Source: Halobaculum sp. CBA1158
GTDB taxonomy: Archaea > Halobacteriota > Halobacteria > Halobacteriales > Haloferacaceae
Length of the DNA: 64,000 bases
NCBI RefSeq assembly: GCF_021431925.1
Contig: NZ_CP090371.1
Span: 2,418,001-2,482,000 of the forward strand
Direction of reading: 5' to 3'
The notes under the pieces are model-generated. The model was given only the letters and a program-made list of their open reading frames with translations. It had not been told where the DNA came from and ran no database searches. This document shows, piece by piece, positions 1-64,000 of the stretch (its first letter is position 1; every line of letters begins with the position of its first letter). The position numbers and the translations under genes are program-made.

Positions 1-100
1 GTCGGATCGGTCGCCGAACGGCCGTCGTCTCCCGATCGTCTCGGAACCACGGTATCGACTCTCTCGGAAGCCATATACGTCGAAGCGTCCTCCTTCGCTT

Positions 101-715
101 ATGAACTACGCCGACGCACTCGACAGAGCCTACGACGAGTTGCCCGACACGCCCGCCGACGCCGGCGACCGCCTGCAGGTCCCGGACCCGGAGGGCCAGA
201 CCGACGGGGCGTTCACCCGCCTGACGAACCTCTCGGACATCGCGGACGCGCTCTCTCGGGACGCCGAACACCTCCACAGCGCCATCCAGCGACAGCTCGG
301 AACGAACGGCCAGTACGAGAACGGCGTCGCCCGCTACAACGGGTCCTTCTCGATCGCCGACTTCGACGGGGCCATCGACGAGTACGTCGCCGAGTTCGTC
401 ACCTGCTCGGAGTGCGGCCTCCCGGACACCGTGCTCAAGACCGAAGACGGCGTCCGAATGCTGCGCTGTCAGGCCTGCGGTGCGTTCCGCCCGGTCCAGA
501 AGCGCTCCTCGGCGGCGGCCTCCCAGTCGCAGGGTCCCGACATCGAGGAGGGGAAGACGTACGAACTGGAGATCACCGGCACCGGCCGCAAGGGCGACGG
601 CGTCGCCGAGAAAGGGAAGTTCACCGTGTTCGTCTCCGGCGCACAGGAGGGCCAGACCGTCCAGGCGTACGTCCACAACGTCTCCGGCAACCTCGCGTTC
701 GCCCGGCTGACGTAA
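101..715 (+). CDS. Translation initiation factor aIF-2 beta with C-terminal TRAM domain
   Basis: The protein is the beta subunit of the archaeal aIF2 heterotrimer, which delivers initiator tRNA to the small ribosomal subunit. Visible in 204 residues: an aIF2-beta/eIF5 core (about 30-130) that ends in a zinc ribbon with cysteine pairs at 102/105 and 123/126, then a Ser/Ala/Gln linker and a TRAM RNA-binding domain (about 147-204, containing GTGRKGDGVAEKGKF). Most archaeal aIF2 beta proteins are about 135-140 residues, so the TRAM domain is an addition; it is known in haloarchaeal versions. The ATG follows a short AT-richer stretch and no earlier start looks better. Cytosolic. Confident in family; the TRAM domain presumably adds RNA affinity (inference). 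Confidence 0.95.
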   Translation: MNYADALDRAYDELPDTPADAGDRLQVPDPEGQTDGAFTRLTNLSDIADALSRDAEHLHSAIQRQLGTNGQYENGVARYNGSFSIADFDGAIDEYVAEFVTCSECGLPDTVLKTEDGVRMLRCQACGAFRPVQKRSSAAASQSQGPDIEEGKTYELEITGTGRKGDGVAEKGKFTVFVSGAQEGQTVQAYVHNVSGNLAFARLT

Positions 716-873
716 GCGGGCCGGACCGCGACGGCGACACGGCACCGCCGGACTCGACCTCGACCCGGACCGCGACGGCGACCCGTCGCTCGCAGTTCTC
801 TCGGTTCGCCTCCCGCTTTCAGTCGTGACAGTCGGGACCGAAGCTACTTGTTCGCCAGCGCCCGCGACCGGGT

Positions 874-1119
874 ATGGCACGGCTCGACCTCTCGGACGGC
901 TTCGACGTCCACGAGTACCGCAGCAAGCTGAAGCTCCAGCGACAGGACGCCGGGTCGATGACGCTGTCGAACCGCGACGGACTGGGCTGTCCCGCCTGCG
1001 GCGACCCGTTCGAGCGCCTGTTCGTCAGCGACGACGAGACGGTCACGTTCGCGTCCGCGCCGGACGGACCGATCTGTCTCGCCAGGACGGACGAGCGCCT
1101 CCTCGTGTTGACTCACTAA
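874..1119 (+). CDS. Small haloarchaeal CPxCG zinc-type protein of unknown function
   Basis: An 81-residue acidic protein that I recognise only as a type common in haloarchaea. It has one CPACG knuckle near residue 51 and a further Cys near the C terminus (ICLA), which could complete a partial metal site. There is no signal peptide or membrane segment, so it is probably cytosolic. It starts with ATG about 160 bp after the aIF-2 beta gene and ends 12 bp before the convergent dehydrogenase gene. Function not assigned. Confidence 0.7.
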   Translation: MARLDLSDGFDVHEYRSKLKLQRQDAGSMTLSNRDGLGCPACGDPFERLFVSDDETVTFASAPDGPICLARTDERLLVLTH

Positions 1120-1131
1120 TTGTCGTCCCCC

Positions 1132-2091
1132 TCACGTCACGCGGTTTCTCAGTCTCTCCTCGCCGTCCCTGGCGAGCCGGCGGTAGTTCTCCGCGATGAT
1201 CTCCGTCCAGCGCTCGGCCTTGTGCGGCGTGCTCCCGGCCATGTGCGGCGTGACGACGGCGTTCGAGAGCTCCCACAGCGGCGAGTCCGACGGCAGCGGC
1301 TCCTCCTCGAACACGTCCAGGGCGGCCCCGCGGATCAGGTGCGAGCGCAGCGCCCCGACGAGCGCGTCCTGGTCGCAGACCTCGCCGCGGGCGACGTTGA
1401 CGAGCACGCCGTCCCCGCCCAGCAGGCGGAGTTCGTCGCCGCCGATCAGCCCCGCCGTCTCGTCGGTGAGCGGGCACGCGAGCACGAGGTAGTCGGCGGC
1501 CAGACACACCTCGTGGAGGTCCTCGGGCGACCGGGGCTCGTCGACGGCGTCGGGCATCGAATCGAGGTCGCGCTTCACGCCCCACACGTCCGTCCCGAAG
1601 GCGCTGGCGAGTTCGGCGACCCGCGTGCCGATCGCGCCGACGCCGACGATACCGACAGTCTTCCCGCGCAGTTCGCCGCCCTCGCGTCGCTCCCAGCGCG
1701 ACTCGGCCTGTTGGCGCGCCAGCGCGTGGAGGTCGCGCTCGAAGCTCAGCATGTAGCCGAGCACCTGCTCGCCGATCGGCTCGGCGTGGACGCCCGCCGA
1801 GTTCGTGACTGTCACTCCGCCGTCGGCGAGCTCCGCCGTCGGGAGGTAGTCGGTTCCGGAGGAGAGCGTCTGCACCCACCGCAGCGAGTCGGCCCGCTCG
1901 AGCAGGCCGTCGGGGAGTCGACCGATCACCACCCCGCGGGCGTCGGCGGCGTGGGCGTCGGTCTCGGCGGGCGTCTCCGCGGCGACGACGCGGTCGGCGG
2001 GGAGCCCCTCGGCGAGCAGTCGCTCGCGGAGGTCGCGCCCGCGGTCGGGGCCGACGGTGTGGGCGAGCAGCAGCGTGGGGTCGGCGGACAT
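1132..2091 (-). CDS. D-2-hydroxyacid dehydrogenase
   Basis: A 319-residue NAD(P)-dependent oxidoreductase of the D-isomer-specific 2-hydroxyacid dehydrogenase family, interconverting a 2-oxoacid and its D-2-hydroxyacid. The Rossmann motif GVGAIG is at 150-155. The catalytic triad is visible: Arg in VNVARGEV, Glu in DVFEEEPLP and His in VTPHMAG. Length fits the family (about 310-330). The start ATG is followed by a normal N-terminal beta strand. Substrate is not evident from sequence; neighbours give no pathway clue. The upstream (5') side borders the TnpB element, whose left end begins about 100 bp away, so its promoter region may have been altered by that insertion. Confidence 0.9.
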   Translation of the reverse strand: MSADPTLLLAHTVGPDRGRDLRERLLAEGLPADRVVAAETPAETDAHAADARGVVIGRLPDGLLERADSLRWVQTLSSGTDYLPTAELADGGVTVTNSAGVHAEPIGEQVLGYMLSFERDLHALARQQAESRWERREGGELRGKTVGIVGVGAIGTRVAELASAFGTDVWGVKRDLDSMPDAVDEPRSPEDLHEVCLAADYLVLACPLTDETAGLIGGDELRLLGGDGVLVNVARGEVCDQDALVGALRSHLIRGAALDVFEEEPLPSDSPLWELSNAVVTPHMAGSTPHKAERWTEIIAENYRRLARDGEERLRNRVT

Positions 2092-2264
2092 ATCGCCCGC
2101 CTCGCCCGGTCAAAACTAAAACGCGCCGATGGCCCCCGTCGAGACGCTCGGTGGCGAATCCCCGTTTCGCGGTGTCGAGAGCGACTACCTGACTCAAAGA
2201 GAGAGTCCCGCCATTTAGGTCGGGCGTGAATCCGACACTCCACGACACAGACCACGCTCGACGC

Positions 2265-2402
2265 TTAATCCGGGGTATCCTCTCGGACCTTCTTTTCGCC
2301 CTCAAGGAGCAATCCCTTCCACGTCAACCCTCGGTGTTTTTTCAGTTCTTTCAATCGCTTGTACTGTTCATCGTCATCGAACTCGATGCGGACTTCGACC
2401 AT
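2265..2402 (-). CDS. Divergent 45-aa small protein of the TnpB element, RHH-like
   Basis: A 45-residue charged protein starting MVEVRIEFDDDEQYKRLKEL. The beta-strand start (VEVRIEF) followed by a Lys/Glu-rich helix and a second helix resembles a short ribbon-helix-helix DNA-binding fold, though it is too short for certainty. It is transcribed away from tnpB, with 53 bp between the two starts, and lies inside the element ends. The longer reading frame upstream (to 2474) would run into tnpB and has unlike composition, so the ATG at 2402 is preferred. Possible role: control of the element or of tnpB (inference from position and the palindrome between the genes). Confidence 0.65.
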   Translation of the reverse strand: MVEVRIEFDDDEQYKRLKELKKHRGLTWKGLLLEGEKKVREDTPD

Positions 2403-2455
2403 ACAGTAACACACAAACCACATCTTTATGTGTGTTCTGATACAAATAGTAGTCG
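2403..2455. promoter_or_regulatory. Divergent promoter with palindrome between mini-gene and tnpB
   Basis: The 53-bp gap is AT-rich compared with the genome. It contains a 7-bp inverted repeat, AACACAC (2408-2414) and GTGTGTT (2430-2436), with 15 bp between arms. A TATA-like TCTTTATG lies between the arms. One symmetrical site between two divergent genes fits an autoregulatory operator; this is inference. Confidence 0.5.
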
Positions 2456-3733
2456 ATGAAGCGAGCCAACACATTCGAGGTGGTTCCGCAGTCCGACGAG
2501 GACGAGGAGTTGCTTCGACGCCTATTGGACGCTTCTGCCGCTCTCTGGAACGAAATCAACTACGAGCGCCGCGAGAACTATGCTGACCCAGACGGAGACG
2601 TGTGGGACATCAGCGAGTATCGCGGTCGCTATGGCGGAACACTCGGCGCATCCACGGTTCAGCAAATCGAACGCAAGAACCGCGAAGCGTGGAAGTCGTT
2701 CTTCAGCCTCAAGAAGAAGGGTGAAGCTAACGGCAAACCCGGATTCTGGGGTAACGCAGACGATGGTCGAGAACTTCGCACGTACATCCGAAACACGTCG
2801 TACTCCGTCGAGTGGGGTGAATACTCCCGCCTGGAAATTCTCGTCGGTCAAGACCTGAAAGACGAGTACGGGTTGGGACACCGCGAACGTCTGCGCCTCG
2901 AACTTCGAGGCGACCCCAATTGGAACGAGTATGAGAAGCAAGGTCGGTTGGAGTTGTTCTACGACGAGCAAGCACAGACATTCAGGGCCTTTCAGCCAGT
3001 CACCGTCGATGATTCTCGACTGGCACAACCACTGGCTTCGGAAGAAGCCGCTCTGGATATTGGTGTGAACAACCTCGTCGCCTGCACAACCACAACCGGC
3101 CAGCAATACCTGTACGAAGGACGCGACCTGTTCGAGCGATTCCGCGAGACGACGAGAGAAATCGCCCGCCTCCAATCACTCTTGGAGGACAGCCGATACA
3201 GCAGTCACCGCATCCAACGCCTGTACGACCGGCGCACCAAGCGACGTGACCACGCTCAAGACGCACTCGCCCGTGACCTCATCGAGCGTCTGTACGACAA
3301 AGGTGTTTCGACAGTATATATCGGGGCACTGACGGACGTGCTTGAGACGCACTGGTCGGTCGAGACGAACGCGAAGACGCACAACTTCTGGGCGTTTAGA
3401 GCGTTCGTGAATCGACTGGCTTGTACCGCTGAGGAATACGGTATCTCGGTGGAAGTACGGTCTGAGGCGTGGACGAGTCAGGAGTGTCCGAACTGTGGTT
3501 CGACAGAGGACACGACACGTCACAGAGACACTCTGACGTGTCCGTGTGGCTTCGAGGGGCACGCCGACCTCGTGGCGTCAGAGACGTTCCTTCGACGGCA
3601 GACAACGGTAACACGGTCGATGGCACGGCCTGTATGCCTCAAGTGGGACAACCACGACTGGTTGGAGTCATCACGCTCTCGCCGTCCCAACGAGGAGCAT
3701 ACGAACCCGAAAGTTGCCTCCGTGGGCCGGTAG
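2456..3733 (+). CDS. tnpB: TnpB-family RNA-guided endonuclease (possibly catalytically altered)
   Basis: A 425-residue TnpB of the haloarchaeal IS1341 type. TnpB proteins use an omega-RNA read from the element right end to cut DNA matching the flanking guide. Seen: N-terminal WED/REC-like region, RuvC-I Asp201 ([11 protein letters not shown]), a basic helix region (230-275), zinc ribbon Cys344/347/362/364 (CPNCG...CPCG) and RuvC-III Asp371 (GHADLVAS). At RuvC-II, where the usual motif carries Glu (for example VVEDL), this protein reads VYIGALTDV (287-295) with no acidic residue at the normal place. The catalytic acid could be relocated (Glu297 in LETHWS) or lost. Start ATG is 53 bp from the divergent mini-gene. 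Length normal, so not truncated. Confidence 0.92.
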
Positions 3734-3800
3734 CGATACCCCCAGCGCGAGGAAACCCCGCCGTTCACGGCGGGGAGGATGTCATTCGTCGGATTCGAAC
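3700..3800 (+). ncRNA. Predicted omega-RNA 3' end and guide at the TnpB element right end
   Basis: In TnpB systems the omega-RNA scaffold comes from the tnpB 3' region and right end, and the bases just past the end act as guide. Here the perfect hairpin at 3756-3775 and its AGGATGTCA tail would be the scaffold end. The guide would be the next 16-20 bases, which lie inside the 3' end of msrB. The 5' limit is not visible; coordinates are a window, not a mapped transcript. Confidence 0.45.
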
Positions 3801-4273
3801 TCGAGGGCGGCGGAGTTGATACAGAAGCGCTCGCCGGTCGGTTCGGGACCGTCCTGGAACACGTGCCCGAGGTGGCCGTCGCAGACGGCGCAGTTCACCT
3901 CGACGCGGGACATGCCGTGGCGGTCGTCCTCGGTCAGCGTCACCTTCGAGTCGTCGGCGGCGTAGAAGCTCGGCCACCCGCACCCGGAGTCGTACTTCGT
4001 CTCGGAGTCGAAGACGACGGTGCCACAGCCGGCGCACGTGTAGACGCCGTCGTCGTCGCGGTCGACGTGCTCGCCGGAGAAGCGCGCCTCCGTGCCGCGC
4101 TCGCGAAGGATCCGGTACTGCTCGTCGGTCAGTCGTTCGCGCCACTCGGCCTCGCTGTCGGGCAGGTCGTCGCCGTCGGGCAGGTCGTTGGTGTCAGGCA
4201 GGTCGTCGGCGTCAGTCAGGTCATCGTCGGCGGCGGCGTCGCCCTCGGGAGTCGCCTCTGCGGGATCGCTCAT
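3782..4273 (-). CDS. msrB: Peptide-methionine (R)-S-oxide reductase MsrB
   Basis: MsrB reduces methionine-R-sulfoxide in oxidised proteins, with thioredoxin as partner. The 163-residue protein shows two zinc CxxC pairs (CAGC and CAVC), the GCGWPSF motif and the catalytic Cys in RFCINSAAL. The start at 4273 (MSDPAEA) is chosen over one nine codons earlier because haloarchaeal acidic tails begin this way. The N-terminal tail holds an in-frame repeat (LPDTNDLPDGDDLPD; 18-bp units at about 4150-4232). The stop codon TGA is shared with, or abuts, the right end of the TnpB element, so the last residues may have changed on insertion. Cytosolic repair enzyme. Confidence 0.95.
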   Translation of the reverse strand: MSDPAEATPEGDAAADDDLTDADDLPDTNDLPDGDDLPDSEAEWRERLTDEQYRILRERGTEARFSGEHVDRDDDGVYTCAGCGTVVFDSETKYDSGCGWPSFYAADDSKVTLTEDDRHGMSRVEVNCAVCDGHLGHVFQDGPEPTGERFCINSAALEFESDE

Positions 4274-4390
4274 GGAGGGCGATACGTGACCGAGACGCAT
4301 GAACCCACGGTCGGGACGGTCCGCCTCGACCCCAGTCCATCGTTCGCCGGCGGTTCGTCGTTCGCTCCCGGCCGCCCGTCGTCCGTCGTC

Positions 4391-5047
4391 TCAATGACAG
4401 ATCGCCCGAAGGTCGTCGAGTCCGTCGATGTCGTAGGTGGGCGTGACCGAGAGGTTCCAGTCCTCGCGGTGCGGACGGCGGATGAACGCCGAGTCGACGC
4501 CGGCGTTGTCGGCGGCCTCGATGTCGGACTCGTTGTCGCCGACGAACAGCGCGGTGTCGGCCTCGAGGTCCGCGAGCGCCCGGTCGATGTAGTGGCTGTT
4601 GGGTTTCTTCAGGCGGAGGCTCTCGACGGTCGGCTCGCGGCCGTAGGCTGTGTCGAAGAGGTCGCGGACGCCGAAGTGGTCGAGGAGGAACTCCACCGTC
4701 TCATGCTGGTTCGAGGAGACGATCCCGAGGGGGGCCGAGAGGTCACGTAACACGTCGATGTCGTCGTACAGGCGCTTGTTGCCCTCGCGGACCTCGCGGC
4801 GCTGGGCCTCGAAGGCCGTCCGGTCGCGCATCGCCCAGAACTCCCGCGGCGTGAGGTCGTAGGTGTCGCACACCTCCTCGACCTGCCCGGGCGAGACGCC
4901 GACGACCATCGACTCGACGTGGTCGGGGTCGGGGTCGGCCACCGAGAGCGCCTCGAAGGCGTCCCAGGCGGCCTCGTGGAGCACGTCGTAGTGGGTGCGC
5001 CCCACGAGCACCCCGTCGTTGTCGAAGACGATCGCGTCGTACACCAT
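4391..5047 (-). CDS. HAD-superfamily hydrolase (phosphatase-like)
   Basis: A 218-residue haloacid-dehalogenase-like hydrolase, probably a small-molecule phosphatase of the phosphoglycolate phosphatase/beta-phosphoglucomutase group. HAD motif I is FDNDGVL (nucleophile and acid/base Asp), motif II the Ser in GIVSSNQ, motif III Lys in LRLKKPN and motif IV VGDNESD. A helical cap lies between motifs I and II. The start at MVYDAIVFD is chosen because the first motif follows at once; two more ATG codons lie directly upstream (5050, 5056). The substrate cannot be read from sequence. Divergent from the FAD oxidoreductase. Confidence 0.88.
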   Translation of the reverse strand: MVYDAIVFDNDGVLVGRTHYDVLHEAAWDAFEALSVADPDPDHVESMVVGVSPGQVEEVCDTYDLTPREFWAMRDRTAFEAQRREVREGNKRLYDDIDVLRDLSAPLGIVSSNQHETVEFLLDHFGVRDLFDTAYGREPTVESLRLKKPNSHYIDRALADLEADTALFVGDNESDIEAADNAGVDSAFIRRPHREDWNLSVTPTYDIDGLDDLRAICH

Positions 5048-5265
5048 CATCCACATTCGCCGGCCATCCCGCATAAGGCTTTCACACCCGACAGCGCCCG
5101 AGCCTCGGCCTCCGTCTGCCGTCCGCTCCGGTAGTGACGACGACCGTGGACGACCCGGTAGTGACGACGACCCGCACCCGACCCGCCGGCGGTGCGCGAG
5201 GAACGCTCCGGGGATCGACGGAACCACCCGCAAGCGATACGGGAGTCCCGCCCGTGGATCGGACG

Positions 5266-6318
5266 ATGGCACACATCGGCATCGTCGGTGCGGGCCTCGC
5301 CGGCGTCGGCGCGGCGTACGCGCTCCGGGAGTCGGACCACGAGGTGACGCTGCTCGAGAAGTCCCGGGGCGTCGGCGGCCGGGCGGCGACCCGTCGGCGA
5401 AACGACTGCGTGTACGACCACGGCGCGAACTACGTGAAAGAGCGCGACGACCGCACGACCGATCTGATCCGCGAGTTGGGCGAGGAGGGACTCGTCGACG
5501 AGATCGGTCCCGTGTGGACGTTCGAGCGCGACGGCGAGATCGACCCCAGCGACCGCGAGGAGGAGCGCAAGTACACCTGGGAAGCGGGAATCACCCAATT
5601 CGCCAAGCGCCTGCTCGCGCGGACGGACGCGGACGTGCACAAGACCACCCGCGTCGAGTCGCTGGCGCGCGACCCCGAGGACGACGCCTGGACCGCGACC
5701 GACGCCGACGGCGACGACCACGGCCCGTTCGACGCGATCGTGCTCACGCCGCCGGCCCCCCAGACGGCCGACCTGCTCCGGGCGACCGACTGGCCCGACG
5801 ACGACGGCGCGCTCGAGGCGCTGGCGACGGCAGTCGAGGACGTGCCCTTCCGGACGATCCGCACGCTGGTGTTCGGCTACGACTTCTCGCTCGACGTGCC
5901 GTGGTACGCCGCGGTCAACACCGACACCGAACACGAGGTCGGCTGGCTCGCCCGCGAGGAGTGCAAGCCCGGGCACGTGCCCGACGGCGAGACGCTGCTC
6001 ATCGCGCAGATGAGCCCCGAGTGGTCGAGCGACCACTACGACGACTCCCTCGAGGACGCCGCCGAGGCCGGGGCGTCGCTGGTCGCGGGCCTCGTCGACG
6101 ACGGCCGCCTCGAGGACCCCGAGTGGGTCGACGACCAGGGGTGGCGCTACGCGCTCCCGAACGCCGGACTCGACCTCGACGCGGACGACGGCGCGCGCTC
6201 CCGCGCTCGCGACGCGGGGCTGTACGTCGCCGGCGACTGGGTCGCCGGAGCGGGTCGCGTCCACGAGGCGCTGTGGAACGGCGTCGACACCGGCGAGGCG
6301 GTCGCCGACCGACTGTAA
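5266..6318 (+). CDS. FAD-dependent oxidoreductase (renalase/amine-oxidase-like)
   Basis: A 350-residue NAD(P)/FAD-binding protein. The dinucleotide motif GAGLAGVGAAYAL stands at the N terminus, followed by the ESDHEVTLLEKSRGVGGR segment typical of FAD-dependent amine oxidases and renalase-like proteins. The C-terminal LYVAGDWVAG motif contacts the flavin. The start at 5266 places the beta strand (MAHIGIVGAG) at the N terminus; the 44 codons upstream in frame are low-complexity and are excluded. Substrate unknown. It stands alone, divergent from the HAD gene, and is followed by a tandem-repeat spacer. Confidence 0.88.
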   Translation: MAHIGIVGAGLAGVGAAYALRESDHEVTLLEKSRGVGGRAATRRRNDCVYDHGANYVKERDDRTTDLIRELGEEGLVDEIGPVWTFERDGEIDPSDREEERKYTWEAGITQFAKRLLARTDADVHKTTRVESLARDPEDDAWTATDADGDDHGPFDAIVLTPPAPQTADLLRATDWPDDDGALEALATAVEDVPFRTIRTLVFGYDFSLDVPWYAAVNTDTEHEVGWLAREECKPGHVPDGETLLIAQMSPEWSSDHYDDSLEDAAEAGASLVAGLVDDGRLEDPEWVDDQGWRYALPNAGLDLDADDGARSRARDAGLYVAGDWVAGAGRVHEALWNGVDTGEAVADRL

Positions 6319-6339
6319 CCCCGGGCGAACGTCCGATCC

Positions 6340-6445
6340 GCGACGGCGACGCGGTCGCGGGTGCTGTTGCTGTCGCTGACGCGGTCGCGGGCGCTGTCGC
6401 CGACGCGGTCGCGGGCGCTGGTACCGTCGCCAACGCGGTCGCCGT
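6340..6445. repeat. Intergenic short tandem repeat (GACGCGGTCGCGGG units)
   Basis: Three copies of GACGCGGTCGCGGG begin at 6348, 6378 and 6402, with GCTGTCGC-type spacers, and a degenerate fourth at 6432. Spacing is 24-30 bp. The block fills most of the 217-bp gap between two plus-strand genes. No gene is supported in it. Confidence 0.7.
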
Positions 6446-6535
6446 CAGCCGCTATCACGTCGCTCGCCGCTTCCGTCCGTATTCTCCGCTGTCGAAACCG
6501 ACAGGCCGCCCTCACCCGACCGATCAGACGACACC

Positions 6536-7585
6536 ATGCCGGCCGATCCCGGTGACGCCGACGGCGACGTTTCCCGCCCGGTGACGGTCGAGTCCGGCGC
6601 GCGCCTCCACTTCGGCTTCGGCAACCTCTCGCTGGCGCACGAGCGCATCTACGGCGCGGTCGGCGTCGGCCTCGCCGAGCCGCGGGTCCGGCTCGCCGTC
6701 GAGCCCGCCGGGTCGGTCGTCGCCGCCGACGACGCGGTCGCCCGGGCCGCCGACCGCGCGTGCGACCTGCTCGGGGTTCCGGGTGCCCGCGTCGCCGTCG
6801 AGGAGTCGCTCCCGCGGCACATGGGGCTGGGGAGCGGGACGCAGCTCACCCTCGCGACGCTCGCGGGGATCGCCCGGGCGCACGGGCTGGCCCCTCGCGT
6901 TCGCGAGCGCGCGCCGGCGCTCGGACGGGGCGGTCGCTCGGGGGTCGGCGTCGCGACGTTCGAGGACGGCGGGTTCGTCCTCGACGCGGGCCACCCGACC
7001 GGCCGGTTCACGACCGACCGCCCGGCCGACGGCGACTGGCGGGTGCCGGCGGTGGCGGCCCGTCACCGCGTCCCCGACGACTGGCGCTTCCTGCTGGTCG
7101 TCCCTGACGCCGACCCCGGACGCTCGGGCGACGGCGAGGACTCCGCGATCCGCAGGGCCGTCGAGGACGCCGACCCGGCGGTCGCCGACCGCGTCGCGGG
7201 GACGATCCAGCGGCGGCTTCTCCCCGCGGTCGCCGAGGGGTCGGCCGAGCGCTTCGGCGCGGCCGTCGACGAGATCGGTCGACTCAACGGCGTCTGGTTC
7301 GCCGACGAGCAAGGCGGCGTCTACCGGCCGCCCGTCGGCGACCTGGTCGCCCGCCTCGGCGACGACCCCGCGGTCTTCGGCGCGGGCCAGTCGTCGTGGG
7401 GGCCGACGGTGTACGGCGTCACCGACCGCGATCGGGCGGATGCGGCCCGTTCGGCCGGTGAACGCGCGCTGGCTGCGGCGGGCGTCGACGGCGACGTTCG
7501 GGTCGTCGAGGCGAGCAACCGCGGTGCGCGGATCCGCGCCGGCGACGAGGGACGTGCCGGCGACGACAACGGAGACGGTGACTGA
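6536..7585 (+). CDS. Beta-ribofuranosylaminobenzene 5'-phosphate synthase family protein
   Basis: A 349-residue GHMP-kinase-fold protein matching beta-RFAP synthase, which condenses 4-hydroxybenzoate or 4-aminobenzoate with PRPP in the methanopterin pathway. Visible: N-terminal SGARLHFGFGNL, the GHMP glycine loop PRHMGLGSGTQL near 95-106, and GRGGRSGVGVATFEDGG. Length is normal (about 320-350). Haloarchaea are not methanogens but carry this gene, perhaps for a modified pterin (inference). It follows a repeat block and precedes the KaiC-like gene by 41 bp, so the two may be co-transcribed. Confidence 0.88.
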   Translation: MPADPGDADGDVSRPVTVESGARLHFGFGNLSLAHERIYGAVGVGLAEPRVRLAVEPAGSVVAADDAVARAADRACDLLGVPGARVAVEESLPRHMGLGSGTQLTLATLAGIARAHGLAPRVRERAPALGRGGRSGVGVATFEDGGFVLDAGHPTGRFTTDRPADGDWRVPAVAARHRVPDDWRFLLVVPDADPGRSGDGEDSAIRRAVEDADPAVADRVAGTIQRRLLPAVAEGSAERFGAAVDEIGRLNGVWFADEQGGVYRPPVGDLVARLGDDPAVFGAGQSSWGPTVYGVTDRDRADAARSAGERALAAAGVDGDVRVVEASNRGARIRAGDEGRAGDDNGDGD

Positions 7586-7626
7586 TCGGCACAACGCCTA
7601 AGCACGCGCCCGGGTGAACACGCCCC

Positions 7627-8463
7627 ATGGACCGGATCCCGTTCGGCGTGAGCCAACTCGACAGGGTGCTCGGCGGCGGCGCGCCCGAGGGGAACGTCGT
7701 CCTCGTGGCCGGCGAGGCGGGGGCCGGCGCGCGCGAGTTCGCCTACACCAGCGCCGCGATGAACGCGCTCGCTCGCGTCGATCGGGAGCTGTTCGACCTC
7801 TACTACGACGACATCGCGGCCGAGGCCGCCGTGCCGCCGGAGGTGCACTACCTCTCGTTTACCACCGGCGCAGACTACCTCGAGCGCGAGTTACGCTATA
7901 CGATGGACGACGAGATAGTCGACGCGGCCGTCGACGGGATCGAGTTCGTCGACCTCTCGCCGGAGTACTTCCAGCTATCGACGATCCCCCGTGAGTGGTA
8001 CATGGGAACCACCAGCTCGATCACGGACCTCGGAAAGGCGGGCAACCGCGACGGCGTGCTCACGGCGCTCGGTGAGTACCTCACGGAGCACGCGGCGGGG
8101 AATCTGGTCGTCATCGATTCCATCACCGACCTCGTCGGGGCGTCCGGCGGCGAGGTCGAGTGGGAGGACGTCGCGATGCTCGTTCGGGGGCTCGGCAAGG
8201 CCGCCCACTCGTGGGGTGGACTCCTCCTGGCGCTGGTCAACGTCGACACGATCTCCGATAACCAGTTCGGCCAGCTCATGGACGGCAGCGGGGGAACGCT
8301 CCAGTTCAGCTGGGAGTCCGGCGGGTCCAAGCGCGCCCGGACGATGGTCGTCCGGGAGTTCCGCGGCGTGCTCTCGCAGTTAGAATCGGAGAACATCGTC
8401 CGCTTCGAGACGGAGATCCACGACGGCGGTCTCGACATCAGCGACGTGCGGAAGATCCGATAA
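7627..8463 (+). CDS. KaiC/RadA-like RecA-fold protein with degenerate P-loop (HTR-like)
   Basis: A 278-residue protein of the archaeal RecA/KaiC superfamily, of the type called HTR-like in haloarchaeal annotation. It opens with the KaiC signature IPFGVSQLDRVLGGGAPEG. The Walker A loop reads GEAGAGAREF (29-38): the Lys-Thr/Ser that bind phosphate are replaced by Ala-Arg-Glu. The Walker B strand NLVVIDSITDLVG is intact. It therefore probably does not hydrolyse ATP normally (inference). It lies 41 bp after the beta-RFAP synthase gene and before a coiled-coil zinc protein. Cytosolic; role unknown. Confidence 0.85.
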   Translation: MDRIPFGVSQLDRVLGGGAPEGNVVLVAGEAGAGAREFAYTSAAMNALARVDRELFDLYYDDIAAEAAVPPEVHYLSFTTGADYLERELRYTMDDEIVDAAVDGIEFVDLSPEYFQLSTIPREWYMGTTSSITDLGKAGNRDGVLTALGEYLTEHAAGNLVVIDSITDLVGASGGEVEWEDVAMLVRGLGKAAHSWGGLLLALVNVDTISDNQFGQLMDGSGGTLQFSWESGGSKRARTMVVREFRGVLSQLESENIVRFETEIHDGGLDISDVRKIR

Positions 8464-8608
8464 TTCGCCGGCGGCGACCCCGAACTCGACAGTTTCGAGA
8501 TGTTCGAACACTTCCGGGTGTCGTTCCCACCCGATCGTTCAATTCTGTTTCGAGACGGCGAAATCTGCGGCGGTAGTATTTACACCTCCGGGGGCCATGA
8601 CCTGATGA

Positions 8609-9487
8609 ATGGCCGGAGAACAGGTCGAGGGACTGCCGGAGGGGCTCCGTGAGTGGGTGCTCGCGCGCTCGGAGGAGACCGGTCGGTCGTCCGAGGAGGT
8701 GCTCGCGCGTGCTGTGACGATCGCGAAACTCCTCGACGAGTACGACGGCGACCTCGCCGACGGCGACGCGGACCCGATCACCAACGGCGACGCGGACTCA
8801 CTCACCGACAGCGAGGGAGCGATCGCGGCGTCGGGAGCGCTGACCGATCGGATCGCCGAGGTCGAGGCGGCCGTCGCCGACCTCGATACCGAACTCGACG
8901 AGAAGATCGACGACGTGCGCTCGCGGGTGATCCAGGTCAAGCGCGAGGCCGACGCGAAAGCCGACGCCGACCACGACCACCCGGATCTGCGCGAGGAGGT
9001 GGAGAGCGCGTCCGCGACGGCCGCGGGACTCGACGACGACCTCGCGGAACTCCGGGCGGACTTAGAGGAGTTGGAGGAGACCTTCGAAGACGGGTTCGCC
9101 AACTACGAGGACGTGCTGGAGTACCTCACCGACGCCGTCGACGAGCACGACGCGAAGCTGTCGACGCTGGCGTCGGTACTCGCGGACCTCCGAACCACCG
9201 TCTCGAACCTCCGGGCCCGGGAGGCCCAGCGCCGGGCGGCCGCGGAGCTTCAGGCGGAGGCGAACCGCCTCGGCGTCGCTGCCGCGTCGTGTGCCGCCTG
9301 CGGGTCGAAGGTGCGTCTCGGCCTGCTGTCGTCCCCGGAGTGTCCGCACTGCGGCGGCACGTTCGAGTCGGTGGAGCCGGCCTCGGGGTTCTTCGACTCC
9401 GCGTCGCTCGCGGTCGGTAGACGACCGGCCCTGGAGGGGGAAACCACCGAGGAGACCACGGCCGAGGACATCTTCGACGAGGCGTAA
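8609..9487 (+). CDS. Coiled-coil protein with N-terminal RHH-like segment and C-terminal zinc ribbon
   Basis: A 292-residue haloarchaeal protein. The first about 45 residues (LPEGLREWVLARSEETGRSS) resemble a ribbon-helix-helix or CopG-like start. A long acidic coiled coil follows (about 75-225). The C-terminal region has a zinc ribbon CAACG...CPHCG. It ends with the short acidic tail DIFDEA. Neither signal peptide nor membrane helix is present. It sits 4 bp ahead of the next gene, with which it is probably co-transcribed. Function unknown; a DNA- or chromatin-associated role is possible from the RHH-like start but not shown. Confidence 0.75.
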   Translation: MAGEQVEGLPEGLREWVLARSEETGRSSEEVLARAVTIAKLLDEYDGDLADGDADPITNGDADSLTDSEGAIAASGALTDRIAEVEAAVADLDTELDEKIDDVRSRVIQVKREADAKADADHDHPDLREEVESASATAAGLDDDLAELRADLEELEETFEDGFANYEDVLEYLTDAVDEHDAKLSTLASVLADLRTTVSNLRAREAQRRAAAELQAEANRLGVAAASCAACGSKVRLGLLSSPECPHCGGTFESVEPASGFFDSASLAVGRRPALEGETTEETTAEDIFDEA

Positions 9488-9490
9488 CGG

Positions 9491-10627
9491 ATGCCGGACC
9501 ACGATCCCGACGAGGAGTCGGACGCGAACGGGCCGGGGGAGGAGACGCCGGAGGCGAGCGATCCCGACCCGGCGGTGGAGGACGATCCCGCCTCGATCGA
9601 CGACGATCCCGCCTCGATCGACGACGATCCCGCCTCGATCGACGACGACTCGACCACCGGCGGCTCGACCGACGCCGCGGCTGACCCGCTCGACGAGGTG
9701 ATCCCGGCGTCGGACGCCGCCGGGGGCGACGCGGACGCCGCCCGCCGCCGGGACGACTCACCCGAGCCGGTCGACGACGCGGACGCCGACGCCGACGGAG
9801 CCGCCGACGCCGACGGAGCCGCCGACGCCCCCGGATCGACCGGAGCCGGACCGAACCCCTTCGCCTTCGACGAGGAACGCCCCGGCGCGAACGACGAACG
9901 CGAGGACAGCGAGCGGACCGGACCGGACGACGGCTCGGACGACGGTCCCCCGACCGTCGAGAACCCGTTCGCTGCCGACCGCGCCGGCGACCTCGAGGAG
10001 GCGGCCGACGGGGACGCCGACCGCGACGGCCGCGGCGATGCCCCGTTCGGGGAGTTGGCTCGCGGGGTCGAGGAGCGCCGTCGCCGGGATGACGGTGAGG
10101 ACCCGTTCGAGTCGGTCGAGATCGCCGACCTCGACGAGGACGAGCTGTGGGCGGCGCTGACCGAGGGGGCCGACGAGGCTCCGCTTTCGCCCGACGCCAC
10201 GGCCGCGGAGACGGTCTCGGGGGCGACGGATGCCGACTCGGAGCACATCGTCGACAAGCGCGAGTACTGTCAGCAGTGCCCGCATCTGTCGGCTCCCCCG
10301 GACGTGGCCTGCGAACACGAGGACGGCGAGATCGTCGAGGCGGTCGACCCCGAGCGGTTCCGCGTCCGCGGCTGCCCGGTGGTCCGCGACGAGGGGCCGG
10401 ACTTCACCGCGGGCATCGACGCCGACGGCGACACCGCGGGGGGAGCCGTCGTCGGCGACGCCACGCGGGAGGACGAGGAGCTGACGGCCTCGGAGTCGGT
10501 CGTCGGCGGCGAGATCGACGGCGACGAGGACGTGGCCGTCGGCGCGAGCGACGCCGGCGGCGTCGACGGTACGGGGAGCGCGGGCGACGGGGGCGACGCG
10601 GTCGACGCCGCCGGCGACGACGCGTAA
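9491..10627 (+). CDS. Acidic low-complexity protein with C-terminal zinc-finger domain
   Basis: A 378-residue protein, very rich in Asp, Glu, Ala and Gly. Residues about 30-55 hold three in-frame copies of DDPASID (21-bp DNA repeat, 9581-9643). Short NPFAFDEER and NPFAADR segments recur, and DPFESVEIADLDEDELWAAL looks helical. The conserved part is near 255-305: CQQCPHL...VACEHE...VRGCPVV, four cysteines and a histidine that could bind zinc. The tail is acidic again. It begins 4 bp after the coiled-coil gene and ends 33 bp before the TFS gene, so the three may form one unit. I do not recognise a function. Confidence 0.75.
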   Translation: MPDHDPDEESDANGPGEETPEASDPDPAVEDDPASIDDDPASIDDDPASIDDDSTTGGSTDAAADPLDEVIPASDAAGGDADAARRRDDSPEPVDDADADADGAADADGAADAPGSTGAGPNPFAFDEERPGANDEREDSERTGPDDGSDDGPPTVENPFAADRAGDLEEAADGDADRDGRGDAPFGELARGVEERRRRDDGEDPFESVEIADLDEDELWAALTEGADEAPLSPDATAAETVSGATDADSEHIVDKREYCQQCPHLSAPPDVACEHEDGEIVEAVDPERFRVRGCPVVRDEGPDFTAGIDADGDTAGGAVVGDATREDEELTASESVVGGEIDGDEDVAVGASDAGGVDGTGSAGDGGDAVDAAGDDA

Positions 10628-10660
10628 GCCATACCGGTGGCCGCACGCTACGGTGGCAAC

Positions 10661-10984
10661 ATGCAGTTCTGCGACGAGTGCGGATCGATGATGCACGCCA
10701 CCGAGGGGGAGATGGTGTGTTCCTCCTGCGGCGCGAGCGCCGACCGCGACGAGGCGCTCGCCGAGCAGTTCGTCTCGACGGAGGCGCAAAGCGACGACGA
10801 CGTGATCGAGACCGAGGAGGGGGCGAACTTCGAGGGGAAACCCACCTCCGAGGACGTGATCTGCGACGAGTGCGGCCACACCGTCGCGTGGTACACGATC
10901 AAACAGACCGGCGCGGCCGACGAGCCCCCGACGCGCTTCTTCAAGTGCAAGGACTGCGGGTATCGCTGGCGGGAGTACAACTGA
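10661..10984 (+). CDS. tfs: Transcription factor S (TFIIS/RPB9-like)
   Basis: A 107-residue archaeal transcript-cleavage factor that rescues backtracked RNA polymerase. N-terminal zinc ribbon with Cys4/7/20/23 (MQFCDECGSM) and C-terminal ribbon with CDECGH and CKDCGYRWREYN; the acidic hairpin motif appears as TGAADEPPTRFF, keeping the Asp-Glu pair that supports cleavage. The start at 10661 (MQFCDEC) is chosen because family members begin at this point; the in-frame ATG eight codons earlier adds unlike residues. Cytosolic, bound to RNA polymerase. Confidence 0.93.
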   Translation: MQFCDECGSMMHATEGEMVCSSCGASADRDEALAEQFVSTEAQSDDDVIETEEGANFEGKPTSEDVICDECGHTVAWYTIKQTGAADEPPTRFFKCKDCGYRWREYN

Positions 10985-11003
10985 CGGCTGTCCGCAGAAC
11001 CGA

Positions 11004-11690
11004 TCACAACTCCTCGAGCAGCCATCTCCCGACCGCCTCGCCCACCTTCCCCGCCTGTCCGACGAAGAAGTGGTCCGCCGAGAACTCCCGCAGGTCGAAC
11101 TCCAGTTCCCGGGCGCGCTCCACCACCGGCTCCCAGTCGGCCGTGTCGTCGCGGGTCGCGTACACCACCTGTGCCGGGCAGCCGCGGGCGTCGATGTCCG
11201 CCATCGCCTCGACGGCGTCGAGGTCGTCGGCGAGGCGGGCCGTCGGCGCGAGCGCCGAGACGGCGTCGAGGTCGTCGGCGAGGCGGGCCGTCGGCGCGAG
11301 CGCCGAGACGGCGTCCACGTCGCCCTCGCTTCCCACCAGCAACGCCACGCAGCCGCCGAAGCTGAAGCCGAGCAGGCCCACGCGGTCGTACCGCTCGCGC
11401 GCCCAGGCGACGGCGTTGCGGGCGTCGGCGCACTCGCCGTACCCCTCGTCCCAGTCGCCGTAGTCGAATCGGAGGCAGTCGACGCCGCCGGCGACGAGCA
11501 CGTCGGACACCGCCCGGAGGCGCTCGTCGCCGCGGTGGCCGCGGTGCTGCGGGTGGGGCGGACACGCGACGACGCAGGCGCTCGCGCCCGCGTCGTCGCC
11601 GGCGGTCGAGCCGTCCGCCGTCCGCCCTCCGTCGGTCTCGTCGAGGGTCCCGCGAACGTCGCGTCCGCCGGGGACGAGTACGTCGGTCAT
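11004..11690 (-). CDS. Alpha/beta hydrolase with internal 16-residue duplication
   Basis: A 228-residue alpha/beta hydrolase of the dienelactone hydrolase-like type. It has the oxyanion-side ACVVACPPHPQHRG segment, a nucleophile elbow LLGFSFGGCVALL (GFSFGG), an Asp before the C terminus and the final His in SADHFFVGQ. Unusual: residues VSALAPTARLADDLDA occur twice in a row. The DNA is two perfect 48-bp copies (11211-11258 and 11259-11306) plus nine bases of a third. The repeat is in frame and lies just after the elbow helix, probably extending a loop or cap. Start ATG at 11690. Esterase-like, substrate unknown. Confidence 0.88.
   Translation of the reverse strand: MTDVLVPGGRDVRGTLDETDGGRTADGSTAGDDAGASACVVACPPHPQHRGHRGDERLRAVSDVLVAGGVDCLRFDYGDWDEGYGECADARNAVAWARERYDRVGLLGFSFGGCVALLVGSEGDVDAVSALAPTARLADDLDAVSALAPTARLADDLDAVEAMADIDARGCPAQVVYATRDDTADWEPVVERARELEFDLREFSADHFFVGQAGKVGEAVGRWLLEEL
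11211..11315. repeat. Perfect 48-bp tandem duplication inside the hydrolase gene
   Basis: Two identical 48-bp units begin at 11211 and 11259, each starting GACGGCGTCGAGG; a nine-base partial unit follows at 11307. The length is a multiple of three, so the frame is kept. No divergence between copies is visible, pointing to a recent event. Confidence 0.9.
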
Positions 11691-11779
11691 GCTCGCGGAT
11701 CGGTCGCCCGGCGCAAAACGGTAGCGGGAGTCCTCTCGGTCGGGTGAGATTTATACGCCAGGTCACCCTAGCCGAGGCC

Positions 11780-12619
11780 ATGGGAATCCTCTCGCGCACC
11801 TCCTACGTCATCCGCTCGAAGATCAACGCGATCCTCAACCGAGCGGAGGACCCGACGGAGACGCTCGATTACAGCTACGAACAGATGCGCGACGAACTCC
11901 AGGACGTGAAACAGGGGATCGCCGACCTCACGACCCAGAAGAAGCGCCTGCAGATCCAGAAGCGCCGCTTGGAGGAGAACGTCGAGAAACACAACGAGCA
12001 GGCGCGCGAGGCCGTCCAGCAGGACCGCGAGGACCTCGCTCGCAAGGCGCTGGAGAAGAAGAAGTCGAAGATGAACCAGATCGAGGACCTGGAGGGACAG
12101 ATCGCCGAGCTCCAGAACACCCAAGATCAGCTCGTCGACAAGAAGGACGAACTCCAGGGCCGCATCGACGAGTTCAAGACGAAAAAGGAGACGATGAAGG
12201 CGCGCTACGAGGCGGCGGAGGCGTCGACCCGCGTCTCGGAGGCGATGTCCGGCGTCGGCGACGAGATGGCCGACGTGTCTCGCGCGATCGAAAACGCGGA
12301 GTCGCGCACCGAGGAGATGGAGGCGCGGTCGCAGGCGATGGACGAGCTTCAGGACACCGGTGCGTTCGACGACGCCCTCTCGGACGAGGACGAGATCGAC
12401 AGGGAACTGGAGTCCGGACGCACCGACCGCGAGGTCGAGGCCGAACTCGAGACGCTCCAGGCGGAGATGGGGACGGAGTCCGCCGCCGACGACGCGGACG
12501 CCGCCACGGGGGACGCCGACGCCGACGTAGACGTGGGCGGCGAGGACGTACCCGACGAGGAAGTGGAGGCGGAGCTCGAGGAGCTCCAACAGGAGGAGGA
12601 CGCCGACGCCTCGAAGTAG
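11780..12619 (+). CDS. pspA: PspA/IM30 family membrane-stress protein
   Basis: A 279-residue PspA/IM30 (ESCRT-III-like) protein that binds and stabilises stressed membranes. It begins MGILSRTSYVIRSKINAILNR-type, the amphipathic membrane-binding helix, and continues as a long coiled coil (about 25-205). The C-terminal about 70 residues are acidic low-complexity. The start at 11780 is chosen since the family opens with MGIL/MGLF; an in-frame ATG 12 codons upstream lacks family character. A TATA-like TTTATACG about 30 bp upstream (11750) fits a nearly leaderless transcript. Peripheral membrane protein. The divergent neighbour is the alpha/beta hydrolase. Confidence 0.92.
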   Translation: MGILSRTSYVIRSKINAILNRAEDPTETLDYSYEQMRDELQDVKQGIADLTTQKKRLQIQKRRLEENVEKHNEQAREAVQQDREDLARKALEKKKSKMNQIEDLEGQIAELQNTQDQLVDKKDELQGRIDEFKTKKETMKARYEAAEASTRVSEAMSGVGDEMADVSRAIENAESRTEEMEARSQAMDELQDTGAFDDALSDEDEIDRELESGRTDREVEAELETLQAEMGTESAADDADAATGDADADVDVGGEDVPDEEVEAELEELQQEEDADASK

Positions 12620-12629
12620 CTCCCTGACG

Positions 12630-12740
12630 CCGGACCTCGATCCCGAATCGCGACGCCGTCTCGGTCCTCGCCACGGTCGTCGTCGTCACCGTCGTCGCCG
12701 CCGCCGTCGTCACCGTCGTCCTCGCCGTTTCCGTGCTCGC
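12630..12740. repeat. Low-complexity CACCGTCGTC-rich spacer
   Basis: A GTCGTC/ACCGTC-type simple repeat fills about 12660-12735 between pspA and the next gene. It contains open frames in several phases but none with protein-like composition. No gene is supported. Confidence 0.5.
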
Positions 12741-12857
12741 TGTTCCCTCTCCGTGCTGCTCCGGTCCGTGTTCACGCCCGTGCCGACTCCGGGACGGCGA
12801 CTCGTCGCCGCCCGGTCGGCCGTCCCGTTTTTGTCCGTCGGTCTCGACCGTGGCCCC

Positions 12858-13895
12858 ATGGCCGACGACACCGACCAGCCGAGCGACCGGCTGCGCGACC
12901 GGGCCGGTGAGAGCCGGTGGAAGCTGTGGCTCCTCCTGGAGGCGGACCGACGAGTCGTCGTCGCCGGGTCCGCACTCGCGGTGTTCGGCGTCCTGCTCGC
13001 CGCGGGGACGCTGTACGGGCCTACAGCACACGCGCTCCGGTCGACTGACTCCGTCGACACGACGTTTCAGGGGTTCCTGACGGCGACGATCACCGGCGTC
13101 ACGCTCGTGCTCACGCTGAACCAGCTCGTCCTCTCACAGGAACTGGGGGCCGTCGGCGACCAGCGCGAGCGGATGGACGAGGCGATGGCGTTCCGATCGG
13201 ACGCCGCGGACCTGCTCGACGCGCCGGTCAGCCCGGCGCGGCCCGCCCAGTTCCTTCGGGCGCTCGTGCAGGTGTCGGCCGACTGCGCCCGCGAGGTGCG
13301 CGAGGCGGCCGACCGCGCCGGCGACGACGAGGCGGCCGCGGCGGTCGACGACCTCGTATCCAGCCTGATCGGCAACGCCGAGGAGGTGTCGGAGGGGCTC
13401 GACGACGCGCGCTTCGGCGGGTTCGACGTGATCTCCTCGGCCCTCAACTTCAACTACTCCTGGAAGGTGTTCGCGGCGAACCGGATCCGCGCCACCCACG
13501 GCGACGCGCTCGAGGGAGAAGGGCTGGAGGCGCTCGACCGGCTGACGGACGTGCTGGAGATGTTCGGGCCCGCACGCGAGCACTTCAAGACGCTGTACTT
13601 CCAGTGGGAGCTGATCAACCTCTCACGAGCCGTTCTCGCGTCGGCGCTTCCCGCGCTGCTGGTGTCGACGTTCATGGTCGCGTTCTTCCACGCGGAAGCG
13701 TACGCCGTTACCCTGTTCGGCGTCGGGACGCTCGTCCCCCTGGTCGCGGCCGCCGCGACCGTCGCGACGGTCCCGTTCCTCGTGTTGCTCGCGTACGTCC
13801 TCCGGATCGCGACCGTGACGAAGCACACGCTGTCGATCGGCCCGTTCATCCTCCGGGAGACGGACGAGGTGTCGGAGGTCGAGTGGAACCGATGA
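12858..13895 (+). CDS. Multi-pass membrane protein of unknown function
   Basis: A 345-residue integral membrane protein. Hydrophobic segments lie at about 36-58, 74-98, and as a tight pair near 258-315 (ASALPALLVSTFMVAFFH and the following Val/Ala-rich stretch). Between them is an about 160-residue soluble region rich in Arg, Asp and Ala. The start at 12858 (MADDTDQ) is chosen; upstream in-frame residues are poorly conserved in character. The haloarchaeal family is known but uncharacterised as far as I can tell. It precedes the ferredoxin gene by 60 bp in the same direction. Confidence 0.75.
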   Translation: MADDTDQPSDRLRDRAGESRWKLWLLLEADRRVVVAGSALAVFGVLLAAGTLYGPTAHALRSTDSVDTTFQGFLTATITGVTLVLTLNQLVLSQELGAVGDQRERMDEAMAFRSDAADLLDAPVSPARPAQFLRALVQVSADCAREVREAADRAGDDEAAAAVDDLVSSLIGNAEEVSEGLDDARFGGFDVISSALNFNYSWKVFAANRIRATHGDALEGEGLEALDRLTDVLEMFGPAREHFKTLYFQWELINLSRAVLASALPALLVSTFMVAFFHAEAYAVTLFGVGTLVPLVAAAATVATVPFLVLLAYVLRIATVTKHTLSIGPFILRETDEVSEVEWNR

Positions 13896-13955
13896 CCCGG
13901 CGGCGCGTACGCCCGGCACCGACAGACGAAAGTCGCCCGGGGCGGAACGTCGGGT

Positions 13956-14297
13956 ATGAGCGACCTCGACGCGGAGGTACAGACCGCCAGCGACGTCGGC
14001 GGCGACGGGCCGCCCGTGGAGGAGAAGCCGTACAAGATCATCTTCGAGGCGAACGCCTGTTTCGGCGCGGGCAAGTGTGCGGAGGTGGCCGACAACTGGG
14101 AGATGGACATCGCCAGCGGGATGGCGAGGCCGAAGTCGTACTACGTCGGCGAGGACGAACTCGAGGAGAACGTCCGCGCGGCTGAGGTGTGCCCGGCGAA
14201 GAAGGACATGGGCTGTATCCACGTCGTCGACCGGCGGACCGACGAGGAGATCGCGCCGGACCCGCACGGCGACGGAACCCTGAGCGTCGACTGGTGA
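13956..14297 (+). CDS. Ferredoxin-like iron-sulfur protein
   Basis: A 113-residue acidic protein with four cysteines in ferredoxin-like spacing: Cys35, Cys41 (ACFGAGKC), Cys79 and Cys87 (VCPAKKDMGC). This fits a single iron-sulfur cluster of the [4Fe-4S]/[3Fe-4S] kind, used in one-electron transfer. The N-terminal 20 residues are an acidic tail. It is not the common haloarchaeal plant-type [2Fe-2S] ferredoxin. Partner enzyme is not obvious; the upstream membrane protein is 60 bp away in the same direction. Confidence 0.8.
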   Translation: MSDLDAEVQTASDVGGDGPPVEEKPYKIIFEANACFGAGKCAEVADNWEMDIASGMARPKSYYVGEDELEENVRAAEVCPAKKDMGCIHVVDRRTDEEIAPDPHGDGTLSVDW

Positions 14298-14303
14298 GGC
14301 GGA

Positions 14304-14510
14304 TCAGTCGTTCAGGCTGACGGGCTCCTCACCGGCCAGCCGCGGGTCGATCCCGGAGACGGTGTGGGGACGGAACCCCTCGACTGCGTCCCGCGCGCCG
14401 AAGCTGTTCTTGAGGTTGTACGCCGGAAATGAGATGGGAATTGATCCGCCGTTCGCCGCAGAGTTGTCCGCGGGCGACCGAAATCCACTTGCACCGTCCG
14501 GCGAAACGGC
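14304..14510 (-). pseudogene. Possible C-terminal gene remnant next to tRNA-Leu
   Basis: Read on the minus strand, a frame ending in TGA (14306-14304) encodes a plausible protein end: FPAYNLKNSFG, ARDAVEGFRPHTVSG, IDPRLAGEEPVSLND. Its last about 45 codons have normal haloarchaeal codon choice, while upstream the frame fades into Ser/Ala-rich sequence and then the tRNA gene. There is no start codon in a sensible place. It looks like the 3' stump of a gene cut off beside the tRNA-Leu integration site. I cannot name the parent protein. Confidence 0.35.
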
Positions 14511-14517
14511 GATCCGC

Positions 14518-14602
14518 GCGAGGGTGGCTGAGCTTGGCCAAAGGCGGCGGACTTAAGATCCGCTCCCTCAGGGGTTCAAGGGTTCAAATCCCTTCCCTCG
14601 CA
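14518..14602 (+). tRNA. tRNA-Leu (anticodon TAA)
   Basis: An 85-nt class II tRNA. The acceptor stem GCGAGGG pairs with CCCTCGC (14595-14601), with discriminator A at 14602. The anticodon arm is GCGGA-CTTAAGA-TCCGC, giving anticodon TAA. A variable arm follows (CTCCCTCAGGGG), then the T-arm AGGGTTCAAATCCCT. No CCA is encoded and no intron is seen. Three further copies of its last 22 bases follow downstream. Confidence 0.96.
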
Positions 14603-14894
14603 GTCACGAGGAGTGTAACGACGAGTGACGAGTAGGAGGGGTTTGAAGCAGGGAGGAGCTTCGCTCCGACCGTGGTTCAAATCCCTTCCCTCGCATGAGT
14701 GGGGCCGAAGGCCCCCGAATCGTTCCGGAAAATTTGAACTATGCCGGACGCGCGCAGCGCAGCGAGCACGTCCGGATGTGGTTCAAATCCCTTCCCTCGC
14801 AGTCACGAGGAGTGTAACGACGAGTGACGAGTAGGAAGGATTTGAAGCAGGGAAGAGCTTCGCTCCGACCGTGGTTCAAATCCCTTCCCTCGCA
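14603..14894 (+). repeat. Tandem array of tRNA-Leu 3'-end copies (att-like)
   Basis: The last 22 bases of tRNA-Leu (from GGTTCAAATC to the final CTCGCA, 14581-14602) recur exactly at 14674-14695, 14780-14801 and 14873-14894. Spacings are 93, 106 and 93 bp. The first and third intervals are near-identical (start GTCACGAGGAGTGTAACGAC, contain the hairpin GGAGC-TTC-GCTCC). The middle interval differs and holds GGGGCC-GAA-GGCCCC and a CCGGACG/CGTCCGG pair. There is no gene here. The form is that of stacked attachment sites left by integration or small passive elements at a tRNA 3' end. Confidence 0.85.
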
Positions 14895-14913
14895 GTCGCA
14901 CGTCTCGCCACGT

Positions 14914-15423
14914 TCACGCCGGATCGATCGCGTCGCGCCGCCGGACTAGCACCACGGCGCGCGCGAGGAGGGCGGCTCCGGCGACGGCGACCAGGCCGTA
15001 GTGTATCACGAACGCGCGCTCCAGCGTCGCCTGTGAGAGCGTGAACCCACCGAACAGAGCGGTCGCGAGCGCGGGTCCGAGCGCCGGTATCGACAGGGTC
15101 GCCTCCACGCCGATCTGTCCGAGGGAGAACGACAGTCGCGTCCACGGAAGCAACAGTCCCGTGTAGGCGTACAGCCCCGCGACTGGTACGCCCAGCGTCG
15201 CGAGGGCGACGGCGGCGGGACGACAGGTCGCGACCGCGACGGCGATCCCGAGGGTCGCGGCGACGAGCGCACCGACCGCGAGCGCGACGCGGGTCGTCTC
15301 CGCGACGCCCGCCGGGATCACGTGCGCGGCGACTGCGAGGTCGCCGAGGGCGACGGCGGCCACGACGATCAACAGCGCCGGTTCGAGCGCGTCGGTCGGG
15401 TCGTCGATCGGCTCGGAGGGCAC
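14914..15423 (-). CDS. Cytochrome-b-like small membrane protein
   Basis: A 169-residue protein with about five hydrophobic segments (about 16-38, 44-66, 68-90, 115-133, 138-160). The segment YTGLLLPWTRLSFSLGQ followed by ...FGGFTLSQATLERAFVIHY closely recalls the N-terminal domain of cytochrome b (GYLLPW, then a Gly-rich loop and an H-x3-P type helix). Only one His remains in the second haem helix, and the usual first His pair is not clear, so full bis-haem binding is doubtful. It could be a truncated or divergent cytochrome b relative. No Rieske or quinol oxidase gene is adjacent; the Rieske gene is 20 kb away. Confidence 0.7.
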   Translation of the reverse strand: MPSEPIDDPTDALEPALLIVVAAVALGDLAVAAHVIPAGVAETTRVALAVGALVAATLGIAVAVATCRPAAVALATLGVPVAGLYAYTGLLLPWTRLSFSLGQIGVEATLSIPALGPALATALFGGFTLSQATLERAFVIHYGLVAVAGAALLARAVVLVRRRDAIDPA

Positions 15424-15808
15424 GCCCGCCGCGTTCGATTTCCTCGGAGGTAGTGGTTTCGGGTATCGGGCGTTTGCAGTCGCCCCGGTCTCCGCGGTCG
15501 CCGCCGACGGCGACTCGATCGCCGTCGACTCGTGGGATCCGGTCTCGACGGTCGTAGCAGTCGCTGTGTCGTGTGAAACGTGGGCCGAACGCGCGCCGGT
15601 GAAAAGAGCGGCGCGCGTTCCGCCCTGAATTGGTCCCCGCTGACGCTTCGGCCCTCCAGACGAAGCGTCACCTGACTCAAACGGGTGTGACCACTTAACG
15701 ATGTTGGCGTCGGCCGTACCGGCCCCGACCGGAACCGGCGGCCGTGCGCGTCTCGCACTCGAGTGCGGCGGTTCTGTTCGAGTATGAACGGACAGAGACC
15801 GGATCCGG
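15424..15808. other. 385-bp intergenic stretch with hairpin and possible IS left-end relic
   Basis: No gene is supported here. It contains a perfect 10-bp hairpin, TGACGCTTCG (15641-15650) and CGAAGCGTCA (15661-15670), with a 10-base loop. Directly after it, CCTGACTCAAA (15671-15681) repeats exactly the 11 bases at the left boundary of the TnpB element (2188-2198), followed by CGGGTGTGACCACTTAACG. No right-end hairpin is seen nearby. Confidence 0.5.
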
Positions 15809-17161
15809 CTACCGTCGCGCCGGATGCGACGCGGACAGGCGCGGGCCGTCCCCGAGCAGTCGCTCGCGCAGCGTCTCGTCGGGGTCGGGCTCGGCGAGGA
15901 GGTCCCGCGCGCGCAACTCGGGGACGACGAGGTCGACGAAGTCGTCGAGGCTCCCCGTCCGCAGCACCTCCTTCACGTTGAAGCCGTCGACGCCGACCTC
16001 CTCGTGCCAGCGGGCGAGCTCGTCGGCCACCTGCTCGGGCGTGCCGACGACCACGGGCGAGGTGGTGCCGAGCCCGGAGAACTGCGCGACCTCTCGGACG
16101 GTCCACTCGCGGTCGGGGTCGGACTTCGTGAACGCGTTCATCGTCCCCTGGATCGCGTCGGTCTCGATGTGCTCGATCTTCTGGTCCGGGTCCAACTCCG
16201 AGAGGTCCATGTCGAGAAAGCCCGACAGCAGCGCGAGCGTCGCCTCCACGTCGACGGTGTCGAGGAGGCGCTCGTACTTCGCCTCGGCGGCCGCCTCCGT
16301 CTCGGCGACGACGGGGACGACGCCCGGGAAGAAAGCGAGGTCGTCGGGGTCTCGGCCGAGGTCGGCCGCGCGCTCGCGCAGGTCCTCCATGTACTCGCGG
16401 ACGCCGGGTTCGGTGGGCTGCGAGCAGAACACCGCCTCGGCGTTGGCGGCGGCGAAGTCGCGGCCGCGATCCGAGGATCCGGCCTGGAAGATCACGGGCG
16501 AGCGCTGGGGCGACGGCTCGCAGCCGTGCGGCCCGGGCACGTCGAAAAACTCGCCGTCGTGGTCGATCTCGTGGACGCCCGCGGGGTCGCTGAAGGTGCC
16601 GGACTCGCGGTCGCGGACGACGGCGTCGTCGTCCCAGGAGTCCTCCCACAGCGCGTAGCAGACGTCCATGAACTCGTCGGCGCGGTCGTATCTGGTCTCC
16701 TTGTCCATGCGCTCGTCGAGCCCGAGGTTCCGGGCGGCGGACTCGAGATACGAGGTGACGACGTTGAACGCGACGCGGCCGTCGGTGAGGTGGTCGAGGG
16801 TCGAGAACTCCCGCGCGAGCTGATACGGGTGGGTGTAGGTGGTCGACTTCGTGACCGCGAACCCGAGCGAGTCGGTGACCTCGGCCATCGCGGGCACGAG
16901 GTAGCCGGGGTCGTTCGACGGGGTCTGCACGGCGCGCTCGATGGCCGTCTCGCGGTCGCCGCCGTACACGTCGTAGATGCCGCGCACGTCCGCGAAGAAG
17001 ACGGCCGCGAAGCCGCCGCGCTCGGCGGTGCGGGCCACGTCCGTCCAGTACTCCCTGTCTTTGTACTCGGCGGATCGATCCGCGGGATGCGTCCAAGAGC
17101 CCGGGGAGACGTGCTCCACGGAGTTCATCGTGAAGAGGTTGAGGTGGATGCCGTCGCTCAT
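15809..17161 (-). CDS. LLM-class flavin-dependent monooxygenase (NtaA/SnaA/DszA type)
   Basis: A 450-residue FMNH2-dependent monooxygenase of the nitrilotriacetate/EDTA/dibenzothiophene-sulfone subfamily of the luciferase-like group. Typical blocks: WTHPADRSAEYKDREYWTD, GFAAVFFADVRGIYDVYGG, LARAFSTLDH-like LAREFSTLDHLTDGRVAFNVVTS, and HDGEFFDVPGPHGCEPSPQR with VIFQAGSS. Length (about 440-460) is normal. The start at 17161 (MSDGIHLNLFTMN) gives the expected first strand. It would need a reduced-flavin partner; none is adjacent. The substrate is probably a chelator, sulfonate or similar (inference). Confidence 0.9.
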   Translation of the reverse strand: MSDGIHLNLFTMNSVEHVSPGSWTHPADRSAEYKDREYWTDVARTAERGGFAAVFFADVRGIYDVYGGDRETAIERAVQTPSNDPGYLVPAMAEVTDSLGFAVTKSTTYTHPYQLAREFSTLDHLTDGRVAFNVVTSYLESAARNLGLDERMDKETRYDRADEFMDVCYALWEDSWDDDAVVRDRESGTFSDPAGVHEIDHDGEFFDVPGPHGCEPSPQRSPVIFQAGSSDRGRDFAAANAEAVFCSQPTEPGVREYMEDLRERAADLGRDPDDLAFFPGVVPVVAETEAAAEAKYERLLDTVDVEATLALLSGFLDMDLSELDPDQKIEHIETDAIQGTMNAFTKSDPDREWTVREVAQFSGLGTTSPVVVGTPEQVADELARWHEEVGVDGFNVKEVLRTGSLDDFVDLVVPELRARDLLAEPDPDETLRERLLGDGPRLSASHPARR

Positions 17162-17432
17162 TACGTCGTGTTCGGAGTCGGAGGGTGGTAAGAGGCGGTG
17201 GAATCGGCCGGGCGTGCCTGTACTCGGAGTAGTGAGTGGTGTCGCTGATGGAGTCGAGACTGACGACGTCGGTCCCGGTTGCACGAGGGTATCATAGAAC
17301 AGTTCATACGCTTCGTTGACCGCTCCGTGAATCGGTCAGTACAGACCGTATACTCACCGCTGTTTCACTTCCCCACGATGTCGAATGAAACCGGCGATAC
17401 GGCCTGAACCGCCACTCATCCTCGAATTGTTC

Positions 17433-18341
17433 CTACTGCCCGATTCCGGAGTTCTCGTCCAAATACGCTTGAATTTCCTCGTCGCGTATCGCATCGAGAA
17501 CCGCGTCCGTGCCGAGATGCTCGACCAGGCGACGGTGCCCCCGATCGCGTCGGGCGGCGATCTCCTCGGGCGAGAGCTCCGTCTCGAACGCCCGGTCGAT
17601 GTACCGTTCGCGGAGCGTGGCCACTTCGTCGTCGGGCAGGTCGGTCTCGCCCATCTCGTTGTCGAACCACTCCCGCCAGCGTTCGCGGTCACCCCAGTCG
17701 CCGCTGAACTCGCTCTCCGGGCGGAGCCAGTCGTAGTGCGGCGCGACCTCGCCAGCGAGCCCCTCGTCCCGCCGGTGGTCTTCGAGCAGCGTTCGTGCGA
17801 CGTGCGCACCGTGGCCGGTGGCGATCGCCACCTGTGCGTTCCGACTGTCCGTCGGTGCGGCGACGTAGAGCCCGTCGATGTGCGTCCGCCCGTCGGCGTC
17901 CGGCACGTCCCGGTCGAGTTGCTCGCGGTCCTCGCCGTGGTGTTCGTGGACCTCGAACATCTCACCGTCCTCGTCGAGGGGGTCGAGATATGACGCATCG
18001 TACCACGCGGCGGCGACAACACACTGCGCGGTGACGGGCTCTCCCTCTGCGGGCGTAACCCGGAACCCTTCGTCGTCGCGTTCAACTGCGTCAACGACGT
18101 CGGGCCGAAGCGTCGCACCGACTTCGTCGAGGTGGTCGTGAAACAGCGCGGTCAGGGTCTCGGTGTCGATACCACCGGGGAACCCGGGGTAGTTCTCGAC
18201 GTAGGCCGCGCGGGCGAGGGCGGCGTTCCCGCGGTCGTAGACGGCCGTGTCGAAACCGTAGCGAGCGGTGAACACGGCGACGCCCGTGCCGGTGGGTCCG
18301 CCGCCGACGACGACGACGTCGTGGTCGCGTTCATTCCCCAT
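17433..18341 (-). CDS. Thioredoxin-reductase-like FAD oxidoreductase, partner of siderophore-binding protein
   Basis: A 302-residue NAD(P)/FAD protein. The FAD motif VVVVGGGPTGTGVAVF opens it; AAYVENYPGFPGGIDTETL resembles thioredoxin reductase, and HIDGLYVAAPTDS is the C-terminal FAD motif. The redox CxxC of thioredoxin reductase is absent. A middle NADPH domain is reduced, and a C-terminal about 100-residue helical extension follows. It overlaps the upstream siderophore-binding lipoprotein gene by 11 bp, so the two are translated from one transcript. Possible role: reduction of ferric siderophore or of an imported iron complex (inference from linkage). Confidence 0.85.
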   Translation of the reverse strand: MGNERDHDVVVVGGGPTGTGVAVFTARYGFDTAVYDRGNAALARAAYVENYPGFPGGIDTETLTALFHDHLDEVGATLRPDVVDAVERDDEGFRVTPAEGEPVTAQCVVAAAWYDASYLDPLDEDGEMFEVHEHHGEDREQLDRDVPDADGRTHIDGLYVAAPTDSRNAQVAIATGHGAHVARTLLEDHRRDEGLAGEVAPHYDWLRPESEFSGDWGDRERWREWFDNEMGETDLPDDEVATLRERYIDRAFETELSPEEIAARRDRGHRRLVEHLGTDAVLDAIRDEEIQAYLDENSGIGQ

Positions 18342-19476
18342 CGGTCACGATCTCCGCAATCCGCTCACGGTCGAACAGCTGTTCGTCGCCGAACTCGTCA
18401 GGGTACAGTCCCTGTGCGGCTCGCTCCAACTGGAAGAGGTGGATGATCGGTCCCTGGTAGGTGACTCCGCCGTAGATCACGCGGTCGTTCTGAACGGCGC
18501 TCAGGTCACTTGCCACGTCGTGGTCCTCCAGGTGCGAGCGGATGTTCTGATCGAAGTACTCCTCGGAGACATCGCCTTGCAGCCGAATGGCGAGCACGTC
18601 GGGGTCTATCTCCAGCAGCGTCTCGAAGTCGATCCGTCCGCCCCCGGCCTGTGCATCGGTGACCCCGTTCGCGGCTAAGGCGTCGTTGACTTGCAGGTCT
18701 CGCCAGTGTCTCGACTGGGTCCCTTCGCCGACGAGATAGGGGAAGAACGACTCGGGCGGTATCCCGGCCGGGTACAGCACGGCGACGTCTGGCGACGCCT
18801 CGGGAGTCCGGCTCTGAACCTCGCCCACCACCTCGTCGTGGTACGTCTTGAACGCCTCGTAGCGAGCCCGCTCTTGGAACGTCTCTGCCAGCACCTCGAA
18901 CGCCTCGTAGATCGAATAGTAGCGGTAGTTGTGCCAGTCGTAGACCTGTGTGAACGACGTGTTCCCGAGGAACGGCGCGACGTTGTCGACGACTTCCTCC
19001 ACGTCGCCTTCGCTCCACTGAAGCCTGTTGATCATGAAATTCGGGTCGATGACGTGCAGATCCGCGTCGACCTCGTAGAAGATCTCCTTGTCGACGCCAT
19101 CCTGGTAGAGCTGAGGGAGCTCCTCCTTGTTCACCGAGACACCCGGGAGTTCCTCGTAGAGGTGCGCCGCGTACCGTGCGCGGATCCCGATGCCCGCCAA
19201 CCCGTCGGCCTGCCCCAGCGCGACTCCGATGTCCGCGTAGTCGCCGGTGAACGGGACCCAGCGCTCGGGCGGTTCCTCGAACTCTACCTCGCCGACCGGT
19301 TCCATGGTCACCGACTGTCCCGAGTCGGTTTCCGTCGGTGTGTTCGTCGATGTCGCAGAACTCGTCGGGGTCCCCGTCGAAGCGTCCCCGCTACAGCCGG
19401 CGAGCAAACCGATGCCCACGGCGGTTCCGGTTCTGAGTACGTCACGTCGCGTCGGTATGAGGTCGGTTTCAGCCAT
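18331..19476 (-). CDS. Iron-siderophore-type ABC transporter substrate-binding lipoprotein
   Basis: A 381-residue extracytoplasmic binding protein of the FepB/BtuF cluster. It has a Tat lipoprotein signal: twin Arg in TRRDVLRTG, a hydrophobic core and lipobox LLAGCSG (Cys near 28). A Thr/Ser-rich stalk (TPTSSATSTNTPT) follows, as in haloarchaeal surface lipoproteins. The mature part shows the two-lobed pattern (VEFEEPPERWVPF..., DVAVLYPAG, DPDVLAIRLQG). The ATG at 19476 lies 8 bp from a DtxR-type box. No permease or ATPase gene is nearby, so the transporter core must be elsewhere. Followed directly by the flavoenzyme gene. Confidence 0.9.
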   Translation of the reverse strand: MAETDLIPTRRDVLRTGTAVGIGLLAGCSGDASTGTPTSSATSTNTPTETDSGQSVTMEPVGEVEFEEPPERWVPFTGDYADIGVALGQADGLAGIGIRARYAAHLYEELPGVSVNKEELPQLYQDGVDKEIFYEVDADLHVIDPNFMINRLQWSEGDVEEVVDNVAPFLGNTSFTQVYDWHNYRYYSIYEAFEVLAETFQERARYEAFKTYHDEVVGEVQSRTPEASPDVAVLYPAGIPPESFFPYLVGEGTQSRHWRDLQVNDALAANGVTDAQAGGGRIDFETLLEIDPDVLAIRLQGDVSEEYFDQNIRSHLEDHDVASDLSAVQNDRVIYGGVTYQGPIIHLFQLERAAQGLYPDEFGDEQLFDRERIAEIVTDGE

Positions 19477-19510
19477 GCGATTTTTTGGCTGACCTAAATT
19501 ATTAGTCCTT
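19477..19510 (-). promoter_or_regulatory. DtxR/Idr-type iron box overlapping the core promoter
   Basis: Read on the minus strand, TTAGGTCAGCCAAA (19497-19484) matches 12 of 14 bases of the known DtxR-family consensus TTAGGTTAGCCTAA. It overlaps a TATA-like AATAATTTA about 26 bp before the ATG, so a bound repressor would block the promoter. The transcript would be leaderless or nearly so. Iron control is inferred from the match and from the siderophore-binding gene it precedes. Confidence 0.65.
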
Positions 19511-19670
19511 CCGATTCTCCGTCCGCCCGCAGGGTGGGGCTTGCGCGGCCGCCACCACGCCTGTCGCCGCCGCTGTCCTGATCTCAGCGATGGATTCGGC
19601 GCACCCACGGTATCCGGCCGATCCAACCGGGTGGGTCCGATTTATCACCCGCGCTCACACACCTTCGCAC

Positions 19671-20696
19671 ATGCCCGACCGCGTCGCAGTCCTCGCCCAC
19701 GAGAAGTTTCCCGACCGCTCGAAGACCGCAAACGGGATCATCCGCTACGCCGACTACGAGGTCGCCGCGGTCCTCGACCGCGACCGCCCCGGCGAGCGCG
19801 TCGCCGACCACCTCCCGGCCGTTCCGGACGCGCCGATCGTCGCCTCGTTCGCGGACGTGCCCGACGACGTGGACGCGCTCGTCATCGGGATCGCCCCCAT
19901 CGGCGGCGGCTTCGACGAGTCGTGGCGGCCGGACGTGGAGGCGGCCATCGAGGCCGGCTGCGACGTGATCTCGGGGCTCCACTACTTCCTCAACGAGGAC
20001 GACGACCTCGCCGCGCTGGCGGCCGAACACGGCGTCGACCTGTGGGACGTGCGCCGCCCGGACCCCGACATCGGCGTCGCCGAGGGCCGCGCGGCCGAGG
20101 TCGACGCGGACGTGGTCCTGACGGTTGGCACCGATTGCTCGGTCGGGAAGATGACTGCGACGATGGAACTGGTCGAGGCCGCCCGGGAGGCCGGCGTCGA
20201 CGCCTGCGCGATCCCCACGGGCCAGACGGGGATCATGATCGAGGGATGGGGGCATCCCGTCGACCGCGTCGTGAGCGACTTCACCGCCGGCGCGGTCGAG
20301 GAGATGATCCTCGAGAAGGGCGACAATCACGACCTGCTCGTCGTCGAGGGCCAGGGCAGCATCGTCCACCCCGCGTACTCGGCGGTCACCTGCGGCATCC
20401 TCCACGGCGCGATGGCCGACAGGCTGGTCCTCTGTCACGCCACCGGCCGCGAGGCGATCCACGGCTACGAGTCGTTCGACCTCCCGCCCCTGCCGGAGTA
20501 CGTCGACCTCTACGAGTCGCTCGCAACGCCCGTTCACGGGGCGGAGGTCGTCGCCGGCGCGCTCAACACGGTCGACATCGCCGACGACGCGGCCGCCGAG
20601 GCCGCAGTCGACGACTTCGCCGACGCCGTCGACGCGCCGGCGACGGACCTCATTCGGTTCGGGACCGACGAGGTGCTGGAGGCGATCCGCGGATGA
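19671..20696 (+). CDS. dgcN: DUF1611 protein, D-glutamate N-acetyltransferase DgcN type
   Basis: A 341-residue protein with an N-terminal Rossmann-like DUF1611 domain and a P-loop domain (GTDCSVGKMTATMEL). In marine bacteria DgcN acetylates D-glutamate and works with the racemase DgcA. The dgcA gene follows and overlaps by four bases (ATGA), which supports the same pair here. Other motifs: IPTGQTGIMIEGWG and VVEGQGSIVHPAYSAVT. The start at 19671 (MPDRVAVLAHEKF) gives the right beta strand; the 27 codons upstream are excluded. The archaeal substrate has not been tested as far as I know. Confidence 0.85.
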   Translation: MPDRVAVLAHEKFPDRSKTANGIIRYADYEVAAVLDRDRPGERVADHLPAVPDAPIVASFADVPDDVDALVIGIAPIGGGFDESWRPDVEAAIEAGCDVISGLHYFLNEDDDLAALAAEHGVDLWDVRRPDPDIGVAEGRAAEVDADVVLTVGTDCSVGKMTATMELVEAAREAGVDACAIPTGQTGIMIEGWGHPVDRVVSDFTAGAVEEMILEKGDNHDLLVVEGQGSIVHPAYSAVTCGILHGAMADRLVLCHATGREAIHGYESFDLPPLPEYVDLYESLATPVHGAEVVAGALNTVDIADDAAAEAAVDDFADAVDAPATDLIRFGTDEVLEAIRG

Positions 20697-21760
20697 CGGC
20701 CCCGTCGTCGTCTCTCACCACCTCCTTCGAGCGCGTCTCCCTGCCGCTGGAACACGACTTCACCATCTCGCGGGGCACCACCGTCGCCGCCGAGAACGTG
20801 ATCGTCCGGATCGCCGACGAGGGCGGCATGGTCGGCGTCGGCGCGGCCGCGCCCTCGGCCCACTACGGCGAGACCGCCGACACCGTCGCGGCGGTGCTGC
20901 CGGACCTGCTCGCGGCGGTCGAGACCGTCGGCGACCCGCACGCGATCGCGGCGATCGAAGCGCGCATGGAGTCGGTCGTCTCCGACAACCCCGCGGCCCG
21001 TTGCGCGGTGAGCATCGCGCTGCACGACCTGGCCGCCAAACGCCTCGGCGTCCCGCTGTACCGCCTGTGGGGGCTGAACCCGGCCGACGCGCCGACCTCC
21101 TCGTTCACCATCGGCATCGACGACACCGCGACCATGCGTGAGAAGACGCGGGAGGCGGTCGACGCGGGCTACTCGACGCTGAAGCTGAAGCTCGGCACCG
21201 ACCGCGACCGCGAGGTCGTCGAAGCGGTGTGCGAGGAGGCGTCCGACGCGACGCTCCGCGTCGACGCCAACGAGGCGTGGACGCCCAGAGAGACCGCCCG
21301 CAAGAGCGAGTGGCTGGCGGATCTGGGCGTGGAGTTCATCGAGCAGCCCCTCCCCGCGAGCGACCCCGCGGGACTGAAGGACGCACACGAGCGCTCCGTG
21401 CTGCCGATCGCCGCCGACGAGTCGTGCGTCACGCTCTCCGATATTCCGCGGATCGCCGACCGCTGTGACATCGCGAACCTGAAGCTGATGAAGTGCGGCG
21501 GCCTGCTGGAGGCCAAACGGATGATCCACGCCGCCCGCGCACACGGGCTGGAGGTGATGCTCGGCTGCATGGTGGAGTCGAACGCCGCCATCGCCGCCGG
21601 CTGTCACCTCGGGCCGCTGCTCGATTACGCGGACCTCGACGGGAGCCTGTTGCTCGCCGAGGACGCGGACCCGTTCGAGGGCGTGGCGATGCCGGAGGGG
21701 CGGATCGAACTGGGCGCGGTCGAGCGAAACGGGACCGGCGCGGTCGAGCGGTCGGAGTGA
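20693..21760 (+). CDS. dgcA: Enolase-superfamily racemase, DgcA / dipeptide-epimerase type
   Basis: A 355-residue enolase-superfamily enzyme of the muconate lactonising/dipeptide epimerase group. The catalytic Lys pair is in STLKLKLG, metal ligands are Asp in LRVDANEAW, Glu in FIEQPLP and Asp in IAADESC, and the opposite-face Lys is in ANLKLMKCGG. The pairing with DUF1611 matches DgcA, N-acetyl-D-glutamate racemase; L-Ala-D/L-Glu epimerase is the alternative. Its ATG overlaps the dgcN stop, so translation is coupled. Start chosen from that overlap. Confidence 0.88.
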   Translation: MTAPSSSLTTSFERVSLPLEHDFTISRGTTVAAENVIVRIADEGGMVGVGAAAPSAHYGETADTVAAVLPDLLAAVETVGDPHAIAAIEARMESVVSDNPAARCAVSIALHDLAAKRLGVPLYRLWGLNPADAPTSSFTIGIDDTATMREKTREAVDAGYSTLKLKLGTDRDREVVEAVCEEASDATLRVDANEAWTPRETARKSEWLADLGVEFIEQPLPASDPAGLKDAHERSVLPIAADESCVTLSDIPRIADRCDIANLKLMKCGGLLEAKRMIHAARAHGLEVMLGCMVESNAAIAAGCHLGPLLDYADLDGSLLLAEDADPFEGVAMPEGRIELGAVERNGTGAVERSE

Positions 21761-21823
21761 CGCCCTGCGGCTCGTCCCCACACCGGCGGAACGCTGATAC
21801 CGTCTCCCCCGACCACGTCCGTC

Positions 21824-22594
21824 GTGAGCGATCACCGACAGGAGAACCGTCGGCTGTGGGACGAGTGGAGCGACGAGTTCCAGTCGTACTGGAACGCGAA
21901 CACCGCCGACGGCGACCTCCCGCCCGCGCCGTCGCCGTTCGACACGGACCGACCCGGCGGGATGGACCCCGACCCCCTGGAGTCGGTCGACGGGACCGAC
22001 TACGTCGAACTGGGCTGCGGCGGCGGACAGGGGAGCGTCGGCACCGCCCGCATGGGAGCCGACACCGTCGTCGGCGTCGACTTCTCGCGCGAGCAGCTCC
22101 GGCACGCGCGCCGGCTCCGCGACTTCTACGGCGTCGACGCGCGGTTCGTCCAGGGGGACGCGGCCGACCTCCCACTCCCTGACGACGCGTTCGACCTGGC
22201 CTCCTCGGAGGCGGCGTTCCAGATGGTCCCCGACCTCGACCGGGCGCTCGCGGAGGCCCGCCGCGTCCTCCGCGAGGGCGGCGTGTTCGTGCTCAGCCTG
22301 CCGCACCCGCTGTACGAGGCGCTCGACGCCGAGACGCGGACGCTGGAGGGGAACTACCTCGATCCCGGCCCCCGCGAGGTCACGGTCGACGAATCGTTCG
22401 AGTCGACGATGGTCCTGTTCGATCGTCCCGTCGCGCAGGTGTACAACGCGCTCCGCGAGGCCGGCTTCGAGGTGACGCGGATGCGAGAACACGTGAACGA
22501 CCCGATCGCCGACGCGGACCCGGCCGAGAGCGACCGCCCGGACGTGCTGTGGGAGGTGCCGCGGAGCGTGCGGTTCCGGGCGGTCGCGCGGTGA
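21824..22594 (+). CDS. Class I SAM-dependent methyltransferase
   Basis: A 256-residue methyltransferase. Motif I is YVELGCGGGQGSVG, motif II VVGVDFSREQL, then FVQGDAADLPLPDDAFD and the post-motif LREGGVFVLSLPHPLYEAL. It begins with a GTG codon (VSDHRQENRRLWDEWSDEFQ), a common start in such proteins. Substrate not evident, possibly small molecule. It lies 63 bp after dgcA in the same direction and ends 9 bp before a convergent lipoprotein gene. Confidence 0.88.
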   Translation: MSDHRQENRRLWDEWSDEFQSYWNANTADGDLPPAPSPFDTDRPGGMDPDPLESVDGTDYVELGCGGGQGSVGTARMGADTVVGVDFSREQLRHARRLRDFYGVDARFVQGDAADLPLPDDAFDLASSEAAFQMVPDLDRALAEARRVLREGGVFVLSLPHPLYEALDAETRTLEGNYLDPGPREVTVDESFESTMVLFDRPVAQVYNALREAGFEVTRMREHVNDPIADADPAESDRPDVLWEVPRSVRFRAVAR

Positions 22595-22603
22595 TCCCCA
22601 ATC

Positions 22604-23149
22604 TCAAAACGGCGTCGGAACCCTCGACAGCGGTCCGCACCCGAGCGTCGTCGTGATATGGCTCGTCTCGACGGTCGCGTCGGGACGGATCGCGGCCTCG
22701 TAGCTCGTCTCGTTGCAGTCGAAGTCCGCCTCGGGCACGTCGGCGAGCACCGTCACGTCGTCGCCGTCGACCCACAGGAGCCGATAGTCGTCCGGTTCTC
22801 GGAGGTCGACGGTCACGGCCGCACCGGACGACACCGTCGCCGTGCGGTCGAACACTACCCCGCTGTCGTCCGCTTCCAACCGGAGCCGGACCGTCCGGGC
22901 ATCGCCGGTGTCGTTCCACACCCGAGCGGCGACCGGCAGGTTCGCGGCCGCCGCCGGGACCAGTCTGCGGTCGCCGACGGCGACGACGAGGGACGAGGAA
23001 GACGGGAACCCCTCGATCGCGCCGGCGAGGTACGAATCGCCGTCGACCTCGCGCACCGGCAGGTCGCGGCCGGCCGCCGTGAGACAGCCACCGGTAGCGG
23101 CGAGCACCGTGGTTCCAAGCATCGCGAGGAGCCGGCGTCTGGAGGGCAT
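22604..23149 (-). CDS. Tat lipoprotein of unknown function
   Basis: A 181-residue secreted lipoprotein. Signal: MPSRRRLLAMLGTTVLAATG with lipobox GGC (Cys22). The mature part is beta-rich with Asp/Val/Thr and likely forms an Ig-like sandwich: segments VAARVWNDTGDARTVRLRLEA and VTVDLREPDDYRLLWVDG. Two further Cys (DFDCNET and LGCGPL) may form a disulfide outside the cell. The start at 23149 gives the expected twin Arg. A similar small Tat lipoprotein occurs at 42.5 kb. Function unknown. Confidence 0.82.
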   Translation of the reverse strand: MPSRRRLLAMLGTTVLAATGGCLTAAGRDLPVREVDGDSYLAGAIEGFPSSSSLVVAVGDRRLVPAAAANLPVAARVWNDTGDARTVRLRLEADDSGVVFDRTATVSSGAAVTVDLREPDDYRLLWVDGDDVTVLADVPEADFDCNETSYEAAIRPDATVETSHITTTLGCGPLSRVPTPF

Positions 23150-23211
23150 CGTCCCGACTCCGACGATGCACGACAAGTGCCTTGTGGACGGGCGGGGGAC
23201 GACCGAGCCGC

Positions 23212-24396
23212 CTACGCCCCGTCGCCGACCAGTTCCTCGTACTGCGCCCCGGTCTGCTTCAGCGTCGCCGTCGAGTAGAGGCGCTCGTGATCGAAGGGGA
23301 GGTACTCGGCCGCGAGTTCGTCGATCTTCGCGTCCACCGCCTCGGCCTTCCGCCCGTGGACCATCGTGAAGAGGTTGTACGGCCAGTCCTGCTCGGGCCG
23401 ACGGGGGCGGTGGTAACAGAGGGTGACGTACGGCAGTTCGCCGACGCGCTCGCCCACCTCGTCGAGGCGGTCGTCCGGCACGTCCCACACGACCATGCAG
23501 TTGTTCCGGAAGCCCGTGACGACGTGGTTGACGACGCAGCCGATCCGCTTGATGCAGCCGTCGTCGAGCAGGCGCTCGACGGCCGCGAGCACGTCGGCCA
23601 CGTCGGCGTCGACGGCGTCGGCCACGTCGCGGTACGGCGTCGCCGACAGCGGGAAGCCGTCCTGGATCTCGACGAGGAGCCGACGGTCCAGACCGGAGAG
23701 GTCGCCGGCGGCGTCCTCGGAGATCCGGGTCGCGCTCGCCTCCGTCGAGTCCAGCGCCGCTCGCGGTTCGTCACCGTCTTCTCGCGGGCTACGCCCGCTC
23801 GAATGGTCCGCGGAACTCCGTTCCGCGCTACTCGCGGATTCCGTGGCGCTGCGCGCCACGCCCTCTCTAGCGAAGGCGTCGTCGTTCCACACCGGGAACT
23901 CCAGGTCGATGTAGTAGTCCGTCAGCATCGGGAGGTTCAGCACCTCGCAGCCGGTTCGCTCCTCGATCTCCGCGAGGATCCGGTCGCGCGTCTCCCGGGT
24001 GGCGGCGGTGACGACGAACCACTGGTTCCACTCGTGATCGCGTCGGTAGTTGTGGTTCACCTGCCGGTAGCCGTTGACGATCTCCGCGACCGCCTCGAAT
24101 CGCTCCTCGGGGGCCGAGACGGCCGCCAGCGTCGACGAGCCGATCACGGGGGGGTTGAGCACCGCCCCGAACCGGCGGAAGACGCCGCGCTCGCGCAGGC
24201 GCGTCACCCGCTCGAGCGCCTCCTCCTCGTCGATCCCGAGGTCGTCGGCGACGGCCCGAAACGGCCGCTCTGCCACGGGGAAGCCGCTCTGGTAGTCGTC
24301 GATCAGCCGCGCGTCGACGGCGTCGAGTCCCGCGCGCCAGCCGTCGCTGTCGCCCCCGTCGACTCCCTCGGCGTCGTCGCCCTCGGCGCTACTCAT
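23212..24396 (-). CDS. ahbAB: Siroheme decarboxylase, fused AhbA-AhbB-type halves
   Basis: Siroheme decarboxylase removes two acetate carboxyls from siroheme in the archaeal haem pathway, normally as an AhbA/AhbB heterodimer. This 394-residue protein contains two Lrp/AsnC-like units. The first half (about 20-175) has NHNYRRDHEWNQWFVVT and LPMLTDYYIDLEFP. The second (about 230-390) has FRNNCMVVWDVP and YHRPRRPEQDWPYNLFTMVHG. An about 55-residue linker joins them; its DNA is a run of perfect palindromes (see repeat entry). Many databases call such proteins Lrp/AsnC regulators, but the motifs fit the enzyme. Cytosolic. Start ATG at 24396. Confidence 0.9.
   Translation of the reverse strand: MSSAEGDDAEGVDGGDSDGWRAGLDAVDARLIDDYQSGFPVAERPFRAVADDLGIDEEEALERVTRLRERGVFRRFGAVLNPPVIGSSTLAAVSAPEERFEAVAEIVNGYRQVNHNYRRDHEWNQWFVVTAATRETRDRILAEIEERTGCEVLNLPMLTDYYIDLEFPVWNDDAFAREGVARSATESASSAERSSADHSSGRSPREDGDEPRAALDSTEASATRISEDAAGDLSGLDRRLLVEIQDGFPLSATPYRDVADAVDADVADVLAAVERLLDDGCIKRIGCVVNHVVTGFRNNCMVVWDVPDDRLDEVGERVGELPYVTLCYHRPRRPEQDWPYNLFTMVHGRKAEAVDAKIDELAAEYLPFDHERLYSTATLKQTGAQYEELVGDGA
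23784..23860. repeat. Three consecutive perfect palindromes in the AhbAB linker
   Basis: GCGGGC-TAC-GCCCGC (23784-23798), CGCGGAAC-TCC-GTTCCGCG (23809-23827) and CGTGGCGC-TGC-GCGCCACG (23842-23860), each with a three-base centre. They encode a Ser/Ala/Arg/Glu-rich linker unlike both flanking domains, suggesting insertion of small palindromic units between domains. Confidence 0.8.
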
Positions 24397-24543
24397 TGAC
24401 CGTCGTAGGGACCGGCGGCACCTACCGGTTTCGCTCGCGACCGTCCTCCATCGGACGGTCCCCCGGGACGACCTGGTGATTCGATCACCCGGACCGTCCG
24501 GGTAACCGGGTGGTTTTTGCGGGGAACGCCCCTCGGATCGCGT

Positions 24544-25653
24544 ATGGCGAAGGCGACCTCCGAGGCGGACGAGACGTTCGGCGAGTGGCCGCTCAAGCGG
24601 CTCATGACCGAGGTGTGCGGCTCCGGCCCGAAGTCGGCCGACGACATGACCCGCGACCAGGCGAGCGAGGCGATGCGTCGGATCTTCGCGGGCGAGCCGG
24701 ACCGCACCACGCTGGGGGCGTTCTGGCTCGCGAACCGCTGGAAGCGCAACAACCCCGAGGAGCTGGCGGCGTACGTCGACGAGATGTGCGCGCGCGTCGA
24801 GTACGCCGAGCCAGACGCCGACCCCGTCGACTGCGGGGCGAACTACGACGGCAAGGGCGAGACGGCGATCCTCGGTGCGGCCGCGGGCGTCGTCGCCGCC
24901 GGCGCTGGCACGCCCGTGGTCGTCCACTCGGGCGACCGCGTTCCCACGCAGAAGCAGGACGCCTACAAGCACGTGCTCGACGAGTTGGGGATCGCGACCG
25001 AGCTGACGCCGCGCGACTCCGCGGAGATGGTCGACGAGACGGGCTTCGGCTTCTACTACCAGCCGGCGTTCAATCCCGCGGTCGACGACCTGTTCGAGCG
25101 CCGCGACATGATGGGCGTGCGCTCGTTCGTCAACACGATCGAGACGCTGGCGAACCCCGCGGGCGCGTCGACGCACCTCGGCTCGTTCTACCACCTCGCG
25201 TTCGCGAAGAAGGTCGTCGACACGTTCGTCGAGAGCGAGTTCCACGACCTCGACCGCGTCATCATGTTCCAGGGGATGGAGGGGTACGACGACATCCGAC
25301 CCGGCTACACGAAAGTCGCTGAATGGAACGCGGGGGGCGGCGCGGACGGCGAGGCCGGCAGCGAGAGCGACGAGTTCGTCGACTACGAGATCGAGACGCC
25401 CGAGTACGGCATGGACTTCGAGGAGGCCGATCTCGAGGTGGACGACGTGGCCGTCGACTCCGCGACGCTCACGGAGGAGGTCGTCGCCGGCGAGCGCGAC
25501 GACCACTGGGTCGACGCTGTGGCGCTCAACGCGGCGTTCCGGATCTACGCCGGCGGCGACGCCGACAGCGTCGAGGAGGGACTCGAACTCGCGCACGAGG
25601 CGATCGACGACGGCTCCGCGGCGGCCGTCCTCGAGGACCTCCGCGAGTTCTGA
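24544..25653 (+). CDS. TrpD-like phosphoribosyltransferase-fold paralogue
   Basis: A 369-residue protein of the anthranilate phosphoribosyltransferase (nucleoside phosphorylase-II) fold. The all-alpha N-terminal domain (about 10-95) and the glycine-rich core are present, but the PRPP motif GTGGD of true TrpD is replaced by CGANYDGKGET (97-107), and KHGN by VHSGDRVPTQKQ (127-138). The real trpD is in the operon at 33.5 kb, so this is a paralogue with different chemistry. Substrate unknown; the family is sometimes called TrpD2-like. Start MAKATSEADE at 24544 follows a clear AT-rich TTTTTGC leader. Confidence 0.82.
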   Translation: MAKATSEADETFGEWPLKRLMTEVCGSGPKSADDMTRDQASEAMRRIFAGEPDRTTLGAFWLANRWKRNNPEELAAYVDEMCARVEYAEPDADPVDCGANYDGKGETAILGAAAGVVAAGAGTPVVVHSGDRVPTQKQDAYKHVLDELGIATELTPRDSAEMVDETGFGFYYQPAFNPAVDDLFERRDMMGVRSFVNTIETLANPAGASTHLGSFYHLAFAKKVVDTFVESEFHDLDRVIMFQGMEGYDDIRPGYTKVAEWNAGGGADGEAGSESDEFVDYEIETPEYGMDFEEADLEVDDVAVDSATLTEEVVAGERDDHWVDAVALNAAFRIYAGGDADSVEEGLELAHEAIDDGSAAAVLEDLREF

Positions 25654-25888
25654 GAAGCGCGCGGCCGAAGGAGCGCGAGGGCGAGCGACAGCGAGCCCTC
25701 GTCGCGAACGGCGAACGGAGTGAGCCGTGAGCGGGCGAAGCGAGCGAGACCGCCGAACACGACGGCGCGATCCCGTACCGCTCCGCCGGCAACGGACTTC
25801 GACCGCCGGTGCGACCGACTCCGACGTTCTCACGCCTGAGACGCGGCGGGCCACGCTTTTGTACCGCGACCCGGCTCGTTCACCAAGG
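25654..25888. repeat. 235-bp spacer of overlapping small palindromes
   Basis: No gene is supported. About 25655-25750 consists of GCGAGCG, GGAGCG and CGAACGG-type palindromic segments, including GAGGGC...GCCCTC and CGGCGAACGGAGTGAGCCG, the same style seen in the AhbAB linker and the trpE N terminus. The rest up to 25888 leads to the next gene without clear structure. Confidence 0.5.
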
Positions 25889-26413
25889 ATGGCCGTGGGA
25901 CCGGCGAGTCTGTACCAGCTGTTCTTTCTCTCGGCCAGCGCCGCCGTCGTTCTGCTCGGGCTGTCGACGTACGTCCTCGGACGGCTGATCGGTCACGACC
26001 GCGCGCTGGGCGCGATGCTGGCGCTCGTCGCCGTCTTCACCGGCGTCGGCGCGGGCTTCGGCCTGCCGCCCGACGCCGCGCGGATCCCGGTGGCGCTGGG
26101 GTTCGCGTTCCTCTACGTGCCGGTCGGCGTCGGCGGCCTGGTGGCGAAGGGGGTGTCGGTCGCGCCGTGGCGGGAGGTGTGTCGCCTCCTCATCGGCGGC
26201 TGGATGGCCGCGCTCGTGGTCGCGCTCGTCACCCAGGCGGCCGGCGCGTCATTGCCGGCGCTCATCGGCTGGACGCCCGGGCTGTTCGGGCTGGAGTGGT
26301 ACGTCGGCTTCCTCGCGTACATGGCGCTGTTGGGCGTCGTCGCCGGCGCGGTCACGCTCGCGCTGCTCGCGCGCGACGGCCGCGGGGAGGCGACGGTCGT
26401 CGCCGGCGGCTGA
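25889..26413 (+). CDS. Five- or six-helix membrane protein of unknown function
   Basis: A 174-residue integral membrane protein. Hydrophobic segments at about 10-32, 38-60, 66-90, 98-122 and 138-163. There is no signal peptide and few charged residues, apart from a short C-terminal arginine/acidic tail. The start at 25889 (MAVGPASLYQLFF) is chosen because it opens directly into the first helix; the longer frame upstream is in palindromic DNA. No family name recognised. It ends 45 bp before the convergent deacylase gene. Confidence 0.75.
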   Translation: MAVGPASLYQLFFLSASAAVVLLGLSTYVLGRLIGHDRALGAMLALVAVFTGVGAGFGLPPDAARIPVALGFAFLYVPVGVGGLVAKGVSVAPWREVCRLLIGGWMAALVVALVTQAAGASLPALIGWTPGLFGLEWYVGFLAYMALLGVVAGAVTLALLARDGRGEATVVAGG

Positions 26414-26458
26414 TCGTCGACGCCGACGGCTGATCGCGTCCGGTCGCGGTCGCGCCCG

Positions 26459-27481
26459 TCACTCGCTCCCGCGCTCCTCGTCGTCGAGGCGGATCGCGAT
26501 GCCGACGAGCGTCTGGCCCGCCGTGACGGTCGCCTCGCGGGCGACCGAGTAGACGATCCCCGAGCGGTCGGCGGTCGCCTCCTGGCGAACCTCGTAGGTC
26601 GTCGGGTCGTACACCTCCCCGACGTACTTCCCCTCGACGACCTCGTCGCCGATGGCGAGGTCGGCGGCCGCGCGGAACAGTCCCGACTCGCCGGCGGTCA
26701 CCCGGCCGAGGTGGTTTCGCGCGCGAACGCCGTCCCACCGGGGAACCCCTCCCCGGTCGTCGAGCACGCCCGCGTGTCGGAGCGCCCGCTTCGTGCCCGC
26801 GACGCCGGTCTCGATGGCGTCGTCGACCAGCTCCTTGTTGTGGGCCAGCTCCGGGGTGATCGAGGGGATCCCCTCCCGCGTGGCCGCGACGCGGAGCTTT
26901 CCGCCGAAGTTGCGGCTGGCCCACTCCTCGTCGGCGTCCTCGCCGGCGGACTCCGCCAGCAGGAGGTCCGTCCCGAACGCCTCCGCGAGCCGGCGGCAGT
27001 CGTCGTCGCCCCGGAGGTACACCGTGTGAGTGAGCATGTCCCGGCTGCCGGTGTGGAGGTCGACGATGAAGTCCGCGTCGCCGGCGTACCCCCACAGCGT
27101 CGCCGCCATGCGCTCGTGCAGGGTGCCGTCGTCGTCGCCGGGCCAACACCGGTTCATGTTCGGGTTCACCGAGTCGTACGCCTCCGGCGTGGTGTACGAG
27201 ACGGTGTCGAAGGTGAGCGGGTCGGCGACGGGGACGACGTGAACCGTTCCGGCGAGGTCGGCGGCGACGAGGTCGTCGTGCAGTCGACGGCACACGGCCG
27301 CGCCGTTGATCTCCCGGCCGTGCTGGGCCGCTTGGACGTAGACGGTCGGGGAGTCGTCGCCGCCGGGGTCGCCGTCGCCGGCGTCCGCGTCCTCGGGCGT
27401 GTACGTGTGCACGGTCGTCTCGATCGCGACGCCCGAGGGGAGTCGCGCGAGGGTCACGCGCTCGGCTTCGTGGCCAGCCAT
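26459..27481 (-). CDS. Succinylglutamate desuccinylase/aspartoacylase family zinc hydrolase
   Basis: A 340-residue M14-like zinc deacylase. The zinc ligands are visible in QAAQHGREINGAA (His and Glu of HGxE) and DLHTGSRD (His); the catalytic Glu is in SITPELAHN. The C-terminal about 80 residues form the lipoyl-like beta domain (VVEGKYVGEVYDPTTYEV). It should remove an acyl group from an N-acyl amino acid or similar; substrate unknown. A related gene starts outside the window and ends at 63.5 kb. Start ATG at 27481. Convergent with the membrane protein gene at 25.9 kb. Confidence 0.87.
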   Translation of the reverse strand: MAGHEAERVTLARLPSGVAIETTVHTYTPEDADAGDGDPGGDDSPTVYVQAAQHGREINGAAVCRRLHDDLVAADLAGTVHVVPVADPLTFDTVSYTTPEAYDSVNPNMNRCWPGDDDGTLHERMAATLWGYAGDADFIVDLHTGSRDMLTHTVYLRGDDDCRRLAEAFGTDLLLAESAGEDADEEWASRNFGGKLRVAATREGIPSITPELAHNKELVDDAIETGVAGTKRALRHAGVLDDRGGVPRWDGVRARNHLGRVTAGESGLFRAAADLAIGDEVVEGKYVGEVYDPTTYEVRQEATADRSGIVYSVAREATVTAGQTLVGIAIRLDDEERGSE

Positions 27482-27542
27482 GCGTCAGCTTCCGTCGCCG
27501 GCGGCTTGTAGCTGTGGCCCGAACGCGGGTCGTCGACTCGAC

Positions 27543-28190
27543 TCACCGCCGAAGCCGTCCCTCGACCAGCCGCGCCGACACGACGCAGGCGCTCGTAGCC
27601 ATGAGCAGGAGTCGCTCTCCGCTGCCGACGATCCACAGCTTCCGTTCGACGTCCTCCGGCTCGTCGTCGGGAGCCGGGTCGACCGCCGAGGGGTGGTGGG
27701 TGTTGTTGGTCGTCTCGGCCGGCTCGCTCGACCCGCCGCCCGGCGGCTCGGGCGACAGGTCCACGAACGTTTGGACCACGCCGCGCTGGTCGGAGATCAG
27801 GAGGTGTCCCTCCAGCGTGTAGAACCGGTCGTGAAGCGGGTACAGGAGGTTCGCGCCCGTGTGCGCCACGTCCGGGAGGATCCCGGCGAACACGAGCGCG
27901 ACCAGCGAGACCCACCCGACCGCGACGCCGCGGTCGCCGAACCGCCGCCGGACGAGCGACCGATCGCGCCGGAGGTCGTAGACGAACAGCGCCGCGAGCG
28001 CGACGGGCACCAACAGGGTGTGGAGCGCGGCGCGGTGAGCCCCCTCGAACACCGGCGAGAGGAACGCGTCGAGGTCCGGGATCGCCGTGACCGCGAGGAC
28101 GGCACCGAGCGACCGCACGTCGAACTCGTCGTGGAGCAGCGTTCCCGCGATGAGGCCGGCGACGGCAAAGTGAACGAGCGTGGACGGCAT
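27543..28190 (-). CDS. Membrane-bound metal-dependent hydrolase-like protein (DUF457/YdjM)
   Basis: A 215-residue membrane protein. It begins MPSTLVHFAVAGLIAG, the His-containing start of the YdjM/DUF457 family, followed by PDLDAFLSP and HRAALHTLLVP, the conserved Asp and His of the putative metal site, and a further DVAHTGANLLYPLHDRFY. About five hydrophobic segments. C-terminal soluble Pro/Glu-rich region, then a last hydrophobic stretch. Catalytic activity in this family is unproven. Divergent from the cyclophilin gene. Confidence 0.82.
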   Translation of the reverse strand: MPSTLVHFAVAGLIAGTLLHDEFDVRSLGAVLAVTAIPDLDAFLSPVFEGAHRAALHTLLVPVALAALFVYDLRRDRSLVRRRFGDRGVAVGWVSLVALVFAGILPDVAHTGANLLYPLHDRFYTLEGHLLISDQRGVVQTFVDLSPEPPGGGSSEPAETTNNTHHPSAVDPAPDDEPEDVERKLWIVGSGERLLLMATSACVVSARLVEGRLRR

Positions 28191-28403
28191 CCGAGGTGTG
28201 CCTGGGCGTGACGACGCATAAACGTGTCCGGGATCCGGGTCATCGACGGCGTCGCCGGCGCGGTCGCCGCATCTCGGGATCCACGCCCCGTGGTCGACCG
28301 CGCCCCGAACACGTCGGGGGCGGCCGCCGCCTCGGCCGGGTCGCGCCCGGCCCCGCGGCGGGAAGTCGAACGACTTTCCCCCCTCCGCCGCGAGGCTATC
28401 GGT

Positions 28404-28955
28404 ATGAGCGACGACCTGCCGCACGTCACGCTGCACACGAACCACGGCGACATCGAGATCGAACTGTACGCCGACCGCGCCCCCCGAACGGTCGAGAACT
28501 TCCTCAACCTCGCCGAGCACGACCCCGCCGCCAGTGACGACCCCGCCCCCGACACGACGACGTGGGAGGACCCTGAGACGGGCGAGGTCCGCGGCGACTC
28601 GCTGTACGAGGGCATCGTCTTCCACCGGATCATTTCCGACTTCATGATCCAGGGCGGCGACCCCACCGGCACGGGCCGCGGCGGCCCGGGCTACGAGTTC
28701 GACGACGAGTTCCACGACGACCTGACCCACGACGGCGCGGGCGTCCTCTCGATGGCCAACTCCGGCCCGAACACGAACGGCTCGCAGTTCTTCATCACGC
28801 TGGACGCCCAGCCCCACCTCGACGGCAAGCACGCGGTCTTCGGCGAGGTCGTCGACGGGATGGACGTGGTCGAGGAGATCGGCTCGGTCCCCACCGGCCG
28901 CAACGACCAGCCGCGCGACGACGTGACAGTCGAGCGCGTCACCGTCGACCGGTAA
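28404..28955 (+). CDS. Cyclophilin-type peptidyl-prolyl isomerase
   Basis: A 183-residue cyclophilin that catalyses proline cis-trans isomerisation. Core motifs: [45 protein letters not shown]-type segment with catalytic Arg in [19 protein letters not shown] and [12 protein letters not shown]. An acidic insertion of about 30 residues ([19 protein letters not shown]) follows the second strand, as in other haloarchaeal forms. The start at 28404 ([11 protein letters not shown]) is chosen; 60 in-frame codons upstream are low-complexity. Cytosolic, no signal. Confidence 0.93.
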
Positions 28956-29009
28956 GGCGACTCCGGCGCGGGCGACGCCGACGCTCGCGTCGATCGGCGA
29001 CGACGCCGT

Positions 29010-30296
29010 TCACGCTCGGTCGACGAACCGCTCGAACACCCGCGGATACTCCTTCAGCTTCATCCGAGCGACCAACGCGTAGCAGTAGGCGTCGACGCGG
29101 TCGCGCCAGATCGGTCGCTCGTAGCTCCCGGCGAATCCGACCTCTGCCACGTCGATGTCCTCGCCGGCACGCTCGGTCAGGATCGACAGCAACGGGGCCG
29201 GGGAGTCGCCGACGACGCGCCGGAAGCGCCGCATCGCGGCGCGTTTCTCGCGGATCACGTGGCCCGAGTCGAACGACCGCGGGCCGTCCGGTTCCATCAC
29301 GAGCGCGTCGACCGCGCGGTCGTGAGCGCGGCGCTGAGCGAGCGCCTGCGCGGCCTCGACGGCGTTGAGAAGCGAGAGGTCCTCGTCCCAGTCGGCGACG
29401 AGGTAGTCGGTGTCGTAACACCACATCGAGAGCTTCCAGCGCGCGAGCGCGTACGGCGTCCCCTCGTCGAGGGCGCGCACCTCCTCGCGGACCGTTTCCC
29501 GACTCGGGAACCCGTCGATCGCCTCGCGAACGCGCCCGTCGACCCGGTCGACCCGGTCGGCCCACTGCTCGGCGTCGTCGCCGACGCGGTCGCGAAGGCG
29601 CTCGTGGAGGTACTCGGCGTCGCGGACGCGCTGCTCGGCTCGGAGGTTCCCTCCGTACATCGTCCCGATGTCGCGGGCGTCGTACGTTCGATCCCGGTCG
29701 GGGTCGCGCTCGTGGGCGTCGAGCCGCGCGAGCCGGATCCGCCGCTCGATCTCGTGGTACCACCCGAGGTCGCGTCCGGGGTCGGCGACGGGGTAGTCGG
29801 CGACGGCCTCGGCGACCGCCGTCGCGCGCTCGAGGATCGCCTCGCCGCGCTCGGCGAGTCGTTCGGGGTCGCCCCCGTCGCGGTCGAGGCGCGCGAGGGC
29901 CACGCCCACGTCCTCGCCGGCGAACTGCATCCCGTAGGTCGCGCTGAACAGCGCGCCGCGGTGGTCGCCGGACTCGAGGTCGTCCCTGGCGCTGTCCAGG
30001 TGGCCGCCGGCACCGGTGAACCGATCGTCGTCGTCGTCCAACTCCTCCCACAGCTCGCGCCCGCGCTCGACCTCGTCGGCCAGTCGACCGACGGCCTCGC
30101 GGGCGTGCGCCTCGCTCACGGGGGGGTGCCACCGGTGGTCGGTGGGATCGGGAAGCCACTTCGACGCCTGATCGGTCACGGGGTCCGGGAGCGCCGTCGG
30201 CCGAGTCGCGCCGACGCCGACGGTCGCGCCGGCGAGCGCGAGCCCGGCGCTCGCGAGGAGGCTTCGCCTGCTCGGGGAGGGGAGGTCGGGGACCAT
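29010..30296 (-). CDS. Tat-exported protein of unknown function
   Basis: A 428-residue protein with an N-terminal Tat signal (PSRRSLLASAGLALAGATVG), no lipobox Cys, so probably soluble outside the cell or cleaved. The rest is mostly helical, acidic and Arg-rich (segments such as EVERGRELWEELDDDDD and RVRDAEYLHERLRDRVG). A conserved middle block reads GTMYGGNLRAEQRVRDAE and ARWKLSMWCYDTDY. I do not recognise the family. It lies 57 bp before trpG (same strand, reading order trpG then this gene), so read-through from the trp operon is possible but not required. Confidence 0.75.
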   Translation of the reverse strand: MVPDLPSPSRRSLLASAGLALAGATVGVGATRPTALPDPVTDQASKWLPDPTDHRWHPPVSEAHAREAVGRLADEVERGRELWEELDDDDDRFTGAGGHLDSARDDLESGDHRGALFSATYGMQFAGEDVGVALARLDRDGGDPERLAERGEAILERATAVAEAVADYPVADPGRDLGWYHEIERRIRLARLDAHERDPDRDRTYDARDIGTMYGGNLRAEQRVRDAEYLHERLRDRVGDDAEQWADRVDRVDGRVREAIDGFPSRETVREEVRALDEGTPYALARWKLSMWCYDTDYLVADWDEDLSLLNAVEAAQALAQRRAHDRAVDALVMEPDGPRSFDSGHVIREKRAAMRRFRRVVGDSPAPLLSILTERAGEDIDVAEVGFAGSYERPIWRDRVDAYCYALVARMKLKEYPRVFERFVDRA

Positions 30297-30353
30297 ACGC
30301 GTTCGGTGGTCGCCCCCGGCTGAAATGTCTTGTCGTGCGTCGGGTCGACCGGC

Positions 30354-30947
30354 TCAGACGCCGCGCAGGAAGTTCTCGATCACGTCGTGACCCACCGCCG
30401 TCAGCACCGACTCCGGGTGGAACTGCACCGCCTCGATCGGGTGTTCGCGGTGGCGCACGCCCATCACGAGATCCTCGCCTGCGTGGTCGGTCGTCGCGCT
30501 CACGTCGAAGCAGTCGGGGACCTCGGTGGCGACCAGCGAGTGGTACCGGCCGGCGCGAAAGCCCTGCTCCAGCCCCGCGAACACGCCCGCGCCGTCGTGG
30601 TCGACGGGGAACGCCTTCCCGTGGATCGGCTCGGGCGCGTGACCGACTGTGCCGCCGTACTCGTAGACGGCGGCCTCCAGCCCCAGACAGACCCCGAGCG
30701 TCGGGACGTCGGGAGAGAGCTCCCGGAGGACGGGCATCGTCACGCCCACGTCGCGGTCGTTCCTCGGGTGGCCCGGCCCCGGGGATATCAGGACCGCGTC
30801 GGGGTCGGTGTCGCGGACCGCCGTCAGCGACGCGGCGTTCTTCAACACGGTGATGTCGGGGGTCTCGCCGCCGATCCGGAGGTCCGAGACGTACTCCACG
30901 AGGTTGTACGTGAACGAGTCGTAGTTGTCGACGACGGTGACGTTCAC
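30354..30947 (-). CDS. trpG: Anthranilate synthase component II (glutamine amidotransferase)
   Basis: The 197-residue amidotransferase subunit, which supplies ammonia to TrpE. The catalytic Cys is in TLGVCLGLEAAVYEYG, and the His-Glu pair in EAVQFHPESVLT. The gene starts with GTG and overlaps the trpE stop by four bases (GTGA). It is the last gene of the trpDFEG operon. Length normal. Confidence 0.96.
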   Translation of the reverse strand: MNVTVVDNYDSFTYNLVEYVSDLRIGGETPDITVLKNAASLTAVRDTDPDAVLISPGPGHPRNDRDVGVTMPVLRELSPDVPTLGVCLGLEAAVYEYGGTVGHAPEPIHGKAFPVDHDGAGVFAGLEQGFRAGRYHSLVATEVPDCFDVSATTDHAGEDLVMGVRHREHPIEAVQFHPESVLTAVGHDVIENFLRGV

Positions 30948-32872
30948 TCGCCCACCTCCGGGTCGTCGCTGCCGTCGTCCGGGTCGTCGCTGCCGTCGTC
31001 CGGGTCGTCGCTGCCGTCGTCCGGATTACCGTCGCCGGCGGCGTCGCCGACGCGGATCCGGTCGACGGCGTCGAGGACGCCCGCCATCTTCTGTTCGGTC
31101 TCCTCGTACTCCGCGGCGGGATCGGAGTCGGCGACGACGCCCGCGCCGGCGCGGACGGAAAGCGAGTCCGACTCCGCCTCGTCGGCTCCCCCGCCGTCTC
31201 GCGGCTCCGCCGCTCGACTTCCCGTGCCGCTTCGCGCCACGCCGTGCTCCACGGTCGCGGTCCGGATCACGATGGCGAAGTCGGCGTCGCCGGTCCAAGA
31301 GTAGTAGCCGACGCCGCCGCCGTACACGCCCCGCGGCTCCAGTTCGAGGCCGTCGATCAGCTCCATCGCCCGCACCTTCGGCGCGCCCGTGAGGGTGCCC
31401 GCTGGGAAGGTGGCTCTGGTCGCGTCGAAGGCGTCGGCGTCGGCCGCGAGGGTGCCGGTGACGGTCGACTCGATGTGCTGGACGTGGCTGTACTTCAGGA
31501 CGTTCATGAACTCCTCGACGCGGACGCTTCCCGCCTCGCTCACGCGACGCACGTCGTTGCGCGCCAGGTCCACGAGCATCGTGTGCTCGGCGCGCTCCTT
31601 CCCGTCGGCGAGGAGTTCGCCCGCCAGCTTGCGGTCCTCGACCGGGGAGGTACCGCGGCGGATCGTGCCCGCGATGGGGTTGGAGACGACGCGGTCGCCG
31701 TCGACGGAGACGAGCGTCTCCGGCGACGCGCCGACCACCGAGCGGTCGCCGTGGCGCAGGAGGTACATGTACGGCGAGGGGTTCACCTCGCGCAGCGACT
31801 CGTAGAGGCCGAGGTCGTCGACCTCGCCCTCCAGCGTCCGGGTGCGGGAGATGACGCCCTGGTACACCTCGCCGTCGAGGACGGCCTCCTTCGTCTCGCG
31901 GACGGCGTCCTCGTACTCCTCGCGCGGGCCGGCCGTCTCGCGGTCCACGGCAACGCCGCCCGTCTCGGGACGGTCGGCGTCCCGGAGCGTCGCCTGCACG
32001 TCGGCGGCCTCGGTCGCGAGGCGGTCGTACACAGCGCCCGGGTCGTCGTCGGGGGCGACGATCGGCGTGAACACGAGCGAGACGCTCCCCTCGCGGTCGT
32101 CGAACGCGAGCGTGCGGGTCGTGAGCACGAACTCGGCGTCGGGCACGACCGGGTCCGGGCGGTCGACGCCGACCTCCTCGAGCCAGAGGTCGTACACCGC
32201 GTCGTAGGCGAGAAAGCCGACGAGCCCGCCGTCGAGCGTCTGGCGGTCGTTGTCGGGGAAGCCGACGCGGTCCACGTCGGGGAGGGCCCCGCGCACGCGG
32301 TCCACCGTGTCGCCGGCGGCGGGGCCGCGCACGTCGACGTAGTCGGCGGCGGGGCCGAGGCGTTCGATATCGGTGCCGTCGTGGCCGACCGCGATCACCG
32401 CCTCGGGGTCGTAGCCGACGAACGAGTAGCGCGCGTGCCGCTCGGCGTCGCCGCCGGCGTCGGCGGTACCACCGGTCCCGCCGGCGTCGCCGTCGCTTCG
32501 GTCGTCGCCGCGGCGGCGCGCACTCGGGGCGAACGCGCCGTCGGGGTCGCTGGAGGCGACCTTCTCGGCGCTCTCCAGCAGGAACGAGTGGTCCGACCGG
32601 TCCGCCAGCGCGGCGTAGGCCGTGAGCGGTTCCACGTCGGCGTCCAGCGTCGCCGTCGCGTGGACGACGCACGGCCGGTCGGCGTCCTCGACGAGGTCGA
32701 CGAACTCGGCGCGTGAGCGAGAGAGGGGGGTTCCGCCCCGCTCGTTGGTCGCCTCGCTGTCTCGCGGGTCGCTCCCCTCCCCGCTCGACGTTTCGGGGCG
32801 CTCGCTGCGTTCGCGCCCCGCTCCGCTCCCCGGTCGCGTCGAGGACTCGCTGCGCTCGCCGTCCGGGCTCAC
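30944..32872 (-). CDS. trpE: Anthranilate synthase component I
   Basis: TrpE converts chorismate to anthranilate with TrpG. The 642 residues exceed the usual about 500-530. Chorismate-binding motifs are present: ASPETLVSVDGDRVVSNPIA, GTIRRGTS, DLARNDVRRV, VQHIESTVTG, FPAGTLTGAPKVRAMELID and GGVGYYSWTGDADFAIVIRT. Extra length comes from a charged N-terminal 45 residues encoded by palindrome-rich DNA (32740-32870), a Gly/Asp insert near 110-130, and a C-terminal tail of three DDPDDGS units (21-bp repeat at about 30958-31020). Starts with GTG overlapping the trpF stop. Confidence 0.95.
   Translation of the reverse strand: MSPDGERSESSTRPGSGAGRERSERPETSSGEGSDPRDSEATNERGGTPLSRSRAEFVDLVEDADRPCVVHATATLDADVEPLTAYAALADRSDHSFLLESAEKVASSDPDGAFAPSARRRGDDRSDGDAGGTGGTADAGGDAERHARYSFVGYDPEAVIAVGHDGTDIERLGPAADYVDVRGPAAGDTVDRVRGALPDVDRVGFPDNDRQTLDGGLVGFLAYDAVYDLWLEEVGVDRPDPVVPDAEFVLTTRTLAFDDREGSVSLVFTPIVAPDDDPGAVYDRLATEAADVQATLRDADRPETGGVAVDRETAGPREEYEDAVRETKEAVLDGEVYQGVISRTRTLEGEVDDLGLYESLREVNPSPYMYLLRHGDRSVVGASPETLVSVDGDRVVSNPIAGTIRRGTSPVEDRKLAGELLADGKERAEHTMLVDLARNDVRRVSEAGSVRVEEFMNVLKYSHVQHIESTVTGTLAADADAFDATRATFPAGTLTGAPKVRAMELIDGLELEPRGVYGGGVGYYSWTGDADFAIVIRTATVEHGVARSGTGSRAAEPRDGGGADEAESDSLSVRAGAGVVADSDPAAEYEETEQKMAGVLDAVDRIRVGDAAGDGNPDDGSDDPDDGSDDPDDGSDDPEVGE
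32740..32872. repeat. Palindrome-rich DNA encoding the trpE N-terminal extension
   Basis: Includes GGGGCGC (about 32797-32803) and GCGCCCC (32814-32820), plus several GCGAGCG/CGCTCGC-type arms. It encodes an Arg/Ser/Glu-rich tail unlike the enzyme core. The real translation start could lie further in, but no ATG does, so GTG at 32872 is kept for the trpF overlap. Confidence 0.5.
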
Positions 32873-33528
32873 TCGTACACCTCCTCTGCCTCGCCGAGCG
32901 CGCGCCCGGAGTTGCGGACGAACCGCGAGACAGCGGCGTGGTCCTTCGCGCCGGGCGAGCGCTCGACGCCGCTGGCCACGTCGACGGCGAACGGCTCGAC
33001 GGTCGCGGCGGCCTCGGCGACGTTCTCCGGGGTGAGCCCGCCCGCGAGGATCACCGGCGAGACCAGTTCGCGGCGGAGCGCGGCGGCCGCCTCCCAGTCG
33101 CCCGTCTCGCCGGTGCCGCCGCCGCCGTCGTCGCCGGTGGAGTCGACCAGCAGCGCGTCGGCCGCCTCGTCGAGGTCGCGGGCGCGGTCGGCCTCGTCGT
33201 AGTCGACGACGGGGACCACCTTGGTGTCGGTCTCCGCGCGGATGTAGCCGATCTCGTGGGGGGTGAACTCCCCGTGGAGTTGGACCACGTCGGGCGCGAC
33301 CGTCCGGACGGCGTCGACGGCGTCCTCGGCCGTCTCGGGCATCGTAACCAGCACAGTAGTCAACAGCGGCGGGGCCATCGACGCGAGGTCGGCCGCCTGC
33401 GCGAGGTCGACCTCGCGGGGGGTGTCGACGCTCACCGCGGAGATTACCCCGACCGCGTCCGCGCCCGCGTCGGCGACCGCCCGGAGGTCCGCCCCGTTGG
33501 TCACGCCGCAGATCTTCGCTCTGACCAT
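32869..33528 (-). CDS. trpF: Phosphoribosylanthranilate isomerase
   Basis: TrpF performs the Amadori rearrangement of phosphoribosylanthranilate. The 219-residue TIM barrel starts MVRAKICGVTNGADL with catalytic Cys (KICG), has VQLHGEFTPHE, the catalytic Asp in LLVDSTGDDG, and phosphate sites ILAGGLTPENV and VDVASGVERSPGAKD. An acidic/Gly insert (GDDGGGGTGETGD) is haloarchaeal. The ATG overlaps the trpD stop by one base, and the stop overlaps trpE. Confidence 0.96.
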   Translation of the reverse strand: MVRAKICGVTNGADLRAVADAGADAVGVISAVSVDTPREVDLAQAADLASMAPPLLTTVLVTMPETAEDAVDAVRTVAPDVVQLHGEFTPHEIGYIRAETDTKVVPVVDYDEADRARDLDEAADALLVDSTGDDGGGGTGETGDWEAAAALRRELVSPVILAGGLTPENVAEAAATVEPFAVDVASGVERSPGAKDHAAVSRFVRNSGRALGEAEEVYE

Positions 33529-34526
33529 CAGCCCTGCAGCGCCGCGAGCGTCTCGACGGCGTCGCCGTCGTCGATGGCGTTCGCGGCCGCCTCGACGCCG
33601 TCCTCGATCGAGTCCGCGAGGCCGGCGACGTACACCGCCGCGCCCGCGTTCGCGAGGATCACGTCGCGCTTCGGCCCGGTGACCTCGCCGGAGACGATCC
33701 CCCGGAGGTCGTCGGCGTTCTCCTCGGGCGTGCCGCCGGCGATGGCCTCGACCGGGGCCGAGTCCAGTCCGAGGTCGGCGGGCGTGAGAGTGAACTCCGT
33801 CACCTCGTCGCCGTCGACCTCGGCGACGGTCGTCGGGCCGTGCAGCGCGATCTCGTCCATGCCGTCGCCGTGGACGACGAGCGCGCGCTCCACGTCCATG
33901 TGCGTGAGCGACTCGCCGATGACGGGCACGAGGTCGTCGTCGTACACGCCGAGCACCTGGGCGTCAGCGCCCGCGGGGTTCGTCAGCGGGCCGAGGACGT
34001 TGAAGATCGTCCGCATCCCCAGTTCCTTGCGCGGGCCGATGACGGCCTTCATCGCGGGGTGGAACACCGTCGCGAGCATGAAGCCGATACCGTCGCGCTC
34101 GATGGCGTCCTCCACCGCCGGCGGCTCGGCGTCGACCTCGACGCCGGCGACCTCCAGCACGTCGGCCGATCCCGACGACGAGGAGACGGAGTAGTTGCCG
34201 TGCTTGGCGACGGTGACGCCCGCGCCGGCGGCGACGATGGCCGACGTGGTCGAGACGTTGATCGTGTCGTGATCGTCGCCGCCGGTGCCGCAGGTGTCGA
34301 CCAGCGGCTCGCGGTCGGGTTCGATCGTCCGGGCCGCCTCGCGCATCCCCTGCGCGAACCCCGCGATCTCCGCCTCCGTCTCCCCCTTGGCGCGCAGTCC
34401 CGCGAGCAGCGCGCCGATCTGTGCCTCCGTCGCCTCCTCGAACACGAGCGTCGACGCCTCCCACGCCTCCGCGACGGTCAGGTCCTCCCCCTCGGCGACG
34501 CGCTCGATGTATCCTTCCATACTCAT
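33528..34526 (-). CDS. trpD: Anthranilate phosphoribosyltransferase
   Basis: TrpD joins PRPP to anthranilate. The 332-residue enzyme keeps VDTCGTGGDDHDTINVST (GTGGD at 80-84), the AKHGNYSVSSSSGSADVLE segment (usual KHGNR has Asn-Tyr here) and the metal-site DE pair in HGDGMDEI. First gene of trpDFEG, the order known from Haloferax volcanii. The start at 34526 (MSMEGYIERV) is preferred to MEGY six bases later. The upstream region holds two inverted repeats. Confidence 0.96.
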   Translation of the reverse strand: MSMEGYIERVAEGEDLTVAEAWEASTLVFEEATEAQIGALLAGLRAKGETEAEIAGFAQGMREAARTIEPDREPLVDTCGTGGDDHDTINVSTTSAIVAAGAGVTVAKHGNYSVSSSSGSADVLEVAGVEVDAEPPAVEDAIERDGIGFMLATVFHPAMKAVIGPRKELGMRTIFNVLGPLTNPAGADAQVLGVYDDDLVPVIGESLTHMDVERALVVHGDGMDEIALHGPTTVAEVDGDEVTEFTLTPADLGLDSAPVEAIAGGTPEENADDLRGIVSGEVTGPKRDVILANAGAAVYVAGLADSIEDGVEAAANAIDDGDAVETLAALQG

Positions 34527-34590
34527 TGTGAAACACCTGTGTCGGTGTTGGTCGTACAATGTACGAATGTGTGCATCAAGATAAGGCTGT
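34527..34590 (-). promoter_or_regulatory. trpDFEG promoter region with two inverted repeats
   Basis: Just upstream of trpD lie AACACC/GGTGTT (34532-34537 and 34544-34549) and a 13-bp palindrome CGTACA-A-TGTACG (34553-34565). No long leader or attenuator with Trp codons is seen. The palindromes are candidates for a tryptophan-responsive repressor site; this is inference. Confidence 0.5.
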
Positions 34591-34617
34591 CGCGGGCGCG
34601 GAACTCGCGGTCCCGAT

Positions 34618-34700
34618 TCGGCGGTCGGCGCTGTTGTGGTCGCCGACGCTGTTGTGGTCGCCGTCGCTATTGTGGTCGCCGACGCTGTTGTGATCGCCAC
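34618..34700. repeat. 18-bp intergenic tandem repeat (GTCGCCGACGCTGTTGTG)
   Basis: About four units of an 18-bp repeat, with few mismatches, between the trp promoter and the next gene. Similar short repeats occur at 6.3, 39.5, 47.5 and 58.3 kb. No gene is supported in it. Confidence 0.75.
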
Positions 34701-34723
34701 CGATCGCCGGCGCGTGGTCGCCT

Positions 34724-35176
34724 CTACTCGCCGGTCACGTCGTCGGTACCGTCGTCCGGGTCGTCGCTGTCGCCCGGATCGTCGCCGTCGCCGGCGCGGT
34801 CGCCGTCGCCGGCGCGGTCGCCGTCGGCCGGAAGCTCCTCCACCCCGCCGGCGAGGCTGGCGGCGTCGGCGGCGACGGTGGCGTAGTCGACACCGGCCTC
34901 GTCCGCGACCGTCCGCAGGTGTGACGCGAGCAGCGACAGGGCCTCGAGTCCGCCGCGTTCGCCGCCGCTCCGGCGGGCCGTCGTCGTGTCGACGCGGTCG
35001 CCCCGCACCGCGCCGACGTGGATCGCGGTGAGGTCGTCGGCGTCCTCGAGGAGGGCGCGGGCGGCGGCCAGTTCCCGCTCGAACGTCCGGTCGGCGGCCG
35101 CGTCGTCGGATGCGTCGGAGGCGACATCGGACGCGTCGGAGGCGTCATCGGCTGGGTCGGGAGAGTCGTCGCTCAC
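34724..35176 (-). CDS. Acidic haloarchaeal protein of unknown function
   Basis: A 150-residue protein with an Asp/Ala/Ser-rich N-terminal tail, a structured core (about 30-110: RTFERELAAARALLEDADDLTAIHVGAVRGDRVDTTTARR and a helix SLLASHLRTVADEAGVDYATV) and an acidic repeat tail (DGDRAGDGDRAGDGDDPGD). Start codon is GTG at 35176. The tail motif DDPDDG also ends the nearby trpE. Not recognised; possibly a nucleotide- or protein-binding domain. It sits between trpD and the Rieske gene on the same strand. Confidence 0.7.
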   Translation of the reverse strand: MSDDSPDPADDASDASDVASDASDDAAADRTFERELAAARALLEDADDLTAIHVGAVRGDRVDTTTARRSGGERGGLEALSLLASHLRTVADEAGVDYATVAADAASLAGGVEELPADGDRAGDGDRAGDGDDPGDSDDPDDGTDDVTGE

Positions 35177-35231
35177 GGGCCGGTCGTCGCGTGCGACGAG
35201 GAAAAGCGGTCGGGTGCGGGTCGGGGCGGGG

Positions 35232-36122
35232 CTATCCGTCGGGCCGCGGGCGCGCGGTGAACAGCGTCGGGACGATGCTGAACGGCTCGTACACCGACTG
35301 GTGGCACGGACAGTACACCTCGTTCGAGGCGTTGAACTTCACGCCGCCTTCCGCCTTGAACGCGGGGACACAGCAGAAGTGGGTGCACTTGTTGAGCCAG
35401 GCCATCACGCCCTGGCTGGTGGACGCCTGGAGCCACTGCTGGACGCTGTCGGTCACGGTGTACGGCTCGTTCTGGTCGGGCGCGGGTGCCTGACCGTTCG
35501 CCGCGAGCTGCTCGATGACGGGCGAGCGGAGCACGTTCACCGGGATGGTGTCCTCGGTGTCCTGGGACCGCCAGTTCGCCGTCCCAGGCTTGCCGATCCC
35601 GTCGACGCCGATCCCGTTACCCCAACTCTCGTAGTCGTCGAACATGTCAACGTTGAGGGCCGTGCCCGCCTCGATGTCGCTTTGCCACTCGAAGCCGGGC
35701 GCGGAGCCCACGTAGAAGACGTTGTCCGACTCGTACTGCGGCTGGATCCCCTCGTAGGTCTCGACTCCGCAGTACTGGTACCACTCCGAGGAGTAGGTCA
35801 CGCCGCCCAGATCCATCTCGGCGACGTTGACGGTCTGCCCCTGAACCGTCTCCTGGGACACCTCGGGCCAGACGCCCTGGATCGTCCCGTCGCTTTGGAT
35901 CTCGATGGGGATCTGCGGCATCCCCCGGGGGGCCGGCCCCGCGGTGTTTTCGATGGCCATCGCCTCGGTCGCACCGCCCCCGGCTCCCGGAGAGGTGGTG
36001 AGGCTGTTGACGCTGGCCGAGCCGGTGGCCCCGACGCCCGCGAGGGCCGCCCCGCCCACGACGCCCTTGACGAACCGGCGACGGCCGGACTCGCCCGGGT
36101 ACTTGTCGTCGTCTGCGCTCAT
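35232..36122 (-). CDS. Rieske [2Fe-2S] iron-sulfur protein, Tat-exported
   Basis: A 296-residue membrane-anchored Rieske protein, which passes electrons from quinol to a cytochrome or halocyanin. Tat signal-anchor GRRRFVKGVVGGAALAG. Cluster ligands: Cys246-Thr-His248 and Cys271-x-x-His274 (CPCH), with Cys251 and Cys273 for the disulfide. The region 60-230 is unusually long before the cluster domain. No cytochrome b gene adjoins it, unlike the petABD-type clusters; a cytochrome-b-like protein is at 14.9 kb. Start ATG at 36122. Divergent from ppc. Confidence 0.9.
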   Translation of the reverse strand: MSADDDKYPGESGRRRFVKGVVGGAALAGVGATGSASVNSLTTSPGAGGGATEAMAIENTAGPAPRGMPQIPIEIQSDGTIQGVWPEVSQETVQGQTVNVAEMDLGGVTYSSEWYQYCGVETYEGIQPQYESDNVFYVGSAPGFEWQSDIEAGTALNVDMFDDYESWGNGIGVDGIGKPGTANWRSQDTEDTIPVNVLRSPVIEQLAANGQAPAPDQNEPYTVTDSVQQWLQASTSQGVMAWLNKCTHFCCVPAFKAEGGVKFNASNEVYCPCHQSVYEPFSIVPTLFTARPRPDG

Positions 36123-36375
36123 AACTCGCTCTCGGGGGGCGCGACGCAAAAGCCTGACGAAAGGGTGAACCGGCCGTCTTCGGCCGATTCCGATCGGTCG
36201 CGTTCCCGACCCATCCCGGCGCTCGGTTCGCCGGCTCCGCGTCCGCGTTCGCGTCCCCCTCCGGCGGTGCGACACGGTCACCCTCGTCGGATATCTGGTA
36301 CTCGAAACCGAGACAATTCTCGCGAGTTTTCCCACTACCGGAACGGTTGTGACCCGTGCTACCCCTTGTGATCCC

Positions 36376-39120
36376 ATGTCATTCGACGAGCGGGACGTCG
36401 GCCGCGACGTCCGCGAGCTCGCGGCGTTGTTGGGGGAGGTGATGGAGCGACAGACCTCGCGGGCGGACTTCGACGCCGTCGAGGATATCCGGCGGGCGTC
36501 CATCGACTACCGCGCCGGCGACGCCCCCTCGCGAGATCCGGTCCGCGAACGGCTCGAAGGGCTGGACCCCGAGACGATCCGGACGGTCGCGCGGGCGTAC
36601 GCCGCCTACTTCGAGCTGGTGAACGTCGCCGAGGAGCGCGAGCGCGTCCGCGCCATCCGTCGGGGACGCGAGTCGGGCGACCTCGGCGACGGCCTCGACC
36701 GGACCGCCGAGGCGCTGGCGGACGCCGACGCGGACACTGTGCGACGGGTGCTCGACGACGTGCGCGTCGTTCCGACGTTCACGGCCCACCCGACGGAGGC
36801 GCGCCGCAAGACGGTGAAGGCGAAGCTTCGGCGGGTCGCGGAGGTGCTCCGCGACCTCGACGAGCGTCGGCTCACCGACGGGGAGTTCGCCGAGTTGGAG
36901 CGCGACCTGGAGTCGGAAGTGGAGACGCTGTGGTCGACCCGACAGGTCCGTCCCCGGCGACCGACCCCGACCGACGAGGCGCGCGACGTGCGCTGGTACC
37001 TGGAGCACACGCTGTTCGACGTGGCCGCCGACGCCGAGGCCGCGCTCGCCGAGCGCGTGACCGAGGCGCACCCCGAACTGGACGCGACGGACGCCGAGGC
37101 CGCCACCGGGACGCTGGAGTTCCGGTCGTGGGCCGGCTCCGACCGCGACGGCAACCCCTTCGTCACCCCCGAGGTGACGACCGAGACGCTGTCGGCCCAG
37201 CGCGAGGCCGTGCTCGACCGGTACCTCGACGGACTCGACGCCGTCGCGGGGGCGTTGAGCCACGAGGGCGATCGCCTCGACCACACGGAGGCGTTCCGCG
37301 AGCGCGTCGCCGCCGACAGCGAGGCGCTGCCCGGCGTCGCCGAGACGCTCGCCGAGCGCTACCCGGAGGAGCCGTACCGCCGTGCGGTGTCGCTGATGCG
37401 GGCCCGCGTCGAGCGCGTCGACGACCTCCGGCCGGGCGGCTACGACGACGCCGAGCCGTTCGCCGCGTCGCTGCGGGCGCTCGCGGCCGACCTCCGCGCG
37501 AACGGCTACGACGCCACGGCCGCCGAGCACGTCGACCCGCTGGTGCGGCGCGTCGAGACGTTCGACTTCTCGCTCGCGGCGCTGGACCTGCGCGACCACC
37601 GCGAGAACCACACCGAGACCGTCGCGGACCTGCTCGCGCGTGAGGGCCTGGACTACGAGGCGATGGACGAGGACGAGCGCGTCGCGACGCTCACCGAATC
37701 GATCGTCGGCGACGCGCTCGGGAGCCTCGATACCGACGCCGCCGCCGGCGACGGCGACGACCTCTCGGAGACGACCGAGCGCGTCTGCGAGCGCTTCCGC
37801 GCGCTCGCAGACTGGCACCGCGAGTACGGCGAGGCGGCCATCGACGCCTACTGCATCTCGATGACCGAGGAGCCGTCCCACGTCCTCGAAGTCCTCTACC
37901 TCGCCGACCTGGCGGGCGTCGTCGACCTGCCCGACTACTGCGGACTGGACGTGGTTCCCCTGTTGGAGACGGCGTCGGCGCTGGCGAACGCCCGCGACAT
38001 CTTCGGGACGCTCGTGAACAACGACGCCTACGGCGCGGCGCTGTCGGCCCGCGGCGACGTGCAGGAGGTGATGCTCGGCTACTCCGACTCCAACAAGGAG
38101 AACGGCCCGCTGGCGGCGGCGTGGGATCTCCACCGGAACGCCCGACGGCTCGCGGAGGTGGCCGCCGACCTGGGCGTCGAACTGCGGCTGTTCCACGGTC
38201 GCGGCGGCTCCATCTCCCGGGGCGGCGGCCCGATGAACGAGGCGATGCTGGCGCTGCCGCCGGAGACGGCGACGGGGGAGATCAAGTTCACCGAGCAGGG
38301 CGAGGCGATCGCCGAGAAGTTCGCCAACCCCCGCGTCGCCGAGCGCGAACTGGAACAGATGCTCGACGCCCAGGTGCGCGCCCGCCTCCGGGCGCTCCGG
38401 GGCAACGCCCCCGATCTGCGGCCCGAATGGGAGGCGGCGATGGACGCCGCCGGCGAGGGCGCGCGCGCGGCCTACCGCGACCTGCTCGACACCGAGGGGT
38501 TCGTCGAGTTCTTCGAGACGGCGACGCCCATCACCGTGATCGAGGACCTCAACATGGGCTCGCGGCCGGCGTCGCGCTCGGGCGAGCGCACGGTCGAGGA
38601 CCTCCGAGCGATCCCCTGGGTGTTCTCGTGGACCCAGAGCCGCGCGATCCTCCCCGGGTGGTTCTCGACCGCCGCGGGACTGGACGCGTACCTCGACGGC
38701 GACGCCGCGGACGCGCCCGACGGCGGCGGCGACCTCGACACGCTGCGAGAGATGTACGAGGAGTGGCCGTTCTTCCGGACGACGATCGATCACGTCGCGC
38801 TGTCGCTGGCGCGCACGGAACTGGAGATCGCCGCCGAGTACGCCGACCTCGCGCCCGAGGACCTCCGCGAGGAGTTCTTCCCGCGGATCGAGGCCGAGTA
38901 CGAGCGGGCCGTCGAACTGGTGCGCGAGATCACCGGACGCGAGGACCTGGTGCGCCGCGAGTGGCTCGCCGAGAGCCTCCGGCGACGCAACCCGTACGTC
39001 GACCCGCTGAACCTCCTGCAGGTCGACCTGCTCTCGCGGACCCACCGCACCGACGCCGAGGAGCGCGCGCTCCGCCTGACGGTGAAAGGCATCGCCGCCG
39101 GGATGAAGAACACCGGCTGA
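36376..39120 (+). CDS. ppc: Phosphoenolpyruvate carboxylase
   Basis: PEPC adds bicarbonate to PEP to give oxaloacetate, an anaplerotic step. The 914-residue enzyme is of the bacterial type. Motifs: VVPTFTAHPTEARRKTVKAK (catalytic His), FRSWAGSDRDGNPFVT, VMLGYSDSNKENGPLAAAW, LFHGRGGSISRGGGP and the C-terminal KNTG end. The start at 36376 (MSFDERDVGRD) is chosen over an in-frame ATG nine codons upstream. Alone in its transcription unit; divergent from the Rieske gene with a 253-bp gap that shows no other gene. Confidence 0.97.
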   Translation: MSFDERDVGRDVRELAALLGEVMERQTSRADFDAVEDIRRASIDYRAGDAPSRDPVRERLEGLDPETIRTVARAYAAYFELVNVAEERERVRAIRRGRESGDLGDGLDRTAEALADADADTVRRVLDDVRVVPTFTAHPTEARRKTVKAKLRRVAEVLRDLDERRLTDGEFAELERDLESEVETLWSTRQVRPRRPTPTDEARDVRWYLEHTLFDVAADAEAALAERVTEAHPELDATDAEAATGTLEFRSWAGSDRDGNPFVTPEVTTETLSAQREAVLDRYLDGLDAVAGALSHEGDRLDHTEAFRERVAADSEALPGVAETLAERYPEEPYRRAVSLMRARVERVDDLRPGGYDDAEPFAASLRALAADLRANGYDATAAEHVDPLVRRVETFDFSLAALDLRDHRENHTETVADLLAREGLDYEAMDEDERVATLTESIVGDALGSLDTDAAAGDGDDLSETTERVCERFRALADWHREYGEAAIDAYCISMTEEPSHVLEVLYLADLAGVVDLPDYCGLDVVPLLETASALANARDIFGTLVNNDAYGAALSARGDVQEVMLGYSDSNKENGPLAAAWDLHRNARRLAEVAADLGVELRLFHGRGGSISRGGGPMNEAMLALPPETATGEIKFTEQGEAIAEKFANPRVAERELEQMLDAQVRARLRALRGNAPDLRPEWEAAMDAAGEGARAAYRDLLDTEGFVEFFETATPITVIEDLNMGSRPASRSGERTVEDLRAIPWVFSWTQSRAILPGWFSTAAGLDAYLDGDAADAPDGGGDLDTLREMYEEWPFFRTTIDHVALSLARTELEIAAEYADLAPEDLREEFFPRIEAEYERAVELVREITGREDLVRREWLAESLRRRNPYVDPLNLLQVDLLSRTHRTDAEERALRLTVKGIAAGMKNTG

Positions 39121-39153
39121 GTCGCGTCGATCGCCGGGGGCGACGCGCTCGCG

Positions 39154-39594
39154 TCAGCGCCCTCCCCCGCCCAGCGCCGCCCGCACGGCGTCGCCACCGA
39201 ACAGCACGGCACCCGCGGCGATCACTATCGTCGCGAGCGCCGTCCACAGCGCCGTCGCCGGCGCGTCGACGGTCGCGACCCGGACGAGCGCGCCGCCCAA
39301 CACCGCGAACAGCACAGCGACCGCGAGCAACTCCCGGGGGGTCGCGTCCGCGGTCGCGTGCGACGCGTCCCGCCCGCCGAGGGCGTCGCCACCGCGGGGG
39401 GCCGCGTCGTCGGCGGCGGTGCTGTCGCGGTCGCCGATGCTGTCGTGGCCCGTGCCGCCGTCGCGGTCATCGATGCCGTCGCGGTCGGCGGTGCTGTCGC
39501 GGTCAGCGTTACGGTTGATGCCGTCGCAGTCGCCGATGCCGTCGATGCCGTCGATGCCGTCGTGGTCGCCGGTACCGTCTCTCGATCGCGTCAT
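39154..39594 (-). CDS. Small membrane protein with repeat-rich hydrophilic N terminus
   Basis: A 146-residue protein. The first about 85 residues are Asp/Gly/Arg-rich repeats (DGIDGIDGIGDCDGIN, ADRDSTADRDGIDDRDGG) from tandem-repeat DNA; the end has two hydrophobic helices (about 93-110 and 118-137). The coding part is likely only the C-terminal two-helix domain, so the start at 39594 is uncertain. Convergent with ppc (33 bp apart). Confidence 0.5.
   Translation of the reverse strand: MTRSRDGTGDHDGIDGIDGIGDCDGINRNADRDSTADRDGIDDRDGGTGHDSIGDRDSTAADDAAPRGGDALGGRDASHATADATPRELLAVAVLFAVLGGALVRVATVDAPATALWTALATIVIAAGAVLFGGDAVRAALGGGGR
39417..39585. repeat. Degenerate tandem repeat (GTCGCGGTCGCCGATGC-like)
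   Basis: Units of about 18 and 12 bases with CGATGCCGT and GCTGTCGCGGTC cores run through the 5' part of the small membrane-protein gene. They give the DG/DR-rich protein stretch on the minus strand. Confidence 0.6.
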
Positions 39595-39689
39595 CGCGGT
39601 CCATCCGACGGCGCGTTCAGGGATAACTAACGGCCTTGTCCGCGGTGAAAGTAATATGCTCGAGGCGTCGAGTCGGCGTCTCCTCGGAT

Positions 39690-40511
39690 TCAGTCGGCGT
39701 CCGCTCGGGCGTCGACCTGGTTCCAGGGGGCCTCCTCGAAGTCGACGATCCGGTGCTCCTCGGCGAGGTCGTCGATGGCGGCGACCTCCTCGTCGGTCAG
39801 CTCCAACTCCGTGGCGGCGAGGTTGTCGCGAATGTGGTCCTCGCTCGTTGCCTTCGGGATGGCGGCGAGTTCGTCGTGCGCGAGCAGCCACGCGATCGAC
39901 ACCTGTGCCGGCGTCGCGTCGTGGGTCTCGGCGATCGCGACGATGTCGTCCACGTCGGCGACCTGATTGCGGGCGATCGGGCAGTACGCGACGAGGTGGT
40001 GGCCGTCGTCGCGGGCGTACTCGCGCAACTCTCGCTGCTGGAGCATCGGGTGACACTCGACCTGATGGGCGAAGACGTCGACGTCGAGGTGCTCGCGCGC
40101 CTCGTCCAGTTGGTCGGGCCGGAAGTTCGAGAGGCCGACGCGGTCGACGGTGCCCTCGGCGACCAGGTCGTTCAGCGCCCGACACGTCTCGGGGGCGTCG
40201 TAGCTGTTGATCGGCCAATGGACGTACAGCAGGTCGATGGAATCGACCCCGAGGCGCGCGGCGGACTCGTGCGCCGTGTCGTAGGCGTCGTCGTAGCTGA
40301 GGTTGTCCGTCGTGAGCTTCGTGGCGACGAACAGCTCCTCGGGGTCGCGCCCGGCCGCCTCGATCCCCTCGCGGACGAGCGCCTCGTTCTGGTAGCCCTG
40401 GGCGGTGTCGATCGCCTCGTAGCCGGCCTCGACGGCCGTCTCGACGCTGTCGACGCACTGCGGGCCGGTGAGCTGGTACGTGCCGAGTCCGAACCGCTGG
40501 AAGTCGGTCAT
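39690..40511 (-). CDS. Aldo/keto reductase
   Basis: A 273-residue NADPH-dependent aldo/keto reductase (TIM barrel). The catalytic tetrad is visible: Asp in AIDTAQGY (with Tyr), Lys in FVATKLTTDN and His in LLYVHWPINS. The NADPH loop IPKATSEDHIRDNL is also present. It probably reduces small aldehydes or keto acids. The start at 40511 (MTDFQRFGLGTYQLT) is chosen since the first strand follows; about 48 in-frame codons upstream are excluded. Length normal. Confidence 0.93.
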   Translation of the reverse strand: MTDFQRFGLGTYQLTGPQCVDSVETAVEAGYEAIDTAQGYQNEALVREGIEAAGRDPEELFVATKLTTDNLSYDDAYDTAHESAARLGVDSIDLLYVHWPINSYDAPETCRALNDLVAEGTVDRVGLSNFRPDQLDEAREHLDVDVFAHQVECHPMLQQRELREYARDDGHHLVAYCPIARNQVADVDDIVAIAETHDATPAQVSIAWLLAHDELAAIPKATSEDHIRDNLAATELELTDEEVAAIDDLAEEHRIVDFEEAPWNQVDARADAD

Positions 40512-40685
40512 GCACCGGCGTTCGGTCGCGCGGGCCCTCAAGTCGTCGGTGTCGGCGAGCCGTCGGTACCCCTCGGCGCGGTCGTTCGGCGTCGAGTTCT
40601 CACGGAGGAGAACCGGCGCTGTCGTTCGGCGGTCGCACAAAAGGGTTCCCGACAAGGCTTATCATGACCACCGTCAACGACTAGC

Positions 40686-41066
40686 ATGCACAGCATGTTC
40701 GAACGGTTCTCACACGGCTACTACCTGGGCGAGATGTACGTCCAACCCAGGTCCGAGGAGGCGGCGGCGATCAAGCGATCCGATCACGAGCGCGTGAACG
40801 AACAGCTCTACGCGGACGAGGAGGGCATCGCCCGACTCGACAACCCGCTCGTCATGAAGGTGGGGACGACGCACTTTCCGGTCGTCGGCGACGACGACGT
40901 GCCTTCCGGAACGCTCGCGCTCCCGGAGGAGGGCGTCCCGGACGACCTCGAGTTCCGCCTGCCGGGCCGCAGCGAGGTGTTCCTCGCGAACGCCGACCGC
41001 GCCCGCGACCTGATCCGCTTCACCGGGTGGGAGGGCGACACCGGCGATCCCGCCGAGTACGCCTGA
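40686..41066 (+). CDS. Haloarchaeal DUF5802-like small protein
   Basis: A 126-residue protein starting MHSMFERFSHGYYLGEMYVQ, resembling the haloarchaeal family I believe is DUF5802. Middle part: VMKVGTTHFPVVGDDDVPSGTLALP. Alternative start is the ATG at 40695 (MFERFSHGYYL); the TATA-like GGCTTATC near 40656 favours a leaderless transcript at 40686. No signal or membrane segment. Function unknown; divergent from the aldo/keto reductase. Confidence 0.75.
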   Translation: MHSMFERFSHGYYLGEMYVQPRSEEAAAIKRSDHERVNEQLYADEEGIARLDNPLVMKVGTTHFPVVGDDDVPSGTLALPEEGVPDDLEFRLPGRSEVFLANADRARDLIRFTGWEGDTGDPAEYA

Positions 41067-41142
41067 CGGGCCGCGCCACCGCTCTCGGTACGGCCCGGTC
41101 GATCCCCGCATCGTTTTTGCCCCGGCCCGCGCCGGCTCCCTC

Positions 41143-42048
41143 ATGCTCGACAGACTCCTCGGCAGGAAGCGACTCAAGGAGCGGATCGCCGAGTTGGAGG
41201 GGGAGCGCGACGACGCTGTGGCTCGGATGGAGGCCGAGGAGCAGCGCCGCGGCGAGGCGGCGCGCAAGCGCCAGAAGGCCGAGAAGCGCGTCAACGAGTT
41301 GGAGACGCGGATCACGGAACTGGAGGACCGACTGGAGCGCGCCGAGGCCCGGGAGGAGGACACGACCGTCGACTTCCGCGGGGTCGAGACGCTTCGGCCC
41401 GACCGCCGCGACGAGGTGCTCGCGCGGCTTCGGAGCCTGGAGACCGGCCCGGAGGGCGCGCTGTCGGCGTTCGTCGCCGCCGGCGGCGACGTGCCAGACG
41501 CCGTGAGCGAGGCCCTGGGCGACCGTGCGACGCTGGTGCGCCGGGCCGCGCCGACACTGGTGTACGTCGACGACGCGGGGCTGGTCTCGTGTACGCTGGA
41601 ACCGGCGCTCGACCCCGATCCGTTCTGCGAGTGGGACGACGGCTTTCGGGTCGAGGGAGCGTGGTTCCGGCCGACGGGTCGGTTCGCGTTCGGGGTGGCC
41701 CGCTCCGACACGTTCGCCGTCGGCGTGTACGAGGGCGACGAGCGCGTCGCCCTCGAGACGGTGCGGACGGACGTGATGGACGAGCACGACAAGGGCGGGT
41801 TCTCGCAGGCGCGGTACGAGCGCCTGCGCGAGGAGCAGATCGACGAGCACCTCGAGGAGTGCCGGGCGGCGCTGTCCGAACTGCCCACGGACCTCGATCG
41901 GGTCGTGCTGGTCGGCGAGCACGGGATCGTGAAGCGGCTCTCGGAGTTCGCCGACTTCACCGCGGCGAGCGACGCGACCGGGAAGCCGGAGACGGCGCTG
42001 GAGGAGGCGTTCTCGGAGTTCTGGACGGCGCGGTTGCGGCTGGTCTGA
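41143..42048 (+). CDS. Vms1/Ankzf1-family peptidyl-tRNA hydrolase-like protein
   Basis: A 301-residue archaeal relative of the eukaryotic ribosome-rescue factor Vms1, which releases nascent chains from stalled 60S subunits. An N-terminal coiled coil (about 5-75) precedes an eRF1-like domain. The hallmark loop KGGFSQARYERLREEQ (217-232) holds the GxxQ-type motif, and the C-terminal VVLVGEHGIVKRLSEF follows. Known function is from the eukaryotic family; archaeal action is inferred. Cytosolic, ribosome-linked. Its last 92 bp overlap the convergent lipoprotein frame. Confidence 0.85.
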   Translation: MLDRLLGRKRLKERIAELEGERDDAVARMEAEEQRRGEAARKRQKAEKRVNELETRITELEDRLERAEAREEDTTVDFRGVETLRPDRRDEVLARLRSLETGPEGALSAFVAAGGDVPDAVSEALGDRATLVRRAAPTLVYVDDAGLVSCTLEPALDPDPFCEWDDGFRVEGAWFRPTGRFAFGVARSDTFAVGVYEGDERVALETVRTDVMDEHDKGGFSQARYERLREEQIDEHLEECRAALSELPTDLDRVVLVGEHGIVKRLSEFADFTAASDATGKPETALEEAFSEFWTARLRLV

Positions 42049-42523
42049 GCGCGGCTATCTCGCGAGCGGGCGGGCCTGCTCGCTCAGTCGCAGTCGGGGG
42101 TGGATCGACCGTCCTCGTTCCGAGTTCGACCGAAACGTCGCCGGATTCGGTGACGTGTGCCCGCACGTACTCGTAGTCGTCGCAGGACGCGATGTCCCAC
42201 TCCACGCGGTCGCTAGTGCCGTCCGCCAGCGACGCCGTGACTCGGTACGTTCCCCGTGTGTGGATGGGGTTGTCGAGTCGAACCACCTCGCCCGGGTCGA
42301 GGGTCCGCTCGACGTCGAGGAAGGCGTCTCCTCCGCCCCGGACAGTCACCGAGAGCGCGTGTCGCTCGTCGTGATCGTTCCAGACGACGAACTCCCCGAG
42401 GTGGTTCGCGGACCCGGACCGAGCCCCCGCTACGGTTGGCGACGGCGTGCCGGATGGCCCGCGCGCCACGCACCCAGCAGCGGCGAGCGCGGCCGTCGAA
42501 ACGAGGAAGCCTCGGCGATTCAT
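41957..42523 (-). CDS. Tat lipoprotein with unusual C-terminal tail overlapping the Vms1-like gene
   Basis: A 188-residue protein. Signal MNRRGFLVSTAALAAAGCVA (twin Arg, lipobox AAGC). The mature domain (about 30-140) is beta-rich and ends near VSVELGTRTVDPP. The last about 45 residues are Pro/Ala/Arg-rich and antisense to the 3' end of the Vms1-like gene, unlike the rest, suggesting a lost stop codon or a frameshift near 42080-42110. It resembles the lipoprotein at 22.6 kb in plan. Function unknown. Confidence 0.7.
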   Translation of the reverse strand: MNRRGFLVSTAALAAAGCVARGPSGTPSPTVAGARSGSANHLGEFVVWNDHDERHALSVTVRGGGDAFLDVERTLDPGEVVRLDNPIHTRGTYRVTASLADGTSDRVEWDIASCDDYEYVRAHVTESGDVSVELGTRTVDPPPTATERAGPPAREIAALRPAATAPSRTPRTPPPAPSPASRSRRSPR

Positions 42524-42594
42524 ATGCTGACGTGTACGGCTGGAACAAAAGCCCCATCGGAGAGTCACACAGCGACTTCACCGTCGACCTCGCG

Positions 42595-43848
42595 TCAGCA
42601 GGAGCAGTAGTACTCTCGATCGGTGAACTCGCCGGTGAGGTACTTCACCGCCGGCCCGGGGTCGCTCGGGCGGTACAGCCCGGTCGTCAGCTCCCCCTCG
42701 CGCTCGAAGTCGCCCGAGAACAGGCTGGCCCAGTCGTCGTCGGAGAGCACGTCCCAGAACGCCTCGTCGGTGAGACACCGCTGGACGTAGTCCGGGAGGT
42801 ACACCCAGCGCGTGTCGCCGCGGTCCTCGGACTCGTACTCGACCGTCGCGTCGGTGCCGGCGACGGCGTCGGCGTAGGCGGCCATCGGGAGGTTCGCGCC
42901 GGCGGCGACGGGCATCGAGACCCACTTCCACGGTCGCGTGTTCACATCGAGGAGGACGTACTCCTCCCGGTCGGCGTCGTACACGAACTCGGACTCGCTG
43001 ATGCCGTGGTACCCGGTCTCCTCCAGCACAGCGAGGGCGTGCTCGCGAACGGCGGGCTCCTCGACGCGCTCGACGAGACAGGAGGTACCGAACTCCGGGT
43101 AGCGCACGGCGGCGTTGCCGACGACGGCGAGGGGGTCGCGGTCGGCGGATCCCGGCGGCATGTAGCTCGCGAGCGAGGTGTCGCGGCCGGCCTCGACGGG
43201 CACCTTCTCCTGGGCGAGCACCGTCGCGCCGTGCTCTTCGGCCTCCGCGACCACGTCCGCGAACTCCCCCCGGTCGGCGACCTCGACGACGTTGGTGCCG
43301 AACGCCTCCTCGAACTTGCGCTTGTGCGCGGGCTTGACGACGAATGGGAACGAAAGCGTCTCGACGATCTCGTCGATCCCGTGCTCGCCGACCTCGTACG
43401 TCTCGGGGTACGGCACGCCCAACTCCTCACACAGCGCGTAGAGGTTCGACTTGTCGAGCACGCGCTCGATCCCCGCGAGATCCGAGAACGGGAGGCGGAC
43501 GCCCGCGGGCTCGGTCTCGGCGAACCCGCGCACCCACTCGTCCATGCAGGCGAACGCGACCGGCTCGAACTCGAGGGCGTCGGCGATGCGCTCCACGTCC
43601 GCCCGGAAGCCGTCGGCGTCGTCCAGCGGGTAGGTGACCTGCCCGGCGTAGTCGACGGCGTCGGAGGGCGGCGCGAGCCCCGAGTCGGTGCGGTCCAGCG
43701 CGATCACGGGCACGTCGTGCGCCGAGAGCGCGCGGGCGACGCTCGCGCCGGTGATGTGGGCGTTGGCGACGAGGGCGGGCGGTCGGTCGAAGTCGGCCGC
43801 CGCCAGCGCCGAGACCAGCGCGTCGGTGTCGTGGAAGGTGTCGGCCAT
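42595..43848 (-). CDS. ATP-grasp carboxylate-amine ligase-like protein
   Basis: A 417-residue ATP-grasp protein of the carbamoyl-phosphate synthase/carboxylate-amine ligase type. N-terminal pre-ATP domain (PPALVANAHITGASVARALSA), ATP-binding Lys in FPFVVKPAHKRKF, and the metal site in LLDVNTRPWKW. Such proteins join a carboxylate to an amine or thiol; the substrate here is unknown. The C-terminal end has EYYCSC, three residues that could bind metal. The start at 43848 (MADTFHDTD) is chosen; earlier in-frame codons are low-complexity. Confidence 0.82.
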   Translation of the reverse strand: MADTFHDTDALVSALAAADFDRPPALVANAHITGASVARALSAHDVPVIALDRTDSGLAPPSDAVDYAGQVTYPLDDADGFRADVERIADALEFEPVAFACMDEWVRGFAETEPAGVRLPFSDLAGIERVLDKSNLYALCEELGVPYPETYEVGEHGIDEIVETLSFPFVVKPAHKRKFEEAFGTNVVEVADRGEFADVVAEAEEHGATVLAQEKVPVEAGRDTSLASYMPPGSADRDPLAVVGNAAVRYPEFGTSCLVERVEEPAVREHALAVLEETGYHGISESEFVYDADREEYVLLDVNTRPWKWVSMPVAAGANLPMAAYADAVAGTDATVEYESEDRGDTRWVYLPDYVQRCLTDEAFWDVLSDDDWASLFSGDFEREGELTTGLYRPSDPGPAVKYLTGEFTDREYYCSC

Positions 43849-44007
43849 GCCCCGAGGTTCGCCGCCGCGGGCTAAAGCCCCCCGTTCGCCGGCGTCGACT
43901 GCCGCCGCCGGTGACGATCGGAACGCATCGACCGCGGCCGGACGCGCCGACGCCGACTCCCGCCGGCGAGCGCGCCGCTTATCCGGCCGCCGACCCTCCG
44001 AACGGCC

Positions 44008-44598
44008 ATGAGCGACACCGACGACGCTGCCGCCGGCGACAACGTCGTCGCCGGCGACGACGCTGACGGCGACGACGCTGACGGCGACGAGGACTCCCTC
44101 CCCGGACGCGTCCGCCGCGCCGTGGGCGACCACGACGCCGTCGCCGACGGGGGTCCCGCGGGGACGGTCGCCGTCGCATCGACGCCGTTCGACGCCGCGG
44201 TGGCCGTCGACGAGGCGGACGACGGACGGATCGAGTTCGACGTGACCGTGACGGTGCCGACGCTCTCGGCGGTCGTCGAGGGCGACGTGGCCGACGTGGT
44301 CGAGGACGGCTGGCTCGACACGTTCGAGCGCCGGATCGACGCCATCGGCGACGTGACCGCCGCCGGCCACGACCTCGACCCGGCCGTCGAGCGCGACGGC
44401 GACGAGGTGACCGTGACGGAGTCGGTCCGCGACCTGAACGAGCGACGCGGCCTCGACGACGCCGTCGCCGTCGTCGACTTCGTCGAGGGGACGTACGTGC
44501 AGGGCGTGATCCCCGGCTACGAGTACGGCGAGCCGGTCTCGGGGCTGATCAGTCGCGCCCGCGCCGCCGGCGGCGACGAGGGCGCAGGCCCGTTCTGA
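44008..44598 (+). CDS. Haloarchaeal conserved protein (DUF5813-like)
   Basis: A 196-residue acidic protein with a DGDDADGD-rich N-terminal tail. The core (about 30-180) is predicted alpha/beta: RVRRAVGDHDAV, IEFDVTVTVPTLSAVVEGDVADVV, WLDTFERRIDAIGDV, and VVDFVEGTYVQGVIPGYEYG. I believe it is DUF5813; unverified. Cytosolic, function unknown. Divergent from the ATP-grasp gene and 69 bp from the convergent RAM-protein gene. Confidence 0.72.
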   Translation: MSDTDDAAAGDNVVAGDDADGDDADGDEDSLPGRVRRAVGDHDAVADGGPAGTVAVASTPFDAAVAVDEADDGRIEFDVTVTVPTLSAVVEGDVADVVEDGWLDTFERRIDAIGDVTAAGHDLDPAVERDGDEVTVTESVRDLNERRGLDDAVAVVDFVEGTYVQGVIPGYEYGEPVSGLISRARAAGGDEGAGPF

Positions 44599-44667
44599 GG
44601 GCGGGAACCGGGGAACCAGGAAACCGGGGAGCGCGGGAACGCCGAGGGACTGACGACCGGGGGTCGC

Positions 44668-44898
44668 TCACCCCATCGCGATGTACGTGCGGGTGTCCTC
44701 GACGCCGTCGATCGCCTGGATCCCGTCGGCGGCGACGCGCTTCACGTCGGCGGGGCCGCCCACGTCGACCTTCACGACGAAGTCCATGTCGCCGGCGACG
44801 ATGTGGGCCTCCTCGACGCCGTCGAGCCCCGCGATCGCCGTCCGGATCCGGTCGGCGTCGCCGGAGGTGGCCTTCACCATCACGTACGCGACGACCAT
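44668..44898 (-). CDS. Stand-alone RAM (Lrp/AsnC ligand-binding) domain protein
   Basis: A 76-residue single-domain protein of the regulation-of-amino-acid-metabolism fold, lacking the DNA-binding HTH of Lrp/AsnC. Pattern: MVVAYVMVKATSGDADRIRT, IVAGDMDFVVKVDV, GVEDTRTYIAM. RAM domains usually form dimers or higher rings that bind small ligands. The ATG follows the trkA stop with no gap, so it is co-translated with the RCK protein and probably works with it. Confidence 0.85.
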   Translation of the reverse strand: MVVAYVMVKATSGDADRIRTAIAGLDGVEEAHIVAGDMDFVVKVDVGGPADVKRVAADGIQAIDGVEDTRTYIAMG

Positions 44899-45603
44899 TC
44901 AGACACCACCCCCGCTCCTCGCGGCCGACGCCAGCGTCTCGTCGGCGTCGTCGCCGACGAGCAGTCTGCGCACGTCGTCGAGCACGGAGAAGTCGGCGAG
45001 GACGGCGACGCGGTCGCCCGCCTCCAGCGACTCGTCGGGGAACGGGAGCCCCATGGGCTCGTCGGCCTTGCCGAACGCCAGCAGGCGCGCTCGCGAGGGC
45101 AACTCGACCTCCGAGAGGGTGTACCCTCGCATCGGCGACCGGTCGGTGATCGTGACCAGCACCACCTGGAGGTGCTCGGCGATGTCGGCGATCGCGCGGA
45201 TGTTCCCGCCCAGGAGGGCGTTCTTCGCGCCGATAGCGCCCAGTCGCTCGGGGTAGACGACCTCGTCGACCTCGTCGGCGTACTTCTGGTAGATCTCCTC
45301 GCGGTAGTCCTCGTCGATGCGCATCACCGTGCGACAGCCGTGGTGCTTGGCGATCATGCACGCCGCGAAGTTGACGTTGAGATCGCCGGTCAGCGCACCG
45401 ACGGCGTCGGCGCGCTCGACGGCAGCCTTCGCCAGCACGTCCTCGCGGGAGCCGTCGCCTTCGACGACCGCGAACCCGGCCTCCCGCGCGCGCTCGGCGC
45501 GCTCGTGGTCGCGCTCGACGACCGTCACGTCGTGGCCCTCCTCGCGTAGCACGCGCGCTGTGCGCAGTCCGACCCGTCCCGATCCGATGACGATGAACCG
45601 CAT
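44899..45603 (-). CDS. RCK/TrkA-type NAD-binding potassium-transport regulator
   Basis: A 234-residue RCK protein: N-terminal Rossmann domain with GSGRVGLRTARVL, then the acidic end of strand 2 (VTVVERDHERA) and C-terminal RCK-C domain (about 150-220: RSPMRGYTLSEVELPSRARL). Such subunits bind NAD(H) or nucleotides and gate Trk/Ktr channels. No channel gene is adjacent. It is flanked by two stand-alone RAM proteins, one downstream on the same strand with no gap and one divergent. Start ATG at 45603. Confidence 0.88.
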   Translation of the reverse strand: MRFIVIGSGRVGLRTARVLREEGHDVTVVERDHERAERAREAGFAVVEGDGSREDVLAKAAVERADAVGALTGDLNVNFAACMIAKHHGCRTVMRIDEDYREEIYQKYADEVDEVVYPERLGAIGAKNALLGGNIRAIADIAEHLQVVLVTITDRSPMRGYTLSEVELPSRARLLAFGKADEPMGLPFPDESLEAGDRVAVLADFSVLDDVRRLLVGDDADETLASAARSGGGV

Positions 45604-45684
45604 GTGGTACCAGTTGACACGGGAGACCATAACAATACTCCCCGTCCGGGGAACGCTTTTGATAGTGGGACGTGATACCACACC
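45604..45684. promoter_or_regulatory. Divergent promoter of the RCK/RAM cluster with inverted repeat
   Basis: The 81-bp gap between two divergent starts holds GTGGTA (45604-45609) and TACCAC (45676-45681), placed at the same distance from the two start codons, and AT-rich ATAACAATAC and TTTTGATAG elements. Symmetry suggests shared control; inference only. Confidence 0.4.
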
Positions 45685-45921
45685 ATGGTCCACGCGTTCG
45701 TGATGGTGAAAGTGAGCGGAGACGCGGACACCGCCGGGATCGCGGACGCGGTCGCCGGGATCGAGTCGGTGTCCGAGTCGCACGTCGTCGCCGGCGACTT
45801 CGACGTGGTCGCCGAGGTCGACGCGCCGGACATGTACACGGTCCTCGACACGGTCGCCGACGCGGTCCGCGGCGTCGAGGGCGTCGTCGACACCCGCACG
45901 TACGTGTCGATGACGGAGTGA
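45685..45921 (+). CDS. Second stand-alone RAM (Lrp/AsnC ligand-binding) domain protein
   Basis: A 78-residue paralogue of the 76-residue protein on the other side of the RCK gene: MVHAFVMVKVSGDADTAGIA, VVAGDFDVVAEVDA, GVVDTRTYVSMTE. It has no HTH. It is divergent from the RCK gene. Two such proteins around one RCK gene suggest a joint ligand-sensing assembly (inference). Confidence 0.85.
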   Translation: MVHAFVMVKVSGDADTAGIADAVAGIESVSESHVVAGDFDVVAEVDAPDMYTVLDTVADAVRGVEGVVDTRTYVSMTE

Positions 45922-45951
45922 GGCGCGAGTCGACCCCCGTCGGCCGCGCCC

Positions 45952-47013
45952 CTACCGGTCCAGTTCGTAGCTGTCGGGGTGATCGTCGGCGACCGCCCCC
46001 GCCTCCTCGCGCTGGCGTCGCACGTTCGGCGGGAGGTCCTCGTACGCGGCGTCGAACAGCTCCTCGGGGTCGGGTCGGGGCACGGACTCGGCGGTCTCGA
46101 CGGCCTCGGTCAGTTCCTCGTCTGCGGCCTCGGTGGCCGCCTCGACGAAGTCGCCGTCGACGATCCCCCGGTCCTCACACCACTCGGCGAACCGATCGAG
46201 AGGGTCGCGCGTCCGCCACGCCGGCAGGTCCGGGTCGCCGTCGCGGTACTGGCTGGGGTCGTCGGCGGTGGTGTGCGCCCCCCGGCGGTACGTGAGCGCC
46301 TCCACCAGCACCGGGTCGCCGTCGCGGGCGCGCTCGAGCGCGTCAGCGACGACCGCCCGCGTCGCCAGCGGGTCGTTGCCGTCGACGCGGACGCCCTCGA
46401 TCCCGTACGCTTCCGCCTTGATCGCGATCGACTCGCTGGCCGTCTGTCGCCGTTCTGGCAGGGAGATGGCCCACCCGTTGTTCTCGCAGAAGAAGACCGT
46501 CGGCGCGTCGAACACGCCCGCGAAGTTCAGCCCCTCGTGGAAGTCGCCCTCGCTGGTCGCGCCGTCGCCGAAGCACACGAGCGACGCCCAGTCCTCGCCG
46601 CGGTAGTTCGCAGCCATCCCCGCGCCGGCGGCGTGGGGGATCTGACTGGCGATGGGGACCGCCTGCGGGAAGACGGGGACGTCGTGGTCGGAGTGGTACT
46701 CGGGGAACCCCCGCCTGAACAGCAGGATGTCGCTCATCGGGACGCCGCGGGCGATCTGGAGGGCGTTCGACCGATACGTCGGGAACAGGCGGTCGTCGCC
46801 GCGCATGGCGTGGGCCGCGCCGACCTGAGCGGCCTCCTGTCCCTCGAACGGCGGGTAGCCGCTCATCCACCCGCGCCGCTGGAGGGCGAGCGCGCGCTCG
46901 TCGAACCGACGGGTGCGGACGATGTCGCGCAGGGCCGCGCGGGCGTCCTCGGCGTCGAATCGCGTCGCGTCGAGGTCGCGCTCCCCGACGATCCGCGTCA
47001 CGTCGTCGCTCAT
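45952..47013 (-). CDS. Thiamine-diphosphate-dependent dehydrogenase E1 alpha-like subunit
   Basis: A 353-residue E1 alpha subunit of the pyruvate/branched-chain 2-oxoacid dehydrogenase type. The ThDP motif is CFGDGATSEGDFHEGLNFAG...CENN; other blocks are RRGWMSGYPPFEGQEAAQVG and TYRRGAHTTADDPSQYR. A complete complex also needs E1 beta, E2 and E3; none is adjacent, so this is an orphan copy or pairs with distant genes. The start at 47013 (MSDDVTRIVGERD) is chosen over an ATG 27 bases upstream. Confidence 0.9.
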   Translation of the reverse strand: MSDDVTRIVGERDLDATRFDAEDARAALRDIVRTRRFDERALALQRRGWMSGYPPFEGQEAAQVGAAHAMRGDDRLFPTYRSNALQIARGVPMSDILLFRRGFPEYHSDHDVPVFPQAVPIASQIPHAAGAGMAANYRGEDWASLVCFGDGATSEGDFHEGLNFAGVFDAPTVFFCENNGWAISLPERRQTASESIAIKAEAYGIEGVRVDGNDPLATRAVVADALERARDGDPVLVEALTYRRGAHTTADDPSQYRDGDPDLPAWRTRDPLDRFAEWCEDRGIVDGDFVEAATEAADEELTEAVETAESVPRPDPEELFDAAYEDLPPNVRRQREEAGAVADDHPDSYELDR

Positions 47014-47182
47014 GTCCGCACCTGCCGCGGCATCCGGCATAAATTGCGGCGGGACGGCGACGCGATGGCGACTCGACAGGACGGCGCTTCGACGCGATGG
47101 GGAACGCGCCCGCGACCCGGCTACGACGCGCCCGCATCGCCGCCCCCGACAGGCCAAAGACGGCCCGGTCCCAAGACGGCGC

Positions 47183-47500
47183 ATGGTCTCTGCGCTCGCG
47201 CTCGGGCTCACCGTCGTCGCGCTCGCGGTGAACACCCTCGTCGTCGCCGTACTCTCGCGCTTCTTCCGTATCCGGCTGAAGACGCAGTGGGGGTGGGTCG
47301 TCTACACGCTGCTCGTCTCGCCGGTCGTCCTGTTGGTCCTCGGGCTGATCCAGGGCGCGGTCATCCCGTCGCCGCTGTTCGCGGGCGCGGCCGGACTGTT
47401 CCTCGCGGTGTTCATCGGCGTCCCGCTCGCGCTCGGGTTCACGATCGAGCTGCTGTACGTCCCCCCGCCCGAGGAGTACGACCTCCCGGCGACGGAGTAG
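47183..47500 (+). CDS. Small three-helix membrane protein
   Basis: A 105-residue protein with hydrophobic segments at about 2-24, 37-58 and 64-92. It starts MVSALALGLTVVALAVN and ends with the soluble PPPEEYDLPATE. Very likely a conserved haloarchaeal membrane protein; function unknown. It is divergent from the E1 alpha gene. Confidence 0.7.
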   Translation: MVSALALGLTVVALAVNTLVVAVLSRFFRIRLKTQWGWVVYTLLVSPVVLLVLGLIQGAVIPSPLFAGAAGLFLAVFIGVPLALGFTIELLYVPPPEEYDLPATE

Positions 47501-47509
47501 CCCGTCGTT

Positions 47510-47625
47510 CACGAACTCAGTCGGTGGGTGCCGTCATTCAATCGGTGGGTGCCGTCACTCAGTCGGTGGGTGCCGTCACTCAGTCGGTTGCCACCGTCAT
47601 TCAATCGGTGGCCGTCGTCACCCAG
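47510..47625. repeat. Intergenic tandem repeat (CAGTCGGTGGGTGCCGTCA)
   Basis: About five or six units of an about 20-21-bp repeat with alternating ACTCAGTCGG and ATTCAATCGG cores. It runs from just after the small membrane-protein gene into the 3' end of the next minus-strand lipoprotein gene. Typical of recent slippage expansion. Confidence 0.8.
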
Positions 47626-48443
47626 TCGGGTGCCGTCGCCGTGGCGTCGCCGACGGTCACCCGGAAGCGCTCGGTCGTCGTCGCCGTGACGGGACCGGAC
47701 TCGGTGTCGTACGTCGCGGTGTACCGGAGCCTGTACTCGCGGACGACGCCCTCGTCGGTGACGTACAGCGTTCCCGAGACGTTCCGCAGGGGCCGCCGGT
47801 CGGTCCGGTTCAGCCGCTCGTGTTCGACGCGGAGCACGGACAGTTCCTCGCCGTCGACGGCGGTGGCGTTCACGAGGCGGGGTTCGGTTCCGGCGAACGC
47901 GTCGATCAGCAGGTCCTCGCCGCTGTCGTCGGGGGTGTCGTCCGTCTCCGGGAGGCTCGACACCTCCCACGAGGACGCGTTGCCGGCGTCGTCGACGGAC
48001 TGGACGACCGTGACGCTCCCGTTCGTCCAGAACGCGAACGAGGCGAACCCCGGCGGCGACGACCCCGGGGGCGCTCCGTCGACCTCGACGCGGTAGCGGA
48101 CGCGCTCGTCGTCGCTCTCGGTGACGCTCCGGCGGGTGGCAAGCGTCGTCCCGTTCGCCGCGACGACGGTCCGAGAGAACCGGACCGCCGAACTCGTCCG
48201 CCACAGCGCCTCGTTGTGCTCGGCGATCAGCGTCTCCACGTCGACGCCGTCGGCGTCGACCCCGGGCGGGTACGAAGGGGCGGGCGTCGGGGTCGGCGAG
48301 GCCGTCGGCGTCCCCGCGAGCGCCGGGTTCACCGTCGCCCTATCGTCGACGTCGCCGCCCGCGACACCGCCGCCCGCGACACCGCCGCATCCGGCCAACA
48401 GCGTCGCGCACGCGACCGCGAGGACGACCGTGCGACGGTCCAT
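47601..48443 (-). CDS. Lipoprotein of unknown function, paralogue of the next gene
   Basis: A 280-residue secreted lipoprotein (signal MDRRTVVLAVACATLLAGCG, lipobox LAGC). A Pro/Thr stalk (GTPTASPTPTPAPSYPPG) precedes a beta-rich domain (about 65-270: RFSRTVVAANGTTLATRRSV, RYRVEVDGAP, LYVTDEGVVREYRLRYTA). It shares the VNPALAGTPT segment with the adjacent upstream paralogue, 7 bp away on the same strand. The family resembles bacterial LolA/outer-membrane-lipoprotein-like sensors in plan, but I cannot confirm this. Confidence 0.8.
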   Translation of the reverse strand: MDRRTVVLAVACATLLAGCGGVAGGGVAGGDVDDRATVNPALAGTPTASPTPTPAPSYPPGVDADGVDVETLIAEHNEALWRTSSAVRFSRTVVAANGTTLATRRSVTESDDERVRYRVEVDGAPPGSSPPGFASFAFWTNGSVTVVQSVDDAGNASSWEVSSLPETDDTPDDSGEDLLIDAFAGTEPRLVNATAVDGEELSVLRVEHERLNRTDRRPLRNVSGTLYVTDEGVVREYRLRYTATYDTESGPVTATTTERFRVTVGDATATAPDWVTTATD

Positions 48444-48450
48444 GGGATCG

Positions 48451-49503
48451 TCAGGGCCGCCCGCCGGATAAGTCAGCCCCTCGAGTCGACGGCGGGAGGC
48501 GCGGGGCCGACGGCGTCGCGGTGGCGGTTTCGTTGTCGGTCGGCGTCGCGGTGGCGGTTTCGTTGTCGGTCGGCGTCGCGGTCGCGGTGGCGGTCGCGAG
48601 GGCCCGGTCCACCCAGTCGGGGCGCGGAACGGTCGTGGCTCCGAGCCGGGTCGTCGCGACGGTCACGCGCTCGACGGCCCCCTCGTTTCCGAGCGAGATC
48701 CGATACCGGAGCGTCACCGACCGGACGAGCCCCGAGTCGGCGACGCGGGCGGTGAGACGGACCTGCCGCCGGTCGGGCGACCCGAACTGCTCGACGCGCC
48801 CGGCGCTCGCCTCGACGACGGCGACGGACCCGTTCGGCGTCGACTCGGTGGCGACGTAGGTCGCGTCCAGCCCGCGGAGGACCGCGGTCAGCCAGTCCCC
48901 GCCGGTGGTGTCGAGCCCGCGGCGGCCGTCGCCGTCGGCCGGCCGGCCGACGAGCGAGGCGTTCCCGTCCCAGTCGACCGTCCGACTCGCTGAGGCGGTG
49001 CCGTTGCTCCACCGGACCGAACGCAGCCGGGCGTCCCCCCGGACGCGCTCGACCGTGTACAGGCGATCGCTCCCGTTCACGCGGACGCGGGCGCTGGCCC
49101 GTTCGATGGTCCCGTCGGGGCCCGCTATCCGCCGGGTCAGCGTCACCGTCCACGAGCCGTTCGCGGCCGCTCCGGTCGCGAGCGCGTCGCGGTGGGCGGC
49201 GACCAGCCGCTCGGCGTCGACGGTGCCGTCGGCGGCGACGCCGACCGGATAGCCGCCCGCCGGCGTTGCCTCCGGCGTGGGCGTCCCCGCGAGCGCCGGG
49301 TTCACCGTCGGACCGTCGCCGGCGTCGTCGCCGGCGACTCCGGGGAGCGCGCCGGCACATCCCGAGAGGACGAGGACGACCGCGAGGGCGACGGCGACGG
49401 CTCCTGACCCCCGATCGGACCCGGAGCGTTCGGAGCCGGGATGGTCGGATCCGAGGCCTTCGGAGTCGCGGTGATCGGACCTGGAGCGATCGCGGCGAGC
49501 CAC
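48451..49503 (-). CDS. Lipoprotein of unknown function with Thr/Pro repeat tail
   Basis: A 350-residue paralogue of the gene above. A GTG start (49503) gives a charged 33-residue lead, then a hydrophobic core with lipobox VLSGCAG. The mature domain repeats the plan of the next gene (VNPALAGTPT, then beta strands). The C-terminal tail carries a repeated TATPTDNETA unit (two copies; DNA repeat at about 48515-48590), a likely glycosylated stalk. First gene of a two-gene unit. Confidence 0.78.
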   Translation of the reverse strand: MARRDRSRSDHRDSEGLGSDHPGSERSGSDRGSGAVAVALAVVLVLSGCAGALPGVAGDDAGDGPTVNPALAGTPTPEATPAGGYPVGVAADGTVDAERLVAAHRDALATGAAANGSWTVTLTRRIAGPDGTIERASARVRVNGSDRLYTVERVRGDARLRSVRWSNGTASASRTVDWDGNASLVGRPADGDGRRGLDTTGGDWLTAVLRGLDATYVATESTPNGSVAVVEASAGRVEQFGSPDRRQVRLTARVADSGLVRSVTLRYRISLGNEGAVERVTVATTRLGATTVPRPDWVDRALATATATATPTDNETATATPTDNETATATPSAPRLPPSTRGADLSGGRP

Positions 49504-49545
49504 ACGCGTGTCACGGGCTCTGCGGGCAAAAGAAGGTCGACGGGA

Positions 49546-50148
49546 TCAGTCGCCGTCGCGGTGCGCCTCGACCAGCCGGTCGACGGTGTCCTCGACGGCG
49601 TCGATCACCGCCTCGGGCGAGCGCGTGGCGTCGACGCGGACGAAGCGCTCCGGCTCGGCGTCGATCAGGCGCTCGTAGTTCGACTGCACCTCCGAGAGAA
49701 AGGACGCCCGCTCGTACTTGTCGGTCGCCCCGGCGCGCGCGGCCGCCGTCTCGGGGTCCACGTCGAGGTAGATGGTCGCGTCCGGCTCGCGGGTGAACGC
49801 CCCGTGGATGCCGCGAATGTACTCCAGCGGGCGCTGGAGGTCGCTGTCGGCGAGGGTCGCGGCCTGATAGGCGTATCGCGAGTCGGTGTAGCGGTCGGAG
49901 ACCACCAGGTCGCCGTCGGCGAGCGCGGGGCGCACCACCCGCGAGAGGTGGTCCGCGTGGTCGGCGACGAAGCAGAACAGGTCCGCGAGCGGGTCGGTGT
50001 CGTCGTCGCCGAGCGACCGGCGGACCGCCTCGCCGTACCACGAGTCGGTCGGTTCGCGGGTGAACGTCGCCTCGGGACGATCGTGACGTAGCGCCTCCCA
50101 GGCGGTGGTCTTCCCGCTCCCGTCGAGTCCTTCCAGCGTGAGGAGCAT
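49546..50148 (-). CDS. tmk: Thymidylate kinase
   Basis: Tmk phosphorylates dTMP to dTDP. The 200-residue enzyme shows the P-loop [10 protein letters not shown], the DR motif [14 protein letters not shown] and the lid-like sequence [11 protein letters not shown]. Length normal. The nrdJ ribonucleotide reductase lies just beyond 50.8 kb in the opposite direction; both serve dNTP synthesis. Cytosolic. Confidence 0.95.
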
Positions 50149-50250
50149 CGTTCTCGTTCGCGGGTGACGGGCCGGAGGCTTACCGCTTGCGTGTCGGCGA
50201 CCGACGAACGGGTCGCCGCGACCCTCGCCGATCAGCGGGGACGTTCGACC

Positions 50251-50469
50251 CTACAACAGGAACGTCGTCACCAGGAGAAACGCCCCGATACCGACGGCCG
50301 CCAACAGCGCCAACTTCCAGGCGAAGCTGAGCAGGACCCGTCCGACGGTCAACACGACCAGGAACGCCACGAGCGCCAGGAACACCTTGCCCAGCGTCGT
50401 GTCGAGCGGTCCGGGGAGCTGTAGCAGGGCGCTCGATGCGACCGTCGCCGCCGTGAGTGTGGCATCCAT
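50251..50469 (-). CDS. Small membrane protein
   Basis: A 72-residue protein with two hydrophobic helices (about 27-47 and 50-71, FLALVAFLVVLTVGRVLLSF and KLALLAAVGIGAFLLVTTFLL). No known motif. ATG at 50469. A typical haloarchaeal small membrane protein; function unknown. Confidence 0.65.
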   Translation of the reverse strand: MDATLTAATVASSALLQLPGPLDTTLGKVFLALVAFLVVLTVGRVLLSFAWKLALLAAVGIGAFLLVTTFLL

Positions 50470-50801
50470 GGCCCGCCCTTCTGCGGCATCCGTTATACCC
50501 CTTGTCCCCGAGACGGACGACCGCGGTGCGGAACGAGCGACTGCGGTCCAGGGACGAGCGACCGCGGTCCGGGGACGAGTGCCGGTGCCACCGATCGCGT
50601 CGTCGAATGATCACTTTCACCCCGGTCTGAACACCCTTATAGTGTCGGTCGTTGTACGGTGATACGGACCGAATCCGACGCGTTCGGGCTCACACCGATA
50701 AGCCACGGCTACATCAAGTGAGTTTGAACTAATACAACCCTACCGGAACCCACGCCGTTTATCTGCGTGGGTCCGGTACCGAACGTCCGTCCGATAGCAC
50801 C
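50470..50801. other. 332-bp region upstream of nrdJ with tandem repeat and long hairpin
   Basis: No gene is supported between the small membrane protein and the leader ORF. About 50515-50585 is a GAGCGACTGCGGTCC-type tandem repeat. An inverted repeat, TACCGGAACCCACGC (50741-50755) with GCGTGGGTCCGGTA (50765-50778), forms a 14-bp stem with one bulged base and a 9-base loop, 24 bp before the leader ATG. It could be an operator, or a structured 5' RNA. Confidence 0.6.
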
Positions 50802-50873
50802 ATGGAACACCACTACTCACTCACCGACCGCCGCGTCACGACCGGCTCTCCCGGGGAGGTCCGCGACGAATGA
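50802..50873 (+). CDS. 23-residue leader ORF upstream of nrdJ
   Basis: An ATG-started frame of 23 codons (MEHHYSLTDRR...) ends in TGA, overlapping the nrdJ ATG by four bases (ATGA), so translation would be coupled. Its composition is coding-like (charged, no low-complexity run) and the preceding hairpin sits just ahead. It could be a conserved small protein or a regulatory leader. Starting nrdJ at the leader ATG is impossible because the frames differ. Confidence 0.4.
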   Translation: MEHHYSLTDRRVTTGSPGEVRDE

Positions 50874-53800
50874 GTCGCGCGGACCTCGGCGCGGACGAAC
50901 TCGAACTGCCGATCAAACGCACCGACGGCGACACGCTCCGCGAGCGCCTCACCGACAACGCCTACGACAACATCCTGCCCGCGCGCTACCTCCGCAAGGA
51001 CGCCGACGGCGAGTTGACCGAGTCCCAGGAGGACCTGTTCGTTCGCGTCGCGCGCAACGTCGCGCTCGCGGAGGCCGTCCACGCGGCCGACGACCCCATC
51101 ACCGTCACGCCCGACCAGCTCAAGCCCGATCACCCGCGTCGCGACGAGCTCGCCGCCGAGGTGTTCGGCGCGGGCGTCACGGCCGACGCGAACGCCGAGA
51201 CCGAGCTGACCGTCCACAACGTCAACAAGTTCGCCTACGAGACGATCGTCCCCGAACTCCCCGACGACGTCCGCGCGCACGTCGAGGAGACGGCCGACGA
51301 GTTCCGGGAACTGATGGAGCAGCTCTCGTTCATGCCGAACTCGCCGACGCTGATGAACGCCGGCGACGAGCTCCAGCAGCTCTCGGCGTGTTTCGTCGAC
51401 TCGCCCGCCGACGACATCGACGACATCCACCAGACGGCCAAGGAGGCCGCCCAGGTGTTCCAGTCCGGCGGCGGGATGGGGTACGCCTTCTGGAAGCTCC
51501 GCCCCTACGGCGACGCGGTCGGGAGCACGGGAGGGATCGCCTCCGGCCCGATCACGTTCATGCGGACGTTCGACCAGATGTGCGAGACGATCGCACAGGG
51601 CGGCGCGCGCCGCGGCGCGCAGATGGGCGTCATGCGCGTCTCCCACCCCGACGTCATCCAGTTCATCCACGCGAAGAACAAGGACGTCTCGCTGGCGAAC
51701 ACGCTCCGCCTGAACGACCCCGACGACTACACGCACACGAGCTTCAAGGAGGCGCTCGACGAGGCGCGCGATCTGATCGACGACGACGGGAAGGTGCCCA
51801 AGCACCTCCGCAACGCCGTCGAAGGCCACCTCTCGAACTTCAACATCTCCGTCGGCGTCACCGACGACTTCATGGACGCGCTGGAGAACGGCGAGGAGTT
51901 CACCTTCACCAACCCCCGCACCGAGGAGCCGCACGTCGCCACCCCCGAGACGAAGGAGCTGTACGAGATGTTCGGCCTCGGCGAACACGTCGAGGTCGGC
52001 GAGACCCTGTCGGTGCCGGCCCAGGAGGTCTGGGACCACATCGTCGAGGGTGCCCACGAGAACGGCGAACCCGGCGTCGTCTACCTCGAACGCATCAACA
52101 AGCTCCACAGCTTCGACGTGGAAGAAAATCCCGAGCACCGCATCCTCGCGACGAATCCGTGTGTTACCGGCGACACGCTCATCAGTACCGAGAACGGACT
52201 CGTTCCGGCTGAGGAACTGTACGAGCAGGGCGTCGCACGCGATGTCGTCGTCGACGGGCGTCTCAGCGACGAGACGGTCAAGGAAGCCAGTAGCGTCTAC
52301 AGGACCGGCGAGAAGGACGTGGTCAAGCTGACGACCGAGGAGGGGTACGAACTCCGGCTTACTGCCGACCACCGCGTGATGACCGAAGACGGCTGGGTCG
52401 AAGCTGCCGACCTCGACACAGGTGACACGGTACACATCCAGAACCGGAAGGGGTCGTTCGGCCAGCACGGTTCGGCCGAGGAGGGACGCGTGCTCGGCTG
52501 GCTTGTCGGTGACGGCCACCTGAAACACGGCGAGGAGCGAGCGGTCCTCAACTTCTACGACGGGGACAGCGAGGTCTCCGAGGCGTTCGCCGCGGACGTG
52601 AACGACGTGGTTCGCGAGCCGGCGGGGAACGCCGACTACGAGGTCGGCGTTTCTGACATATCCCGCGACGACGACTACCGCGGCGCGCAGGCGATCGAAC
52701 AGCGAGTCCGGTCGACCCGGCTGTATGAATACGCCGAGGAGGCGGGGCTCACGGAAGAGAAACTCCAGGTACCCGACGCCGTGATGCGTGGCAGCGAGGA
52801 GATGGCCCGTGAATTCCTGCGTGCGCTGTTCACCGCCGACGGCGGCGTGCAGGGAACACAGGAGAAGGGTAACTCGGTCCGCCTCACGAGCACGAGCACG
52901 AGTCTCCTGAAGGAGGCACAGCAGCTTCTGTTGAACTTCGGGATCGCGAGCAAGATCTACGAGGAGCGCCACGAGGCGGGCGAGCACGAGCTGCCCGACG
53001 GGAACGGCGGCACCGCGATGTACGAGCGTCAAGCCGATCACGACCTCGTCGTCGCCAAGGACAACCTCGTTCGGTTCCGCGAGGAGATCGGGTTCCTGCT
53101 CGACTCGAAGAACGATGCGCTCGACGAGCGGCTCGAGGGCTACGACCGCGGACCGTACGCCGAGCGCTTCGAGGCGACTGTCGAGTCGGTCGAGTCCGAC
53201 GGACACGAACCGGTGTACGATCTGACGGAACCGGAAACGCACTCGTTCGTCGCAAACGGGCTCGTGGTTCACAACTGCGGCGAGCAGCCGTTGGAGGAGT
53301 ACGAGGCCTGTAACCTCGGCCACATCAACCTCTCCACGCTCGCGGACCTGGACGCGCCCGACTGGCGCGTCTGGAGCGAGGAACACGCCGACGAGTACGA
53401 CTCCGAGGACGCCGCGGTCGCGGCGTTCCTCGAAGAGGCCATCGACTGGGAGGCGTTCGACCACCGCATCGAGATGGGGACGCGCTTCCTCGAGAACGTC
53501 GTCACCATGTCGGACTTCCCGGTTCCGGAGATCGAACGGAAGGTCCGCGACATGCGGAAGATCGGCCTCGGCGTCATGGGGCTGGCACAGCTGTACATCC
53601 AACTGGGCGTCCGCTACGGCTCCGACACCGGCAACGCGATCGCCGAGGAGCTGATGACGCACATCAACCACGAGTCGAAGGCCGCCAGCCACGACCTCGC
53701 CGAGGAGCGCGGCGTCTTCAACGACTGGGAGGACTCGAAGTACGCCGACCCCGTCCGCTACGCCGACTGGTTCGAGCAGTACGTCGGCGAGGACCCCCAC

Positions 53801-55159
53801 GACTGGGAGGACGGCTACCCGATCCGCAACCACAACACGACGACGATCGCGCCGACGGGCACCACGTCGATGGTGGGTAACACCACCGGCGGCTGCGAGC
53901 CCATCTACAACGTCGCTTACTACAAGAACGTCTCCGACGACGTGCAGGGCGACGAGATGCTCGTCGAGTTCGACGACTACTTCCTGCGCACGCTGGAGGC
54001 CAACGACGTCGACGTCGACGCCGTCAAGCGCGAGGCGCAAGAGCAGATGGCGGCCAACGAGTTCGACGGCGTCGACGGCCTCGACACGGTCCCGGACGCC
54101 ATCGGCGAGCTGTTCGTCGTCACCGGCGATCTCACCGCGAAGGACCACGCGGGCGTGCAGGTCGCCTGCCAGACGGGCGTCGACTCGGCCATCTCGAAGA
54201 CGGTCAACGCGCCGAACGACTCCACGCTCGAGGACGCACAGGAGGTCTTCGAGTACATCTACGAGCACGGCGGCAAGGGCGTCACCTACTACCGCGACGG
54301 CACCCGCTCGAAGCAGGTGCTCACCACGCGCGCGGACAACGCCGACTTCGCCGACGAGAGCGAGGCAGCCGAGGCGCTCGTCGCGCAGATCTCGGAGGTC
54401 TTCGGCGGTATCGAGGGCTTCCTCGAGAACGAGGACGTCCAGGCGGCGCTCGACGAGGAGGTGTCGGACCTGCTGGAGGCCGCCGACGAGAAGACGGTCC
54501 ACATCGACTACACCGAGAAGCGCGCCCGGCCGGACTCGCTGCGCGGGGTCACCCAGCTCATCGAGACCGGCTACGGGAAGATGTACATCACCATCAACGA
54601 GGACCCGAAAAGCGGCGAGCCGTTCGAGCTGTTCGCCAACATCGGCCACTCCGGCGGCTTCACGAACTCCTTCACTGAGTCGCTGGCGAAGGTGATCTCG
54701 ACGGCGCTGCGCTCGGGGGTCGATCCCCGGGAGATCGTCGACGAACTGCAGGGCACCCGGAGCCCGAAGATCGCCTGGGACAAGGGCGAGCAGATCCAGT
54801 CCATCCCCGACGCCATCGGCACGGCGATGCGCCGCTACCTCGACGACGAGGTCGAGAAGGGCTACCCAGAGCAGACCAGCCTCGACGAGGTCGGCACCGA
54901 CGCGGACGCCGACGCCGCGACTCCCGAGTCCGACGGCGGCACCGCCGTCGGCGGCAGCGCCTCCGATCCCGGCGAGCCGTCCGTCGACGCGGGTACGCCC
55001 GGCCCGGAGGACGCCGGCGCGGCCGAGCGACAGTCGGACGCGGTGGACGAACTCATCGCCAACGGCGAGTCGCCCGAGTGTCCCGACTGCGGCAGCATGA
55101 CGCTGTACTACTCGGAGGGCTGCAAAACCTGCGAAAGTTGTGGGTGGAGCGAGTGCTGA
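50870..55159 (+). CDS. nrdJ: Adenosylcobalamin-dependent (class II) ribonucleotide reductase with intein
   Basis: NrdJ reduces ribonucleotides using a cobalamin-generated thiyl radical. The host protein is about 1057 residues once a 372-residue intein (431-802) is removed. Host motifs: FMPNSPTLMNAG, GGGMGYAFWKLRP, the active-site NP-CGEQPLEEYEACNLG, NHNTTTIAPTGTTSMVGNTTGG and a C-terminal zinc region CPDCGSMTLYYSEGCKTCESCGW. The intein ends exactly before the Cys of NPCGEQ. Start ATG at 50870 overlaps a leader ORF. Cytosolic. Also serves as the only RNR seen in the window; tmk is close by but divergent. Confidence 0.97.
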   Translation: MSRADLGADELELPIKRTDGDTLRERLTDNAYDNILPARYLRKDADGELTESQEDLFVRVARNVALAEAVHAADDPITVTPDQLKPDHPRRDELAAEVFGAGVTADANAETELTVHNVNKFAYETIVPELPDDVRAHVEETADEFRELMEQLSFMPNSPTLMNAGDELQQLSACFVDSPADDIDDIHQTAKEAAQVFQSGGGMGYAFWKLRPYGDAVGSTGGIASGPITFMRTFDQMCETIAQGGARRGAQMGVMRVSHPDVIQFIHAKNKDVSLANTLRLNDPDDYTHTSFKEALDEARDLIDDDGKVPKHLRNAVEGHLSNFNISVGVTDDFMDALENGEEFTFTNPRTEEPHVATPETKELYEMFGLGEHVEVGETLSVPAQEVWDHIVEGAHENGEPGVVYLERINKLHSFDVEENPEHRILATNPCVTGDTLISTENGLVPAEELYEQGVARDVVVDGRLSDETVKEASSVYRTGEKDVVKLTTEEGYELRLTADHRVMTEDGWVEAADLDTGDTVHIQNRKGSFGQHGSAEEGRVLGWLVGDGHLKHGEERAVLNFYDGDSEVSEAFAADVNDVVREPAGNADYEVGVSDISRDDDYRGAQAIEQRVRSTRLYEYAEEAGLTEEKLQVPDAVMRGSEEMAREFLRALFTADGGVQGTQEKGNSVRLTSTSTSLLKEAQQLLLNFGIASKIYEERHEAGEHELPDGNGGTAMYERQADHDLVVAKDNLVRFREEIGFLLDSKNDALDERLEGYDRGPYAERFEATVESVESDGHEPVYDLTEPETHSFVANGLVVHNCGEQPLEEYEACNLGHINLSTLADLDAPDWRVWSEEHADEYDSEDAAVAAFLEEAIDWEAFDHRIEMGTRFLENVVTMSDFPVPEIERKVRDMRKIGLGVMGLAQLYIQLGVRYGSDTGNAIAEELMTHINHESKAASHDLAEERGVFNDWEDSKYADPVRYADWFEQYVGEDPHDWEDGYPIRNHNTTTIAPTGTTSMVGNTTGGCEPIYNVAYYKNVSDDVQGDEMLVEFDDYFLRTLEANDVDVDAVKREAQEQMAANEFDGVDGLDTVPDAIGELFVVTGDLTAKDHAGVQVACQTGVDSAISKTVNAPNDSTLEDAQEVFEYIYEHGGKGVTYYRDGTRSKQVLTTRADNADFADESEAAEALVAQISEVFGGIEGFLENEDVQAALDEEVSDLLEAADEKTVHIDYTEKRARPDSLRGVTQLIETGYGKMYITINEDPKSGEPFELFANIGHSGGFTNSFTESLAKVISTALRSGVDPREIVDELQGTRSPKIAWDKGEQIQSIPDAIGTAMRRYLDDEVEKGYPEQTSLDEVGTDADADAATPESDGGTAVGGSASDPGEPSVDAGTPGPEDAGAAERQSDAVDELIANGESPECPDCGSMTLYYSEGCKTCESCGWSEC
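52160..53275 (+). other. Intein with LAGLIDADG homing-endonuclease domain inside nrdJ
   Basis: A 372-residue intein. It begins CVTGDTLIST (splicing block A), has block B TADHRVMTEDGWVEA, dodecapeptide-like GRVLGWLVGDGHL and REFLRALFTADGGVQ (LAGLIDADG pair), block F YDLTEPETHSFVANG and block G LVVHN, with the host Cys next. All splicing residues are present, so it is predicted active. It is inserted at the catalytic Cys of ribonucleotide reductase, a known intein site in archaeal RNRs. Codon use is looser than the host. Confidence 0.93.
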
Positions 55160-55285
55160 GCCGGACCTGACGCCGGTCGCCGCGCTCCCCTCCCGAGTTC
55201 GAATCCCCGTTCGGTCCCGATCGTCGGCTCCCGTGTTCGTGTTTTTCGAGCAACAGGTATCCTCTCGGGGCGCGTACGCGTTCAC

Positions 55286-56152
55286 ATGCCAACCGTCGTC
55301 ACCGACGACATCGAGACGTACTACGAGCGCCGCGGCGACGGGCCGCCGGTCGTGTTCGTCCACGGCGCTATCGTCGACCACGCGCAATGGAAACCGCAGT
55401 TCGACGCGCTCGCCGAGGGGTACACCGTCGTCGCGTACGACGTTCGCGGCCACGGCCGGACGGGCGGCTCCGACCGCGGGACCTACACCGTCGACCTGTT
55501 CGCCGACGACCTCGCGGCGCTGATCGACGCGCTCGACCTCGACCGGCCGGTCGTGTGCGGGCTGTCGATGGGCGGGTGCATCGCGATGACGTTCGCGGCG
55601 CGGTACCCCGACCGGCTGTCGGGACTGGTGCTCGCCGACACGTTCGGGCCGGTTCCGCTGACGCTCGGTGAACGGGTGCAGCGCGCGGCGTTGCGACTGA
55701 CGATCCTGCCGGCGCGGCTGGTCGGCTACGAGCGCGTCGAGCGCGCGATGGTGTGGCTCCAGCGGCGGGTCTCCGGCGAGGGCGTCGCCGGCGACTACGA
55801 GCGGATCGAGGCGATCCGCGACCGGGGACCGACGATGTCGACGGCGGAGTTCGCGAAGGTGATCCGCGCGCTATCGTCGTTCGGGCGCACCCGAGTCGAC
55901 CTCCGGGCGATCGCCGTGCCGACGCTGACGATGTACGGCGAGCACGACGCCGGGTTCGTGCGGCGACAGACGCGCGGCCTCGCGGCGCTGATCCCCGATG
56001 CCGACTGTCGCGTCGTGCTCGGTGCAGGCCACGCCGCGTCGCTCGACGAGCCGGAGGTCGTCACCGCGGCGATCCGCGGACTGCTCGCCCGCGTCGCGGC
56101 GACGGAATCGAGAACGGGGACCGGGACGACCGATTCGGCGACGTCCCGGTAG
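55286..56152 (+). CDS. Alpha/beta hydrolase
   Basis: A 288-residue hydrolase of the haloperoxidase/esterase type. The oxyanion region is VVFVHGAIVDHAQW, followed by AYDVRGHGRTGGSD, the nucleophile elbow CGLSMGGCIAMTF (Ser), catalytic Asp in MYGEHDAGF and His in VLGAGHAASLDEP. A cap domain (about 120-215) is helical. Substrate unknown. ATG at 55286. Ends with a Thr/Ser/Arg-rich tail of low conservation. Confidence 0.92.
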   Translation: MPTVVTDDIETYYERRGDGPPVVFVHGAIVDHAQWKPQFDALAEGYTVVAYDVRGHGRTGGSDRGTYTVDLFADDLAALIDALDLDRPVVCGLSMGGCIAMTFAARYPDRLSGLVLADTFGPVPLTLGERVQRAALRLTILPARLVGYERVERAMVWLQRRVSGEGVAGDYERIEAIRDRGPTMSTAEFAKVIRALSSFGRTRVDLRAIAVPTLTMYGEHDAGFVRRQTRGLAALIPDADCRVVLGAGHAASLDEPEVVTAAIRGLLARVAATESRTGTGTTDSATSR

Positions 56153-56238
56153 CCGGAGGCGGTTCGGCATCGGCGCACGGAACTCCCGGAGCGAGACGGC
56201 AGCCGATCGGCGCGCCGGATCTCCGACCGACGCGCGGA

Positions 56239-58098
56239 TCAGGCCGCCGAGTCGCTCGCGGCGTCGACGGTCGACGCCGCGAGCGGAAGCGTCACCGAGA
56301 CGGCCGTCCCGCCGCGCCTGCTGGGTTCGACCGCGATGTCGCCGCCGGAGAGCCGGGTGATCCGGTTGATCAGCCACAGTCCGAGTCCGTTCGCCCGTTC
56401 GAGCGACGGCTCGCGTCCCAGGAGCACCTCGCGGTCGTCGTCGGGGATCCCGGGACCGTCGTCGGCGACGCGGATCGTCGCCGTCGACTCGGAGCGCTCG
56501 ACGGCGACGGAGACGGCGAGCCACGGGCGGTCGGAGTCGGCGTGTTCGATCGCGTTCTCGATCAGGTTGTCGACGACCGAGGGGAACACCGACAGCGTCG
56601 CCACCGTGACCGGGTCCTCCGGGAGGGTCGTCTCCAACCGAACGTCCGGGTGCTCCACGCGAACCTGCTCGCAGTGAGACCGAACGAGCGCGACCAGGTC
56701 GGTCCGCCGGACCTCGGGGTCGCCGTCGACGAGTCGCTCCGCGAGCGCGGCCTGTTCTGTGACCGCGAGCATCCCCTCGGTTCTGGCCGACAGCACCGAC
56801 AGCGCGTCGCGCACCGTCTCGGACTCCCGGTCCGACGCCTCGAGTTCCGTCTTCAGGAGGCTCAGGTAGCCGTCGATCACGGAGATGTCGTTGCGAAGGT
56901 CGTGGCGCAACACGCGGTTCAGGATCGTCACTCGGCGTTCGGCCGCCCGCCGCTCGGTGATGTCCCGGAACACGAGCACGGCCGCGTCGGTGTCCTCGAG
57001 CGGGCCGACCGACGTGGTGAACGTCCGGTGTTCGGGCGACTGGACGGTGTCGCCCACCGGGGGGTCGTCGGGGTCGCCGACCGAGGTGTCGTCGGGGTCG
57101 TCGGTAGAACGGGCGTCGGTGAGGCCGTCGCCGCCGTCCGCTCGGCTCCGGCGGGTCTCCCAGTCGACCGTCACGGTGACCGCCTCTGCGTTCGTCCCGG
57201 AGGTCGCCCGGATCGCCTCGACGAGATCCGGGTGCGCGCCGAACGCGTCCCCGACTGCCGCCCCGACGACGCGCTCGTCGCCGAACAGCTGCCGGGCGGC
57301 CTCGTTCGTCGCCCGGATCCTCCCGTCGTCGTCGACGATCACGACCGGATCCGAGAGGTGGTTGACGATGTGGTCCTGCGCGACCGCGATCGAGTCAAGC
57401 AGTCGGTAGCGCGTGATCGCGACCCCCGTGAGCACGGTCGTCACCGCGAACATGACCGGGGTGAAGTCGATCGGCTGCCCGTCACCGGGGAACAAGAAGA
57501 TGCTCACCAGTCCCGCGAGCGTCGGCAACAGCCCCGCCGCGAGGACGGCCAGTCGCCTCGATCGGAGCGTTCCCGTCGTCCCTCGGACGCTTCGCACGAG
57601 TCGCCAGAGCACGTAGACGTTCACCGTGTACGACCACAGGACGAACGCCAGGTACCCGATCCCGGGCGTCACGTCCGATCTGGTCACCTCGCCGGCGACG
57701 ACGGTCGCGTCCGCGTAGATCAGGTGGTGTGCCGGGTTCGAGACGGCCAGCGCGGCGAACGCCAGCGGGACGCCCGAGACGACCGCGATCCGGCGACGGG
57801 TGAGCCAGCAGTCGTCGCCGGCGACGGCGAACGCGAAGACGGGCCACGACGCGCCGACGAGGCCGGTGCCGATCCAGAGGAGGTTGTTGTACGCGAGAAT
57901 CACCGACAGCGAGTCGGCGCGCAACTGGAGCGCGTACGACCACGTCCAGAGCGTCGCCCCGAGCGCGAGAGCCACGAAGCCGACGATCTCCGGCCCCCCG
58001 AGCGTCACGGGTCGACGCCACAGCACCGCGACCAGCATCGCGGCCGAGACGACTCCCCCGAGCAGCAACAGCGGAACGACGTAGGTGACTACACTCAT
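56239..58098 (-). CDS. Sensor histidine kinase with 7TM input domain and PAS
   Basis: A 619-residue membrane sensor kinase. N-terminal seven-helix module (about 1-225, the His-kinase 7TM type), a PAS domain (about 230-385, DGRIRATNEAARQLFG, interrupted by a repeat-like DDPDDTSVGDPDDPPVG insert), a dimerisation box with phospho-acceptor His in LRHDLRNDISVI, and a HATPase domain (DNLIENAIEHADSD, DDGPGIPDDDRE, NGLGLWLIN). No response regulator is adjacent. Ligand unknown. ATG at 58098. Confidence 0.9.
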   Translation of the reverse strand: MSVVTYVVPLLLLGGVVSAAMLVAVLWRRPVTLGGPEIVGFVALALGATLWTWSYALQLRADSLSVILAYNNLLWIGTGLVGASWPVFAFAVAGDDCWLTRRRIAVVSGVPLAFAALAVSNPAHHLIYADATVVAGEVTRSDVTPGIGYLAFVLWSYTVNVYVLWRLVRSVRGTTGTLRSRRLAVLAAGLLPTLAGLVSIFLFPGDGQPIDFTPVMFAVTTVLTGVAITRYRLLDSIAVAQDHIVNHLSDPVVIVDDDGRIRATNEAARQLFGDERVVGAAVGDAFGAHPDLVEAIRATSGTNAEAVTVTVDWETRRSRADGGDGLTDARSTDDPDDTSVGDPDDPPVGDTVQSPEHRTFTTSVGPLEDTDAAVLVFRDITERRAAERRVTILNRVLRHDLRNDISVIDGYLSLLKTELEASDRESETVRDALSVLSARTEGMLAVTEQAALAERLVDGDPEVRRTDLVALVRSHCEQVRVEHPDVRLETTLPEDPVTVATLSVFPSVVDNLIENAIEHADSDRPWLAVSVAVERSESTATIRVADDGPGIPDDDREVLLGREPSLERANGLGLWLINRITRLSGGDIAVEPSRRGGTAVSVTLPLAASTVDAASDSAA

Positions 58099-58427
58099 CG
58101 TGCGATGGCCTCCGGTACGGGCGCGTCCGTGCGAACCGGCGTTCCCGGCGACGGTGTGCGACCACGAGTCCGCGAGTGGACCACCGATGGAACGAACAGC
58201 GCTTAAAAATACCGTCAGCCGCGTAGTGTTGCGATATACGTAGTGTTCCTATGACACGTCTGTCCGGTCGTCGATCGTCGGTCGGTGTCGGTTCGACCGT
58301 CCGCGTCCGCATCGGTTCGGCCGTCCGCGTCCGCATCGGTCCGCCCGTCCGCGCCCGCACCGCCGACCGCGACAGCAACATCTGTTCGTGTACGGCAGTT
58401 TATGAGGGCGGACGCCGACCTGCGGAC
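58099..58427. other. 329-bp gap with TATA-like element and tandem repeat
   Basis: Between the divergent kinase and ilvD genes. A GCTTAAAAATACC element lies at about 58200-58212. About 58290-58375 has CCGTCCGCGTCCGCATCGG-type repeats (units of about 24 bp). An ATG at 58251 is in frame with ilvD but would add 59 repeat-encoded residues, so it is rejected. No gene is supported. Confidence 0.5.
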
Positions 58428-60215
58428 ATGAGCAAGCAGGAGCCGCCCGACCGCGCAGGCGACGCGGCCGACGACGCCGCCGACGCCGACGCGTTCGCCG
58501 GCGAGAAGGACGAGTCCCTCCGGAGCCGCGAGGTGACCGCCGGGGCCGAGCGCGCGCCCCACCGCGCGATGTTCCGCGCGATGGGATACGACGATCAGGA
58601 CCTGTCGTCACCGATGGTCGGGATCCCGAACCCCGCCGCCGACATCACGCCGTGTAACGTCCACCTCGACGACGTGGCCGACGCCGCCCGCGAGGGCATC
58701 GAGGAGGCCGAGGGGATGCCCATCGAGTTCGGCACCGTCACCATCTCCGACGCCATCTCGATGGGGACCGAGGGGATGAAAGCGAGCCTCGTCTCCCGCG
58801 AGGTGATCGCCGACTCCGTCGAGCTGGTCTCCTTCGGCGAGCGCATGGACGCGCTCGTCACGGTCGCCGGCTGCGACAAGAACCTCCCCGGGATGCTGAT
58901 GGCGTCCATCAGAACCGACCTCCCGTCGGTGTTCCTGTACGGCGGATCGATCAGACCCGGCGAGCACGAGGGCCGCGACGTGACCGTCCAGAACGTCTTC
59001 GAGGGCGTCGGCACCTACGCCGAGGGCGACATGAGCGCCGACGAGTTGGACGAGATGGAGCGCCACGCCTGCCCGGGTGCGGGCTCGTGCGGCGGGATGT
59101 TCACCGCGAACACGATGGCCAGCATCTCGGAGGCGCTGGGGATGGCACCGCTGGGGTCGGCGTCGCCGATGGCCGAGTCGCCCGAGCGCTACGACACCGC
59201 CCGCCGCGCGGGCGAACTCGCGCTGGAGTGCGTCCGCGAGGACCGCCGCCCCTCGGACATCCTGACGAAGGAGTCGTTCGAGAACGCCATCGCGGTGCAG
59301 GTGGCGATGGGCGGTTCGACCAACGCCGTGCTCCACCTGCTCGCGCTGGCGGCGGAGGCGGACGTCGAGTTGGGCATCACGGAGTTCGACGAGATATCCC
59401 GACGCACGCCGAAGATCGCGAACCTCCAGCCCGGCGGCACGCGCGTCATGCAGGACCTCGACGAGGTCGGCGGCGTCCCGGTCGTGATCCGCCGGCTCAT
59501 CGAGGGCGGGTACATGCACGGCGACGCGATGACGGTGACCGGTCGGACGATGGCCGAGGAGATCGCCCACCTGGAAGAGACGGGCCACCTCCCGGACGAC
59601 GAGGACATCGACGCGGACTTCCTGTACACGGTCGACGAGCCCTACACCGAGGAGGGCGCGATCAAGATCCTGACGGGCAACCTCGCGCCCGACGGCGCGG
59701 TCCTGAAGGTGACCGGCGACGACGCGTTCCACCACGAAGGGCCGGCCCGCGTGTTCGAAGCCGAGGAAGACGCCATGGAGTACGTGCAGTCGGGAGAGAT
59801 CGAGTCGGGCGACGTGATCGTCATCCGCAACGAGGGCCCGCGCGGCGGCCCCGGCATGCGCGAGATGCTCGGCGTCACCGCCGCGGTCGTCGGCGCGGGC
59901 CACGAGGACGACGTGGCGCTCCTGACCGACGGGCGCTTCTCGGGCGCGACGCGCGGGCCGATGATCGGCCACGTCGCTCCCGAGGCCGTCGAGGGCGGGC
60001 CGATCGGCCTCGTCGAGGAGGGCGACACGGTGACGGTTGACATCCCCGAGCGCGAACTCTCGGTGGACGTGGACGATGCGGAACTGGCCCGGCGAGCCGA
60101 GGCGTACGAGCCGCCGGAGCCGCAGTACGCGGGGGGCGTCTTCGCGAAGTTCGCCCGTGACTTCGGGAGCGCCGCCAACGGCGCGGTCACGAATCCGAGG
60201 GCGAAGCGCGACTGA
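58428..60215 (+). CDS. ilvD: Dihydroxy-acid dehydratase
   Basis: IlvD dehydrates dihydroxy acids in valine/isoleucine synthesis, with an iron-sulfur cluster. The 595-residue enzyme shows [17 protein letters not shown] (Cys), [17 protein letters not shown] (Cys), [19 protein letters not shown] (third Cys), [12 protein letters not shown] and [16 protein letters not shown]. Length normal. The start at 58428 follows a TTTATGAGG leader. No other ilv gene is in the window. Cytosolic. Confidence 0.97.
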
Positions 60216-60346
60216 TCGGGCGCTCCGTCCCGACGTGCCGCCGGTTGCGATCGTCGGATCGTCGGGTTCCGGCCGAAGTGTGGACCGTCGGACAGAAACG
60301 ACGTTCGCGGAACGGCCAAGTATCGTGCCGGCGACACCTCCGGCGT

Positions 60347-61198
60347 ATGAACGGTGACGACGACGGGGCCGACGACGGCGACGGTTCCGGCCGGGCGCTG
60401 TCCGCGCGCTTCGAGGCGAACCGCGAGCACTGGGAGTCCATGGTCGAACCGGTCTCGGCGACGGACGGGACCGACGAGATCGAGGCGTTCCTCGCAGGGG
60501 AGTCGGCGCTGCTTCCCGTCCAGCGGGAGGAACTGGGCGACGCCTCCGGGTCGCGGCTGCTGGACCTCCAGTGTTCGATCGGGACACGAACGCTCTCGTG
60601 GGCGCGCGAGGGGGCGACGGTGACCGGCGTCGACATCTCGGCCGAAAGCGTGCGCGTGGCGCGAGAGATCGCCGACGAGGCCGGGTTGGCGGACCGCGCC
60701 GAGTTCGTCCGCTCGAACGTGTACGACCTTCCCGACGACCACGACGAGCGGTACGACACGCTCGTCACGAACTTCGGCGTGCTGTGTTGGCTCCCCGACC
60801 TCGACCGCTGGGCGGCGGTCGTCGCCGAGTTGCTCGAGCCCGGCGGGACGTTCTACCTCGCCGAACACCACCCGATCGCGACCGCGCTCTCGGACGATCT
60901 CGGGGCGGGTGAGGACCCGATATCGGTCGAACATCCGTACTTCTCGAGCGACGCACCCGTATCGGCCGCTGACGGGTCCACGCACAAGTGGATACACGGA
61001 CTCGGCGAGATCGTGACCGCGCTCGCCGACGCCGGGATCCGGATCGAGTTCGTCCACGAGCACCCGTTCTCGCCGATCCGGCGTTCGCCGCAGATGGTCC
61101 AGGACGACCGCGGACGGTGGCGGTTCGAGGGCGACGCGTCCCTCCCGCTACTGGTGACCGTCAAAGGCGAACTGCGATCGGACGCGCCGGGAGCCTGA
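60347..61198 (+). CDS. SAM-dependent methyltransferase
   Basis: A 283-residue class I methyltransferase. Motif I is LLDLQCSIGTRTLSWA (usual GxGxG is replaced by QCSIG), motif II VTGVDISAESV, then FVRSNVYDLPDDHDERYD and LLEPGGTFYLAEHHPIA. The N-terminal 12 residues are an acidic tail. Substrate unknown. ATG at 60347 is chosen because the frame upstream is Arg-rich. Separate from ilvD by 131 bp in the same direction. Confidence 0.88.
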   Translation: MNGDDDGADDGDGSGRALSARFEANREHWESMVEPVSATDGTDEIEAFLAGESALLPVQREELGDASGSRLLDLQCSIGTRTLSWAREGATVTGVDISAESVRVAREIADEAGLADRAEFVRSNVYDLPDDHDERYDTLVTNFGVLCWLPDLDRWAAVVAELLEPGGTFYLAEHHPIATALSDDLGAGEDPISVEHPYFSSDAPVSAADGSTHKWIHGLGEIVTALADAGIRIEFVHEHPFSPIRRSPQMVQDDRGRWRFEGDASLPLLVTVKGELRSDAPGA

Positions 61199-61258
61199 TC
61201 GACGCTGCCGGGCGAGTCGTGACCGGACGGCCGACGGCTGGACGCGCCGACGCCGACT

Positions 61259-62461
61259 TCAGGCGTCCTCGTCGGCCGGTTCCGCGTCGCGTCGTGCGTG
61301 CACGGTCTCGTGGATCCCGAGTACCAGCGCGGGGACGACGAGCATGAACAGGTGCTCCTCCAGCGGAATCGCCAGCAGTTCGATCCCGGTCCGCATCGGG
61401 ATGGAGAACACGCCGACCTCCAGCGTGTACCAGTCCCAGACGTACGCGACGGGGTAGAGGAGGGCTATCGTCGCGGCGGCGCGGCGGGTCGCGTCTCGCC
61501 CGGCGCGGACGAGCAGCGCGAGCGCCGCGGTTCCGAAGACGACCTCGGTCGCGAGGTAGGTGTACGGACCGAGCACGGTGATGTCAGGGAGCGGCGCGTC
61601 CGCGAGCGGCCGGAAGAACGTCGCCACGAGCAGCCCAGCGAGAAAGAGGTAGGCTCCGCGCACCAGCAGCATCGTCGCGGTCCCGGAGTCCTTGCGAACG
61701 GCGACCGCGACGACCCCGCCGAACGCGAGGCTCGCGGCGGGCGCGCTCGCCGGGAGAACGCGCGCGATCGCGAGGGGGACGACCGCGAACAGTCCGACCC
61801 CGAGCGCGACGGTCGCGAGGCGACGGGCGCGCCGCGGTCCCAGCGTGACAGCGACGGTCCGCTTGTCGATGGAGCGGTCGTATTCGTAGTCCTGCGCGTC
61901 GTCGATCACCTTCACCCCGGCGAGGGTGACGACGAGCACGGCCGCCAGCGCGATCGGTGCGGCCGCGATCCGCCCGGTCTGTGCGGCGTACCCGCCGAGC
62001 AGACACAGCCCGATTCCCACGGGGTACCCGAGCGTCGTCGTGACGGGATTGGTGTCGAACTGCGGCGCGTGGAGGTAGCCGATGACCCACGTCGGCGTCA
62101 CGAGCGCGACGGCGAGCGGCGTCGCCGTCGACTCCGCGAGGACGGCCACCCCGGCCAGACACGCGAGGAATCCCAGCGTCGCGCCGACGAGTCCGAGCCG
62201 ACAGCCCCGCTCGGTCATCGGGTGGTCGTCGTCCTCGCCGCGACGGTGAAAGTCCACGTACCCGTCCTTCACGTGGGCGGTGTAGACGGCGAAGAAGGCG
62301 GTTCCCGCGTGGACGAGCGCGAGCGCGGGGTCGAACTCGCCGGCCAGGGCCGCTCCGAACAGCGCCGTCGCCACCGGCGGGAGCATGAACACCGGGTGGA
62401 CCTGTGACGCGTACGCTCGCGCGACTGCCCCCGGGCCGCGGCCGTGGCGGGCGATCGCCAT
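61259..62461 (-). CDS. UbiA-type prenyltransferase fused to a lycopene-cyclase-like domain
   Basis: A 400-residue integral membrane protein. Residues about 1-280 are UbiA-like: motif 1 HVKDGYVDFHRRGEDDD (Asp66, Asp70) and motif 2 IDDAQDYEYDRSIDKRT (187-201). Residues about 295-385 match the short lycopene-cyclase repeat: VAYVWDWYTLEVGVFSIP (338-355) and PLEEHLFMLVVP (366-377), including the Pro-x-Glu-Glu motif. Haloarchaea make C50 carotenoids (bacterioruberin) through a UbiA-type lycopene elongase. The fusion suggests a joint role on carotenoid ends (inference); a second member or other carotenoid genes are not adjacent. Start ATG at 62461. Confidence 0.85.
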   Translation of the reverse strand: MAIARHGRGPGAVARAYASQVHPVFMLPPVATALFGAALAGEFDPALALVHAGTAFFAVYTAHVKDGYVDFHRRGEDDDHPMTERGCRLGLVGATLGFLACLAGVAVLAESTATPLAVALVTPTWVIGYLHAPQFDTNPVTTTLGYPVGIGLCLLGGYAAQTGRIAAAPIALAAVLVVTLAGVKVIDDAQDYEYDRSIDKRTVAVTLGPRRARRLATVALGVGLFAVVPLAIARVLPASAPAASLAFGGVVAVAVRKDSGTATMLLVRGAYLFLAGLLVATFFRPLADAPLPDITVLGPYTYLATEVVFGTAALALLVRAGRDATRRAAATIALLYPVAYVWDWYTLEVGVFSIPMRTGIELLAIPLEEHLFMLVVPALVLGIHETVHARRDAEPADEDA

Positions 62462-62640
62462 GTTGCGTGCTAGGACGGAACGCGATTAAGTGATGCGCCG
62501 ACCCGGGTCGCGGAGATTTCGCTCCGCTACCTCGATCCGTCTCGGCCGCGGCGACGGCGTGGGTCGAACCTCCGTCCGTCGTTCCGCGTAGTTCGTGGCC
62601 TCCAGTAGATTAAAGACCAGTCAACAGAGAGGAACGTTTC

Positions 62641-63204
62641 GTGGTGCACTCGGACGAACGGGCCGCATCCTCGGTCATCGGCGTCGTGATCCTCGTCGCG
62701 GTCACGGTCATCCTCGCCGGTACCGCCTCGGTGTACGTTCTCGGCATCGCCAACTCCGTCCAGGAACCCCCACCGAGTAGCTCATTCGAGTTCGACTACT
62801 CGCAGGAGGGTGACACGGCCAGTTACCTGCCGGGCGACCCGGATCGGGGCTCCGACAACCTCTCCGTGTCGTTCGTTGGCGGCGAGACGATCCGGGCCGA
62901 CCGGATCAACGTGACCGTCACGGGGGCGAAGGAGATCGATCAGAACGGGAACGTGATCGGGACGGACCTCACCTTCGAGCCGAACTACGCGGGGGGCGGC
63001 AACCTCTTCGGTAATACGGGCGAGGTGAGCGCGGGTGACAGCTACACGATTAGCGACCTCGATTTCGTCTCGAACGACGGCTCCGGGAACCTGGGTAGCC
63101 TTCGAAAACTGGACCTCTCGGACGCGACTGTTCGTGTCTACTGGCTCAGCGAGAACGGCGAGACCGGGTCCGTGATCGCCGAGTGGACGTACGCGGGTGG
63201 TTGA
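62641..63204 (+). CDS. Type IV pilin / archaellin-like protein
   Basis: A 187-residue pilin of the DUF1628 type (haloarchaeal type IV pilins). GTG start, then a class III signal: DERAASSVIGVVILVAVTVILA, a hydrophobic N-terminal helix processed by the archaeal prepilin peptidase. The mature part is beta-rich with Gly/Asn/Asp/Thr, such as VTVTGAKEIDQNGNVIG and VSAGDSYTISDLDFVSND, and would form the exposed surface. No pil or arl operon genes are next to it, so it is a minor or lone pilin. Confidence 0.85.
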   Translation: MVHSDERAASSVIGVVILVAVTVILAGTASVYVLGIANSVQEPPPSSSFEFDYSQEGDTASYLPGDPDRGSDNLSVSFVGGETIRADRINVTVTGAKEIDQNGNVIGTDLTFEPNYAGGGNLFGNTGEVSAGDSYTISDLDFVSNDGSGNLGSLRKLDLSDATVRVYWLSENGETGSVIAEWTYAGG

Positions 63205-63374
63205 ATCGAGAGTCCGCTCCCGCTATCGGATCGGGACGTGTGTTCCGCCGGTTTCGAGGACGAACGTGGTCGTAGCCAAACCGGTATCGGCCGGAACGAC
63301 CCGTCACCACGGCTTCGCCTCCTGCCGTCCGGTGATAGATTCGCCAAGTTGTATCGATCGCGTCGAAAACGATA

Positions 63375-63445
63375 TGGGACCGCCGAGATTCGAACTCAGG
63401 TCCTACGGACCCCATCCGCAGAGGATACCACTACCCTACGGTCCC
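63375..63445 (-). tRNA. tRNA-Pro (anticodon GGG)
   Basis: A 71-nt class I tRNA on the minus strand. Acceptor stem GGGACCG pairs with CGGTCCC, discriminator A at 63375. The anticodon stem is TGCGG/CCGTA with one G-T pair, loop ATGGGGT, anticodon GGG. T-arm CTGAG-TTCGAAT-CTCGG is regular. No intron and no encoded CCA. Confidence 0.94.
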
Positions 63446-63530
63446 GTACCCGGTGAGAAACGAGCGTCGGGGTTAAGCCCTTCGTTTCGAACGGCTACTC
63501 CGTCGTGCGATCACACGGCGCGACGCCGAC

Positions 63531-64000
63531 TCACGCCCCGTCGGCGTCGCGCGGGACCACCAGGTCGCCGTCGTCGCGGACGGCCATGCTCGCGACCGCC
63601 TGGCCCTCGTAGACGGCCACCCCCTCGGCGCGGCCGATGACGTAGCCGTCGCGCTCGCTCTCGACCGCCTCCAGAACCTCGCCGTGGGGAGTCACGACGT
63701 CGGCGACGACCTCTCCCGCCTCGACCGGTTCGCCGACTGCGACGCGGTGGCGGACCACCCCCGCCGTCTCGGTACGGGGGCCGACGAACCGCCGGACGGG
63801 GTACTCGACGGGCGCGTCGGGTACCCCGTCGCCCGCGGCCGCAAGGCTCGGCGGTCGGTCCGCCAGGAGGCCGAACTCGACGGCCGCGGCGACGACGCCC
63901 GCGACGCCGGCGCGACGGGCGTCGGCCTCGACGACGCTGTGGCCGCCAAGCTCCGCCGTGACCGCCGGGATCCCGGCGGTGTTGAGCACAGCGCCGGCGG
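63531..64000 (-). CDS. Partial succinylglutamate desuccinylase/aspartoacylase family protein (C-terminal end)
   Basis: The gene runs past the right edge of the window; only its last about 156 codons are present. They hold the catalytic-Glu strand IPAVTAELGGHSVVE and the C-terminal lipoyl-like domain (VAVGEPVEAGEVVADVVTPHG, AVESERDGYVIGRAEG). It is a relative of the gene at 26.5-27.5 kb. The N-terminal zinc site is outside the window. Reads toward the tRNA-Pro gene. Confidence 0.85.
   Translation of the reverse strand, partial: AGAVLNTAGIPAVTAELGGHSVVEADARRAGVAGVVAAAVEFGLLADRPPSLAAAGDGVPDAPVEYPVRRFVGPRTETAGVVRHRVAVGEPVEAGEVVADVVTPHGEVLEAVESERDGYVIGRAEGVAVYEGQAVASMAVRDDGDLVVPRDADGA

Follow-up and report, generated by a model that had tools for sequence, protein, structure and literature searches.

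Why does the 3' end of a single tRNA gene recur several times in succession immediately behind that gene, with no integrase gene nearby? The question is raised by a 64,000-nucleotide stretch of the Halobaculum sp. CBA1158 genome (contig NZ_CP090371.1, positions 2,418,001 to 2,482,000; hereafter the window), in which the end of tRNA-Leu(TAA) is followed by further copies of itself. The original prediction, made from sequence alone, was that this reflects either repeated integration of a very small gene-free unit or the leftover att sites of lost elements stacked in order. To address this, we first examined the locus itself, then looked for comparable arrangements behind other tRNA genes of this and other genomes, and finally compared the arrays with known mobile and repetitive systems. 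The locus turned out to be one case of a general phenomenon in haloarchaea: in four genomes from three families of Halobacteriales, 72 of 171 tRNA genes are followed by one to six copies of their own 3' end, and a typical copy is the terminal arm of a short, gene-free, structured unit.

The array behind tRNA-Leu(TAA)

The predicted repeat holds exactly as described: the terminal 22-mer GGTTCAAATCCCTTCCCTCGCA occurs at 14581-14602, 14674-14695, 14780-14801 and 14873-14894, giving spacings of 93, 106 and 93 bp. Intervals 1 and 3 with their flanking copies are 97% identical over 115 nt, whereas interval 2 differs. Chance is excluded, as a pattern for the core of the unit (see below) matches twice in the window and never in 100 shuffles. 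The claimed absence of an integrase was also borne out: matches to the tyrosine-recombinase profile PF00589 in this genome all lie outside the window, and none is within 37 kb of a tRNA gene on the main contig. Two features had escaped the original prediction, namely that each interval contains the reverse complement of the tRNA T-arm and folds into two hairpins, and that the interval cores recur behind other tRNA genes of the same genome. The features of the array, all on the plus strand, are:

14518-14602: tRNA-Leu(TAA), the anchor gene (ARAGORN and Rfam RF00005, 52.8 bits); its last 20 nt (14583-14602, T54 to the discriminator base) are the repeated segment
14603-14695: unit 1 (core type A, 93 bp), absent between the tRNA and the type-B unit in the congener G006
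14603-14635: H1 hairpin of unit 1 (GTCAC...GTGAC)
14636-14647: 5' arm of unit 1, the reverse complement of the T-loop and 3' T-stem strand (GAGGGGTTTGAA)
14648-14675: type-A core of unit 1, GCAGGGA-GGAGCTTCGCTCC-GACCGTGG
14676-14695: copy 1 of the tRNA-Leu 3' end (exact)
14696-14801: unit 2 (core type B, 106 bp), counterpart of the single full unit behind tRNA-Leu(TAA) in G006
14732-14738: 5' arm of unit 2, ATTTGAA (reverse complement of the T-loop)
14739-14781: type-B core of unit 2, with ACGCGCGCAGCGCAGCGAGCACGTC at 14748-14772; related cores lie behind tRNA-Met, -Gly and -Arg genes of the same genome
14782-14801: copy 2 of the tRNA-Leu 3' end (exact)
14802-14894: unit 3 (core type A, 93 bp), near-identical to unit 1, with H1 at 14802-14834, 5' arm at 14835-14846 and core at 14847-14874
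14875-14894: copy 3 of the tRNA-Leu 3' end (exact)

A search of the Rfam 15 models recovered only the tRNA itself in the window. ARAGORN additionally calls a tRNA-Trp at window positions 4426-4513, which Rfam does not; as an intron-bearing tRNA-Trp is called at positions 2098567-2098744 of the main contig (C1) of this genome (hereafter G000), this is probably a false call. The downstream neighbors of the array on the minus strand (15809-17284 and 14914-15423) are a luciferase-like monooxygenase (PF00296) and a small membrane protein with a cytochrome-b-like match (PF13631, PF00033).

Anatomy and distribution of the units

A search of the same genome with the array found its cores behind other tRNA genes, namely those for Val, Met, Gly, Tyr, Arg and another Leu. 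We therefore took the 44 tRNA genes found in this genome and searched the 900 bp downstream of each for copies of its own last 20 nt, from T54 to the discriminator base; sixteen of the 44 have one to three copies, mostly exact. The same was done for G006 and for genomes of two other families (G061 and G026). In total, 72 of 171 tRNA genes carry 117 downstream copies, 70 of them exact. At two or fewer mismatches, 65 of 171 tRNAs find their own end downstream, whereas the ends of other tRNAs of the same genome are found in only 31 of 7132 comparisons.

A typical unit shows the same order of parts: a T-containing trailer and a hairpin (H1), often with tandem G.A mismatches; the reverse complement of the T-loop and 3' T-stem strand of that same tRNA; a conserved, mismatch-bearing core; and then the copy. 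The arms and core fold into a long imperfect hairpin (H2) on the tRNA-sense strand, with conserved G.G mismatches. The median length is 128 bp including the copy, with a range of 69-344 bp apart from two spurious rows of 28 and 30, and no genes were seen in the units. The complementarity of the 5' arm is 77-98% over tRNA positions 54-63, falls to 61% at position 64 and reaches background by 67-68, with a weak further match at the discriminator end (exact complement of the last 4 nt in 22% versus 5% in the control). Of the 117 copies, 95 have a clear complementary arm and 22 do not at this threshold, some of the latter being partial, displaced or spurious. Cores come in a few types shared across families, among them A (CAGGGA...GACCGTGG) and B (TAGAC...GGCGTGG). 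Besides this main class there are hairpins whose 3' arm is only an acceptor-end copy (e.g., behind Leu-caa and in the S module of Arg-gcg). Further, behind tRNA-Leu(CAA) in G006 there is a longer, 3'-half copy from the anticodon arm onward with a hairpin inserted in the variable arm; similar downstream sequence is present in G026 and G061, i.e., in three families.

For 54 type-A sequences, the proposed H2 pairs in 92.5% of cells, with 97 double-sided changes against 31.5 in shuffles and far fewer when the partners are slid. The tRNA-sense strand folds better than its complement in 95 of 117 units. For the three Leu units the fold is as unusual with DNA parameters as with RNA parameters (z = -7.0 and -7.1, respectively; -4.5 for the opposite DNA strand). 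A wobble test aimed at separating RNA from DNA gave 12 G.T versus 8 A.C in the arms, i.e., no wobble preference, and 10 versus 2 in the inner stem of type A, an excess that an RNA would favor; taken together it is undecided. Loop motifs of DNA type (C-GNA-G, GNNA) are common in the tandem-GA hairpins, many of whose tetraloops are GNNA with a pyrimidine at the third place rather than GNRA. However, an allied motif is not enriched in the window and type-A inner loops show the GNA motif on the other strand, so we do not use these motifs as proof. A comparison of T-runs, as a test for termination before the array, showed no difference at four Ts between tRNAs with and without arrays.

A hairpin pattern matches 40 of 44 good genomes of the order, with no match of the reversed control in any of 59. 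In a wider sample of the phylum, 17 of 19 genomes of the order match, against 1 of 101 outside it, and that unrelated-looking match lacks the features of the units. A type-A core pattern that includes the first bases of the T-loop was scanned over 84,980 species and gave at least 80 loci, the 80 examined all being from Halobacteria, including Haloferax, Haloarcula, Halorubrum, Natrinema, Natrialba and Halorhabdus. Of 81 matches, 76 have a tRNA 62-331 bp upstream on the same strand, four lie too close to the end of the stored sequence to tell and one has none. Of these 76 copies, 49 are identical to the end of that tRNA and 60 differ by two or fewer positions. Because these patterns include T-loop bases, they do not bear on whether similar cores exist away from T-loop copies. 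The presence of the arrays in dozens of independent genomes rules out an assembly artefact.

Variation among relatives and comparison with integrative elements

Comparison of G000 with G006 provides an empty site at tRNA-Arg(GCG): in G006 the tRNA is followed directly by TTCCTTCACTCACTTCG, whereas in G000 it is followed by two units and then TTCCTTCACTCACTTCG, placing the join exactly at the tRNA 3' end (position 73). Across 11 congeners, the modules at this locus differ in number and order and include chimeras with the H1 of one unit and the H2 of another, with joints in about 15-nt identities; two congeners have none. At tRNA-Leu(TAA), G006 has one type-B unit followed by a remnant like the H1 of the type-A unit; thus, the A-B-A order in the window most likely arose by copying of the A unit or of an A-B block. 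Comparable orders are X-Y-X at Val-cac and X-Y-X-Y at Tyr in G026. An identical, static array in all related species, which had been named beforehand as an observation that would count against the original prediction, was therefore not found.

Cores at least 90% identical occur behind different isoacceptors of one genome more often than label shuffles predict (15 versus a mean of 5.9, p about 0.001), including 40 of 40 identical nucleotides behind Ser-tga and Pro-tgg in G061. In the tRNA-Met(CAT) and tRNA-Arg(TCT) arrays of G061, some copies differ from the local tRNA but equal the orthologous tRNA end of G026, suggesting transfer of units or ancestral relics. The copy nearest to the tRNA is not significantly better preserved than distal ones (9 versus 5 arrays, 12 ties, p = 0.42), so ordered addition next to the tRNA is not demonstrated. 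G026 also has a dense cluster of some 13-14 tRNA genes within 2.7 kb (C1:2635124-2637763), several of low score, resembling a virus- or plasmid-borne tRNA set.

Searches of phage records and plasmids with the 314-bp array gave nothing convincing beyond short matches, and the exact 22-mer has no match in IMG/VR. A loose hairpin pattern was also scanned against the IMG/VR contigs, giving at least 120 matches, of which 80 were examined. Among the examined loci with GC above 50% or a core motif, it returned mostly recurring GATTCGAAATCC sequences that look like tRNA-Ser variable arms, and a single true hit, which is host flanking DNA behind a tRNA-Glu. In contrast, G061 offers what we read as an ordinary integrative element beside such an array. 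Here a hairpin unit (within C1:1220300-1222300) carries the end of tRNA-Arg(TCG), but its tRNA (C1:1166485-1166559) is 54 kb upstream. Next to the unit are a tyrosine-integrase gene (PF00589 and PF02899) and a 13-nt copy, CCTGCAACGCCCA, that has no hairpin and lies beside, not within, the unit. The apparent 54-kb element would thus have entered at the tRNA end and pushed the array away.

Possible origins of the arrays

The above observations establish the architecture of the units, their tRNA specificity, their spread through Halobacteriales, the precise presence or absence of whole units at the tRNA 3' end, reordering and chimeras within a genus, and the sharing of near-identical cores among different tRNAs of one genome. 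Beyond this we are in the realm of inference. The reading we favor, at a probability of about 0.5, is that the stacked tRNA ends are the joints of a modular, gene-free cassette array anchored on the tRNA 3' end and living at the DNA level. In this view, units are inserted, deleted and duplicated by recombination or template switching across the 13-22 nt tRNA-end repeats, and cores spread between tRNA genes by exchange through the nearly universal palindromic arms GATTTGAA...TTCAAATC. H2 probably acts as a single-stranded DNA hairpin that either invites template switching or is recognized by an as yet unidentified recombinase, in a way that resembles the attC sites of integrons; units 1 and 3 of the Leu array would be recent copies of one another around a type-B unit. 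However, no enzyme, circle or transposition event was seen, and the structure is also what a conserved RNA would show. Moreover, gain and loss cannot be told apart at single loci, and short-repeat deletion is known in haloarchaea (PMC3119063), so many of the differences may be losses. No host benefit is shown; the arrays may be selfish or neutral passengers kept harmless because the tRNA end is always restored.

The interpretation in the original prediction is thus partly supported: the units are small, gene-free, stacked in order at a tRNA 3' end, variable among relatives and not a static ancestral array, and repeated integration of a very small gene-free unit remains a live form of the explanation, but that they are att sites left by lost integrative elements is not supported. 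The transcribed RNA genes that it named as an alternative are not excluded.

Of the alternatives, a transcribed, structured RNA survives best, although we consider it unlikely. Here the arrays would be read through from the tRNA promoter, the hairpins would act in tRNA 3' processing, termination or as small RNAs, and the tRNA-end copies would be kept for RNase Z or tRNA-binding proteins; expression itself is in this view inferred from sequence and structure alone. It is favored by the position of the units on the same strand close behind tRNA genes in nearly all tested cases, the strand-specific folding, the strong covariation, the low z-score of the RNA fold and the excess of G.T over A.C in the inner stem. 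Against it are the absence of units behind more than half of the tRNA genes and behind orthologous tRNAs of congeners, their rapid turnover, the lack of an Rfam match, the equally unusual single-stranded DNA fold, the lack of wobble preference in the arms and the many GNNA rather than GNRA tetraloops.

Somewhat less likely is a mutational by-product without a dedicated enzyme, whereby replication or transcription stalls at tRNA genes and the nascent strand snaps back and switches template at the T-arm, making inverted and direct copies that later expand by short-repeat recombination. This would be consistent with the 5' arms being inverted copies of the adjacent tRNA end that weakly extend to the discriminator end, with the acceptor-only hairpins behind Leu-caa and Arg-gcg, with short-repeat-mediated indels documented in haloarchaea (PMC3119063) and with the chimeric joints. 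However, it does not by itself explain a few core types conserved across families of an order, nor why the process is confined to Halobacteriales.

Debris of ordinary tyrosine-integrase elements, each copy being an attR whose element lost its genes, is the least likely: although T-loop-to-3'-end duplications are real att sites in haloarchaea (a 22-nt tRNA-Ala duplication and a 43-nt tRNA-His repeat bound elements in Haloquadratum; PMC3119063) and a genuine integrase element sits at tRNA-Arg(TCG) in G061, independent deletions would not give one compact two-hairpin layout with identical cores at different tRNAs, the att of the G061 element looks different, no integrase lies within 37 kb of a tRNA gene on the main contig of G000, and the viral contigs examined gave only the host-flank hit.

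None of the known families tested has all its defining features present in these arrays. As in integron cassette arrays (attI/attC, IntI), stacked units lie in one orientation behind an anchor, one strand folds better, and units are gained, lost and reordered; the imperfect hairpin that ends each unit, with a conserved base, fixed mismatches and a variable terminal stem, may correspond to a folded attC site, a resemblance that rests on geometry and covariation alone. The differences are that no integrase was found beside the arrays, the units carry no genes, the anchor is the host tRNA and the arms are tRNA-specific. With the tRNA-targeting tyrosine-integrase elements of archaea (SNJ2, HF1-like and other haloarchaeal integrative elements) they share the direct repeat of the tRNA 3' end at the joint, but they have no cargo or integrase between the repeats, several units per tRNA and hairpin arms complementary to the tRNA. 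Like REP/BIME palindromic repeats and MITEs, they are short, gene-free palindromic elements in many copies with shared cores homogenized within a genome; however, they sit behind tRNA genes in nearly every case tested (76 of 77 assessable type-A matches, with a pattern that includes the T-loop start), and their arms follow the local tRNA instead of being fixed terminal repeats. The repeat-mediated deletions of Haloquadratum walsbyi (PMC3119063), precise indels between 7-22 nt direct repeats including tRNA duplications, offer a likely route for loss of units, but not for their origin, tRNA-specific inverted arms or conserved cores. CRISPR arrays likewise have short direct repeats separated by unit-length intervals and anchored at one end, but here the intervals are related palindromic elements rather than unique spacers and the repeats are the tRNA end.

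A more far-reaching possibility, unlikely on present evidence, is that haloarchaea carry an integron-like system without cargo genes, in which the T-loop of tRNA genes serves as the insertion site and an unidentified recombinase moves tiny hairpin cassettes that always rebuild the tRNA 3' end, so that many tRNA genes act as a capture site. Our literature searches, confined to open-licence papers so that an earlier description elsewhere is possible, found only prophage-type partial tRNAs in haloarchaea and reviews of archaeal integrases, and no description of these arrays.

The arrays supply a natural, fast-evolving marker at many defined sites per genome, which makes the mechanism directly testable in populations of culturable haloarchaea. 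A feature found in most genomes of an archaeal order, and not described in the literature reached here, would bear on how tRNA genes become hot spots of recombination and integration, on why partial tRNA copies must not be read automatically as prophage scars, and on whether archaea have a hairpin-based cassette recombination of their own.
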